Of a DNA stretch of 49,149 nucleotides, positions 1 through 49,149 are shown piece by piece. The DNA is taken from positions 1 through 49,149 of the forward strand of contig JANXQL010000013.1 in NCBI GenBank assembly GCA_025356815.1, given 5' to 3'. Numbering within the stretch: the first letter of the stretch is position 1; each line of letters begins with the position of its first letter. The stretch is from Pseudomonadota bacterium. GTDB lineage: Bacteria; Pseudomonadota; Gammaproteobacteria; Steroidobacterales; Steroidobacteraceae. The position numbers were made by a program, and so were the translations under genes. The notes beneath the pieces were generated by a model that ran no database searches, was not told where the DNA came from, and saw nothing but the letters and a program-made list of their open reading frames with translations.

Positions 1-359
1 GCGCGATCAACCAGGCCGGCGTGCAGGTGATGCGCCTTGTCCACCGCCTGAAGACCGAGTTGAAGGTGAACACCACCTGCGGCGCGTCGAATGTCAGCTT
101 CGGGCTGCCCAACCGTCACGGCATCAACGCCGCCTTCCTGACCATGGCGATCGGCTCGGGCATGACCTCCGCGATCACCAACCCCCTGCACCTCGAGACG
201 ATGCAGGCGGTCATGGGCGCGGACGTGATGATGGGCCACGACCCGGACTGCGCGCGCTGGATCCGCAAGTACCGCGACGTGCCGGCGGCCGGTGCGCCGA
301 CCGAGGGCGCGGGCCGTGGCCGTCGCGAAGGCGGGCTGCGCCGCCGCCCGACGGCCTGA
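1..359 (+). CDS. Methyltetrahydrofolate:corrinoid methyltransferase (pterin-binding, DHPS-like), 3' end
   Basis: This is the C-terminal part of a gene whose start lies before the window; the reading frame enters at base 3 and ends at a TGA at 357-359. The visible 118 residues contain the stretch NTTCGASNVSFGLPNRHGIN and then SGMTSAITNPL, typical of the pterin-binding TIM-barrel of methyl-THF:corrinoid methyltransferases (AcsE/MtgA type), which are related to dihydropteroate synthase. Enzymes of this group move a methyl group between a corrinoid protein and tetrahydrofolate in the cytoplasm. The last 25 or so residues are a basic Arg/Gly-rich tail beyond the usual fold. The next gene, a corrinoid activator, starts 9 bases downstream, so the two are probably co-transcribed. 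A true folP is unlikely because of this neighbour and the MttB-family gene nearby. The cognate corrinoid protein is not in the window and may lie upstream. Confidence 0.8.
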   Translation, partial: AINQAGVQVMRLVHRLKTELKVNTTCGASNVSFGLPNRHGINAAFLTMAIGSGMTSAITNPLHLETMQAVMGADVMMGHDPDCARWIRKYRDVPAAGAPTEGAGRGRREGGLRRRPTA

Positions 360-368
360 GGCACGGTA

Positions 369-2384
369 GTGACCGAGCCTGACGCTCTCGTCGTCTTCAC
401 ACCGTCCGGCAAACGCGGGCGGTTCCGGATCGGCACACCGCTGTTGGCGGCGGCTCGCACCCTCGGTGTCGACATCGACTCCGTCTGTGGCGGGCGCGCC
501 CTGTGCACGCGCTGTCAGGTGCTGATCCAGGAGGGCGAGTTCGCCAAGCACGGCGTGCGCTCCGCCGCCGACCACCTGTCGGCCATGACGACCGCCGAGC
601 AGCGCCTGGCGAACCGTCAGGTGCTCGCCGCCGGGCGGCGACTGTCGTGCCAGGCGCGCGTGCAGGGCGACGTCGTCGTCGACGTGCCCGAAACCAGCCA
701 GGTGCACCGCCAAGTCGTGCGCAAGGCGGCCGAGGCGCGTGATATCGAGCTGTACCCGGTCATCACCCTGCATTTCGTCGAGGTGGCAGAACCGGACATG
801 CACGATCCGTCAGGCGACCTTAAGCGGCTGCAGGACGCGCTCGCGCGCGAATGGCAGCTGCTGGGCGTCGGCTGCGACCTCAAGGTGCTGCAGGGCCTGC
901 AGGTCGCGTTGCGCGCCGGCGACTGGAAGGTCACGGTCGCCGTGCACAGCCGATCGCAGATCGTCGCGGTCTGGCCGGGCTTTCGCGAAAAGGTCTACGG
1001 CATGGCCGTGGACGTCGGCTCGACGACGATCGCGGCCCACCTGTGCGACCTGACCAACGGCGAGGTGGTCGCCTCGGCAGGCCTGATGAACCCGCAGATC
1101 CGCTTCGGCGAGGATCTGATGAGCCGCGTGTCGTACTCGATGATGAACCCCGGTGGCGCGGCGCAGATGACGGACGCTGTGCGCACGGCGCTTAGCGACC
1201 TTGCGACCGACGTTGCGCGTTCCGCCGGCGTCGACCACAACGCCATTCTCGAGATGACACTGGTCGGCAATCCGATCATGCATCACCTGGTGCTCGGCCT
1301 CGACCCGGTAGAGCTCGGCGGCGCTCCATTCGCGCTCGCCGTCGATAGTTCTGTCACCGTCACGGCGGCCGACATCGGTCTGACGCTCAACCCCAGCGCG
1401 CGTGTCTACGTGCTGCCGTGCATCGCCGGCCACGTCGGCGCCGATACCGCAGGCGTCGTGCTCGCCGAGCGGCCGGACCTCGCCACGGTGATGACGCTGG
1501 TCGTCGACGTGGGAACCAATGCCGAGATCGTGCTCGGCAACCGCGACAGGCTCGTCGCGTGCTCGAGTCCGACAGGACCTGCCTTCGAGGGCGCGCAGAT
1601 CAGCTGCGGCCAGCGCGCCGCCCCCGGCGCGATCGAGCGCGTTCGCATCGACAGCCAGACCCTGGAGCCTCGCTTCAAGGTCATCGGGTCCGACCTGTGG
1701 TCGGACGAGCCGGGCTTCGCCGAGGCGGTGGCCAAGACCGGCGTCACCGGCGTGTGCGGCTCGGGCATCATCGAGGTGATGGCCGAGCTCTACCTGACCG
1801 GTATCATCAATCAGGACGGGGTCGTTGACGGCGCGCTCGCGGCCCGCTCGCCGCGCATCATCGCCAACGGCCGCACCCACGCCTACGTCCTGCACGAGGG
1901 CGCGCAGCGGCTTGCGATTACCCAGAACGACGTGCGCGCGATCCAGCTGGCGAAGTCGGCGCTGCACGCCGGCATTCTGCTGCTGATGGAGCGTCTCGGC
2001 ATCGATAAGGTGGAGCGCATCCGGCTCGCAGGGGCCTTCGGCAGCCATATCGACGTCAAGTACGCGATGGTGCTCGGCCTGATCCCGGACTGTGATCTGG
2101 CGAACGTCGCCTCGGCCGGCAACGCGGCAGGTACCGGCGCGCGTATCGCGCTGCTGGATTCCCGTTCGCGGGACCTGATCGAGAAGATCGTCCGCAAGGT
2201 CGAGAAGATCGAGACCGCGATCGAGCCGCGCTTCCAGGCGCACTTCGTCGAGTCGATGGCCTTCCCTCACAAGACGGCGCCGTATCCGAACCTGCGCTCG
2301 GTGGTCGACCTGCCGGAGCCGAAGGTCGTGGCGCAGACCGACGGGCGCGAGCGGCGCACCCGCCGCCCGCCGGCGCGCGCCTAG
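369..2384 (+). CDS. Corrinoid activation protein, RACo-like (2Fe-2S ferredoxin plus ASKHA domain)
   Basis: The protein has 671 residues from a GTG start at 369. Its N-terminus is a plant-type 2Fe-2S ferredoxin domain with Cys40, Cys46, Cys49 and Cys94 as likely ligands. From about residue 210 an ASKHA (actin/Hsp70-like ATPase) fold follows, with phosphate-loop-like segments VDVGSTTIAAHL and VVDVGTNAEIVLG, corresponding to the DUF4445 region. Family members (RACo, RamA-like activators) use ATP to drive reduction of inactive Co(II) corrinoid back to Co(I), which is needed because methyl-transfer corrinoids oxidise occasionally. Placement directly after the pterin methyltransferase and near an MttB homologue supports this role. 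The last 30 or so residues are basic and probably disordered. The cellular electron donor cannot be read from the sequence. Confidence in the family is high; the exact partner is inferred. Confidence 0.88.
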   Translation: MTEPDALVVFTPSGKRGRFRIGTPLLAAARTLGVDIDSVCGGRALCTRCQVLIQEGEFAKHGVRSAADHLSAMTTAEQRLANRQVLAAGRRLSCQARVQGDVVVDVPETSQVHRQVVRKAAEARDIELYPVITLHFVEVAEPDMHDPSGDLKRLQDALAREWQLLGVGCDLKVLQGLQVALRAGDWKVTVAVHSRSQIVAVWPGFREKVYGMAVDVGSTTIAAHLCDLTNGEVVASAGLMNPQIRFGEDLMSRVSYSMMNPGGAAQMTDAVRTALSDLATDVARSAGVDHNAILEMTLVGNPIMHHLVLGLDPVELGGAPFALAVDSSVTVTAADIGLTLNPSARVYVLPCIAGHVGADTAGVVLAERPDLATVMTLVVDVGTNAEIVLGNRDRLVACSSPTGPAFEGAQISCGQRAAPGAIERVRIDSQTLEPRFKVIGSDLWSDEPGFAEAVAKTGVTGVCGSGIIEVMAELYLTGIINQDGVVDGALAARSPRIIANGRTHAYVLHEGAQRLAITQNDVRAIQLAKSALHAGILLLMERLGIDKVERIRLAGAFGSHIDVKYAMVLGLIPDCDLANVASAGNAAGTGARIALLDSRSRDLIEKIVRKVEKIETAIEPRFQAHFVESMAFPHKTAPYPNLRSVVDLPEPKVVAQTDGRERRTRRPPARA

Positions 2385-2403
2385 CGCGGGCGAAGGCGCC
2401 GCC

Positions 2404-3648
2404 ATGTACGAGAAGGTCCTTCTCTGGGCGACGCCGGTGTTCCTGATCATGATCGCGCTCGAGTGCGCGGTGGCGGCGCTGCGCCGGCGCAGCCCGTACC
2501 GGCTCGGCGACGCCCTCGGCAGCGTCAGCCTCGGTGCGCTGTCCACCTATGTCGGCGTCTACACGCGGCTGTTCAGCTTCGGCATCTACGTCGCCCTCTA
2601 CGACGCCGCGCGGCTGACGACGCTGGACGACAGCCGCGCCTGGGTCTGGGTCGCGGCGCTCGTGCTCTACGACTTCCTCTACTACTGGAACCACAGGCTC
2701 GGGCACGAGATCAACGTGCTGTGGGCGGCGCACGTGGTGCACCACCAAAGCGAGGAGTTCAACCTGTCGACGGCGTTGCGCCAGACCTCCAGCAGCTTCC
2801 TGCTGTCGTGGCTGTTCTACGTGCCGATGGCGCTGGCGGGGTTCCCGCCGCGGCTGTTCCTGTTCGTCAGCCTGATCGATCTGCTCTACCAGTTCTGGAT
2901 CCACACCGAACAGATCGGCTCGCTCGGCGTGCTGGATCGCCTGCTTGCGACACCTTCAAACCACCGCGTCCATCACGGCGTCAACGACGAGTACCTCGAC
3001 CGCAACTACGGCGGCATCCTGATCGTGTGGGACCGGCTGTTCGGCACGTTCCAGCCGGAGCTCGCCTCGGTGCCGGTCGTCTACGGCACCCGCGACCCGC
3101 TACGCTCGTGGAATCCGCTGTGGGCCAACCTGCATACCTATGCCGCGCTGCTGCGCGACGCTGCGCTCGCGCGCTCCTGGGCGGATCGCGTGCGTGTCTT
3201 TTGCGCGCGTCCCGGCTGGCGACCCGACGACGTCGCGGCCCGGGATCCCAGGCCCGCCTTCGAGCTTTCGCGCCGCGCCAAGTTCTCACCGTCCTTGCCG
3301 GCCACGCTCGGCGCGTACTGTCTGATGCAGGGCTTCGGGATCCTCGGCCTGGGAGCCTTCTTCATGGCCATGGTGCCCGGCTGGCCGGTGGGCCGGGCGC
3401 TGGCCTGTCTCGCGCTGCTGGTCGGGTCGCAGTGGATTCTCGGTGGTCTCACGCAGGCGCGGCGCGGCTACGCCTGGCTCGAGGGTGCGCGGATCGTGCT
3501 GATCGCAAGCCTGATGCTCGCGAGCATGCCGGCCGCGGATGTCCGCGACTGGACGCCGGCTGCGGCCGTCGCGATCATGTTCGGCGCGGGGTGCCTGGGC
3601 TGGCTGTGGCTCGGCGCACGCGCACTGCGAGTTGTGGCGACCCCCTGA
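2404..3648 (+). CDS. Sterol desaturase / fatty acid hydroxylase superfamily membrane protein
   Basis: This 414-residue integral membrane protein has the histidine-box pattern of the di-iron fatty acid hydroxylase superfamily: HRLGH at 97-101, HVVHH at 110-114 and NHRVHH at 186-191, plus a further His167 between them. Hydrophobic segments lie near residues 5-25, 40-68, 80-95, 130-165 and in the C-terminal third after about residue 300. The C-terminal membrane part makes it longer than the minimal hydroxylase and recalls alkylglycerol-monooxygenase-like members. The substrate cannot be told; ether lipids, sterols, hopanoids and carotenoids are all used by relatives. It starts 19 bases after the corrinoid activator and precedes a PhyH dioxygenase by 22 bases, so it appears to sit in the methyltransferase operon. 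Confidence 0.85.
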   Translation: MYEKVLLWATPVFLIMIALECAVAALRRRSPYRLGDALGSVSLGALSTYVGVYTRLFSFGIYVALYDAARLTTLDDSRAWVWVAALVLYDFLYYWNHRLGHEINVLWAAHVVHHQSEEFNLSTALRQTSSSFLLSWLFYVPMALAGFPPRLFLFVSLIDLLYQFWIHTEQIGSLGVLDRLLATPSNHRVHHGVNDEYLDRNYGGILIVWDRLFGTFQPELASVPVVYGTRDPLRSWNPLWANLHTYAALLRDAALARSWADRVRVFCARPGWRPDDVAARDPRPAFELSRRAKFSPSLPATLGAYCLMQGFGILGLGAFFMAMVPGWPVGRALACLALLVGSQWILGGLTQARRGYAWLEGARIVLIASLMLASMPAADVRDWTPAAAVAIMFGAGCLGWLWLGARALRVVATP

Positions 3649-3670
3649 TCCTTCGGCGGGAGACGAGGCG

Positions 3671-4501
3671 ATGATTCGAGAGCCAGCCCCGGGTATCGTC
3701 GATGCAGAGGTCGTCGAGGCCTATCAGCGCGACGGCGCCGTCTGTCTGCGCGGCCTGCTCAGTGCGGACGAGGTCGCAACGCTCAGGGCAGGGATCGACG
3801 CCAATCTCGCCGCGCCCAGCCCGCGCGCCAAGGTCGCCAGCCGCAGCGACGACCCGGGGTTCTTTATCGAGGATTTCTGCTGCTGGCAGCAGAACGAGCA
3901 CTACCATCGTTTCATTCACACCGCGCCACTTGGCCCCGTGGCCGCCCGGCTCACCGGCAGCCGGCGAGTGCGCCTCTACCACGACCACATGCTGACCAAG
4001 GAGTCCGGCACGCGGCAGGGAACGCCGTGGCACCAGGACCAGCCCTACTACAACATCGACGGCCGCCAGAACGTCAGCTTCTGGATCCCGGTGGACCCGG
4101 TGAGCCGGGCAGCGACGCTGGAGTTCGTGGCAGGCTCGCATGCCGGGCCGTGGCTGATGCCGCGCTCCTTCATGAGCAACGAGGCAAAGTGGTTTCCGGA
4201 AGGCAGCCTCAAGGACCTGCCGGACATCGAGGCGGATCGGTCTGCGCACCGCATTCTCGGCTGGGACCTGCAGCCGGGCGACGTGGTCGCGTTCCACATG
4301 CTGACGCTGCATGCGTCCGCAGGCGTGGAGCCGGGCCGGCGGCGGCGGGTGTTCTCGCTGCGGCTGACCGGTGACGATGTGACCCACGCGCCCAGGCGGT
4401 GGGCCACCTCACCGGCGTTCCCGGGTTTGGAGGCGGAGTTGCCGGCGGGCGCGCCGCTGGAGCACCCGCTGTTCCCGGTGCTCTGGCCGCCCGCGCCCTA
4501 G
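3671..4501 (+). CDS. Phytanoyl-CoA dioxygenase (PhyH) family Fe(II)/2-oxoglutarate oxygenase
   Basis: A 276-residue protein. The ATG at 3671 is preceded by a GGGAGACGAGG purine run, which makes it a better start than upstream codons overlapping the previous gene. The facial triad is visible as His121-x-Asp123 (PWHQD) and His214 (TLHASAG), followed by Arg231 or a neighbour as 2-oxoglutarate anchor (VFSLRLTGDD). The PhyH family includes hydroxylases of phytanoyl-CoA, ectoine and small metabolites. The surrounding genes handle methylated amines, so a betaine-like substrate is conceivable, but a lipid substrate shared with the preceding hydroxylase-family protein is equally possible. Its TAG stop overlaps the TAG stop of the convergent MttB-family gene within one CTAG tetranucleotide. 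Confidence 0.87.
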   Translation: MIREPAPGIVDAEVVEAYQRDGAVCLRGLLSADEVATLRAGIDANLAAPSPRAKVASRSDDPGFFIEDFCCWQQNEHYHRFIHTAPLGPVAARLTGSRRVRLYHDHMLTKESGTRQGTPWHQDQPYYNIDGRQNVSFWIPVDPVSRAATLEFVAGSHAGPWLMPRSFMSNEAKWFPEGSLKDLPDIEADRSAHRILGWDLQPGDVVAFHMLTLHASAGVEPGRRRRVFSLRLTGDDVTHAPRRWATSPAFPGLEAELPAGAPLEHPLFPVLWPPAP

Positions 4502-6069
4502 ACGTTGGAGTCCGGGAACGAGTTCTTGCGGCGGGTCATGTAGTCGAGCAGCGCCTCGTCGATCGCAGGATCGAGGGCTGGTGCCTCGTACTCGGCCAGC
4601 TGCTTCTTCCAGTAGGCATTCGCGCGGACGGTCATGTCGCTCGCGCCTTCCGCCTCCCACTGCTCGTAGCTGTTGTTGTCCGTCAGCGGCGAGCGGTAGA
4701 ACGCGGTCTCGAAGTTCGCCTGCGTGTGCGCGCAGCCGAGGAAGTGCTTGCCCGGCCCGACCTCTCGGATCGCGTCCATCGCCTGGCCGTTCTCGGTCAT
4801 GTCCACGCCGGACAGGAACGTCTGCATCATGCCGGCCTGGTCGGCGTCCATGACGAACTTCTCGTAGCCCATCGCAAGCCCGCCCTCGAGCCAGCCGGCC
4901 GTGTGCAGCACGAAATTGACACCCGCGAGGCAGGTCGGCAGCAGCGTGTTCGCCGACTCGTAGGCGGCCTGCGCGTCCGAGATCTTCGAGCCGCACAGTC
5001 CGCCACCGGAGCGGAACGGCACGCCGAGGCGGCGGGCGAGGGCGGCCATGACGTACAGCACCAGCGCAGGCTCCGGCGTGCCGAAGGTCGGCGCGCCCGA
5101 CTGCATCGAGATCGACGAGGCGAAGCTGCCGAAAATCACCGGCGCGCCCGGGTTCACCAGCTGGGCGAATGCCATGCCGGCCAGCGACTCGGCGAGCGTC
5201 TGCGCGGCGGTTCCGGCCACGGTCACCGGTGACATGGCGCCGGCGAGGATGAACGGCGTGACGATCGTCGCCTGGTTGGCCCGGGCGTAGACCTTCAGCG
5301 CGCCGAGCATCGTCGCGTCGAAGGTCATGGGCGAGTTCGCGTTGATCAGGCTGACCAGCACCGTCTTGTTGCGACCGGTGGTGGGGTCCACGAAATCGGG
5401 CCCGAACAGGATCTTCGCCATCTCGACGGTGTCTTCGGCGCGCTCGGGCGCCGTGACACTGCCCATGAACGCCTTGTCGCTGTACTTGATGTGGCTGTAG
5501 ACCATGTCGAAGTGGCGCTTGTTGACCGGCAGGTCGACCGGTTCGCAGATGGTGCCGCCGGAGTGGTGCAGGGCGGGCGCCATGTAGGCGAGCTTGACGA
5601 AGTTGCGGAAGTCCTCGATGCGCGCATAGCGGCGACCGTCGTCCAGGCTGCGGATGAACGGCGAGCCGTAGGCCGGTGCGAACACGGTGTTGCGCCCGCC
5701 GATGACTACATTGCGAGCCGGATTGCGCGCGTGCTGAATAAACTCGCGCGGGGCGCTCTTCTGCACCAGTGTGCGGCACATGCCGCGCGGGAAGCGGACG
5801 CGCTCGCCATCGACCTCGGCGCCGGCGGCCTTCCAGATCTCGAGGGCTTCCGGGTCGTCGCGAAAGTCGATGCCCACCTCCGCCAGGATCGTGTCGGCGT
5901 TCGCCTCGATCGTGGCGAGGGCCTCCTCGCCTAGGACCTCGAAGTACGGGATCGAACGGGTGATGTAGGGGATCGTGACCGCCGACCGCGCCGCACGCGC
6001 CGCACGCTTCGCTTCACGACCGCCGCCACGGCTGCGTCGCGACGACGCCTCTGCCTGTTGCTCATCCAT
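4498..6069 (-). CDS. MttB-family (trimethylamine methyltransferase-like) corrinoid methyltransferase, non-pyrrolysine
   Basis: The protein has 523 residues when started at the ATG at 6069, chosen because an AGGAGG motif lies 10 bases upstream; an ATG at 6093 would add eight residues but lacks a ribosome site. A basic Arg/Lys/Gly-rich leader of about 30 residues precedes a complete MttB-type TIM barrel. Family members transfer a methyl group from a quaternary or tertiary amine to a Co(I) corrinoid protein. Archaeal MttB carries pyrrolysine at an in-frame amber codon; here the frame is uninterrupted and the corresponding region reads RSGGGLCGSKISDAQ, so this is a non-pyrrolysine type like the glycine betaine methyltransferase MtgB. 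The transporter and bet genes nearby favour glycine betaine as substrate, but proline betaine, carnitine or choline cannot be excluded. Confidence 0.85.
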   Translation of the reverse strand: MDEQQAEASSRRSRGGGREAKRAARAARSAVTIPYITRSIPYFEVLGEEALATIEANADTILAEVGIDFRDDPEALEIWKAAGAEVDGERVRFPRGMCRTLVQKSAPREFIQHARNPARNVVIGGRNTVFAPAYGSPFIRSLDDGRRYARIEDFRNFVKLAYMAPALHHSGGTICEPVDLPVNKRHFDMVYSHIKYSDKAFMGSVTAPERAEDTVEMAKILFGPDFVDPTTGRNKTVLVSLINANSPMTFDATMLGALKVYARANQATIVTPFILAGAMSPVTVAGTAAQTLAESLAGMAFAQLVNPGAPVIFGSFASSISMQSGAPTFGTPEPALVLYVMAALARRLGVPFRSGGGLCGSKISDAQAAYESANTLLPTCLAGVNFVLHTAGWLEGGLAMGYEKFVMDADQAGMMQTFLSGVDMTENGQAMDAIREVGPGKHFLGCAHTQANFETAFYRSPLTDNNSYEQWEAEGASDMTVRANAYWKKQLAEYEAPALDPAIDEALLDYMTRRKNSFPDSNV

Positions 6070-6128
6070 AGGGGCCCGACCTCCTGAATCCATGCGGCAG
6101 TATGGTCATGCGGCCGGGCCGGGTCTGA

Positions 6129-7355
6129 TCAGTTTGCGGCATTGGCGTGCCTCGGGGCGCCCTGCCCGCCGGCCAGGGCCCGGATCACCTCGCCGGAGCC
6201 ACAGACCCCGGCGAACGCCCCGGCCTGCGTCAGCAGCACCGGGTGCCCGGTCTGGCGCAGCAACTGGATCAGTCGGCGCAGCGGGGTCGCCAGCGGCGTG
6301 ACCGCGACCCCCGCCGGTGGCGGGAGGGGCCCGACGCCTGCGTCGATGGCGAGTCCCAGGATCCGGTCCCGGTGGCGGACCGCCTGTGGGGCGCCGGCGG
6401 CGTCCAGCGCCAGCCGGTAGGCACCGGCCTCGTCCAGCGACAACTCGCCATCGCGCCGGGCGAGCTCGCCTGCGGCGGTCATCACCATCTGGCCCGTGAG
6501 CACCGTCAATGGATTCATGTGCTGCACGAACTCGGTCACATAGGCGGTGGCCGACCGCAGCACGATGTCCTCGGCGCTGCCGGTCTGGACGATCCGGCCA
6601 CCCTCCAGCACCGAAATCTGGTCGCCCAGCTTGAGCGCCTCGTCGAGGTCGTGCGTGACGAACAGAATCGTCTTGCGGACCCGTTCCTGCAGCTGGCCGA
6701 GCTCGTCCTGCAACTTCGCGCGGATGAGCGGGTCGAGCGCGGAAAACGGCTCGTCCATCAGCAGGATGTCGGCGTCCGTGGCGAAGGCGCGCGCGAGCCC
6801 CACGCGCTGCTGCATGCCACCGGACAGCTCGCTGACGTGCCGGTCGGCCCATTGCGACAGGCCCACCAGCTCGAGCTTCTCGTCGATGATCCGGCGGCGC
6901 GTCGCCAGCGGATCGCCGCGCAATTCCAGACCGAAGCCGACGTTGTCGCGCACCGTGCGCCAAGGCAGGAGGCCGAACTGCTGGAACATCATCGCAATGC
7001 AGCCGCGTCGCAGCCGGCGCAGCGTCGCACCGTCGCAGCTGGCGACATCGACGATCGCGGTGCCATCGTCGAGCAGCACGTTGCCGCGCGTCACCCGGTT
7101 CAAGCCGTTGGCGGCCCGCAGCAGCGTCGATTTGCCGGAGCCCGACAGACCCATCAGTACGGAAATGTGCCCGCGGGTAACGGCAAGGCTTGCGCCGGCG
7201 ACCCCGACGACGACGCCGTTGTCCTTCTGTATCTCAGCCCGTGTGCGGCCCGCGTCGAGGGCACCGAGTGCCGACTGGAGCGCGCGCTTGCCGTCGCGCC
7301 CGCTCTCGCGGGCAAACAGGATGTCGACGTCGCGGAACTCGAGGGCGATGCTCAC
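6129..7355 (-). CDS. Choline/glycine betaine ABC transporter ATP-binding protein (ProV/ChoV/OpuAA-like)
   Basis: A 408-residue ATPase beginning at GTG 7355. Walker A is GLSGSGKST (Lys75), the Q-loop lies in MMFQQFGLLPW, the signature LSGGMQQR is at about 177-184, and Walker B is ILLMDEP at 197-203. The long form (about 400 residues with a C-terminal regulatory region after about residue 270) is typical of ProV/ChoV rather than of general ABC ATPases. It would energise uptake of choline or betaine through the permease encoded just upstream. Its GTG start overlaps the TGA stop of the permease (GTGA), so translation is probably coupled. No clear paired CBS motifs could be confirmed in the C-terminal part. 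Confidence 0.9.
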   Translation of the reverse strand: MSIALEFRDVDILFARESGRDGKRALQSALGALDAGRTRAEIQKDNGVVVGVAGASLAVTRGHISVLMGLSGSGKSTLLRAANGLNRVTRGNVLLDDGTAIVDVASCDGATLRRLRRGCIAMMFQQFGLLPWRTVRDNVGFGLELRGDPLATRRRIIDEKLELVGLSQWADRHVSELSGGMQQRVGLARAFATDADILLMDEPFSALDPLIRAKLQDELGQLQERVRKTILFVTHDLDEALKLGDQISVLEGGRIVQTGSAEDIVLRSATAYVTEFVQHMNPLTVLTGQMVMTAAGELARRDGELSLDEAGAYRLALDAAGAPQAVRHRDRILGLAIDAGVGPLPPPAGVAVTPLATPLRRLIQLLRQTGHPVLLTQAGAFAGVCGSGEVIRALAGGQGAPRHANAAN

Positions 7356-8323
7356 CGATTGCCTGCCTTGTCGGAGGGACGAGTGATTCGGTCGAGGATG
7401 ATGGCGAGCAGCACGATGGCAAGTCCCGCCTCGAAACCCATGCCGACCTGCACGGTGTTCAGGGCGCGCACGACCGGGACGCCGAGGCCGCCAGCGCCCA
7501 CCAGCGCCGCGATCACGACCATCGACAGGCTGAGCATGATGCACTGAGTGATGCCGGCGACGATCGTCGTTGCGGCGCTGGGCAGCTCGATGCGCAGCAA
7601 CAGCTGCAGCCGCGTCGCGCCGAACGCCTCGCCTGCCTCGAGCAGCGACGTCGGGACCGACGAGATGCCCAGGTGCGTGAGCCGGATCGGCGCCGGCAGC
7701 GCGAATATCACGGTCGAGAGCAGGCCCGGCACGACCCCCAGGCCAAACAGCACCAGCGTCGGCGTGAGATAGACGAACGTCGGCAGCGTCTGCATCAGGT
7801 CGAGCAGCGGACGCAACATGGCGTACAGGCGCGGGTGATGCGCCGCCGCGATGCCCAGCGGTACACCGATGAGTGTCGAGACGAATGCGGCGACCAGCAC
7901 CAGGGCGAGGGTCTCCAGCGTCGCGGACCAGTAGCCCTGGTTGATGATGAACATCAAGGCCAGCGCCACGAACAGGCACAGCGGCAGCGAGCGCCGCAGC
8001 GCGTACGCGAGCAGCGTGACCAGCACGATTAGCAGTGGCGCCGGGATGGCCATCAGACCACTTTGGACCGCGTCGGTGCTGCCACGCACGACCAGCGACA
8101 GGGCGTCGAAGAACCCCCGGCCGTGATGTTTGACGTACTCGACCAGCGAGGTGACGCTGTCCCCGACCGGGATCTTGTGGCGGGTGACCCAGCGCTCGAA
8201 GGCCGAAGCCTCCGACGCGCGGGTGGTGCTCGGCGACAGCGCGAGCACCAGCGCGCCGAGCGATGCCACCGGCCGGCCGGCGAGAAGCATAGTGCTGCGC
8301 CAACTGCGCCCGTCGGATCTCAT
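7352..8323 (-). CDS. Choline/glycine betaine ABC transporter permease (ProW/ChoW-like)
   Basis: The protein has 323 residues from the ATG at 8323, which has an AGGGAGA ribosome site about 5 bases upstream; an earlier ATG at 8371 lacks one. An N-terminal hydrophobic segment (about residues 12-33) is followed by the IPVGDSVTSLVEYV segment seen before the membrane core of ProW-type permeases, then by several transmembrane helices. The cytoplasmic coupling loop is EAGEAFGATRLQLLLRIELP. With the ATPase it forms an inner-membrane importer. A periplasmic binding protein (ProX/ChoX) is not encoded in the window, so it must be elsewhere or absent. The gene is divergent from betIB across a short intergenic region with a palindromic operator candidate. 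Confidence 0.88.
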   Translation of the reverse strand: MRSDGRSWRSTMLLAGRPVASLGALVLALSPSTTRASEASAFERWVTRHKIPVGDSVTSLVEYVKHHGRGFFDALSLVVRGSTDAVQSGLMAIPAPLLIVLVTLLAYALRRSLPLCLFVALALMFIINQGYWSATLETLALVLVAAFVSTLIGVPLGIAAAHHPRLYAMLRPLLDLMQTLPTFVYLTPTLVLFGLGVVPGLLSTVIFALPAPIRLTHLGISSVPTSLLEAGEAFGATRLQLLLRIELPSAATTIVAGITQCIMLSLSMVVIAALVGAGGLGVPVVRALNTVQVGMGFEAGLAIVLLAIILDRITRPSDKAGNR

Positions 8324-8379
8324 CCGATTCTCCCTTGACCCCGTGGACGCCGGGTCGGCATCATCCCCCACGGCCCGAC

Positions 8380-8393
8380 TGAACGGCCGTTCA
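8380..8393. promoter_or_regulatory. Candidate TetR/BetI operator: perfect 14-bp palindrome
   Basis: TGAACGGCCGTTCA is a perfect inverted repeat lying between the permease start and the AT-rich promoter segment of the divergent bet genes. TetR regulators such as BetI bind short palindromes of this kind. A closely similar site (12 of 14 positions the same) occurs at 16604-16617, upstream of a TonB-dependent receptor. Binding by the BetI domain encoded next door is inferred. Confidence 0.5.
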
Positions 8394-8427
8394 ACCGGCC
8401 GACGGCCGATGGCCGGCGATCCTTAAT

Positions 8428-8457
8428 ATCCTATTGATTATAAATAAGTTTAGTCAA
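8428..8457 (-). promoter_or_regulatory. Candidate sigma70 promoter for the choline/betaine transporter
   Basis: Read on the minus strand, TTGACT (8457-8452) and TAGGAT (8433-8428) are separated by 18 bases in the only strongly AT-rich patch of this region. The palindrome at 8380-8393 would then lie in the early transcribed region, a suitable place for repression. A plus-strand promoter for betIB very likely uses the same AT-rich patch, but no clear -35/-10 pair could be fixed for it. Confidence 0.4.
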
Positions 8458-8538
8458 AACATCGACTTCAGCCAAAGCTGTGAATCCGCTTTGGGGACTG
8501 GCCCGGCGCGTGCCCGGGCATCCATCAGGAGCACTACA

Positions 8539-10629
8539 CTGAACAACCAGTCAAGCAAAGGCAACTCCGCCGCAGGGCCTGCGGCCGCCAAGGGTGCGGG
8601 GACCGAACGGCTCGAGGAGGATCGCCGCGAGCAGCTGATCGAGGTCGCGATCGATTGTCTGGCAGAACTGGGCTACGTGGGTAGCACGCTCGCTCAGATC
8701 GCCGGTCGTGCCGGCGTCTCGGCCGGGCTGATCGGTCACTACTTCGGCGACAAAGACGGTTTGCTCGAGGCTGCGTTCCGTCGCCTGAGCCGCGGCGTGC
8801 ACGCCAACGTGCGCGCGAAACTGCAGCTCGCTCGCACGCCGCGCGGTCGCGTACAGGCGGTCATCGACGCGAACCTCGCGCCGCAGGAGTTCCACCAGCG
8901 CACCGGCAATGCATGGCTCGCGTTCTGGGGCCAGCTGCGGCACGTGCCCGCGCTCTTGCGCGTGCAGAAGGCGTACCAGCGTCGCATGCTGTCGAACCTT
9001 CGCCACGCACTCGCGCAGATGCTGCCCGCCGACGAGGCGCGCACCCTCGCCGCGATGATCGCGGCCATGATCGACGGTGTCTGGCTGCGCGCGGCGCTGT
9101 CGGACTGGGTGGAGGCCGATAGCGAGGCGGCCCGTGGTCTGCTGACCGCGTTCGTTGAAGGGCGCCTGCGCGAGCGCGCGCCGCCTGCGGCGGCGGCGGC
9201 GCGCGTGGTGGCGAGCGGGGTCGAGGGTCACTTCCGCACCATCAATCCCGCCACCGGCGCGACCCTCGCGGAGTTGCGCATCGACGGTCCGGCGGAAGTC
9301 GACGCGGCGGTCGCGGCGGCGACCGAGGGGCAGCGTCGGTGGGCCGCCATGACCGGTACCGAGCGCGGCCGCGTGCTGCGCCGGACCGCCGATATCCTGC
9401 GCGCGCGCAATACGGAGCTGGCCGAACTCGAGACTCGCGACACCGGCAAGCCGATCCAGGAGACCAGCGTCGTCGATGTCATCTCGGGAGCGGACTGCCT
9501 TGAGTACTACGCAGGGATCGCAGCGACCATCGCCGGCGAGCATATCGACCTCGGACCGGGGGCGTTCGGCTACACGCGCCGCGAGCCGCTCGGCGTCGTC
9601 GCCGGCATCGGGGCGTGGAACTACCCCATCCAGATCGCCTGCTGGAAGTCGGCGCCCGCGCTTGCCTGTGGCAACGCGATGATCTTCAAGCCGGCGGAGC
9701 TGACGCCGCTGACCGCGATCGAGCTGAAGAAGGCGTTCGACGCGGCGGGCCTGCCGCCGGGCGTCTTCCAGGTGGTGCAGGGCAAGGCCGACACCGGCCG
9801 CCTGCTGAGCAGGCATCCTGGCATCCGCAAGATCTCGCTGACCGGCGAGGTCGGCACCGGCAAGGCCGTGATGAGCGATGCGTCCGGCACACTCAAGTAC
9901 GTCACGCTCGAACTCGGCGGCAAGTCGCCGCTGATCGTGTTCGACGACGCCAAGCTCGACAATGCCGTCGGGGGTGCGCTGCTCGCCAACTTCTATTCGG
10001 CCGGCGAGGTGTGTTCCAACGCGACGCGCGTGTTCGTGCATCGCAAGGTCAGGGCTGCATTTCTCGACAAGCTCAAGGCGCGGGTGCTTGCGATGCGCGT
10101 CGGCGACCCCATGGACCCGCGGACCCAGGTCGGTGCGCTGATCTCCGAAGCCCACATGGAGAAGGTCCTGGGCTACATCGCGCGCGGGCAGGCCGAAGGC
10201 GCAAGACTTCTGACCGGTGGTCACCGCGTCACCAGCGGTGACCTTTCGAACGGCTTCTTCGTCGCACCGACCGTCTTCGACGGCTGCCACGACGACATGA
10301 CGATCGTCCGCGAGGAGATCTTCGGGCCGGTCATGAGCGTGCTTGAGTTCGATGACGAGGAGGAGGTGATCGAGCGGGCGAACGCGACGGAGTTCGGCCT
10401 GTCCGCGGGGGTGTTCACCAACGACCTGACGCGCGGCCACCGGGTGATCGCGCGCCTCGAGGCGGGCACCTGCTGGATCAATCACTACAATGTCACGCCG
10501 ATAGAACTGCCGTTCGGCGGCCACAAGCGCTCGGGTCTTGGCCGTGAGAACGGCCGCGCTGCGATCGAGCACTACACTCAACTCAAGAGCGTCTACGTCG
10601 CGCTGGGTGACGTCGACGCCCCTTACTGA
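8539..10629 (+). CDS. BetI-BetB fusion: TetR-type choline-responsive repressor joined to betaine aldehyde dehydrogenase
   Basis: One open frame encodes two proteins that are normally separate. Residues about 28-78 are a TetR HTH matching BetI ([26 protein letters not shown]), and about 85-210 the BetI ligand domain ([19 protein letters not shown]). A short Ala/Arg-rich linker (about 211-231) leads into a complete aldehyde dehydrogenase from FRTINPATG onward, with Asn361 (GAWNYP), Glu458 (LELGGKSP) and the nucleophile Cys492 (GEVCSN). BetB oxidises betaine aldehyde to glycine betaine with NAD(P)+. There is no in-frame ATG or GTG ahead of the HTH. CTG 8539 has an AGGAG seven bases upstream and is my choice; TTG 8434 and TTG 8491 are alternatives without ribosome sites. 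The usual first 15 or so residues of BetB are missing at the junction and no other frame encodes them, which argues against a simple frameshift artefact. Confidence 0.85.
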
Positions 10630-10639
10630 AGGCGCTGCC

Positions 10640-12298
10640 GTGGATAACTCGACCTATGACTACGTGATCGTCGGCGCCGGCTCCGCCGGCTGCGTCCTTG
10701 CCAACCGCCTGAGCGAGGATGGGCAGAGCACCGTGTTGCTGCTCGAGTACGGCGGCTCCGACCGCTCGATCTTCATCCAGATGCCGTCGGCGCTTGCGAT
10801 CCCGATGAATCGCAAGGAGTTCAATTGGTTCTACTACTCGGAGCCTGAACCTGACCTTGGCGGCCGGCGCATCCACACGGCGCGCGGCAAGGTGCTCGGC
10901 GGCTCCTCGTCGATCAACGGCCTGGTCTACATCCGCGGCAACGCCTTCGACTACCAGCGCTGGGAGGCGGAGGGTGCGCGCGGCTGGAGCTACGCGGACG
11001 TGCTGCCGTACTTCAATCGCGCCGAGCGGCGCGCCGAGGGCGCCACCGACTACCGCGGCGGCGAGGGTCCGGTCGGGACCTGTTACGGGACGCTCAAGAA
11101 CCCGCTGCACGCGGCATGGCTCGCGGCCGCGAAGGAAGCAGGCTATCCGCACACCGACGACGTCAACGGCTTCCAGCAGGAAGGCTTCGGGCGGATGGAC
11201 ATGACCGTCGAGCGTGGTGTCCGCGCCAGCACCGCGAACGCGTACCTGCGCCCGGCCATGTCGCGGCCGAACCTGAAGGTCGAGAGTCGCGCGCTCGCAA
11301 GCCAGGTGCTGTTTGAGGGTCGTCGCGCGGTCGGGGTTCGCTACGTTCGGGGTGGGGTCGAGCGGGTCGTGCGTGCGCGACGCGAGGTGATCGTGTCCGC
11401 AGGTTCGATCGCCTCGCCGCAGCTGCTGAAGCTTTCAGGCGTAGGCCCCGGCGCCGAGCTGCAGCAGCTCGGGATCCCGGTCGTTCACGACCTGCCGGGC
11501 GTCGGCGAAAACCTGCAGGATCACCTCGAGTTCTACTTCCAGGTCGCGTGCCGCGAGCCGATCACGCTGTTCTCGGCAATGAGCCCTCTCGCCAAGCTCA
11601 GGATCGGCGTCGAGTGGGTGCTGTTCAAGACCGGCCTCGGGGCGACCAATCATTTCGAGACCTGCGGCTTCCTGCGCAGCCGAGCCGGCATCCAGTACCC
11701 GGACATCCAGTACCACTTCCTGCCGCTGGCAGTGAGCTACGACGGCAGCTCGCTGGCGAGCGAGCATGGCTTTCAGGCGCACGTCGGACCGATGCGCTCG
11801 AAGAGCCGCGGGCACGTACGCCTCATGAGCCCCGACCCGCTCGAGAAGCCGAAGATCCTGTTCAACTACATGAGCCACGCGGACGACTGGACAGAGATGC
11901 GCGCGTGCGTTCGGCTGACGCGCGAGATCTTCGCGCAGAGCGCGTTCGACCGGTATCGCGGCCGGGAGATCGCGCCGGGCGGCGCGGTGGACAGCGACGA
12001 GCAGATCGACGAGTTCATCCGCCAGAAGGTCGAGACGGCCTACCACCCCTCGTGCTCGAACAAGATGGGCGCGGCCGACGATCGCATGGCCGTCGTGGAT
12101 CCCGAGACACGGGTTTACGGACTCGAGGGGCTGCGGGTCGTCGACTCGTCGATCATGCCGTCTATCACCAACGGCAACCTGAACGCGCCGACGATCATGC
12201 TCGCCGAGAAAGCGGCCGACCATATCCGGGGCCGACCCCTGCTGCGCTCGGACGCGCCGTTCTACGAATCGCCGAACTGGCGAACCAGCCAGCGCTGA
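10640..12298 (+). CDS. betA: Choline dehydrogenase (GMC oxidoreductase)
   Basis: The protein has 552 residues, close to the 556 of E. coli BetA, from GTG 10640, ten bases after the BetI-BetB stop. The N-terminal FAD-binding motif is VGAGSAGCVLANRL (about residues 11-24), the GMC signatures include RGKVLGGSSSINGLVYIRGN, and the catalytic His is His469 in the AYHPSCSNKMG motif, with the partner Asn in GNLNAP near 513-515. It oxidises choline to betaine aldehyde at the inner membrane, passing electrons to the respiratory chain, and supplies the substrate of the fused BetB domain. It forms an operon with the fusion gene. Its stop is 17 bases from the stop of the convergent NCS1 permease. Other GMC alcohol dehydrogenases are possible by motif alone, but the context makes BetA the best call. 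Confidence 0.9.
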   Translation: MDNSTYDYVIVGAGSAGCVLANRLSEDGQSTVLLLEYGGSDRSIFIQMPSALAIPMNRKEFNWFYYSEPEPDLGGRRIHTARGKVLGGSSSINGLVYIRGNAFDYQRWEAEGARGWSYADVLPYFNRAERRAEGATDYRGGEGPVGTCYGTLKNPLHAAWLAAAKEAGYPHTDDVNGFQQEGFGRMDMTVERGVRASTANAYLRPAMSRPNLKVESRALASQVLFEGRRAVGVRYVRGGVERVVRARREVIVSAGSIASPQLLKLSGVGPGAELQQLGIPVVHDLPGVGENLQDHLEFYFQVACREPITLFSAMSPLAKLRIGVEWVLFKTGLGATNHFETCGFLRSRAGIQYPDIQYHFLPLAVSYDGSSLASEHGFQAHVGPMRSKSRGHVRLMSPDPLEKPKILFNYMSHADDWTEMRACVRLTREIFAQSAFDRYRGREIAPGGAVDSDEQIDEFIRQKVETAYHPSCSNKMGAADDRMAVVDPETRVYGLEGLRVVDSSIMPSITNGNLNAPTIMLAEKAADHIRGRPLLRSDAPFYESPNWRTSQR

Positions 12299-12315
12299 CG
12301 AGGCGGTCGTCCCGC

Positions 12316-13725
12316 TCAGGCGGGGTCCAGTCCCTCGTCGGCGAGGGCGGCCTTCCTGAATTCGTCCTCGAGGTCCATCGAACGGCAGGCGAGGACGTAG
12401 ACGATTGTCGAGACCGGTAGGCCCACCAGCATCGCGATGTCGGCACCGCCGAGCATTTTCGCGACCGGTCCCACGTACGACGCCGTACTGAAGAACGGCA
12501 CCATCGACAGGAATCCGACCGCGTAGGCAACCAGCCCGCGCCAGTTCCAGCGCCCGTACAGGCCGTTGGGATTGAAGATCTCGCGCACCGAATAGTGGCC
12601 GCGGCGCACCCAGTAGAAGTCGACCAGGTTGATCGCGGTCCAGGGCGTGAACAGGTACAGCAGGATCGCCAGGAACTCATCGAAGGCGTGCACGAAGTCC
12701 TTGGAGGCCGTCAGCGCAAGGCCGACGGACACCACCAGCGACAGCGCGATGGTCGCCACGCGCTTGGTCACCGTCGCCTTGATCGGCTTGAACGAGTCGG
12801 CCACGCTCAACAGCGTCAGCGATGCGCCGTAGAAGTTCAGCGTCGTGATGGTCACCAGGCCCAGCAGCGAGCAGATCAGCAGCGGCGTGCCGGCGCCCGG
12901 CAGCAGCTGATCGGCCGCGGCCTTGAGCGCCGGGGTCAGCTTGAGCGCCGGGAACATCGCGGCCGCGACCGTGCCGACGAGCATCGTCCACGAGCCGCCG
13001 ATGTACGCCCCCAGGTACGTCCACCAGAACGAGGCGGCGACACCCACGTCCTTGGGCAGGTAGCGTGAGTAGTCGGAGACGTAGATCGACCAGGCGATCT
13101 GGTAGGACGCCGCCGCGAACAGCTGCACCAGAAATGGCACGGCCTTGAAGCCGCCGAGGTCGAGCTGCGCGGGCTCGAAGTGGGCGGAGCTCGCCACGGC
13201 GAAAGTCATCACCGCAAGGCCCACGATCAGGATGAAGGCTAGGATCCGCTGGATGAGATGGATCCAGTCATAGCCTACGACGGCGAGCAGCGCGGCGATG
13301 ATGCCGATGATCGGCATCGTGACGTGGCTGTCGGCGTCATAGAGCGTCGTCAGCGTGTCGGCCGCGAGCAGCTGGTTGAACGCATTGAAGCCGATATAAG
13401 TGACCAGCGCGACGCCCCACACCAGCAGCGCGCCAACGTAGCCGAACTGCGGTCGCGACTGGATCATCTGCGGCAGCCCGAGTTGCGGGCCCTGGGTCGA
13501 ATGAAACGCCATGAAGAACGTGCCTAGCGCCGAGCCGAGCAGGACAGCGATCACGGTCCAGGCGAGGTTGCCGCCCAGCGCGATGCCGACTGCCCCGGTC
13601 GCGATCGTCGCCAGGTGCGCGTCGCCGGTGAACCAGACCGGCCACAGGTGCCAGACCTTGCCGTGCCGTTCCTTGAGCGGGACGTAGTCGATGGAACGGG
13701 CTTCGATGAAGGATCGTTCTGACAC
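12316..13725 (-). CDS. NCS1-family permease (cytosine/purine/hydantoin transporter type)
   Basis: This 469-residue, about 12-helix membrane protein matches purine-cytosine/NCS1 permeases: an N-terminal PVWFTGDAHLATIATG segment, then YIGFNAFNQLLAADTL and YQIAWSIYVSDYSRYLP. These are cation symporters for nucleobases and related heterocycles. The GTG at 13725 has an AGAGG six bases upstream; an in-frame GTG at 13731 abuts that motif too closely. The substrate cannot be set from sequence, and its place between betA and a TonB receptor gives no clear clue. A 72-base stretch separates its start from the terminator of the upstream receptor gene, so it probably has its own promoter there. Confidence 0.82.
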   Translation of the reverse strand: MSERSFIEARSIDYVPLKERHGKVWHLWPVWFTGDAHLATIATGAVGIALGGNLAWTVIAVLLGSALGTFFMAFHSTQGPQLGLPQMIQSRPQFGYVGALLVWGVALVTYIGFNAFNQLLAADTLTTLYDADSHVTMPIIGIIAALLAVVGYDWIHLIQRILAFILIVGLAVMTFAVASSAHFEPAQLDLGGFKAVPFLVQLFAAASYQIAWSIYVSDYSRYLPKDVGVAASFWWTYLGAYIGGSWTMLVGTVAAAMFPALKLTPALKAAADQLLPGAGTPLLICSLLGLVTITTLNFYGASLTLLSVADSFKPIKATVTKRVATIALSLVVSVGLALTASKDFVHAFDEFLAILLYLFTPWTAINLVDFYWVRRGHYSVREIFNPNGLYGRWNWRGLVAYAVGFLSMVPFFSTASYVGPVAKMLGGADIAMLVGLPVSTIVYVLACRSMDLEDEFRKAALADEGLDPA

Positions 13726-13797
13726 GTGCACCTCTTGCGCGAGTTTCCCGGGGCTCGCCCAGAATACACGCTGTTGCCCGGCCGAGGTCTGCGCCTC

Positions 13798-13823
13798 AAA
13801 AAAACGGGACCCGCAGGTCCCGT
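13798..13823 (-). terminator. Intrinsic terminator of the TonB-dependent receptor gene
   Basis: On the minus strand a perfect 8-bp stem, ACGGGACC with GGTCCCGT, closes a four-base loop and runs straight into six T residues. It begins 66 bases after the receptor stop codon and precedes the NCS1 gene, so it separates the two transcripts. Confidence 0.88.
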
Positions 13824-13889
13824 TCGCGACTCTGGCGACCTGCGGGCGGGCGGGCCGGACAGGGTCCGCCCGCCGCCGCAGTCCGTAGG

Positions 13890-16547
13890 TCAGAACTTCC
13901 AGCCCATCGACACGCCGATTACGCGCGGCCGCAATGGCGTCTGCGCAACGATGAACTGGTCGGTGCTGGTGAATGTCGCCGCGTTCGAGTTGGTCAGGTT
14001 CTCGGCGATGATCGACACGTTCCACGCATCCTTGGAGATGCCGAACGAGGCGTCCCAGGTCGAGTACGCCGGGTTCTCGAAGCGCAGGCGTCCGGTCGTG
14101 ATGCCGCCCGCCTCGGCGATCGACGGGTTGGAGCCGGCCTGCGTGAACGAGTGGCCGAGGTGGGAGACGCCGACCTGCAGGAACGACTCACACTCGCCGA
14201 TCGCGAACTGGTAGCGCGCCCGCACGCTGAACTGCAGCGGTGGGGAGTTCGCGGTCGGCGAACCGATCGGGCCGAACGGGTTGACGACGTCCACGCAGTT
14301 TGCGCCGGAGCTGTCGCAGTTCTTGACGATCGGGTTGCCGTAGTTATTGCTCTTCGGCGTGCCGAGCGTGCCATCGTTGTTGTCGATCAGCGCAGGCGAG
14401 TTCGTCTGCTTGCTCTGGTTCCAGGAGCCGGCGGCCTGCAACGTGAGGCCCGGCAGCACGCGGAAGACGACAGAGGTCTCCAGGCCCTTCAGTTCGAAGT
14501 TCTGGCCGTTGGTGTTGTAGAACACGTTGCCGACCAGGCCCGGGTTGAAGAACGCGACCTGGACGTTGTTCCACGCTTCCTTGTAGACGGCGCCGTTCCA
14601 CTGCAGGCGGTGGTTGAGGAACTCCGCCTTCCAGCCGATTTCGTTGTTGGAGAGCTTGTCCGACGTGTAAGCCCTGGGCACGGCGTACTGCTGGATGCCG
14701 TCCGTTCCATAGGCGTGCAGGGCATTGCCGTTCTGGTTGAAGCCGCCCGGGCGGAAGCCCTGCGAGAAGGTGTAGTACACCATCACGTCCGGCGTGATGT
14801 GCCAGGTCAGGTTCACGCGGCTCTTCCAGCCGGACTCGGTGTCCTGCAGGTTCTGGGCGTCGAGATTGTAGCCAAGGCCATGGCAGCCACCCGGTATGAC
14901 GCCCTGCTGGAAGCAGGCAAAGCTGTTCGGAACGTCGCCTTTCAGCGAGTTCTTGAAGCTGAAGTGGCGCGAGCCGATCGTCGCCGTCAGTACCTTCGGG
15001 ATGAGGTCGTAGTCGAAGGAGAAGAAGAAGGCGGTCTGCTTCGTCTCGCGAACGTCGTCCTGGTAGAACGAGCTGTTCGCGTCGCGCACGCCGGGGTTGA
15101 CCACCGTGGTGCCTGCAGTCGTGCCGATCGGCGTGAAGCAGTCGGTGTTGCCGGGCGTGCCCGGGTCACCGTTCGAGGTACACGCCGGGACCGTCTTGTA
15201 GCGCCAGTCGCTCTGGTCGTAGAGCTTGTTGTTCTGCACGTACACGCCCGCGATGCCACGCAGGCGCCAGTCGTCCGGGGTCGAGATGCGGAACTCGTGC
15301 TGCCAGTGCTCGTTGCGCTCGACCGAGCGCCAGATCACCGCGGGGGAGAAGCAGGTCGAGGGGTTTACCGCCGAGGCGCCGTAACACTGGTAGTAGTCTG
15401 CGTATACGCCGCGCGAGTAGTTCGTGTAGTCGTTGACCTGCTCGACCTTGCGCACGAGGTAGCCGCCGGTATAGACGGCGCGCAGCGCGCCGATCTTGCC
15501 GTTGAGCGTCCAGGCGGTGCTTTCGAACTTGTCCTTGTCGTAGGACGGGTTGAACAGCGTGACCTCGAGCGGCTTGAGCGTCTCGCCGTCCGAGCCGTTG
15601 GGCTGCTGGTAGAACACGCCGTCGGCCTGCATGTTCTGGTACATCTGCGTCAGCAGCAGGTCCCAGTCTTCGTTGAACTGGTACTTCGCCTCGACGCGGA
15701 TGCCCTGATACGTGACCGGGTTGATCGCGCGCGCGGCGATGGCGTTGTTGCTGGCCGTCACCGAGCCCGGCGGCACGCACCAGCCGTTGTTCGGCAGGCC
15801 GTCGGGGCAGACGCCTTCCACGGCCGGATAGTTCGCGTAGTGGATGCCGGCATCCGTGTTGCGACGGGTGAACGTCGCCGGCACGTTGTCGATGTAGCCG
15901 CCACGATGGTCGGTGAAGAACACGCCGCGCACCGCCAGCTTGTCGGCGATCAACGGCAGGTTCAGCACCGCGGTCAGGTCCGAGTTCGGGTCGCCGTGCG
16001 CGGTCACGCCGTAGCCGGCCTTGATGCTGCCCTCGGTGACGTTGAGCTTCGGCTCATTGGTGATGTAGCGGATCATGCCCGCCTCGGCGCCCGAGCCGAA
16101 CAGCGTGCCCTGCGGACCTTCCAGGATCTCGATCCGGTTGAGGTCCGCGGCATAGATGTCGAGGTTGCGGCCGGGCAGCTGGCCCGACTGGTTGTCCAGG
16201 TAGATCGCGACGTTCGGGAACGCCGCCGTGGTGCCGCTGCCCTGGCTCGGCTGTGCGCCGGCACTCAGGCCGCGCATGAAGATCTCGTTCTGGCCCGGGC
16301 CGTTGTTGGCCGAGGTCACGTTCGGCAGGTACTTGATGTAGTCGTCGAAGGTGGCGACGTTCAGCTCGCCCAGGGACTTGGCGGTGAAGGCCTGCATCGA
16401 GATCGGCACGTCCTGCATGCTTTCCGAGCGGCGCTGTGCCGTCACGATGATCTCGCCGAGCGTATCCGAGGCGGGTTCGGCGGCGACGGCACCGATGGAG
16501 ACGCCCCCCAGAATGGCTGCGATCGCGTACGAGAGCTTTGACTTCAT
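13890..16547 (-). CDS. TonB-dependent outer-membrane receptor
   Basis: The protein has 885 residues from ATG 16547, which follows a GGGAAG ribosome site. A signal peptide of about 22 residues ends near GAVAA; the TonB-box region and plug start at EIIVTAQRRSES. The plug motif RIEILEGPQGTLFGSGAEAG is clear, and the protein ends in a barrel closing strand with a terminal Phe (GVSMGWKF). These receptors import scarce or large substrates across the outer membrane using TonB energy. This type (iron-complex receptor family, common in sphingomonads and some gammaproteobacteria) does not reveal the ligand. A near-palindrome similar to the bet operator lies 56 bases upstream of the start, hinting at co-regulation with choline/betaine genes. 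It is transcribed away from the gcv operon. Confidence 0.9.
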   Translation of the reverse strand: MKSKLSYAIAAILGGVSIGAVAAEPASDTLGEIIVTAQRRSESMQDVPISMQAFTAKSLGELNVATFDDYIKYLPNVTSANNGPGQNEIFMRGLSAGAQPSQGSGTTAAFPNVAIYLDNQSGQLPGRNLDIYAADLNRIEILEGPQGTLFGSGAEAGMIRYITNEPKLNVTEGSIKAGYGVTAHGDPNSDLTAVLNLPLIADKLAVRGVFFTDHRGGYIDNVPATFTRRNTDAGIHYANYPAVEGVCPDGLPNNGWCVPPGSVTASNNAIAARAINPVTYQGIRVEAKYQFNEDWDLLLTQMYQNMQADGVFYQQPNGSDGETLKPLEVTLFNPSYDKDKFESTAWTLNGKIGALRAVYTGGYLVRKVEQVNDYTNYSRGVYADYYQCYGASAVNPSTCFSPAVIWRSVERNEHWQHEFRISTPDDWRLRGIAGVYVQNNKLYDQSDWRYKTVPACTSNGDPGTPGNTDCFTPIGTTAGTTVVNPGVRDANSSFYQDDVRETKQTAFFFSFDYDLIPKVLTATIGSRHFSFKNSLKGDVPNSFACFQQGVIPGGCHGLGYNLDAQNLQDTESGWKSRVNLTWHITPDVMVYYTFSQGFRPGGFNQNGNALHAYGTDGIQQYAVPRAYTSDKLSNNEIGWKAEFLNHRLQWNGAVYKEAWNNVQVAFFNPGLVGNVFYNTNGQNFELKGLETSVVFRVLPGLTLQAAGSWNQSKQTNSPALIDNNDGTLGTPKSNNYGNPIVKNCDSSGANCVDVVNPFGPIGSPTANSPPLQFSVRARYQFAIGECESFLQVGVSHLGHSFTQAGSNPSIAEAGGITTGRLRFENPAYSTWDASFGISKDAWNVSIIAENLTNSNAATFTSTDQFIVAQTPLRPRVIGVSMGWKF

Positions 16548-16602
16548 TGGGCGCTTCCCTATGTGGACGTTGAGCGTTTGCCGGGGGATGCCTCTCAGGC
16601 GG

Positions 16603-16618
16603 TTGAACGCCCGGTCAA
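16603..16618. promoter_or_regulatory. Candidate TetR-type operator upstream of the TonB-dependent receptor
   Basis: TTGAACGCCCGGTCAA is an imperfect inverted repeat whose core matches the perfect palindrome at 8380-8393 at 12 of 14 positions. It lies upstream of the receptor start codon, in the leader or promoter area. Recognition by the same TetR-type domain is an inference. The rest of 16619-16911 is relatively AT-rich, should hold the receptor promoter, and contains no gene I can support. Confidence 0.4.
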
Positions 16619-16911
16619 TGGCATCACGCGCGGCATGGGAATTCAGTGTGTCGCAACAAAGTCTTCGATGCAAGATTGACGCGCTGCTCGTATGTATTGC
16701 AGGAAAAACAGGCACAATTTTAGAAGCTGCAACGCAGCAAAATGCGAGCGTTGGTATTCCGCAACGAATTTGAACGCGCATTCAGCGCGGTTACTCGAGG
16801 AGGCTCCGCACGCCTGGGCCGAATTCGCCGGTGCGACCGCCCTGGCCAGGCGCTCGAAGCGCACGCTGTGCCGCTAGGTACTTTTCTCCGACGCGCGCCG
16901 ACCGACGCCGC

Positions 16912-16917
16912 TATGAT
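16912..16917 (+). promoter_or_regulatory. Candidate -10 element for the gcv operon
   Basis: TATGAT sits about 20 bases before the first glycine aptamer, so a transcript starting near 16924 would carry the full riboswitch. The -35 region is not convincing. Confidence 0.4.
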
Positions 16918-16935
16918 GTCGGCTTCGCGTTAAGA

Positions 16936-17141
16936 CCTGTCCGGAGAGATCGTGAGGCTGCGGCAGTGATGCCCGCGGTACGCGCGACGCCGAAGGCGCA
17001 ACCCGCCCGGAAACGCTCAGGCAGAAAAACGGCAGGGTCTCGCGAACTCTGGAGAGCGATCCGGCGCAATGCGCCAGGATCCACCGAAGGGGTGCGGCAC
17101 GGCACGAGCTGTGCTTGATCTCTCAGGTCACAGGACAGAGG
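16936..17141 (+). promoter_or_regulatory. Tandem glycine riboswitch (two aptamers)
   Basis: Two gcvT-type aptamers lie in series. The first (about 16936-17037) has GGAGAG, then GCCGAAGG, then the conserved GGAAACGCTCAGGCA. The second (about 17046-17141) has TGGAGAG, CACCGAAGGGG and ATCTCTCAGGTCACAGGACAGAGG. This is the classic architecture of the glycine riboswitch, which senses free glycine in the nascent RNA. The 3' edge of the second aptamer overlaps the 5' arm of an intrinsic terminator, so glycine binding should keep that arm from forming the terminator and switch the glycine cleavage operon on. The operon start codon follows at 17217. Confidence 0.92.
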
Positions 17142-17175
17142 GGCGACAGGCGACGGCCTGTCGCCCCTATTTTTT
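17139..17175 (+). terminator. Riboswitch-controlled intrinsic terminator
   Basis: A perfect 13-bp stem (17139-17151 with 17156-17168) with a GACG loop is followed by a run of six T residues. Its left arm shares bases with the end of the second glycine aptamer, so it is the expression platform of the riboswitch rather than the end of another gene. Confidence 0.92.
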
Positions 17176-17216
17176 GGGCGGCGGGTCGTCCGGTGGCGTG
17201 TACCGCGGAGATCCCG

Positions 17217-18311
17217 ATGACCCAGCAGACCCCCCTCTACGCGCAGCACGTCGCGCTCGGCGCACGCGTGGTCGACTTCGGTGGCTGGGACATGCCACTG
17301 CACTACGGCTCCCAGCTCGACGAACACCATGCAGTCCGCCGCGCTGCGGGTGTCTTCGACGTCTCGCACATGCGCGCGGTCGACATGGAAGGTCGCGATG
17401 CCGCCGCCTTTCTCGGCCGGCTGCTGGCCAACGACGTCCGGCGGCTGAAAGAGCCGGGCAAGGCCCTCTACAGCTGCATGCTGAACGAGCAGGGTGGCGT
17501 GCTCGATGACCTGATCGTATATTTCCGATCGCCCGGCCGCTACCGGGTGGTCGTCAACGCGGGCACTGCGGTGAAGGATCTGGCGTGGATTCACGCGCAC
17601 GCCGCCGCCTTCGAGGTCAGCATCACCGCGCGCACCGATCTTGCGATGGTCGCGGTGCAGGGTCCGGATGCGCGCACGCTGACGGCGTCGCTGTGGGACG
17701 CAGCCGGCGCCAGCGCGGCGCTCGCGCTCGAGCCATTCTTTGCGACCGAATGGAGCGGGGCGAGCGGCCCGTTCGTCGCGCGCACCGGCTACACCGGCGA
17801 GGATGGATTCGAGGTCATGATGCCGGCCGGCGAGATCGAAGGCTTCTGGCAGCGATTGCTGGCGGCGGGCGTGCGCCCGTGCGGACTCGGCGCGCGCGAC
17901 ACGCTGCGGCTCGAGGCCGGCATGAATCTCTACGGCAACGACATGGACGAGTCGACCACGCCGCTGGAGTCGGGCCTTGCCTGGACCGTCGCCCTCGACA
18001 CGCCGCGAGACTTCATCGGTCGCGGCGCACTGGAGGCGCAACGCCTTGCCGGGGTGGCGCGTCGACTCGTCGGCCTGCTGCTGGAGGAGCGTGGCGTGCT
18101 GCGCTCGCACCAGAGCGTCCATACGCCCGAGGGCGAGGGTCAGACCACCAGCGGCACCTATTCCCCGACGCTCGAGCGCTCGATCGCGCTTGCCCGCGTG
18201 CCGGCGGCCGCTCGCGATGCCTTCGAGGTGGAGATCCGTGGCAAGCGCCTGCGCGCGCGGGTCGTGCGCCCGCCCTTCGTGCGCCACGGCAAGGCCGTGA
18301 TCGCGCTCTAG
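17217..18311 (+). CDS. gcvT: Glycine cleavage system T protein (aminomethyltransferase)
   Basis: The protein has 364 residues, normal for GcvT, from ATG 17217 after a GCGGAG ribosome site. Characteristic motifs are [15 protein letters not shown] near the N-terminus, [19 protein letters not shown], and [17 protein letters not shown], which line the folate and lipoyl-arm site. It transfers the aminomethyl carbon from lipoylated GcvH to tetrahydrofolate, giving 5,10-methylene-THF and ammonia. It is the first gene behind the glycine riboswitch. GcvT-like dimethylglycine or sarcosine demethylase domains share this fold, but the downstream gcvH and gcvP genes settle the call. Confidence 0.95.
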
Positions 18312-18381
18312 CGCCGGGACCGCCCCGGTTTCGCCTCCCTTTTTCGAATGCCAATTTCCCCTGATCTTCGAGGATGCGTAC

Positions 18382-18780
18382 ATGAGCAACAATGTCCCTG
18401 CAGACCTGCGCTACACCAAGTCCCACGAGTGGGTCCGCCGCAATTCCGACGGCACCGCCACGGTCGGCATCACCGACCACGCGCAGCATGCGCTGGGTGA
18501 CATTGTGTTTGCCGAGACGCCGGAGGCTGGTCGCACCCTCGCCGCAGGCGATGCGTGCGCGGTGGTCGAGTCGGTAAAGGCCGCCTCCGACGTCTACAGC
18601 CCGCTCGCCGGCACGGTGGTCGCCGGCAACGCGGCGCTCGCCGATGCGCCGGAGAAGATCAACACCGATCCGTATGGCGACGGCTGGCTGTGGCAGCTGA
18701 CCCCGGCGGATGCCGCTGCCGTGGATGCGCTGCTAGATGCCGCCGGCTATCAGCGCGTCCTGGCCGAGTCCGCCGAATAA
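18382..18780 (+). CDS. gcvH: Glycine cleavage system H protein
   Basis: A 132-residue lipoyl carrier protein. The lipoylated residue is Lys66 in [12 protein letters not shown], and the N-terminal YTKSHEWV motif is standard. It shuttles the methylamine intermediate from the P protein to the T protein and its reduced arm is reoxidised by dihydrolipoyl dehydrogenase (not encoded here). A 70-base gap follows gcvT; a weak hairpin in it (18314-18328) might tune read-through but is not convincing. A GAGG motif precedes the ATG. Confidence 0.95.
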
Positions 18781-18802
18781 CCCAGATCACTCGGGGAGCG
18801 AC

Positions 18803-20176
18803 ATGGCATTCATCCCGCATACGCCGGACGACGTCCGCGAGATGCTCGACACGATCGGCGTGGCGAGCATCGACGAGCTGTTCGATGAGATTCCCGCCAC
18901 GCTGCGAGCGGGGCCGCTGACCGGCATTCCGCCTGCGATGTCCGAGATGCAGATCGGGCGTCTGATGTCGGAACGGGCCGCGCGCGACGGCCGGCCTCTG
19001 AACTTCATTGGCGCAGGCGCCTACGAGCACCACATTCCGGCCGCCGTGTGGGCGATCACCACGCGTGGCGAGATCTACACGGCCTATACGCCATACCAGG
19101 CCGAGGCGAGTCAGGGCACGCTGCAGACCATCTACGAATACCAGTCGATGATCGCGAGCCTGACGGCGATGGAGGTGTCCAACGCTTCGCTCTACGACGG
19201 TGCGTCGGGGCTCGCGGAGGCCTGCCTGATGTCGGTGCGCGCGAACAGGCGCTCGAAGTCCTCGCGCATCCTGATGCCGCGCGCAGTCAACCCGATCTAT
19301 CGCAAGTGCTCCGGGGCCATCGCCGGCAACCAGGGTCTGCGCTTCGAGGAGGTGGCGTTCGATCCGTCCACCGGCCAGACGGCCGTCGAGTCGCTCGCCG
19401 GCTACGAGGGCGATGACATCACGGCGATCGTGATCCAGCAGCCGAACTTCTTCGGCGTACTCGAGGATGTCGACCGGCTCACGGACTGGGGACACGCCCA
19501 CGGTGCGCTGGTCATCGCGGTGGTCAATCCGACCTCGCTTGCGTTGCTCAAGCCGCCCGGCGAGTGGGGCGAGAAGGGCGTCGATATCGCTGTCGGCGAG
19601 GGACAGCCGCTGGGCGTGCCGTTGTCCTCGGGAGGGCCCTATTTCGGTTTCATGGCCACCCGCATGGAACACGTGCGCCAGATGCCGGGGCGCATCGTCG
19701 GCCGGACGCTCGACCTCGACGGGCGACCCGGATTCACGCTGACGCTGCAGGCGCGCGAGCAGCACATCCGGCGCGGCAAGGCCACGTCCAACATCTGCAC
19801 GAACCAGGGTCTGCTGATGACGGCGGCGACCATCTACCTGTCGATTGTCGGTCCGGAGGGCCTGGAGCGGATCGCGTCCGCATCGATGGCACGCACCGCA
19901 CAGCTCGCGGCGGCGGCCTGCGCAGTTGACGGTGTTCGTGCGGCGTTCGTCTCGCCGCGCTTCCACGAGATCCTGCTGCGGCTGGACACGCCGGTCGCAG
20001 CTGTGCTCGAGGCGCTCGCCTCGCGCGGGATCGCCGGCGGCTACGACGCCTCTGGCGACTACCCCGAACTTGCGCCGGCGCTGCTGGTCTGCGCGACCGA
20101 AACCAAGACGGACGAGGATATCGCTCGTTACGCGAACGCACTCGCCGCCGCACTCGGCGCAGCGCGCGCGGCCTGA
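18803..20176 (+). CDS. gcvPA: Glycine dehydrogenase (decarboxylating) subunit 1
   Basis: The protein has 457 residues, the usual size of the N-terminal half when the P protein is split. The start [19 protein letters not shown] and the motif [20 protein letters not shown] are characteristic, and the ATG at 18803 follows a GGGGAG site. With subunit 2 it forms the PLP-dependent P protein, which decarboxylates glycine and loads the remaining methylamine on GcvH. The PLP lysine is on the partner subunit. It is third in the gcv operon. Confidence 0.95.
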
Positions 20177-20190
20177 ACCAGGAGCCTGCC

Positions 20191-21678
20191 ATGAACCCGA
20201 CCCCCGCCAGTGCGATCGCTGCGCCGCGCGAGCCGACGATCTTCGACCTGTCCCGCTCCGGCCGGCGCGCCGAGGCGCAGATGCCGCAGGCCATGGCCGC
20301 GGACGTGCCGCCCGCGCTGCGGCGACGTCGAAGGCCCCTGCTGCCGGAGGTGTCGGAGCTGCAGGCGGTCCGGCACTACACGCGGCTATCGCAGCTGAAC
20401 TTCTCGATCGACACGCATTTCTATCCGCTCGGCTCCTGCACGATGAAGTACAACCCGCGCGGCTGTAACCAGTACGCGATGCTGCCCGAGTTTCTCGGGC
20501 GCCATCCGCTGGCACCGGTCGTGCAGGGTCAGGGATACCTGCAGTGCATGTACGAGCTGCAGGAGATGCTCAAGGAAGTCACCGGCATGCAGGGCGTGTC
20601 GCTGACACCCATGGCCGGCGCGCAGGGGGAGTTCGCCGGCGTCGCGATGATTCGTGCCTACCATCACGCGCGTGGTGACCTCGATCGCACCGAGATCATC
20701 GTGCCGGAAGCCGCGCACGGAACCAATCCGGCCACGGCGACGATGTGCGGCATGAAGGTGATCGAGATCCCCTGCAACGCGGACGGCGACTGTGACATCG
20801 AGTCGCTACGCAAGGTGGTCGGGCCGCGGACCGCCGGAATCATGCTCACCAACCCTTCCACCCTGGGGGTGTTCGAGCGCCACATCGCCGAGCTGCGTGC
20901 GCTGGTCCACGATGCCGGCGGACTGCTGTACTACGACGGCGCCAACCTAAACGCGATCCTCGGCAAGGTGCGCCCCGGCGACATGGGCTTCGACGTGATC
21001 CACATGAACCTGCACAAGACCTTTTCGACGCCGCACGGCGGCGGCGGGCCCGGGGCCGGTGCGGTCGGCGTCGGCGCGCGGCTGTTGCCGTTCCTGCCGA
21101 TCCCGGTCGTCGGCTGCGACGCAAAGGGATACCGCTACCTGGACGAGCGCGACCTGCCGCAGTCGATCGGGCGCCTGTCGGGGTTCATGGGCAACTCCGG
21201 CGTGCTGCTGCGCGCCTACATCTACATGCGCATGGTCGGCCGCGAGGGCATGCAGCGCATCGGCGAGTACGCGACGCTCAACGCCAACTACCTGCTGGCG
21301 CGCTTCCGGCACGAGGGGTTCGAGCCGGCCTATCCCACGCGCCGGGCGACGCATGAGTTCATCCTGACGATGAAGCACTCCGCCCGGGATCTCGGCGTCA
21401 CTGCGATGGACTTCGCCAAGCGGCTGCTCGACTTTGGCTATCATGCACCGACGACCTACTTCCCCCTGCTGGTGCCGGAGTGCCTGCTGATCGAGCCGAC
21501 CGAGACCGAGGCCAAGGAGGCGCTCGACGGTTTCGTGGCGGCGATGGTGGCCATCAGGAAGGAGTCGGTCGAGGATGCCGCCCTGCTCAAGGGCGCGCCG
21601 CACACCCTTCCCGTCCGCCGCCTCGACGACGTGCGCGCGGCGAAGCACCTCGATCTGACCTGGAAACCCGCTGCATGA
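20191..21678 (+). CDS. gcvPB: Glycine dehydrogenase (decarboxylating) subunit 2
   Basis: The protein has 495 residues from ATG 20191, with AGGAG upstream. It carries the PLP-binding lysine, Lys276, in [20 protein letters not shown], and the substrate-binding region [13 protein letters not shown]. It completes the split P protein with gcvPA. Its TGA stop overlaps the ATG of the next gene (ATGA), suggesting coupled translation of dgkA. Confidence 0.95.
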
Positions 21679-22070
21679 CGCCAGACCCCGCCCGCCTCCA
21701 GGTTCGCCCCGGCGAGAAGCCGACCGGCGCTTCCCGCCTCGGCAAGGCTTTCGGCAACACCTGGAAGGGGCTGGCGGGATGCTGGCGCGAGGAGGAGGCG
21801 TTCCGGCAGGAGTGCCTGCTTGCGCTGGCGCTGCTGCCCACCGGCCTGTGGCTGGGCCACTCCGGCGTCGAGCGGGCGCTGCTGATCGCGCCGATGCTGC
21901 TGGTGCTAATCGTGGAACTGCTCAACAGTGCCGTCGAGGCCGCGATCGACCGGATCGGCACCGAGCGCAACCCGCTGTCCGGGCTGGCCAAGGACCTGGG
22001 ATCGGCGGCGGTCTTCATCTCGTTCCTGCTGCTCGCGGTCACCTGGGGGCTCGTACTCCTCGGCCGTTGA
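21675..22070 (+). CDS. dgkA: Diacylglycerol kinase (DgkA family)
   Basis: A 131-residue integral membrane protein with the DgkA signature [15 protein letters not shown] and the downstream [10 protein letters not shown], and three hydrophobic segments. The family phosphorylates diacylglycerol to phosphatidic acid in the inner membrane, recycling lipid by-products of envelope glucan synthesis; some members act on undecaprenol instead. The ATG lies inside the gcvPB stop (ATGA). Nothing in the pathway links it to glycine cleavage, so its inclusion is probably positional, but it would share riboswitch control. Confidence 0.9.
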
Positions 22071-22158
22071 GGGAACTGCAACCCGTCCTGGCCGGGTATC
22101 ACGGTGGCGGCTACCGGTCGCCACCGGTATCGTGCTCGCTTTTGCGCGGAGAACCCCG

Positions 22159-23091
22159 ATGACCGTGATGATCTGCGGGTCGATCGCCTATGACACCGTG
22201 ATGGTGTTCGACGGCCGCTTCAAGGAACACATCCTGCCGGACAGCATCCACATGCTGTCGGTCTCGTTCCTGGTCCCGCAGCTGCGCCGCAATTTCGGTG
22301 GCGTCGCCGGCAACATCGCCTACAACCTCGCGCTGCTGGGCATGGGGGCCGAGGTGCTCGCGACCGTGGGTGATGATTTCGATCCGTATGAAACCTGGAT
22401 GCGCCGCCATGGTCAGAGCCTGAAGCATGTCCGGCGGATCCCGGGCACCTACACCGCGCAGGCCTTCATCACGACCGATCTCGACGACAACCAGATCACG
22501 GCGTTCCATCCTGGTGCCATGCAGCAGGCGGGTGGGTTCGCCGTGCCCCACGACGCGGGCATTACGCTCGGTCTGGTCGGTCCCGACAGTCGCGACGCCA
22601 TGGTCAATCACGCACGCCAGTTCGCCGAGGCAGGCATTCCGTTCGTGTTCGACGTCGGCCAGGGCCTGCCGATGTTCGATGGCGAGAGTCTCGGCACCTT
22701 CATCGAGCAGGCGAGCTGGATCATCGTCAACGACTACGAGGGCCAGCTGATCCAGGAGCGCACGGGACTTCAGCCCGAGCAGATCGCCGCGCGCTGCCGC
22801 GCCTACATCGTGACCCGTGGTGCGCAAGGCTCCCGGGTGTACGCCGATGGCAAGGTGATCGATATTCCGCCGGTCACGCCTGCCCAGGTCGTCGACCCCA
22901 CCGGCTGTGGTGACGCGTACCGTGCCGGCATCCTCTACGGACTGGTCCACGGCTTCGAGTGGGCGACCACCGGCAGGCTTGCATCGCTGATCGGCGCCAT
23001 CAAGATCGCCCACCACGGCACGCAGTCGCACGCCTTCACGCTCGAAGACATTCAGGCGCGCTTCCACGCGGCGTTCGGCTACCGCTTTTAA
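22159..23091 (+). CDS. PfkB-family carbohydrate/nucleoside kinase
   Basis: The protein has 310 residues from ATG 22159. It shows the ribokinase-fold motifs RRNFGGVAGNIAYNLALLG near the N-terminus (substrate site) and DPTGCGDAYRAG near the C-terminus (anion hole, with the Asp of GCGD as catalytic base). PfkB members phosphorylate sugars, adenosine or other nucleosides; an adenosine-kinase-like role is plausible but not proven by the visible residues. It lies 88 bases after dgkA, with a hairpin of modest strength between, and 20 bases before a large protease-like gene. Confidence 0.88.
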   Translation: MTVMICGSIAYDTVMVFDGRFKEHILPDSIHMLSVSFLVPQLRRNFGGVAGNIAYNLALLGMGAEVLATVGDDFDPYETWMRRHGQSLKHVRRIPGTYTAQAFITTDLDDNQITAFHPGAMQQAGGFAVPHDAGITLGLVGPDSRDAMVNHARQFAEAGIPFVFDVGQGLPMFDGESLGTFIEQASWIIVNDYEGQLIQERTGLQPEQIAARCRAYIVTRGAQGSRVYADGKVIDIPPVTPAQVVDPTGCGDAYRAGILYGLVHGFEWATTGRLASLIGAIKIAHHGTQSHAFTLEDIQARFHAAFGYRF

Positions 23092-23111
23092 GTCCTGTTC
23101 CGGAGTCATGC

Positions 23112-25994
23112 ATGATGCGGACCTCGCCACACGCGCTGCTTGCGTGCCTCGTTCTGTTCGGTGTGGGCGGCGTTGCCGTCGCGCGCGAGTCCGTGATCGG
23201 CGCCAGTCCCCCCGCGCCGCGCCATGTCGCGCCGAACGTGCCGGCACCGGATGCGGTGGTCGAGGAGCGGCCCGAGTGGGCGCGAACGCTGGAGCGCATT
23301 GCGGCCGGGGTGGTCGCGATCCAGGTCGATCAGACCCGTGCGTTCGACACCGAATGGAACACAACGGCGCAGGCGACCGGGTTCGTGGTGGACGCCAAGC
23401 GCGGCCTGATTCTCACCAATCGGCACGTGGTGACGCCGGGCCCGGTGACGGCCCAGGCGGTGTTCGTCAACCGCGAGGAAGTGCAGCTGTATCCGGTGTA
23501 TCGCGATCCGGTCCACGACTTCGGCATCTATCGCTATGACCCGGAGAAGCTGAAGTTCATCCAGCCGCAGCAGATCCCGCTCGCCCCCGAGGGGGCGCGT
23601 GTCGGCACGGAGATTCGGGTGGTCGGCAACGATGCCGGCGAGCAGCTCTCGATCCTCGCCGGCACCCTCGCGCGACTGGACCGTGACGCGCCGGCCTATG
23701 GGGTCGGCAAGTACAATGACTTCAACACCTTCTACTACCAGGCGGCCTCCGGCACGTCCGGCGGCTCGTCCGGCTCACCGGTCGTCGACGTCCGCGGGCG
23801 GGCGATCGCGCTGAACGCGGGGGGGTCGTCGCAGGCGGCGTCGAGCTTCTACCTGCCGCTGGATCGCGTGGTACGCGCACTGCGCCTGATCCAGCAGGGC
23901 AAGCCCGTCACGCGGGGGACGCTCGAGACTACCTTCGAGTACACGCCCTATGACGAGTTGCGCCGCCTCGGGCTGCCGGCTGACGTCGAGGCCGACGTGC
24001 GGCGCGACTTCCCGCGCCAGGTCGGCATGCTCGTCGTCAAGCAAGTGCAGCCCGGCTCGCCGGGCGACGGGGTACTGGCGCCGGGGGACGTGCTGGTGCG
24101 TATCGATGGGCACTACGTCACGGAGTTCCTCGCGCTCGACGCGCTGCTCGACGACGGCGTGGGCCGGACGCTCAGGCTGGAGCTGCAGCGCGGCGGCGAG
24201 CTGATCAGTCGCGACCTGCCGGTCGAGGACCTGCACTCGATCACGCCGGACGAGTACATCGAGTTCGGCGACGCGGTCGTGCATCGGCTGTCCTACCAGA
24301 TGGGGCGGCACTTCAACGTGCCGCTGCGGGGTATCTACATTTCCGCGCCCGGCTACGTGCTGGGCGCTGCGGGCGTGCCGCGCGGCGCGGTGGCCACCTC
24401 GTTCAACGGCAAGCCGCTCGCGTCGCTGGACGACTTCGAGAAGGCGCTCGCGGACCTCGCACAGGGGGATCGGGCGACCTTGCGGTACTTCACGCTCGAC
24501 GATCCGCGCGCGCAGCAGCTGCGCGTCGTTCGAGTCGATCGCCAGTGGTTTCCGGCGCGCCGTTGTCATCGCGACGATGTCGCCGGCTGGTGGCCGTGTC
24601 GCACCCTGCCGGTCGGGCTGGCACCGACGCCGGTGCAGCCGGCCAGCACCACCTTCGCGAAGACCGGGGACGCGCGTGCCGACCGGCTCGCGCCGTCCCT
24701 GGTCGTGGTCAACTTCGACATGCCCTATTCCGTGTCGGGCGTGACCGAGCGCGGCTACCGCGGCACCGGCGTCGTGGTCGATGCCAAGCGCGGACTGGTG
24801 GTGGTTGATCGCAACACGGTGCCGGTTGCACTCGGCGATGTCCGGCTCACGTTCGCCGGCACCATCGAGGTGCCCGGCAAGGTCGAGTACGTGCACCCGC
24901 TGCACAACCTCGCCGTGGTGTCCTACGATCCGCGGCTGATCGGTACGACGCCGGTGCGCGCGGTGCGCTTCTCGACTCGCGAGCTCGGCCCGGGCGAGGA
25001 CGTGTGGGTCGTCGGCCTGCGCGCCGATCAGCGCATCGCCTCGCTGCAGGGCAAGGTGGCGTCGGTGGAGCCTGCGCAGTTCCCGTTGTCGCGCACGCTC
25101 GCGTTCCGCGACGCGAACCTCGACGTGGTGACGCTCGTGAACGGCCCGGGAGACTTCGACGGCGTGATCACCGACGGCTCCGGCGAGGTCCGCGCACTGT
25201 GGTCGAGCTTCGCCTTCGACAACGGCCATGAACTGCAGCAGCAGAACCTGGGGATCCAGGCCGGCGTCGTCGCGGACATGGTCGACATCGTCCAGAGCGG
25301 TCGTGCGCTACGCTCGCTCGAGGTGGAGCTGCAGCCGGTGCCGCTGTCGGTCGCGCGCAAGCTCGGGCTCGGCGAGGACTGGACGCGGCGCATCGAGGCG
25401 CACAGCCCGTCGCGTCGGCAGGTGCTGGGCATCGGCCGCCTGGTGGCCGGATCGCCGGCCGCGGGCCTGCTGCAGTCCGGCGACCTGCTGCTCGCCGTCG
25501 ACGACCGCATCGTCACTCGTTTCGGGGAGGTGGATGCCGCGACCCAGCACGAGCGGGTGCGCCTGACGCTGCTGCGCAACGGCGCGGAACTCGGCGTCGA
25601 GGTCGCCACGGTCGAACTGCGCGGCGCCGACATCGAACGCGTCGTGGTCTGGGCAGGGGCCGTGCTGCAGGCGCCGCACCGTGCGATCGCCGTGCAGCGC
25701 GGGGTCGCCCCGGACGGCGTGCTGGTGGCGCTGTTCCTCTACGGTTCCCCCGCCACCCGCTACGGCCTGTGGACCGGGCGGCGCATCGTCGAGGTGGATG
25801 GCCGGCCGACGCCGGATCTGGACGCATTCCTCGCGGCGGTCGCAGGTCGCGAGGACCGCAGCTCGGTGCGCCTGAAGACCCTCACCTGGAACGACTCGGT
25901 CGAGGTCATCACCCTCAAGCTCGACAAGCACTACTGGCCTTCCTACGAGCTGCGCCGCGAGGCGACCGGCTGGCAGCGTCACGAGCTGGAGTGA
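23112..25994 (+). CDS. Exported double HtrA/PDZ serine protease resembling fungal Nma111
   Basis: A 960-residue protein with a signal peptide (about 1-24). The first trypsin-like domain has a full triad: His105 (LTNRHVV), Asp136 (DPVHDFG) and Ser220 (GGSSGSP). PDZ-type segments follow (about 270-500, e.g. VLAPGDVLVRIDG). A second protease domain (about 530-720) has lost the triad: the His position reads VDRNTV, the Asp position HPLHNLAVV, and the serine loop GDFDGVITD. Two more PDZ-like units end the protein. This order, one active and one dead HtrA half, and phrases such as EIRVVGNDAGEQLSILAG, match the yeast nuclear protease Nma111 and its relatives rather than DegP (about 475 residues). 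In a bacterium the signal peptide places it in the periplasm, where a quality-control or chaperone role is likely. ATG 23112 has a CGGAG six bases upstream. Confidence 0.85.
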   Translation: MMRTSPHALLACLVLFGVGGVAVARESVIGASPPAPRHVAPNVPAPDAVVEERPEWARTLERIAAGVVAIQVDQTRAFDTEWNTTAQATGFVVDAKRGLILTNRHVVTPGPVTAQAVFVNREEVQLYPVYRDPVHDFGIYRYDPEKLKFIQPQQIPLAPEGARVGTEIRVVGNDAGEQLSILAGTLARLDRDAPAYGVGKYNDFNTFYYQAASGTSGGSSGSPVVDVRGRAIALNAGGSSQAASSFYLPLDRVVRALRLIQQGKPVTRGTLETTFEYTPYDELRRLGLPADVEADVRRDFPRQVGMLVVKQVQPGSPGDGVLAPGDVLVRIDGHYVTEFLALDALLDDGVGRTLRLELQRGGELISRDLPVEDLHSITPDEYIEFGDAVVHRLSYQMGRHFNVPLRGIYISAPGYVLGAAGVPRGAVATSFNGKPLASLDDFEKALADLAQGDRATLRYFTLDDPRAQQLRVVRVDRQWFPARRCHRDDVAGWWPCRTLPVGLAPTPVQPASTTFAKTGDARADRLAPSLVVVNFDMPYSVSGVTERGYRGTGVVVDAKRGLVVVDRNTVPVALGDVRLTFAGTIEVPGKVEYVHPLHNLAVVSYDPRLIGTTPVRAVRFSTRELGPGEDVWVVGLRADQRIASLQGKVASVEPAQFPLSRTLAFRDANLDVVTLVNGPGDFDGVITDGSGEVRALWSSFAFDNGHELQQQNLGIQAGVVADMVDIVQSGRALRSLEVELQPVPLSVARKLGLGEDWTRRIEAHSPSRRQVLGIGRLVAGSPAAGLLQSGDLLLAVDDRIVTRFGEVDAATQHERVRLTLLRNGAELGVEVATVELRGADIERVVVWAGAVLQAPHRAIAVQRGVAPDGVLVALFLYGSPATRYGLWTGRRIVEVDGRPTPDLDAFLAAVAGREDRSSVRLKTLTWNDSVEVITLKLDKHYWPSYELRREATGWQRHELE

Positions 25995-26088
25995 GCGGGG
26001 CCTGTCGGCTCGTGCGGATGTGAAGTACGTGGTTGCCGGGCTGGCCGGCATTCTTTAAGTTGCAGGTTCCAGCGGCCCGGACACCCCA

Positions 26089-27105
26089 GTGCTCTCTGAC
26101 CTCGCAACCCAGTTCGAGCTGTTCTCCACCGGCGGCTCCGATGCCGACCTGATCGGCGTCGCGCCCCTGCCGGCGGACTTCGAACAGGTGCCGGCGCAGA
26201 TGCCGCAGGGGTTGCGCCTGGGCACCTCCAGCTGGGCATTTCCGGGCTGGGCAGGACTCGTCTACGGCCGACGGGTCGGCGAGCAGATGCTCTCGCGCGA
26301 GGGACTGGGGGCGTATTCCCGCCATCCACTACTGCGCGCGGTCGGCGTGGACCGGACGTTCTACGCACCGCTTTCGACCGATGAGTTCCGCTGCTATGCC
26401 CAACTCGTGCCGCCTGACTTCCGCTTCGTCGTCAAGGCGCACGCTGCGCTGACCACGCCGATCGACCGGCAGGCGCGCAATATCGCCGTGCAGCCCGACA
26501 TCGACCGGTTCCTCGACCTGCGCTACGCGATCGATCGGATCATCACGCCGGTGGCCGAGGGCCTCGGCGAGCGGCTCGGGGCGCTCCTGTTCCAGTTCCC
26601 GCCGCTCGGCCTGCCCTATGCGCGCGACCCGCAGCTGTTTGTCGATGCACTGGGGGCTTTTCTCGACCAGCTGCCGCGCGGCCCGCAGTACGCGGTCGAG
26701 GTCCGCAATCGCGAGGTGCTCGGCCCCGAGTACGCGGATGCCCTGGCGCGCAACGGCGTCACGCACTGTTTCAACGTCCACCCGCGCATGCCGAGCGTGC
26801 TCGACCAGGCCGAACTGCTCGGCGATCACAGCTGGCTGTCCGGCGCGGCCGTGATCCGCTGGATGCTGCATCCCACGCAGGATTACGAGGCGGCGCGCGA
26901 GCGCTACTTCCCGTTCGACCGCATCGTCGATCCGGATGCTGCCAACCGCGCGGCCGTCGCGACGCTCGTGGAGCGCATCCTAGGGCGCGGCAACGAGGCG
27001 ATCGTCATCGCCAACAACAAGGCCGAGGGCTGTGCGCCACTGAGCCTGTTCGGGCTCGCTCGCGAGCTCGGTCGCCGCGCGCAGCCGCCGCCACCCGCGC
27101 CGTGA
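26089..27105 (+). CDS. DUF72 family protein (YecE-like)
   Basis: The protein has 338 residues from GTG 26089. It shows the DUF72 TIM-barrel hallmarks GTSSWAFPGW near residue 44, VDRTFYAPLS, FRFVVKAHAALTTP, LGALLFQFPP and YAVEVRNRE. No biochemical function is firmly established for the family; the barrel resembles xylose-isomerase-like folds. It is longer than the usual 240-280 residues because of an N-terminal extension. Its TGA overlaps the GTG start of the following Sua5-type gene. The ribosome site is weak, so a different start is possible. Confidence 0.85.
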   Translation: MLSDLATQFELFSTGGSDADLIGVAPLPADFEQVPAQMPQGLRLGTSSWAFPGWAGLVYGRRVGEQMLSREGLGAYSRHPLLRAVGVDRTFYAPLSTDEFRCYAQLVPPDFRFVVKAHAALTTPIDRQARNIAVQPDIDRFLDLRYAIDRIITPVAEGLGERLGALLFQFPPLGLPYARDPQLFVDALGAFLDQLPRGPQYAVEVRNREVLGPEYADALARNGVTHCFNVHPRMPSVLDQAELLGDHSWLSGAAVIRWMLHPTQDYEAARERYFPFDRIVDPDAANRAAVATLVERILGRGNEAIVIANNKAEGCAPLSLFGLARELGRRAQPPPPAP

Positions 27106-28061
27106 GCGCGGACGAGGATATCCGCCATGCCTGTGCGCTGCTGCGTGCCGGGCAACTCGTCGCGATGCCGACCGAGACCGTCTACGGTCTCGGCGCGAAT
27201 GCACGCGACGATGCCGCGGTCGCCAGGATCTATGCGCTGAAAGGTCGCCCGCCGGGCCACCCGCTGATCGTGCACCTCGCCGACGTCGCGCAACTGGCCG
27301 CCTGGGCAGTGGAGGTGCCCGACGCGGCACGGCGTCTCGCGATGCGGTTCTGGCCCGGCCCGCTGACGCTGATCCTGCCGCGCGCGCCCGGGGTCAGCGA
27401 TGCCGTGACCGGGGGGCAGGACACCGTCGGCGTGCGAGTACCATCGCACCCGGTGGCACAACGCCTGCTGCGGGCCTTCGGCGACGGCATCGCCGCCCCG
27501 TCCGCAAACCGCTATGGCCGCGTCAGTCCCACGACGGCCGCACACGTGCGTGAGGAGTTCGGCGCCCAAACCCCGTTCCTGCTCGAGGGCGGCGACTGCG
27601 AGGTCGGGCTGGAATCGACGATCGTCAGCCTCGTCGGGGAACCCCTGCTGGTGCGTCCCGGCGGCATCCCCCAGGCAGATCTGGAGGCGATCACCGGCCC
27701 GCTGCGACGCGCGGCGGCGGGCGAGGGCCCACGGGCCCCGGGCACGACGGTCGCCCACTACGCGCCGACGACCGCGCTGAAGCTTGTGACCTGCGACCTG
27801 CTGGCCTCGCCCGTGCCCGCGGATGTCGCGGTGCTGGCGCGCCGGCCGGCGCCCGCCGGCTTCGGCGGCAAGCTCTGGCTCGACGCCGGCACGGACCCCG
27901 CGCGTTACGCGCACGACCTGTACGCGAGCCTGCGGCGCCTCGACCGCGTCGGCGCGGGCAGCATCCTCGTCGAGGCGGTGCCGGAGGATCCCGCCTGGGA
28001 CGCCATCCGCGACCGGCTCGCGCGCGCAGCCGCGGCTTGCGCGGCGGAGGAATTGGCCTAG
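27102..28061 (+). CDS. L-threonylcarbamoyladenylate synthase (Sua5/TsaC family)
   Basis: The 319-residue length indicates the Sua5-type architecture: a YrdC catalytic domain (about 1-200) plus a C-terminal Sua5 domain. Motifs include MPTETVYGLGANA, the KGRPPGHPLIVH phosphate/threonine site and APSANRYGRVSPT. It makes threonylcarbamoyl-AMP from threonine, bicarbonate and ATP for the t6A37 modification of ANN-decoding tRNAs. The GTG start overlaps the previous stop as GTGA, so translation is probably coupled. Its TAG stop lies within a candidate promoter for the next gene. Confidence 0.92.
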   Translation: MSADEDIRHACALLRAGQLVAMPTETVYGLGANARDDAAVARIYALKGRPPGHPLIVHLADVAQLAAWAVEVPDAARRLAMRFWPGPLTLILPRAPGVSDAVTGGQDTVGVRVPSHPVAQRLLRAFGDGIAAPSANRYGRVSPTTAAHVREEFGAQTPFLLEGGDCEVGLESTIVSLVGEPLLVRPGGIPQADLEAITGPLRRAAAGEGPRAPGTTVAHYAPTTALKLVTCDLLASPVPADVAVLARRPAPAGFGGKLWLDAGTDPARYAHDLYASLRRLDRVGAGSILVEAVPEDPAWDAIRDRLARAAAACAAEELA

Positions 28062-28064
28062 AAT
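28037..28064 (+). promoter_or_regulatory. Candidate promoter for the decarboxylase gene
   Basis: TTGCGC (28037-28042) and TAGAAT (28059-28064) are 16 bases apart, just before the GTG at 28090. The -10 element shares its first three bases with the TAG stop of the preceding gene. Confidence 0.4.
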
Positions 28065-28089
28065 CCGCGCCCCCGCAGGAGTCCGCCCA

Positions 28090-29292
28090 GTGCCCAAGCC
28101 CGCTCTCTCGTTCCGCCAGCGCGATGCTGCCCAGTCGCTTCGGCTCGCGGCCCCGTATACGCGCCCGGATCTGGAGGCACTGGTCGCCCGGCATGGCTCG
28201 CCGCTCCTGCTGGTCGACTGCGACGTGATCCGCGCACAGTACCGGCGGCTCGCGGCCGCCCTGCCCGGGGTCGATCTGCACTATGCGCTCAAGCCGCTGC
28301 CGGAGCTGGCGGTGGTGCAGGCCTTGAAGCAGATCGGCGGCTATTTCGACCTCGCCAGCGGTGGCGAGGTGGAGCTTGTGCGCAGCGCAGGCGTGGACCC
28401 GGACCGCTGCATCCATACCCATCCCATCAAGCGCGATGCCGACATTCGCGATGCGCTGCGCTTTGGCGTGCGGATCTTCGTCGCCGACAACGCCGACGAG
28501 CTGGGCAAGTTCGTGCGCCACCGCAAGCGCGTGCGCATCCTGCTGCGCGTCGCGTTTCGCGCCGCCGACGCGGTCTGCGACCTGTCGCGCAAGTTCGGCT
28601 GCGACCCGGAGGCGGTCCCCGGGCTGCTCGCCCTCGCCCGCACGCTCGGCGTCGAGGTCGTGGGGCTGTCGTTTCATGTCGGCTCGCAGACGCCGACACC
28701 CGCCATGCACGTGCGGGCCGTCGAGGCGTGCGGCACGCTGATCACGGCGGCACGCGCCGCTGGCTTCAACCTGTCGGTCCTCGACATCGGCGGCGGCTTT
28801 CCGGCGGACTATCGCGAGGCGGCCATGCCGATCGAGGAGTTCTGTGCCCCGATCCGCGCCGCGCTCGCCGCACTGCCGTCCGGCCTGCGGCTGCTCGCGG
28901 AGCCCGGGCGTTACATCAGTGCGCCGGCAGGCACGTGCGTCGCGAGCGTCGTCGGCCGCGCGTTGCGCGATGGTCGCTGGTGGTTCTATCTCGACGATGG
29001 TGTCTATGGCTCGTTCAGCGGCCAGGTCTACGACCACGCCCGCTACCCGGTGAGCGCGCTGCGCGAGTCGGACCAGCGCGTGCCGGCTGTCCTCGCCGGG
29101 CCCACCTGCGACAGCATCGACGTCATCGACGATCAGATCGAACTGCCACTGCTGGAGGCCGGCGAGCTCGTCGTCGGCCGGCACATGGGCGCGTACACCT
29201 CGGCCTGCGCCGGTGACTTCAACTTCATCGCGCGCGCGCGGGTGCTGGCGGTCAATGCGCTTGAACCGTGCCCTGCGCCCGAGCCGACTTGA
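28090..29292 (+). CDS. Type III PLP-dependent decarboxylase (ornithine/lysine decarboxylase-like)
   Basis: The protein has 400 residues from GTG 28090, with AGGAG eight bases upstream. It has the alanine-racemase-fold N-terminal barrel with the PLP lysine Lys68 (HYALKPLPE), the glycine-rich phosphate site DIGGGFPADY, EPGRYISAPAG, and the C-terminal GPTCDSID motif whose Cys340 reaches across the dimer. These point to an ornithine or lysine decarboxylase making putrescine or cadaverine, not to diaminopimelate or arginine decarboxylases. Which basic amino acid is preferred cannot be read from sequence. It is probably expressed from its own promoter at 28037-28064. Confidence 0.88.
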   Translation: MPKPALSFRQRDAAQSLRLAAPYTRPDLEALVARHGSPLLLVDCDVIRAQYRRLAAALPGVDLHYALKPLPELAVVQALKQIGGYFDLASGGEVELVRSAGVDPDRCIHTHPIKRDADIRDALRFGVRIFVADNADELGKFVRHRKRVRILLRVAFRAADAVCDLSRKFGCDPEAVPGLLALARTLGVEVVGLSFHVGSQTPTPAMHVRAVEACGTLITAARAAGFNLSVLDIGGGFPADYREAAMPIEEFCAPIRAALAALPSGLRLLAEPGRYISAPAGTCVASVVGRALRDGRWWFYLDDGVYGSFSGQVYDHARYPVSALRESDQRVPAVLAGPTCDSIDVIDDQIELPLLEAGELVVGRHMGAYTSACAGDFNFIARARVLAVNALEPCPAPEPT

Positions 29293-29324
29293 GTTTGACG
29301 CGGCCGTCAGCAACACTGACCCGG

Positions 29325-29891
29325 ATGCCGACCCGTGACCCCGCCGCCGCGCGCCTGACGCGCCGTACCGTACTTGCCTGGGGCGGGGCGGCGGCGGTCG
29401 CCTGCGTGGCGATACCGGCAGTGTCTCGCGCCGCTGGAACGGGTTCCCGACGTATTGTCCTGCACAATACCCATACACAAGAGTCGCTGACGACCGAATA
29501 CTGTCGCGATGGCGCCTACTGCGCGCCGGCCCTGCAGGACGTCGCGCACGTGCTGCGCGACCACCGCAACGGCGCGATGCACGCGATCGATCCGGGACTG
29601 CTCGACCTGCTGTTCACGGCCGCCGAGCGCTGTGGTCGCGATGCTGAGTTCGAGGTCATCTCCGGCTACCGCTCACCCGAGAGCAACGCTGCGATGCACG
29701 CGCGATCGCCCGGCGTCGCGTCGCACAGCATGCACATGGAAGGTCGTGCCATCGACGTGCGCCTCGTCGGCTGCGATCTGACGCGCCTGCGGGACAGCGG
29801 CCTCGCCCTCGCGCGCGGTGGCGTGGGTTTTTATCGTGACCTGCAATTTGTCCACCTTGACACCGGTCGGGTTCGGGTCTGGAACGGTTGA
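29325..29891 (+). CDS. Tat-exported DUF882/M15-like murein peptidase family protein (YcbK-like)
   Basis: A 188-residue protein with a twin-arginine signal: LTRRTVLAWGG followed by a hydrophobic stretch ending near SRA (about residue 36). The mature part carries the M15-type zinc site: SMHMEGRAIDVR (His and Asp) and a later FVHLD (His). Relatives are LD- or DD-type peptidoglycan peptidases or M15-like proteins exported by Tat. ATG 29325 gives a clean Tat signal; an upstream GTG at 29268 would overlap the decarboxylase and bury the signal. Its TGA overlaps the TTG start of the cytochrome gene. Confidence 0.82.
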   Translation: MPTRDPAAARLTRRTVLAWGGAAAVACVAIPAVSRAAGTGSRRIVLHNTHTQESLTTEYCRDGAYCAPALQDVAHVLRDHRNGAMHAIDPGLLDLLFTAAERCGRDAEFEVISGYRSPESNAAMHARSPGVASHSMHMEGRAIDVRLVGCDLTRLRDSGLALARGGVGFYRDLQFVHLDTGRVRVWNG

Positions 29892-30334
29892 ATCTCGTCC
29901 GCAGTCATGCGGCCGCGAGATGCCGACGGCGGCACGCCTGCCTCGGCCTGATCCTTGCGACCACGCTGCTCGCCGCCTGCGGCCCGACCCCGCCCGCCGC
30001 GGCGGTGAATCCCGCCGCCCGTCTCTACGCGATCAACTGCAGCGGCTGCCATGGCGCCGCGGGGCAGGGCGTGCGCGGCATGCAGCCGCCGCTGGCCGGG
30101 ACGCCGGTGCCGAACGGTGAAGCCGACGTGCTGCTCGCCTGGGTGATGTACGGGCGTCGCCCGGCCGCCTTGCCGCGTGGCCAGTACGCGGGCGTGATGC
30201 CGCAGTTCGCGTACCTGAAGGACGAGGATCTCGCGGCGCTGCTGACCTGGGTCCGCGCCAGCTTCGGCAACCGAGCCGCACCGGTCACCCGGTCCATGGT
30301 GGCGGCCGCCCGGCTCGCCCAACCCGGCCACTGA
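29888..30334 (+). CDS. c-type cytochrome lipoprotein
   Basis: A 148-residue protein starting at TTG 29888, which overlaps the previous stop (TTGA). A basic N-terminus and hydrophobic segment end in a lipobox LAAC, so the mature protein should be lipid-anchored on the periplasmic side. One haem-c site, CSGCH, is followed by a likely axial Met in VMPQF. This is a single-haem class I cytochrome, probably a small electron shuttle or domain partner. No oxidoreductase partner is adjacent, so its role is unknown. Confidence 0.83.
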   Translation: MNLVRSHAAARCRRRHACLGLILATTLLAACGPTPPAAAVNPAARLYAINCSGCHGAAGQGVRGMQPPLAGTPVPNGEADVLLAWVMYGRRPAALPRGQYAGVMPQFAYLKDEDLAALLTWVRASFGNRAAPVTRSMVAAARLAQPGH

Positions 30335-30362
30335 GCGCGACAATCCGCCGGGGAGTGCGTTG

Positions 30363-30707
30363 ATGTCACCGCTCGCCCAGACGATCCTGCTGCTGTCGCT
30401 GTCGAACGTCTTCATGACGTTCGCGTGGTACGGCCACCTCAAGACGATGAACCATCGCGCCTGGTGGGTCGCGGCGCTGGTCTCGTGGGGCATCGCGTTG
30501 TTCGAATACCTGTTGCAGGTGCCGGCCAACCGCATCGGTGTCGGCGTCCTCACGGTGCCGCAGCTGAAGATCCTGCAGGAAGTGATCACGCTGACCGTGT
30601 TCGTGCCCTTCGCGCTGCTCTACCTGCGCCAGGGGCTGAATCTCGACTACCTGTGGGCGTCGCTGTGCATGCTCGGCGCCGTCTACTTCGTCTTCAGGGG
30701 GCAGTGA
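30363..30707 (+). CDS. DUF486 family small membrane protein (DMT-like)
   Basis: A 114-residue protein with four hydrophobic segments and the conserved features TFAWYGHLK, SWGIALFEYLLQVPANRIG and QLKILQEVITL typical of DUF486. The family belongs to the drug/metabolite transporter superfamily by fold but has no proven substrate. ATG 30363 has GGGGAG upstream. Its TGA overlaps the ATG of the HIT gene. Confidence 0.87.
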   Translation: MSPLAQTILLLSLSNVFMTFAWYGHLKTMNHRAWWVAALVSWGIALFEYLLQVPANRIGVGVLTVPQLKILQEVITLTVFVPFALLYLRQGLNLDYLWASLCMLGAVYFVFRGQ

Positions 30708-31174
30708 TGGATGTGTCAATGTCGACGGCGATCCACCGGCGCGTGGTCGCGCTGCGGGCCGGTACCGACCCGACCCGGATCGCGCGCCTGCCCGTGGGTT
30801 GGGTGGTGCTGGGCGATCCGCAGGTGCTGGAGGGTTACTGCCTGCTGCTGCCGGACCCGGTCGTGCCGCACCTGAACGCGCTGGCGGTGGCCGAGCGCAC
30901 GGCATTCCTCGCCGCGATGGCGGCGGTGGGCGATGTGCTGCAGGTCGAATGCCGGGCGGTGCGCATCAACTACGCGATGTTCGGCAACGTGGAGCCAGCG
31001 CTGCATGCGCACCTGTTCCCGCGCCGCGCCGACGAGCCCGCCGAGCGCGCGACCGCACAGCCATGGGCGTGGGACTGGGGCATGGCCCCTGCGTTCAGTG
31101 AGGCGGCGCACGGGGCGCTGCGCGACCGGTTGCGTCGCGCGCTGCTGCGCACGGTGCCCGGCGCGCTGGGCTAA
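30707..31174 (+). CDS. HIT family protein
   Basis: A 155-residue histidine-triad-superfamily protein. The motif region reads [15 protein letters not shown], a degenerate HxHxHx form in which the third triad position is not a clear histidine (HAHLF). Family members hydrolyse nucleotide phosphoramidates or dinucleotides; the altered triad means activity is uncertain. It overlaps the DUF486 stop by one base (TGATG). Its TAA stop overlaps the TAG stop of the convergent DUF255 gene. Confidence 0.8.
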
Positions 31175-33261
31175 CGTCCGACGCCGTCGCGCAGGCGACG
31201 CACGAGCGAGGCGAACGAGTCGATCGGCGGCTCGCACGTGGTGCCGGTGCACACGTAGGCGATGCCCTCGGCGGCGGATGGCTTGCCTGCCAGCGCCGGA
31301 GGCAGGTCGTCGATGTCGTCGCCGATCGCGAGCACGATTCGGCGCGGGGCGTACAGCCGGGCGAGTTCACCTCGCCATCCCTCGACCAGCGCCTGCGGGC
31401 CGCGCAGCAGCACGATCTCGGTCGGCGCCAGCTGCTCCTCGAGCGCGTCGAGCAGCGCCGCATGGGCGCAAGGATAGCGCTCGATCGCAGACCACGCCGC
31501 CCGCAGCGTCCGCTCCGACGCCGTCAGATAGCGTGGCTCGCCGAGCAGGTAGCCAAGGCGGACGAGCAGTCGCGCGGCGACTCCGTTGCCGGCGGGCAGC
31601 GCCTCGTCGGCGAACGCCTTGGTGCGGTGGATCAACGCCTCGCCGTCGTCCGCGGTGAACCAGAAGCCGCCGTCCGCACGGTCCTCGAAGTGGGCAAGTG
31701 CGGCCTCGGTGAGCGCCACCGCGAACTCCAGATCCGCGCTCCGCCAGCGGACCTGCAGCAATTCCAGGAGCGCATCGGCGAGGAATACGTAGTCGTCAAG
31801 ATAGGCGGCGATGTGCGAGCGGCCGTCCTTGTGCGTCGCCCACAGCCGCCCGTCGTGCCACAGTCGCTCGCGCAGGAAATCGACGGCGCGGGTTGCGGCG
31901 GCCTCGAGGTCGGGGCGATCCAGTGCCCGCGCGGCGATCGCGAGCCCCCGCACCATCAACGCGTTCCACGCCGTCAGCACCTTGTCGTCGCGATCCGGCG
32001 CGATCCGTCGCTCACGGGCGTCCCGCAGTCGTTGCAGCCCCTGGCGGATGCGCGTCTGCGTCCTGTCTGTGCAGGCGCCGCAGGTCGCCGCGACCTCGCT
32101 GACGGGCACGAACGCGTGCAGGTGCCAGTGGCGCTGCTCGAAGTTGGGCGGGCGATCCAACCCGAAGCGTTGCGCGAGCGGCGCGTACTCGTCCGCCGGC
32201 AGCAGCACGCGGACCTCGGCCGCGTCCCACACGTAGTAGCGGCCCTCCTCGCCCCCGGAGTCGGCGTCGAGGCTCGAGCAGAAGCCGCCGCCCGGCGCCT
32301 GCATCGTGCCCAGCACCCAGTCGGCCGTGCCGTTCGCGGCGTCGCGGTACAGCGGATCGCCGGTGGCGACGGCCGCCTGCGAGTACAGCGCGAGCAGTGC
32401 GCCGTTGTCGTACAGCATCTTCTCGAAGTGCGGGATCATCCACCAGGCGTCGGTGGAGTAACGCGCGAATCCGCCCCCGACGTGGTCATACAGGCCGCCT
32501 TCGGCCATGCGCGTCAGCGACAGCGTCGCCATGTACAGCGCCTGCAGGTCCGGTGACTGCGGGTGCTGGCTCGCCGCCCAGTGGCGCAGCAGGCGCTCGA
32601 TGCTGCCGGCGGCCGGGAACTTCGGCGCCGCGCCAAAGCCGCCGAATTCCCGGTCGCACGTGCGTTCCAGCTGCGTACGGGCCGCGGCCAGCGGTGCCGC
32701 GTCCAGGCGTATCGCGGGGTCCGGGGCCGATGGGGTGAGGTCGGCGAACACGGCCGCCAGACGGTGATTCTGCTCGCGAAGCTGTTGCTGCTGCTCGCGG
32801 TAGTAGCGTGCGACCCGCCGCAGCAGGTCCACGAACGACGGCAGCCCGTGGCGCGCCTCGCTCGGAAAGTACGTGCCGCCGAAGAAAGGCAGGTGGTCGT
32901 CCGGGGTCAGGAACATCGTCAGCGGCCAGCCGCCGCCGCGGTGCGTGATGACCTGCTGCGCGATCTGGTAGACGCGGTCGAGGTCGGGCCGCTCCTCGCG
33001 ATCGACCTTGATGTTGACGAACAGTTCATTCATGACCGCAGCGGTCGCCTCGTCCTCGAACGACTCGTGCCCCATCACGTGACACCAGTGGCAGGCGGAG
33101 TAGCCGATGGACAGCAGGATCGGCTTGTCCTGCCGGCGGGCACTCGCCAGCGCCTCGGTCGACCAGGGATGCCAGTCGACCGGGTTGGTCGCGTGCTGGC
33201 GCAGGTAGGGGCTCGTCTCCAGCGCGAGGCGGTTCTCGCGGCCGGCGGGCTTAAGAGTCAT
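31171..33261 (-). CDS. DUF255/thioredoxin-like domain protein (YyaL / SPATA20 family)
   Basis: The protein has 696 residues from ATG 33261, normal for the family. The N-terminal thioredoxin-like DUF255 domain contains Cys57-His-Trp-Cys60 in [18 protein letters not shown], followed by [13 protein letters not shown] and [12 protein letters not shown]. The rest (about 200-690) is an (alpha/alpha)6-like barrel related to glycoside-hydrolase or epimerase folds. The function of this widely conserved family (including human SPATA20) is not established. No signal peptide is seen, so it is probably cytoplasmic. It is divergent from rlmI across about 116 bases. Confidence 0.9.
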
Positions 33262-33377
33262 GGCTGAAAGTCCGGGGCGGGTCGGGCGTGTCGGCTAGAA
33301 TGCGGTGCCTGCGAACTATACGCGACCCCTCGAGGGCGCCCCGCAGCCCCCACCCCGCCCGCCAGCCGAGACGCCCG

Positions 33378-34610
33378 ATGAGCCAGGATTCCGATCTGAA
33401 CGCCGACGACCCGTCGACCGCCGTAGAGCTGCCGGTGCTCAGGCTCAAGCGTCATGAGGAGAGGCGGGTGGCGGCCGGCCACCTGTGGATCTTCAGCAAT
33501 GAGGTCGACACCGCGGCGACGCCGCTGACCGCGTTCGCGCCGGGCGCACTCGCCGCGGTGCGCTCCGACCGCGACAAGTTCCTGGGCTATGCCTACGTGA
33601 ACCCGCATTCGCTGATCGCCGCGCGCATCGTCGGTCGCGACCGTGGCTTCGCACCCGGTCCGTCACTGATCGTGCACCGGCTGCGCGTTGCGCTCGCGCT
33701 GCGCGAGCGGCTCTATCCCGAGCCCTACTATCGGCTGGTGCACGGCGAGTCCGACGCGCTGCCGGGCCTGGTGGTCGATCGCTACGGCGATGTGCTGGTG
33801 GCGCAGATCGCCACGGCCGGCATGGAGGTACAGAAGGGGGCGATCGTCGCGGCGCTGCAGAAGGTCGTGAAGCCGCGCGTGATCGTGTTCAAGAACGACT
33901 CGGGTGCGCGCGAGCTGGAGAACCTGCCGAAGTACGTGGAGCCCGCGTTGGGCGAGCTGCCCGCGACGGTCAGCGTGCGCGAGCAGGGGCTGTCGTTCAC
34001 CGCGCCACTCGCGGCTGGCCAGAAGACGGGCTGGTTCTACGACCAGGCGGCGAACCGGCGCCAGTTCCTGCCGCTGATCAAGGGCGCGAGCCGGGTTCTG
34101 GATGTGTTCAGCTACGCCGGCGGCTGGGCCGTCGGCGCTGCGCGCGACGGCGCCGAGGTCGTCTGTGTCGACTCCTCCGCCGGCGCGCTCGAGGCGGCCG
34201 AGCGCAACGCCGCGGCCAACGGCGTCGCGCTGCGCACGATCAAGGACGACGCGTTCACCGCGCTCGAGGCCCTGCACGCGGCCGGTGAGAAGTTCGACGC
34301 CGTGATCGTCGACCCGCCGGCGTTCATCAAGCGCCGCAAGGACGCGCCGAAGGGCGAGGCGGCCTACAAGCGCATCAATCAGCTGGCGATGCAGCTGCTG
34401 GGACGCGACGGGCTGCTGGTGTCCTGTTCGTGCTCCTATCACCTCGAGTCGGACGCGCTGCTCGACGCGATCCAGCGCAGTGGCCGCCACCTCGGGCGCT
34501 TCGTGCAGGTGCTGGCCAGCGGCGGGCAGTCGCCGGACCATCCGGTCCATCCGGCGATCCCCGAGACGCGCTATCTGAAGGCTTTCCTGTGTCGGGTCAC
34601 GCACGAGTGA
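33378..34610 (+). CDS. rlmI: 23S rRNA m5C methyltransferase RlmI-like (class I SAM-dependent)
   Basis: A 410-residue protein with an N-terminal PUA-like domain (VLRLKRHEERRVAAGHLWIFSNEV), a central segment around WFYDQAANRR, and a Rossmann SAM domain (VLDVFSYAGGWAVGAARDG, catalytic-region VDPPAFIKRR and SCSCSYHL). RlmI methylates C1962 of 23S rRNA. A GAGACG-type site and the position of the PUA domain support ATG 33378. The intergenic TAGAAT at 33296-33301 could be its -10. Assignment within the RlmI/RlmK group rests on domain order. Confidence 0.87.
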   Translation: MSQDSDLNADDPSTAVELPVLRLKRHEERRVAAGHLWIFSNEVDTAATPLTAFAPGALAAVRSDRDKFLGYAYVNPHSLIAARIVGRDRGFAPGPSLIVHRLRVALALRERLYPEPYYRLVHGESDALPGLVVDRYGDVLVAQIATAGMEVQKGAIVAALQKVVKPRVIVFKNDSGARELENLPKYVEPALGELPATVSVREQGLSFTAPLAAGQKTGWFYDQAANRRQFLPLIKGASRVLDVFSYAGGWAVGAARDGAEVVCVDSSAGALEAAERNAAANGVALRTIKDDAFTALEALHAAGEKFDAVIVDPPAFIKRRKDAPKGEAAYKRINQLAMQLLGRDGLLVSCSCSYHLESDALLDAIQRSGRHLGRFVQVLASGGQSPDHPVHPAIPETRYLKAFLCRVTHE

Positions 34611-34619
34611 GCCGGGGGC

Positions 34620-35375
34620 ATGGACGCTGAGCACGCGCTGCGCGCGATCCTGCGCGCACTGATCCTGCCGCCGACGGGTCCTATTCTGCTGGCGGGCGCG
34701 GGACTGTGGCTCGGCTGCCGTCGCGCCGTGCTCGGGCGATGGCTGGCCGGGGTCGCACTCGCGCTGCTGCTGCTGCTGTCGACGCCGGTGGTGGCGTCAC
34801 GTCTCGCGGGGCTGGTCGCGGTCTACCCGCCAATGCCCGTCGCGGCGCCGCTCGCGGCCGACGTGATCGTCGTGCTCGGCGGCGGGCTGCGGGGCGCTGT
34901 GGATCCGGCGACGGCCGCGCCGGGACCTGCGACGCTCGAGCGCCTGGCCGGGGCCGCGGCGATCGCGCGAGCCAGTGGACTGCCGCTGCTGCTGTCCGGC
35001 GGCCGGCTCGAATCGGGCCCCGCGGAGGCGCCCGTCATGCAGGCGGCGCTGCGCGCTTCCTTCGGGCTCGAGGCGCGCTTCATCGAGGCTACGTCGCGCG
35101 ATACGCATGAGAACGCCCTCCACAGCGCCCGCATCCTCGCGCTCGCCGGGCTGCACCGGGTGGTGCTGGTGACCTCGGCCGTGCACATGCCGCGCGCGGT
35201 CGCCGAGTTCAGGGCGGCAGGCCTCGAGGTGATGCCGGCGCCGGTGGCCACCACGGGCGCGGGGGGTGGCGACCTCAGCGACTGGCTGCCACGCGCCTCG
35301 GCGCTTGAAACGAGCTACGGCGCCCTGTACGAATGCGGCGGGCTACTCGTGGCAAGGCTGGCGGCCCGTCGCTGA
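34620..35375 (+). CDS. YdcF/ElyC family (DUF218) membrane protein
   Basis: A 251-residue protein with one or two N-terminal membrane helices (about 14-33 and 39-65) followed by the DUF218 domain: DVIVVLGGGL, LPLLLSGG, SRDTHENALHSARIL and VVLVTSAVHMPRA. Relatives such as ElyC are linked to envelope and peptidoglycan precursor homeostasis. ATG 34620 follows a GGGGG run 9 bases after rlmI. The lgt gene starts 38 bases downstream. Confidence 0.87.
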   Translation: MDAEHALRAILRALILPPTGPILLAGAGLWLGCRRAVLGRWLAGVALALLLLLSTPVVASRLAGLVAVYPPMPVAAPLAADVIVVLGGGLRGAVDPATAAPGPATLERLAGAAAIARASGLPLLLSGGRLESGPAEAPVMQAALRASFGLEARFIEATSRDTHENALHSARILALAGLHRVVLVTSAVHMPRAVAEFRAAGLEVMPAPVATTGAGGGDLSDWLPRASALETSYGALYECGGLLVARLAARR

Positions 35376-35413
35376 CGTGGGTCCGGGGCCGGGATTTCGC
35401 TACACTCTCCCGC

Positions 35414-36235
35414 ATGCTCCACTACCCCGGATTCGACCCCGTCGCGCTGGCCCTGGGCCCCGTCAAGCTGCGCTGGTACGGGATCATGTACGTGATCGGC
35501 TTCCTGTCGGCGTGGGGACTGTCGCGTCATCGCGCTGCCCGCCCCGGATCGACGTGGACGCCGCTGGACGTCGACGACGTCATCTTCTTCGCCGTGTTCG
35601 GCGTGATCCTCGGCGGGCGTATCGGCTGGCTGCTGTTCTACGGACAGCAGGCGCTGCACGAGGACCCGTCGTACTGGTACAAGATCTGGCAGGGCGGGAT
35701 GAGCTTCCACGGGGGCCTCCTCGGCGTGCTCGCCGCGTTGTGGTTCTTCTCCTGGCGGCGCGGCCGGCGCCTGGTCGATGTGTTCGACTTCGCCGCGCCC
35801 CTGCCGGCGATCGGCTTCGGCGCGGGCCGCATCGGCAACTTCATCAACGGCGAACTGTGGGGCAAGCCAACCGACGTGCCCTGGGCGTTTCAGGTGACGC
35901 GCGAGGACGGTCTGGTGCAGGTGCTGCACGCATCGCAGCTTTACGAGGCGGCGCTCGAGGGCCTCGTGCTGTTCCTGATCCTGTGGTTCTACACCGTGCG
36001 ACCCCGGCCACGCTGGGCGCCTTCCGGCCTGTTCCTGCTGTGTTACGGGTCGTTCCGGGTCCTGATCGAGTTCGTGCGCGTCCCGGACGCGCAGCTGGGC
36101 TACCTCGCCGGAGGCTGGGTGACGATGGGCATGATCCTGTCGAGCCCGATGCTGCTGGCGGGACTGTTGATGCTTGCCTATGGCTACGCGACACGCAGGC
36201 CCTCCGGCAACTTCACGACCGCGGCCGGGGGCTGA
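35414..36235 (+). CDS. lgt: Prolipoprotein diacylglyceryl transferase
   Basis: A 273-residue polytopic membrane enzyme with Lgt signatures: [23 protein letters not shown] and the family motif [13 protein letters not shown]. It transfers diacylglycerol from phosphatidylglycerol to the lipobox cysteine of prolipoproteins, the first step in lipoprotein maturation, and so would also act on the cytochrome lipoprotein encoded nearby. A -10-like TACACT at 35401-35406 lies 7 bases before the ATG, so a leaderless transcript is possible, though no good -35 is seen. It is followed 7 bases later by thyA, a common gene pair. Confidence 0.95.
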
Positions 36236-36242
36236 GCGGAGG

Positions 36243-37037
36243 ATGAAGCAGTACCTCGAGCTGCTGCGCCACGTGCGCGAGCACGGCACCCCCAAGAGCG
36301 ACCGGACCGGCGTCGGTACGGTGGCGAGCTTCGCCTGGCAGATGCGCTTCGACCTCAATGCCGGCTTTCCGCTGGTGACCACCAAGCGGCTGCACCTGAA
36401 GAGCATCGTGCACGAGCTGCTGTGGTTCCTGCGTGGCGAGACCAACGTGCGTTCGCTGCAGGCGGCGGGGGTCGCGATCTGGGACGAATGGGCGGACGAG
36501 CAGGGCGATCTGGGCCCGGTCTACGGCAAGCAGTGGCGCGACTGGGTGGCGCCGGATGGGCGCCATATCGACCAGATCGCGATCGCGCTGGAAACGCTGC
36601 GCAGGAATCCCGACTCGCGGCGGATCATCGTCAGCGCCTGGAACGTCGGCGAGCTGGAGAAGATGGCGCTGCAGCCGTGCCATGCGTTCTTCCAGTTCTT
36701 CGTCGCGGGCGGCCGGCTCAGCTGCCAGCTCTACCAGCGTAGCGCCGACCTGTTCCTCGGCGTGCCGTTCAACATCGCAAGCTACGCGCTCTTGACCCAC
36801 ATGGTCGCGCAGCAGTGCGAGCTTGCGGTCGGCGACTTCGTCTGGACCGGCGGGGATTGCCATATCTACAGCAACCACTTCGAGCAGGTCGACCTGCAGC
36901 TGTCGCGCGCGCCACTGCCGCTGCCGCGACTGTCCATCCGGCGCCGGCCACCGACGCTGTTCGACTACGCGTACGAGGATTTCGAGATCCTCGACTACCA
37001 GTACCATCCGGCCATCAAGGCCGAGGTTGCCGTCTGA
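36243..37037 (+). CDS. thyA: Thymidylate synthase
   Basis: The protein has 264 residues, the same length as E. coli ThyA, with the catalytic Cys146 in [13 protein letters not shown], the phosphate-binding RRIIVSAWN and folate-site residues in [11 protein letters not shown]. It converts dUMP to dTMP using 5,10-methylene-THF. The ATG at 36243 follows GGAGG. It probably shares a transcript with lgt. Confidence 0.96.
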
Positions 37038-37082
37038 GCGCGGCCGTCGATTTTCCATCAGCCTGAGTTTCGAGGATCCCGC

Positions 37083-37712
37083 ATGAAGAGTTCCAGCGGT
37101 TCGCCGCACATTCGCGTCCGTCGTTCCAAGGTCCACGGCACCGGCGTATTCGCCGCACGTGCGATCAAGAAGGGCACGCGCCTCATCGAGTATGTCGGTG
37201 ACCGCATCTCGCACGCCGAGGCGGACCGTCGCTACGCGCACAAGCCGATCGATGACAACCACACGTTCCTTTTCACCGTCGACGCACGCACGGTCATCGA
37301 CGGCGGCGTCGGCGGCAGCCCCGCCCGCTTCATCAACCACAGCTGCGATCCCAACTGCGAGACGGTGATCGAGAACAAGCGCGTGTTCGTCGAGGCGATC
37401 CGGGCGATCGGCGCCGGCGACGAAATCGGCTACGACTACATGATCGAGCGCGACGCGAGCGACCCGCCGAACATGGCCGACATCTTCAGCTGCCGCTGTG
37501 GCGCGAAGGAATGCCGCGGCACGATGCTGCTGCCGCCGAAGCCAAAGCGTCGCAAGAAGAAGAGCGCTGCCAGCAAGAAGTCCGCCGCGGTCGTCGCCAG
37601 GAAGGCCGCTCGCGATGCACCGAAGAAGGCTGTGAAGAAGGCTGCGAAGAAGCCGGTCCGCAAGGTCGCGAAGAAGGCGGCCCGCAAGGCCGCCGGCAAG
37701 CGCGCCAGCTGA
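37083..37712 (+). CDS. SET-domain protein lysine methyltransferase with histone-H1-like basic tail
   Basis: A 209-residue protein. Residues about 8-122 are a SET domain: GTGVFAARAIKKGT at the start, the SAM-site motif RFINHSC (Asn85, His86, Cys88) and catalytic tyrosines in GYDYM (117-119). A post-SET element follows, CRCGAKECRGT, whose Cys137, Cys139 and Cys144 with Cys88 should bind zinc. Residues about 152-209 are a low-complexity Lys/Ala tail built from KKAxKKA-type units, like histone H1 or bacterial Hc1 C-termini. SET enzymes methylate lysines with SAM. The tail could bind DNA and could itself be a substrate; both are inferences. The next gene starts two bases after the stop. Confidence 0.9.
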   Translation: MKSSSGSPHIRVRRSKVHGTGVFAARAIKKGTRLIEYVGDRISHAEADRRYAHKPIDDNHTFLFTVDARTVIDGGVGGSPARFINHSCDPNCETVIENKRVFVEAIRAIGAGDEIGYDYMIERDASDPPNMADIFSCRCGAKECRGTMLLPPKPKRRKKKSAASKKSAAVVARKAARDAPKKAVKKAAKKPVRKVAKKAARKAAGKRAS

Positions 37713-37714
37713 CC

Positions 37715-38335
37715 ATGCGCACGGCCGGCCCGTTCATCGGTCGGCTGTGCGATGCCCTGGCCGGGCCTGGCTACGCAGTCGAGCGGGGCTTTCTTGCGCA
37801 GGACGCGGCGCGTGCGCTGCGGGCGGCCCTGCGGGTGCGCGACGCCGCCGGTACCTTTCATGGGGCCGGCATCGGCGTTGGCGCCGAGCGCGTGGTTCGG
37901 CCCGATATCCGCGGTGATCGCATCTGCTGGCTCGACGCCCCTGAGGGTGCTGCCGAGTGCGATGTGTTCGCCGCGCTCGAGGCGTTGCGCGGCGCGCTCA
38001 ACCGCGACCTGATGCTCGGGCTCACCGAGCTTGAGCTGCATTACGCGATCTACGCTCCGGGCGCCGGCTACCAACGCCACCTGGATCGCTCCCCTCACGG
38101 GGTCGAGCGCACCGTCACGATCGTGCTCTACCTCAACGAAGGCTGGGGCGCGGCGGACGGTGGCGAGCTGGTCATCGCGACCGACAGCGGCGAGCAGCGG
38201 GTGGTGCCGGAGGAAGGTACGCTGGTCGTGTTCCTGAGCGAGGGGCTCGAACACGAGGTTCGTGCCGCCGGGCGGGAGCGTCTGAGCCTGACCGGCTGGT
38301 TCAGCCGGCGGACGGTCGGCGGGATCCCTCGCTAG
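37715..38335 (+). CDS. 2OG-Fe(II) oxygenase, prolyl-4-hydroxylase-like
   Basis: A 206-residue protein with the jelly-roll core of small prolyl-hydroxylase-like oxygenases: iron ligands His122 and Asp124 (YQRHLDRS) and His180 (GLEHEV), and the 2-oxoglutarate anchor Arg189 (ERLSLTGWF). It should hydroxylate a protein or small substrate using O2 and 2-oxoglutarate. The ATG at 37715 follows the SET gene stop by two bases, so the two are almost certainly one transcript. Its TAG stop shares a CTAG with the stop of the convergent MocR gene. Confidence 0.87.
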   Translation: MRTAGPFIGRLCDALAGPGYAVERGFLAQDAARALRAALRVRDAAGTFHGAGIGVGAERVVRPDIRGDRICWLDAPEGAAECDVFAALEALRGALNRDLMLGLTELELHYAIYAPGAGYQRHLDRSPHGVERTVTIVLYLNEGWGAADGGELVIATDSGEQRVVPEEGTLVVFLSEGLEHEVRAAGRERLSLTGWFSRRTVGGIPR

Positions 38336-39726
38336 GGCTGTGCATCGCGCGCCGCGACGCCAACGAGGAAGCGGCCGAGCTCGCCGCCATCGCAGTGCGC
38401 GACGTTGAAACGCCAGTAGGGCGTGGCGCGGGCATCGGGCCTGAACAGCTCGCCAGGCGCCAGCAGCACGCCCGCTTCGGCCGCCGTGCGCCACAGCTTG
38501 CCGACGCTTTCGCGGGAGCGCAGCCGACCCCACAGGAACATGCCCGCCGCGGGACGAAAGGCGAGATCCACGCCGCGCGCGAGCAGCGCCTCCTGCACGC
38601 GCTGCTGCGTTGCCGCCAGCCGCCTGCGCAGCGACTCCAGGTGGCGTCGGTAGTGCGGCTGGGTCAGCACGTCCAGCACCAGCCGTTCCGACAGCTCGCT
38701 CGAGGCGAGCGCGCTGAGGGTCTTGAGCCGCACCAGTCGCGGCGCCGCTTCAGGCGGCGCGACGAGGTAGCCGACCCGGAGGGTCGGTGAGATCGTCTTG
38801 GAGATGCTGGAGACGTAGACGACCCGTCGACACTGGTCGAGCGTCGCGAGCGTGAGTACGGGAACCGGCGCGAGCTCGGCGAAGATGTCGTCCTCCACGA
38901 TCATGATGCCGTGCCGTTCCGCCAGTTCCAGCACCCGGCGGGCGATGGGCACCTCGGTGCTCGTGCCGGTCGGGTTCTGCAGTGTGGTGTTGGTGAAGAA
39001 CGCGCGGATCCGGTGCTGCTGCAGGGCGCGGGCGAGCACTTCGGTGTCGGGGCCGCCGGCGAGACGTGGGATGCCCACCAGCTGCACGCCGCGTGCGCGC
39101 AGCAGCTCCAGCGTCGGCGGGTAGCCCGGGTCCTCGACCGCGACGATGTCGCCGGGCTCCAGCAGCGCTCTCACCACCAGATCCAGCGCCTGGCTCGCCC
39201 CTTGCGTCAGGACGATCTGGTCGGTCGAGACCGCAAGCCCGCGACCCCGCAACTGCGTCGCGAAATGACTGCGCAGCCCGAGCAGCCCGTGCGGTGAGCC
39301 GTAGCCTTCGCTGTGGACCGGGTGGCGGGCCAGACTGCGCAGGGCCGAGCGCACGCCAACGCCGAACTGCCAGGCCTCCGGCAACCAGCCGCCGCCGGCG
39401 TCCACGACGATGGGCTGCGCGCCGGCCTCCAGGCGGCGCTCCCAGAGGGCGTCCGCGGGGGCGCCCGGCGCCGGCCCCAGCGGGGCCGGGGTGACGGCGC
39501 CAGCGACGAAGTAGCCGCTGCCGCGGCGGGCCTCAACCAGGCCCGCCGCGGTCAGCAGGTTGTAGACCTCGGCCGCGGTGAACGCGCTCACGCCCCGGTT
39601 CCGCGCGAGGCCGCGCACCGATGGCAGCGCCATGCCGGGCGCCAGTTCGCCGCTGCGGATGCGCTCGCGCAGCTCGTCGGCGAGCAGCAGGCGCAGCGGG
39701 CGGGCAGGGGCGGGCGGCGTTTTCAT
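38332..39726 (-). CDS. MocR/GabR-family transcriptional regulator (GntR HTH fused to aminotransferase domain)
   Basis: A 464-residue protein from ATG 39726. Residues about 10-75 are a GntR winged HTH (LADELRERIRSGELAPGMALPSVRGLARNRGVS); from about 100 a fold-type I aminotransferase domain follows, with PLP Lys310 in VYVSSISKTISPTLRVGYL and the NPTG motif at about 251-254. Such regulators sense an amino acid or PLP adduct and usually control the adjacent gene, here the divergent aminotransferase/dehydrogenase pair. Neither ATG 39726 nor ATG 39744 has a ribosome site. The first is preferred because an inverted repeat ends exactly upstream and a -10-like TATTAT lies 8 bases before it, which would give a leaderless mRNA. 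Confidence 0.88.
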   Translation of the reverse strand: MKTPPAPARPLRLLLADELRERIRSGELAPGMALPSVRGLARNRGVSAFTAAEVYNLLTAAGLVEARRGSGYFVAGAVTPAPLGPAPGAPADALWERRLEAGAQPIVVDAGGGWLPEAWQFGVGVRSALRSLARHPVHSEGYGSPHGLLGLRSHFATQLRGRGLAVSTDQIVLTQGASQALDLVVRALLEPGDIVAVEDPGYPPTLELLRARGVQLVGIPRLAGGPDTEVLARALQQHRIRAFFTNTTLQNPTGTSTEVPIARRVLELAERHGIMIVEDDIFAELAPVPVLTLATLDQCRRVVYVSSISKTISPTLRVGYLVAPPEAAPRLVRLKTLSALASSELSERLVLDVLTQPHYRRHLESLRRRLAATQQRVQEALLARGVDLAFRPAAGMFLWGRLRSRESVGKLWRTAAEAGVLLAPGELFRPDARATPYWRFNVAHCDGGELGRFLVGVAARDAQP

Positions 39727-39757
39727 CTGTACTGATAATATCATCGATACAGTACAG
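39727..39757. promoter_or_regulatory. Candidate MocR operator and divergent promoter region
   Basis: Perfect 8-base arms CTGTACTG (39727-39734) and CAGTACAG (39750-39757) flank a 15-base AT-rich spacer. The spacer contains -10-like elements on both strands: GATAAT on the plus and TATTAT on the minus strand; the latter has TTCACG 18 bases upstream. The site is well placed for the regulator to repress its own gene and activate the divergent aminotransferase gene. Confidence 0.5.
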
Positions 39758-39820
39758 TCGTGAATGCCGAGCGCCGTGACTGGCTGCCACTGCCGGTGAC
39801 GCGCACGCTGCCTCCGCTTG

Positions 39821-39837
39821 ACGCACCCGCGGTGCGT
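39821..39837. promoter_or_regulatory. Inverted repeat in the leader of the aminotransferase gene
   Basis: ACGCACC and GGTGCGT flank CGC about 50 bases before the aminotransferase start. It could be a second operator or an RNA hairpin; no T-run follows, so it is not an intrinsic terminator. Confidence 0.25.
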
Positions 39838-39884
39838 GCAGACCCCATTGTCAGCCCGGGCGCCGACCCGGTGAGGAGAGGACC

Positions 39885-41231
39885 TTGAACGCCGTCAATC
39901 AGCTGCACCCCGACGCGAGTGAAGAGGCGCTGCGCGCCTGGTGGATGCCGTTCACGCACAACCGCATGTTCAAGGCAAAGCCGCGCCTGATCGCCTCGGC
40001 CAAGGGCGCGTACTTCACGCTCAAGGACGGTCGTCGGCTGTACGACTGCCTGTCGGGACTGTGGTGCTCGCCGCTCGGGCACTCGCATCCGCGCATCGTG
40101 GAGGCGGTCAAGCGCCAGCTGGACACGCTCGATTTCGCGCCGAGCTTCCAGATGGGCCATGAGCCGGCGTTCGAACTCGCCTCGCGGATCACGCAGCTCG
40201 CCGGCCGCCCGAACGACCGCGTCTTCTTCGTCAACTCCGGTTCCGAGTCGGTCGACACGGCGCTCAAGATCGCGGTCGCCTACCACCGTGCACGCGGCGA
40301 AGCGTCGCGCACGCGGATCATCGGCCGCGAGCGCGGCTACCACGGCGTCGGCATGGGCGGCATCTCGGTGGGCGGCATCGCGCCGAACCGCAAGATGTTC
40401 GCGCCGTTGATGATCCCCGGCGTCGATCATCTGCCGCACACCTACACTCCGGCCGAGATGGCCTACAGCGTCGGCCAGCCGACCTGGGGCGCGCACCTCG
40501 CCGACGAGCTCGAGCGCATCGTGGCCCTGCACGACGCCTCCACCATCGCCGCGGTCATCGTCGAGCCGATGCAGGGCTCCACCGGCGTGATCGTGCCGCC
40601 GAAGGGTTACCTGCAGCGACTGCGCGAGATCTGCACCAAGCACGGCATCCTGCTGATCTTCGACGAGGTCATCACCGGCTTTGGTCGCCTGGGCATGCCG
40701 TTCGGCGCGGATTTCTTTGGCGTGCAACCGGACCTGACGACGTTCGCCAAGGCCGTCAACAACGCGACCGTGCCGCTCGGTGGCGTCATCGCCCGCGACG
40801 ACATCTACGAGACGTTCATGACGGGTCCTGCCCACATGATCGAGTTCTTCCACGGCTACACGTACTCTGCGCATCCGCTTGCGGTCGCGGCGGGACTGGC
40901 GACCCTCGATGTCATGGCTGACGAGAAGCTGATCGACAAGGCCGCGGCGCTTGCCCCAGTGCTGGAACGTGCGCTGCACTCGCTCAGGGGCGAGCCGAGC
41001 GTCATCGACATCAGAAACATCGGTCTCGCCGGCGCGATCGAACTCGCCCCGGTCGCAGGCAAGCCCGGCATGAAGGCGATCCAGGTGTTCGAGAAGGCGA
41101 TGGACGAGGGGCTCTTGGTGCGCTTCAGCGGCGACATCCTCGCGGTCGCGCCGCCGTTCATCAGCAGCGTCGCCGAGGTCGAATCCATGGTCGAGGGCCT
41201 GCGGCGCGCGCTGCGTGCCGTACCCGTCTAA
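39885..41231 (+). CDS. Omega-amino acid--pyruvate aminotransferase (beta-alanine/GABA transaminase-like)
   Basis: A 448-residue class III aminotransferase. The TTG start at 39885 is supported by a strong GAGGAGAGGA just upstream. Motifs are WWMPFTHNRMFKAKPRL, LSGLWCSPLGHSHP, the PLP-ring Asp in IFDEVITGFGR and the Schiff-base lysine in TTFAKAVNN. This subgroup uses pyruvate as acceptor with beta-alanine and related omega-amino acids, giving semialdehydes such as malonate semialdehyde. The following gene is an acylating semialdehyde dehydrogenase, which completes such a route to acyl-CoA. GABA or putrescine-derived substrates are alternatives. Confidence 0.9.
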   Translation: MNAVNQLHPDASEEALRAWWMPFTHNRMFKAKPRLIASAKGAYFTLKDGRRLYDCLSGLWCSPLGHSHPRIVEAVKRQLDTLDFAPSFQMGHEPAFELASRITQLAGRPNDRVFFVNSGSESVDTALKIAVAYHRARGEASRTRIIGRERGYHGVGMGGISVGGIAPNRKMFAPLMIPGVDHLPHTYTPAEMAYSVGQPTWGAHLADELERIVALHDASTIAAVIVEPMQGSTGVIVPPKGYLQRLREICTKHGILLIFDEVITGFGRLGMPFGADFFGVQPDLTTFAKAVNNATVPLGGVIARDDIYETFMTGPAHMIEFFHGYTYSAHPLAVAAGLATLDVMADEKLIDKAAALAPVLERALHSLRGEPSVIDIRNIGLAGAIELAPVAGKPGMKAIQVFEKAMDEGLLVRFSGDILAVAPPFISSVAEVESMVEGLRRALRAVPV

Positions 41232-41257
41232 CCGACAGAGCTTAAGGATCAAGGAAT

Positions 41258-42793
41258 ATGAGCGCCCAGCCGCAGGTTCAGGGACTGGCTACGCCAGCCG
41301 CCGTCGTCACCCACTACATCGATGGCCGGCTGGTGCCGGCCGGCAGCGCCCGCCGCCAGCCGGTCTACAACCCGGCACTCGGTCGTCCGATCCGCGAGGT
41401 CGTGCTCGCCGATGGTGCCGATGTCGACGCGGCCGTGAAGAGCGCACGCGCCGCGCAACCGGCCTGGGGCCGCACCCCGGCGCTGACCCGCGCACGGGTG
41501 ATGTTCCGTTTCAGGGAACTGATCGTGCAGCACGCCAAGGCCATGGCGAAAACACTGTCGGAGGAGCACGGCAAGACGGTCGCCGACGCGGAGGGCGAGA
41601 TCACCCGTGGCATGGAGGTGGTCGAGTTCGCCTGCGGCGCGCCGCAGTTGCTCAAGGGCGAGTTCAGCGAGAGCGTGGGCACGGGCGTCGACAGCTTCGG
41701 CATCCGCCAGCCGCTCGGGGTCGTGGCCGGCATCACGCCGTTCAACTTCCCGGCGATGGTGCCGATGTGGATGTTCCCGGTTGCACTGGTCTGCGGCAAC
41801 GCGTTCATCCTCAAGCCGTCCGAGCGCGACCCGTCGACGGCGCTGCTGATCGCCGACCTGCTCAAGCAGGCGGGACTGCCGGACGGTGTGTTCAACGTCG
41901 TGCAGGGCGACAAGGTCGCGGTGGATGCGATCCTGCAGCACCCGGGCATCGCGGCGGTGAGCTTCGTCGGCTCCACGCCGATCGCGCGCTACATCCAGGA
42001 GCAGGCGCAGCAGCATGGCAAGCGCGTGCAGGCGCTCGGCGGCGCCAAGAACCACGCCGTCATCATGCCGGATGCGGATCTCGACGCGGCGACCGAGGCC
42101 ATCATCGGCGCCGCCTACGGCTCGGCTGGCGAGCGCTGCATGGCGATCTCAGTGGCGGTCGCGGTCGGCGATGCCACCGCTGACGCGCTGGTGGAGCGGC
42201 TGGCGCGCCGGGTCGCGACCCTCAAGGTCGGCGCCCCGGATGCGCCGGGCGTCGACATGGGCCCGCTGGTGACCGACGCCGCACGCGAGCGCGTGCGCGG
42301 TTACATCGACTCGGGTGTCGGCGAGGGCGCGACGCTGGTGACCGACGGTCGCGATGTCCGCGTGGCCGGCTGCGAGCAGGGCTACTTCGTTGGTCCCACG
42401 CTGTTCGATCGGGTGCGTGCGGACATGCGCATCTACCGCGAGGAGATCTTCGGGCCGGTGCTGTCGGTCGTGCGCGTGCCCGACTTCGCCGCGGCGGTGA
42501 AGCTGATCAACAGCCACGAGTTCGCCAACGGCACCGCGGTGTTCACCCGCAGCGGCGCCGTCGCCCATGCGTTCGTGCGCGACATCGAGGTCGGCATGGT
42601 CGGCGTGAACGTGCCGATCCCGGTGCCGATGGCGTTCCACAGCTTTGGCGGCTGGCGATCCTCGCTGTTCGGCGACCATCACATGCACGGTCCGGAGGGC
42701 GTGCGGTTCTATACGCGCCTGAAGACCGTGACCCAGCGCTGGCCGGAGCCGGAGAGCGTGCGCGCCGATTTCGTCATGCCGACGATGAAGTAA
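41258..42793 (+). CDS. mmsA: CoA-acylating methylmalonate-semialdehyde dehydrogenase
   Basis: A 511-residue aldehyde dehydrogenase superfamily member of the MmsA type. The nucleophile is Cys294 in GERCMAIS, the motif [14 protein letters not shown] is diagnostic, and the usual ALDH general-base Glu is replaced by Asn in LGGAKNHAV, as expected for CoA-dependent members. It converts malonate or methylmalonate semialdehyde to acetyl- or propionyl-CoA with NAD+ and CO2 release. ATG 41258 follows AAGGA, 26 bases after the aminotransferase, so the two form an operon. A role in beta-alanine (IolA/BauC-like) rather than valine breakdown is suggested by the partner. Confidence 0.92.
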
Positions 42794-42973
42794 TGCTGGC
42801 CTAAGCTTTGGTGATGAACCCCGGCGCTTGCCGGTGGTAGCCTAAGTCCAACATGATCGAGCCGGCCAGCCGTCGGTGGACCCAGGGGTTCGCCGCCGGA
42901 CGTTGCGATGGCGCAACAGGCTGGAAGATCACTGGAACCGGGTTGCCGATGCCTGACCGCGCCCGCGGCGGCA

Positions 42974-42989
42974 GCCCGACAGGTCGGGC
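42974..42989. promoter_or_regulatory. Inverted repeat upstream of the second TonB-dependent receptor
   Basis: GCCCGAC-AG-GTCGGGC is a 7-base-arm palindrome ending 21 bases before the receptor start codon. The two-base centre is too short for an RNA loop, so a protein-binding site is more likely. Another small repeat, TTGCG/CGCAA, lies at 42903-42916. No other feature is seen between 42794 and 43010. Confidence 0.25.
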
Positions 42990-43010
42990 GCGCCCAAGCG
43001 GAGCCTTCAG

Positions 43011-45311
43011 ATGAAATCCACTGTCTACCCCCGACTCGCGCTGGCCGTGGCCGGCGTGCTCAGCGCCGCCACCGCGGCAGCCGCTGCGCCCGGCGACACG
43101 GGCAAGCTCGAGGACGTCGTCGTCACCGCCCAGCGGCGCAGCGAGTCGGCCCAGGATATCGGCGTTGCGCTGACCGTGCTGTCGGCGACCGACCTCGCCG
43201 CAGCGGGGGTTGATCGCGTCAACGGCCTGCAGAACGTCACCCCGAGCCTCGAGGTGGAGCCGGCCTTCGGCAGCGGCCAGCCACAGTTCCGGCTGCGCGG
43301 CGTGGGCTTTATCGACTACACCTCGAACAACACCTCTGCCGTCGGCGTGACGGTCGGCGATGTGCCGCTGCCGTTCCCGATCCAAACGCAGGGCGCGCTG
43401 TTCGACATCGAGCGAGTCGAAGTCCTGCGCGGGCCGCAGGGCACGCTCTACGGACGCAACACGACGGCCGGCGCGGTCAATTTCGTGATCAACCGCCCAA
43501 CGCAGGAGAACCACGGCGGTATCGACCTCTCCCACGGCTCGCACGACGCGTTCGCGGCCGAAGGCTATGTCTCCGGACCGCTGGCTGATGGCGTGCGCGG
43601 CCGCCTCTCGTTCGCGACGGAGCAGGGCGGCGCCTGGCAGCGCAATCGGGCGACCGGGGAGGCACTGGGGGACAAGAACAAGTTCGCGCTCCGCGGCCAG
43701 CTCGAGTGGGATGTGACCAAGGCGGTGAACCTGCGGCTGACCCTGCACGCATCGACGGACAAGTCCGATGCCTATGGCACGCAGCTGATCGCGCCCGTGA
43801 CGCCCGCGGCACCGGGCGCTGCGGTGATACCAGCCGACACAAGTCCCTACGCGACCGGCTGGAGCCTGTCGCCGACCTTTGCCGGTGTCGTTGGCATATC
43901 GGCGCGGTCGAAGCCCGGTGTCGATAATTCCGACGCCGGAGGTGACCTGACGCTGACGGCTGACCTCGATGGCGTCCGGGTCACGAGCATCACCGCCTAC
44001 GACCAGTTCACGCGCCGCGAGCTCGGCGACTGGGACGGTACTCAGTATGTTGAGTCGGACATCTACTTCCACGACAACGTCAAGGTCTTCTCGCAGGAGC
44101 TACGCGTTGCATCGACCGGGACCGGCCCGCTCGGCTGGGTCGGCGGCGCGTACTACTCCGACGAAAAGCTTCACGAGAACTTCTACGGCGACTTCTCACA
44201 GCGACTTGGCGGCGCTGCGCTCACCGAATACGGCCAGCACGGCCAGTCGCTCGGCATTTTCGGGCAGGGCAACTATCGCTTCACGGACCGGTTGAAGGGC
44301 ATCCTCGGGTTGCGCTACGAGCACGAGAAGCGGGACCTCGAGGGGCTCAGCACGCTGTTCGCCGTCGGCAATCCACCCGATTTCACCGACATCGCCTCGG
44401 CCAGCAATCCCGGCGGGCTGACCTTCAACCTGAACGGTGGTCCCCAGAATCGCACGCTGTCGAGCTCCGACGTGTCCGGCAAGCTGGGGCTTGAATTCAA
44501 GCTCGACACGCACGCCCTGCTCTACGCCACCATCAGTCGCGGCGTGAAGTCCGGCGGCTTCACGGCGCACAATACGACGACGCCGAACCCGACCATCCTC
44601 GATTCGTTCAAGCCCGAGAAACTGACGGCATACGAGGTCGGCGCGAAGGTCGACCTGGGTGGCGCCTTGCGCCTGGATGCGTCGCTGTTCCACTACGATT
44701 ATCGCGACCAGCAGGTGCTGTCGAAGTACTTCGACACCACGTCGCAGTCCTATGTGGGCTTGTTCATCAACGCCCCGAAGTCGAAGATCGATGGCGGCGA
44801 GGTCGAGCTGACCTGGGCGCCCGGCGGGGGTTTCGAGCTGTCGCAGTTCGTCGGCTACAAGCAGGGCAAGTTCACCGACAAGGTCCTAAGCAGCAGCAAC
44901 AATCCTGACGAGGTCGGTGCCAACTTCAACGGCAAGGACATCGACTTTCCGAAGCTGAGCTACGGGGGATCGCTCGCGTACACCGTGCCGGTCGGCGCAT
45001 TGCAGTTGCGCGGCGAAGTCAACTACAGCTACCACGACAATTACGACCAGGTCTTCCTGCTCGAGGTCGTCGATCCGGCGACGGCGACGCTGAGCGGCGC
45101 GCCGCAGTTCAAGGTCGACTCCTACTGGCTGGCCAACGCGAGCATCGAACTGGCACCGGCCGAGGGCGGCGCCTGGTCGGTTGCGCTGTGGGGCCATAAC
45201 ATCACGAACCAGAAGTACTTCGCGACCAAGAACTTCTTCCTGCCGTGGACGCATATCGGCGCCGCCGGCGAGCCGACGACGTTCGGTATTCGCGTGAAGT
45301 ACTCGTTCTGA
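43011..45311 (+). CDS. TonB-dependent outer-membrane receptor
   Basis: A 766-residue receptor from ATG 43011. The signal peptide is about 26 residues (ending ATAAAAA), the plug begins at VVVTAQRRSES and includes RVEVLRGPQGTLYGRNTTAGAVN, and the barrel ends in the typical last strand with terminal Phe (IRVKYSF). It is shorter than the receptor at 13890-16547 and similar only in general class. The ligand is unknown. Two alpha/beta hydrolases and a TPR protein follow closely on the same strand, so it may import an ester- or amide-containing molecule that they process; this is inference from position. Confidence 0.92.
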   Translation: MKSTVYPRLALAVAGVLSAATAAAAAPGDTGKLEDVVVTAQRRSESAQDIGVALTVLSATDLAAAGVDRVNGLQNVTPSLEVEPAFGSGQPQFRLRGVGFIDYTSNNTSAVGVTVGDVPLPFPIQTQGALFDIERVEVLRGPQGTLYGRNTTAGAVNFVINRPTQENHGGIDLSHGSHDAFAAEGYVSGPLADGVRGRLSFATEQGGAWQRNRATGEALGDKNKFALRGQLEWDVTKAVNLRLTLHASTDKSDAYGTQLIAPVTPAAPGAAVIPADTSPYATGWSLSPTFAGVVGISARSKPGVDNSDAGGDLTLTADLDGVRVTSITAYDQFTRRELGDWDGTQYVESDIYFHDNVKVFSQELRVASTGTGPLGWVGGAYYSDEKLHENFYGDFSQRLGGAALTEYGQHGQSLGIFGQGNYRFTDRLKGILGLRYEHEKRDLEGLSTLFAVGNPPDFTDIASASNPGGLTFNLNGGPQNRTLSSSDVSGKLGLEFKLDTHALLYATISRGVKSGGFTAHNTTTPNPTILDSFKPEKLTAYEVGAKVDLGGALRLDASLFHYDYRDQQVLSKYFDTTSQSYVGLFINAPKSKIDGGEVELTWAPGGGFELSQFVGYKQGKFTDKVLSSSNNPDEVGANFNGKDIDFPKLSYGGSLAYTVPVGALQLRGEVNYSYHDNYDQVFLLEVVDPATATLSGAPQFKVDSYWLANASIELAPAEGGAWSVALWGHNITNQKYFATKNFFLPWTHIGAAGEPTTFGIRVKYSF

Positions 45312-45333
45312 GCAACTGCGGGGGACTCGGAAA

Positions 45334-46302
45334 GTGAGCATCGCCGGACGGATCGCGATCGGGCTTGCGGTGGGCCTGGCGCTGGCCATCGCCGCCGTCT
45401 GGGCCTGGCTGCGCGGCCCGGACATTCCCTACGCCGAGCTCGAGGCGCGCTACGCGGCCAAGGGCTCGGCGTACGTCGACCTGCCCGGCGGCGTGCGTCT
45501 GCACTACCGCGCCGAGGGCGAGGCGGCGGCGCCGGTGGTCGTGCTGGTGCACGGCTATGGCGACTCATTCACCTCGTGGGAGCTCTGCAGCGCGGCGCTT
45601 GCGACGAAGTACAGGGTGTTGAGTGTCGACCTTCCAGGTCACGGGCTGACGCGCGCGCCAGAAGGCTACGTCATGTCGACCGACGGCTACGTCGAACTGC
45701 TCGACGCCTTCGCGAGCCGACTGGGCCTTGCGAAGTTCGCGCTCGCCGGCAACTCGATGGGCGGTGGCGTCGCATGGCGCTACGCGACCCGCCATGGCGA
45801 GAGGCTCACGGCGCTCGTGCTGGTGGACGCGGCCGGCTGGCCGCTGCCGCCGCCGAAGGAGCTGCCGCTGGCGTTTCGGATCCTGCAGTACCGCGCGGGT
45901 CGCTGGCTGCTGGCGCACATCGACAACCGGCCACTGATCGAGCAGGGCCTGAAGAAGGATGTCTACGACCCGTCGGTCATCAGCACTGCGTTCATCGACC
46001 GCTGGGCCGAGCTGCAGCGCGCGCCGGGTCACCGGGCGATCCTGATGTCCGCCAATCCCGCGGGATTTGCCATCGCAAGTGGCGAGCTGCTCGCGACGAT
46101 CCACGTGCCGACACTGGTGCTGCACGGCGAGGCCGACCCGCTGATCCCGCTCGCCAGCGGCCAGCGCTTCGCGGCGGCGATTCCCGGCGCACGCCTGCTG
46201 ACCTACCCGCAGGTCGGCCACCTGCCGCAGGTGGAGATCCCGGCCCGTTTGGCGGCGGACGTCGCTGCATTCCTGGAGGCGCTGCCGGCGGCCACCCCTT
46301 GA
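45334..46302 (+). CDS. Membrane-anchored alpha/beta hydrolase
   Basis: A 322-residue protein from GTG 45334, 22 bases after the receptor. An N-terminal membrane anchor (about 6-26) precedes an alpha/beta-hydrolase fold with oxyanion motif HGYGDSFTSW, nucleophile Ser141 (GNSMGGG), acid Asp in HGEADPLIP and His in VGHLPQVE. It could be an esterase, lactonase or C-C hydrolase acting at the periplasmic face. Its TGA stop overlaps the TTG start of the TPR gene. Confidence 0.88.
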   Translation: MSIAGRIAIGLAVGLALAIAAVWAWLRGPDIPYAELEARYAAKGSAYVDLPGGVRLHYRAEGEAAAPVVVLVHGYGDSFTSWELCSAALATKYRVLSVDLPGHGLTRAPEGYVMSTDGYVELLDAFASRLGLAKFALAGNSMGGGVAWRYATRHGERLTALVLVDAAGWPLPPPKELPLAFRILQYRAGRWLLAHIDNRPLIEQGLKKDVYDPSVISTAFIDRWAELQRAPGHRAILMSANPAGFAIASGELLATIHVPTLVLHGEADPLIPLASGQRFAAAIPGARLLTYPQVGHLPQVEIPARLAADVAAFLEALPAATP

Positions 46303-47669
46303 GTCACGGGCGCGATTACCTGGGCAATCCCGTCAGCCCCGGCAGCGCGGCGACGCTTGCTGCGATCGACGGCTTCATCGGCGGCTTCCTCGGCTACGAT
46401 CCGCGCATACTCGAAGTCCTCGCAGCCGCCGACGGCGCTCCCGGCCACTGCCTGGCGAACGCCTATGCCGGCTGGCTGTGGATGTTTGCCGAGTCGCCGG
46501 CGGGGCCGGTGAACGCGGTGCGCTACCTTGCGCGTGCGCGGGCGGCCGAGGCGGGAGCCGAGCCGCGCGAGAAGCTTGTCGTCGCGCTGCTGGCGCGCTG
46601 GATCGGCGCAGACGTCGATGGCGCCACTGCGCTTGCCGACCAGATCCTCGAGCAGTGGCCGCGCGATCTGGCCGCGTTGAAGCTGCACCAGTACCTGAAC
46701 TTCAACCGCGGCAACTGCCCCGAGATGCTGCGCGTGGCGCTCGCCGCCCTGCCGGCCGCTGGCGATGTCGCGCACTTGCACGGCATGCTCGCCTTCGCCT
46801 ACGAACAGTGCCACCTGCTGCCGCAGGCAGAGAGCGCTGCGCGGCAGGCGCTGGCGCTGTGCCCGACCGAGCCGTGGGCGCAGCATGCACTGGCCCACGT
46901 GATGATCACCCAGGGGCGCATCCTCGAGGGCATCGGCTTTCTGGAAGCCGCGAGTGGCGACTGGGACGGCCTGACCTCGTTCATGTACACCCACAACTGG
47001 TGGCACCTGGCGGTGTTCTACCTCTCGGAGGGGCGGTTCGTGGACGCGCTTGCGATCCATGACCGCCATGTCTGGGCGCGCGATCGCAACTACTCGCAGG
47101 ATCAGGTTGGCGCCGTGTCGCTGCTGGCGCGGCTCGAGCTCGCGGGCCAGCCGGTCGGCGATCGCTGGCAGCAGCTGGCGTCGTATCTCGCCACCCGCCA
47201 CGCCGACGTCGTCGAACCGTTTCTGACGCTGCAATACCTCTATGGGCTCGCGCGTGCAGATCGGCCGGAGGCCGACGCGCTGCTCGCCGCCGTAAAGCGA
47301 CGTGCCGACGAGGCGCCGGCCGCGGTACGCGGCGTCTGGGCGGACGTCGCCCTGCCCGCGGCCGTGGGGCTCGTCGCCCATGCTCGCGGCGAGCATGCGG
47401 CCTGTCGCGCGCAGCTGGGCCCGGCGCTGGGGCGGATGCTGGAGATCGGCGGCAGCCACGCCCAGCGCGACCTGTTCCAGCAGATCTACCTCGACAGCCT
47501 GGTCCGCAGCGGCGCCCGGGTGGCGGCCCAGCAGCTGCTGGAGGAACGCAGGCGGGCAGAGCCAGACGGCGTCGCGATCAATCGCACGCTTGCAGGCCTG
47601 TACGCCGAACTGCGCCTGCCGGCGCAGGCCGCCGAAGCGGCCGCGCGCGCGCAGCGACCGCAGGCTTGA
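46299..47669 (+). CDS. TPR protein of the TTC38 family
   Basis: A 456-residue protein starting at TTG 46299, which overlaps the stop of the hydrolase (TTGA), so coupled translation is likely. It has helical TPR-like repeats throughout and matches the human TTC38 family in length and in landmarks such as PREKLVVALL, LALCPTEPWAQHALAHV, the HNWWHLAVFYL segment and GGSHAQRDLFQQI near the C-terminus. No catalytic activity is established for the family. No signal peptide is visible, so it is probably cytoplasmic. It lies between two alpha/beta hydrolases. Confidence 0.85.
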   Translation: MSHGRDYLGNPVSPGSAATLAAIDGFIGGFLGYDPRILEVLAAADGAPGHCLANAYAGWLWMFAESPAGPVNAVRYLARARAAEAGAEPREKLVVALLARWIGADVDGATALADQILEQWPRDLAALKLHQYLNFNRGNCPEMLRVALAALPAAGDVAHLHGMLAFAYEQCHLLPQAESAARQALALCPTEPWAQHALAHVMITQGRILEGIGFLEAASGDWDGLTSFMYTHNWWHLAVFYLSEGRFVDALAIHDRHVWARDRNYSQDQVGAVSLLARLELAGQPVGDRWQQLASYLATRHADVVEPFLTLQYLYGLARADRPEADALLAAVKRRADEAPAAVRGVWADVALPAAVGLVAHARGEHAACRAQLGPALGRMLEIGGSHAQRDLFQQIYLDSLVRSGARVAAQQLLEERRRAEPDGVAINRTLAGLYAELRLPAQAAEAAARAQRPQA

Positions 47670-47682
47670 GGCGTCGGCCGCC

Positions 47683-48492
47683 ATGCCCACTTTGCAGCGC
47701 GTCGGCCTCGAACTCTATTACGAGCGCGAAGGGTCCGGCCCGCCGCTGCTGCTGATACCGGGGCTTGCCAGCGACTGCCAGAGCTGGGCGCCGGTGCGCG
47801 CGACCCTCGCGCGGACGTTCAGCCTCGTGCTCATGGACATCCGCGGCGTCGGGCGCAGCGTGCCGCATGACGCTCCGCTGTCGGTCGACCTGCTCGCTGA
47901 CGACGCCGTGGCGCTCTTGGACGAGCTCGGCATCGGTCGCACGCACCTGCTCGGCCACTCGCTGGGCGGGCTCGTGGCGCATCGGCTCGCGGCACGGGCG
48001 CCTGCGCGCGTCGACCGGCTCGTGCTTGCGGCCAGCGGCGCGATCGATGCCCGCGGCGCGGGCCTGCTTGGCGACCTCGCCACCGCCCGCGAGGCGGGGC
48101 TCGCGCCGCAGCTGTGGTTCCGGTTGCTGTTCCAGTGGCTGTTCCGGCCCGGCTTCTTCGCCGAGCCGCGCCGCGTGGCCGATGCCGCGCGGCTGGCGGC
48201 GGCCTATCCCTACCCCCAGCCCGAAGGCGCGTTCCGTGCCCAGCTCGATGCCGCGGTGGACGGCGCGCCACAGGGCGGCGCGAACATCGCGGCCCCGACG
48301 CTGGTGCTGTGCGGGGCGCTGGATCTGCTGGTCTCGAAGGCGTCGAGCCGGGCGAGCTTCGCCGACATCCCCGACCTCGAGTGGCAGGAGCTTGGCGACG
48401 CCGCGCACTCGCTGCACTGGGATCAACCGGCGGCGTTCGCCGCCGCCGTGAGTGCGTTCCTCACTGCGAGCAGAGCAGCATCCCGCCGATGA
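47683..48492 (+). CDS. Alpha/beta hydrolase
   Basis: A 269-residue soluble alpha/beta hydrolase from ATG 47683, 13 bases after the TPR gene. Motifs are IPGLASDCQSW (oxyanion region), nucleophile Ser93 in GHSLGG, acid Asp in CGALDLLV, and His in DAAHSLHWDQP. It lacks the membrane anchor of the hydrolase at 45334-46302. The substrate is unknown. Its last 32 bases overlap the end of the convergent EamA gene. Confidence 0.87.
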   Translation: MPTLQRVGLELYYEREGSGPPLLLIPGLASDCQSWAPVRATLARTFSLVLMDIRGVGRSVPHDAPLSVDLLADDAVALLDELGIGRTHLLGHSLGGLVAHRLAARAPARVDRLVLAASGAIDARGAGLLGDLATAREAGLAPQLWFRLLFQWLFRPGFFAEPRRVADAARLAAAYPYPQPEGAFRAQLDAAVDGAPQGGANIAAPTLVLCGALDLLVSKASSRASFADIPDLEWQELGDAAHSLHWDQPAAFAAAVSAFLTASRAASRR

Positions 48493-49149
48493 CGGCGCTG
48501 ATCGAGATCCACTGCAGGCGGCTGATCCGTTCCTTGAGCACCAGCGCTGCGAATATCAGCGTGACCACCGGGTAGGCGCCGGTCAGGGGCGTCACGAACG
48601 AGATCGGCCCGTAGCGGCTGGCGATCAGCACGCCCATGTCGCCGCTGGCCATCATCCCCATCGGCACGAACGAGTGCACCCATTCGCGCAGCGTGTGGCG
48701 GCCGCCGCGGCCCTTCAGCAGGCCATAGCTGCCGAGCGTCAGCGCACCGCCGATGATGGTGCACAGGGCCGCATTGACCTCGCTCGCCTCGGGCAGTCCG
48801 TAGGCGAATTTCAGCAGCGTGTTCGACGATGCCCACATCACGAGCGCGAAGAACGACAGCGGGATCCAGCGGCGACTGGTGATCTTCTGGCTGACATCGG
48901 CTGGCGAGTAGGACAGACCGAGGCAGCCGCCGATCACCAGCGCCACCGCGCCGTACTGGATGGCACTGAGCGTCTCGCCGAGGAACCAGTGCGCGAATAG
49001 CACCGTCAGCGCCGGGTAGGCGGCGGAGAGCGTGCCGACGATCGTGATCGGCCCGGACACGATCGACTCGAAATACAGGATCCAGCCGGTGCCGTCGAAC
49101 ATGTAGGCGAGTACGCACAGCGCGAGGAACTCGTGGCCGCCCGCCGCGG
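48461..49149 (-). CDS. EamA/DMT-family transporter, C-terminal part (gene continues past the window)
   Basis: The minus-strand frame is open to the window edge, so this is a 5'-truncated view of a larger gene; the ATG at 49102 is internal because in-frame coding (GHEFLALCVLAY) continues upstream of it. About 229 residues are visible, with several hydrophobic helices and paired EamA-type motifs (VIGGCLGLSYS, LVLKERISRLQWISISAVIGG). DMT transporters move small metabolites across the inner membrane; the substrate is unknown. Its 3' end overlaps the convergent hydrolase gene by 32 bases. Confidence 0.85.
   Translation of the reverse strand, partial: AAGGHEFLALCVLAYMFDGTGWILYFESIVSGPITIVGTLSAAYPALTVLFAHWFLGETLSAIQYGAVALVIGGCLGLSYSPADVSQKITSRRWIPLSFFALVMWASSNTLLKFAYGLPEASEVNAALCTIIGGALTLGSYGLLKGRGGRHTLREWVHSFVPMGMMASGDMGVLIASRYGPISFVTPLTGAYPVVTLIFAALVLKERISRLQWISISAVIGGMLLCSQ

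Follow-up and report, generated by a model that had tools for sequence, protein, structure and literature searches.

Can a BetI repressor and a BetB betaine aldehyde dehydrogenase that share one reading frame truly be a single protein, and how would such a protein act? The window, that is, the whole 49,149-nt stretch of DNA analysed here, carries a stop-free frame running from nt 8386 to a stop ending at 10629 (748 codons from stop to stop). The gene betIB was placed within it at 8539..10629 on the + strand (696 aa, CTG start, TGA stop), based on the open frame, the Pfam domains and the conserved fusion. Pfam gave three domains for the protein and no others. These are, in order, a TetR_N helix-turn-helix (HTH) at 8635..8775 (PF00440, E 1.7e-10, P0001 residues 68-114; 40.9 bits against a cut-off of 24), the C-terminal TetR_C_6 of BetI type, a ligand/dimerisation domain, at 8839..9168 (PF13977, E 2.6e-22, P0001 residues 136-245; 79.6 bits against 27) and the Aldedh (BetB) domain at 9226..10593 (PF00171, E 7.3e-173), all on the + strand. 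The uninterrupted frame from the CTG at 8539 to the stop at 10629, with its domains in this order, bears out the preliminary description, which had read BetI and BetB as one polypeptide.

The enzyme half scored above the cut-offs of two NCBI betaine aldehyde dehydrogenase models (671.7 against 668.6 for TIGR01804; 778.6 against 593 for NF009725). Asn361, Lys384, Glu458 and Cys492 of the Aldedh domain, numbered from 8539, showed no variation across 37 aligned rows of fused proteins, and the catalytic residues Asn361, Glu458 and Cys492 listed at the outset are thus present. Judged by its residues, the BetB half appears catalytically complete, and oxidation of betaine aldehyde is its probable reaction given its family and the betA/choWV context. 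Only aldehyde dehydrogenases were found among the best 50 of 1634 Foldseek matches. The closest solved relatives of the enzyme half among the matches listed were betaine aldehyde dehydrogenases (BADHs), and the solved BADH 6wsa was 60% identical to the BetB half in the structure match. When the PDB was searched with the sequence of the BetI half, none of the best 60 of 78 matches was named BetI; the top match was 3e7q, a 'transcriptional regulator' (E 1.3e-19) with an AWLAFWG stretch in common. HTH and ligand-domain residues of the BetI half are common to separate BetIs. The second-best matches in the window genome were 42% identical for the aldehyde dehydrogenase and 32% for the TetR.

The protein can be set against two known families. 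It resembles BetI in its TetR_N and TetR_C_6 domains, common residues, palindromic operator of TTGA..TCAA type and operon neighbours; known BetIs, for example that of the Pantoea locus examined, are separate genes, whereas the BetI of the window forms the N-terminal half of BetB with no intervening stop. It resembles BetB (TIGR01804) in passing the equivalog cut-off, in its catalytic residues and in its identity to 6wsa, and differs in carrying an N-terminal repressor of ~215 residues. In many alphaproteobacterial members a ...GGRFV...-type stretch also precedes the Aldedh core; it is absent in the window's family.

The start at 8539 is a CTG, and conservation in the window's genus backs this earlier assignment. 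All nine genus members printed by our start-codon script have CTG at the homologous start codon, one of them (G013) with an ATG immediately 5' of it, and seven of the nine have GGGAG or AGGAG 7 nt 5' of the CTG; in the window this putative Shine-Dalgarno (SD) sequence is the AGGAG at 8527..8531 (+ strand). A tenth member, L103, is cut by a contig end, was unmatched by the script and stands outside the nine. A TTG at 8434 was considered as an alternative start and rejected: the residues upstream are unconserved, and five of the nine relatives have no in-frame ATG, GTG or TTG from the upstream stop to the HTH. In two other genera (G019 and G020) TTG occupies the homologous start site, and the single stops reported in these two genomes precede the TetR domain. 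The window's genus thus appears to use a CTG start that is not covered by the usual ATG/GTG/TTG rule.

We then asked how widespread the fusion is. In a whole-protein search of 60 relatives, eight further species of the genus and two further genera gave matches that covered both halves. The BetI half, used as a query against 200 genomes of the family, matched 78 at E ≤ 1e-20, of which 63 scored at least 150 bits; an uninterrupted frame of at least 600 aa held 51 of these 63 matches (hand count, with frame length as the criterion). Seven of the remaining 12 run off a contig end, with part of BetB visible in frame in four of them; the others comprise an interrupted aldehyde dehydrogenase frame (G210), an N gap (G183, at the same place as L168), two loci with separate genes (G006 and G014) and, lastly, G204. 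Of 54 loci put through a six-frame check, with those cut by contig ends counted, 42 have the two domains in a single ORF. Among the named loci (the best 80 of 196 related ones), 71 were fused, and the nine unfused ones consisted of four cut by a contig end, two with interrupted aldehyde dehydrogenase frames, one with an N gap and two with separate genes.

Most members with the fusion are metagenome-assembled genomes. The fused isolates among the named loci are Acidocella aquatica NBRC 112502, Ancylobacter crimeensis 6x-1, Stakelama flava CBK3Z-3 and Bosea sp. 117, and Komagataeibacter saccharivorans CV1 carries the fusion on a complete plasmid, where it is annotated as betB only (WP_254058047.1) with the annotated start inside the HTH region. 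Three plasmids were examined out of 262 matching records; one was fused (H1) and two had separate genes (H3 and H5). An even sample of the phylum gave a BetI match at E ≤ 1e-30 in 109 of 398 genomes and the fusion in five, the window included, with each frame of at least 600 aa checked. G277 (674 aa) and G238 (663 aa) have long frames at BetI, yet no fusion. In the class of G313 (385 genomes), 24 matched at E ≤ 1e-45; three of them are fused (G369, G313 and G1072), and a fourth, G991, has the decayed form described below. In the window's order (196 genomes), all 14 matches at E ≤ 1e-45 fell within the window's own family, and 13 of them have frames of more than 700 aa. These comparisons indicate that the fusion is conserved in many relatives and is not a one-off of the window genome.

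Phylogenetic trees point to a single origin. In a BetB-domain tree of 100 rows, all 74 fused rows fell in one clade of 82 rows (SH-aLRT 98). The eight unfused rows in this clade, six without BetI and two split, have all kept BetB; with them inside the clade seven state changes are needed, of which at least five are forced by starred branches. In the BetI tree, which has some long branches of unsure placement, the 74 fused and the two split rows made up one clade of 76 (support 97). The trees leave out 21 of the 121 loci, namely contig-end truncations, interrupted frames, loci with no adjacent BetB and one duplicate. Read most simply, the trees would show a single fusion, a later split shared across the G006/G014 group and at most six losses of the BetI half. 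Since similarity to fused BetIs was how the loci were collected, unfused close relatives may be under-sampled and the history could shift with wider sampling. With eight of 82 clade rows unfused, the fusion is evidently dispensable.

Six relatives (L072-L077) have BetB without BetI and without the upstream operator. The BetI half was unmatched at E ≤ 1e-20 in four of the six BetI-less genomes, and the other two (G022 and G023) gave weak BetI matches only, of ~78 bits, on other contigs. The alphaproteobacterial locus L267 (G991:C7:60000-70000) has BetI followed in frame by a decayed aldehyde dehydrogenase remnant that covers only positions 26-195 of the 461 of the Aldedh profile. This locus keeps operators, betA and choWV, and the best aldehyde dehydrogenase elsewhere in the G991 genome is only 46% identical to the BetB half of the window.

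A candidate binding site for the repressor half lies in front of its gene. The predicted operator CTGAACGGCCGTTCAA lies at 8379..8394 (no strand assigned) between the divergent choW and betIB, and agrees with TTGAAC-N4-GTTCAA at 11 of 12 positions; the palindrome noticed earlier at 8380-8393 is real and fits this conserved motif. The motif, picked after the first loci had been inspected, was present at 10/12 or better in the 320 nt preceding the TetR domain at 77 of the 80 fused loci, against ~0.9 of 80 in shuffled sequences and 0 of 80 in coding controls; the other three reach only 9/12. This count dropped L212, a duplicate of L146, and loci with less than 200 nt upstream. The motif also occurred at 10/12 or better at 24 of 32 other BetI loci, a set that is not cleanly unfused, as some of its rows are fused-clade members with cut contigs or interrupted frames, and it is therefore a general BetI box rather than a mark of the fusion. 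A box of similar kind, ATTGACG*CGTCAAT, is given for BetI1 of Ruegeria pomeroyi in passages of PMC12442346, which also describe the BetI of E. coli, S. meliloti and Acinetobacter as a repressor that responds to choline.

The operator follows the BetI half. None of the six BetI-less loci had an operator in the 400 nt preceding the BetB domain, where the best sites reached 7-8/12, the coding background, and both split loci, which belong to one clade, kept it at 11/12. No other finding speaks as strongly for regulation of its own gene by the fused BetI half as this joint absence of operator and BetI half. A genome-wide scan for the operator with one mismatch stayed near the control level (sites per strand for the pattern versus the reversed pattern: G000, 5 vs 4; G005, 7 vs 2; G008, 3 vs 2; G010, 3 vs 2; G123, 6 vs 4; G103, 3 vs 3), and we therefore claim no regulon beyond the bet locus. 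In the window, a second operator-like site (11/12) at 16603..16618 and a weaker one (10/12) at 16770-16785, neither assigned to a strand, lie upstream of the gene for a TonB-dependent receptor (frame 13890-16781, - strand), which may belong to the same regulon.

The neighbouring genes concern choline. Downstream in the same orientation is betA, encoding choline dehydrogenase (10640..12298, + strand; TIGR01810, 825.5 against a cut-off of 732.1). Divergent from betIB are choW for a choline ABC transporter permease (7352..8323, - strand; TIGR03416, 384.3 against 363) and a choV-like gene for the ATPase (6129..7343, - strand; TIGR03415, 476.4, slightly under the cut-off of 483.75). Among 83 fused loci, many of them shortened by contig or fetch limits, BetA was found in 75, choW in 48 and choV in 49. 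The window locus also holds genes for an MttB-family methyltransferase, an NCS1 permease and the TonB-dependent receptor. The MttB-family (trimethylamine methyltransferase-like) gene at 4498-6093, whose product may act on glycine betaine, recurs in nine of the 83 fused loci, a count in which the short locus L001 of the window ended before it.

Taken together, these data make it likely that BetIB works as an autogenous repressor and an enzyme in a single chain and governs both betIB-betA and the divergent choline transporter. The BetI half would dimerise and bind TTGAAC-N4-GTTCAA between the divergent choWV and betIB-betA operons, repressing both. Occupation of the BetI pocket by choline, or by betaine aldehyde, would release it from the operator, and the BetB half would oxidise betaine aldehyde to glycine betaine with NAD(P)+. 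Since regulator and enzyme would be one chain on a loose tether, the repressor dose would equal the enzyme dose; induction would therefore also make the brake that closes the operon once choline is spent. At the level of sequence, the fused frame, its conservation, the single-clade history, selection, the catalytic residues, the operator tied to the BetI half and the operon context all argue for this model. We infer that the fused chain binds DNA, that choline is the inducer, as is known for separate BetIs, that the two doses are coupled and that the chain is not processed into two proteins.

Repressor-enzyme fusions are a known kind, PutA among them. In PutA, a repressor with a ribbon-helix-helix (RHH) domain is joined to proline dehydrogenase, a catabolic enzyme encoded in the repressor's own operon, and trifunctional forms also include an aldehyde dehydrogenase domain. 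Filing the window protein as a PutA was rejected, as it has no proline dehydrogenase and no RHH, and TetR_N, TetR_C_6 and Aldedh are its only Pfam domains; it has instead a TetR-type HTH in a complete one-component repressor with its own ligand domain. Regulator and enzyme fold also share one chain in MocR/GabR (GntR plus aminotransferase), BirA and NadR, where the DNA-binding and enzyme families differ from those of BetIB; in MocR, the aminotransferase fold is the sensor.

The PutA precedent suggests another way for BetIB to work, in which the enzyme is the sensor and the catalytic or NAD state of BetB, its substrate or its tetramerisation sets the operator affinity of the BetI half. Both domains do lie in a single chain, and PMC9132996 describes a regulatory activity of PutA that is raised by L-proline and inhibited by FAD and NAD+. 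The G991 locus, with operators kept beside a decayed enzyme, would fit a sensory role or plain decay. The properties of the linker, however, speak against such a switch. It lies at 9181..9231 (+ strand) and is Ala-rich; the preliminary description was right that a linker is present and gave its length as roughly 20 residues, where we count 17. Across 83 fused rows, which include the L146/L212 duplicate and contig-truncated genes, linker length ranges from 8 to 50 residues (median 24). Linker omega was 0.37-1.08 in the seven of nine pairs with unsaturated dS (10-31 codons). An AlphaFold model (37 rows; mean pLDDT 84.3, pTM 0.66) falls below pLDDT 50 over residues 215-228, which predicts a disordered linker, and also at residues 1-19 and, near the enzyme C-terminus, at 652-664 and 670-681. 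The BetI half, moreover, has its own ligand domain with residues common to separate BetIs, two split loci retain the operator and both genes, and BetI has been lost (in up to six lineages) or split in eight of 82 rows. Given the variation, nearly free evolution and predicted disorder of the linker and the loss or splitting of BetI, a flexible tether fits better than tight allosteric coupling, and the earlier proposal that oligomerisation, substrate or NAD state alters operator binding as in PutA is unsupported so far. We consider it unlikely that BetB engagement with NAD+ and betaine aldehyde, or tetramerisation, tunes operator binding so that flux, and not only choline, sets expression. If it did, BetIB would have arrived independently, by way of a TetR repressor, at a solution like that of PutA, and the G991 form would be a lineage that kept the sensor and dropped catalysis.

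It is also improbable that the fused gene yields two working proteins, with an internal start or linker cleavage freeing BetB, and perhaps BetI, and the fusion coupling expression only. The window linker has in-frame GTG codons at 9205 and 9208 that could start a separate BetB, and the linker, with its predicted disorder, could be cleaved by proteolysis. Neither GTG has an SD-like sequence, however, and GTG is expected by chance at ~68% GC. Some ATG, GTG or TTG occurs in 55 of the 83 linkers (ATG in 11), whereas 28 have no such codon and only four have one together with an SD-like sequence.

Over nine pairs, dN/dS was 0.03-0.14 for the BetI half and 0.03-0.10 for the BetB half, figures that are rough as some dS values exceed 1. 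Strong purifying selection thus appears to act on both halves, with the linker nearly free. We therefore reject as very improbable a neutral fusion in which the BetI half is carried along with no part in regulation: the half is absent in six of 82 rows of the fused clade, but where present its omega is near that of the enzyme, its HTH and ligand-domain residues are those common to separate BetIs, and the operator is present with it and absent without it. Least of all, with a chance close to nil, could an assembly or sequencing artefact account for the fusion by removing a stop that separates two genes. The window is one contig in a draft of 207, but dozens of independent genomes, with isolates and a complete plasmid among them, carry the same fusion, likewise in frame. 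This refutes the artefact and excludes a sequencing indel of the kind that the preliminary description had named as a refutation, indicating that the BetI-BetB fusion is real.

No description of a BetI-BetB (TetR/BetI-ALDH) fusion was found in the open-licence PMC papers searched, in line with the initial impression that the architecture is undescribed; public databases already contain sequences of the fusion, which makes it undescribed within the scope of these searches but not unseen. In the passages taken from PMC12442346, 'fused' is absent and 'fusion' appears only as a PCR method; the gene fusions named in those from PMC7824335 are methyltransferases, and those from PMC12454647 deal with ALDH-ADH fusions, with no TetR.

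Alongside PutA, BetIB would be a further natural example in which a transcriptional repressor is joined to a catabolic aldehyde dehydrogenase from its own operon. Annotation tends to hide such proteins, as the Komagataeibacter copy, named betB with its start within the repressor, and the apparent CTG start outside the ATG/GTG/TTG rule illustrate. The genomes also hold natural controls in the fused, split, repressor-less and enzyme-decayed forms, and the gain from fusing a regulator to its enzyme is therefore directly testable, in cultured Acidocella, Ancylobacter or Komagataeibacter.
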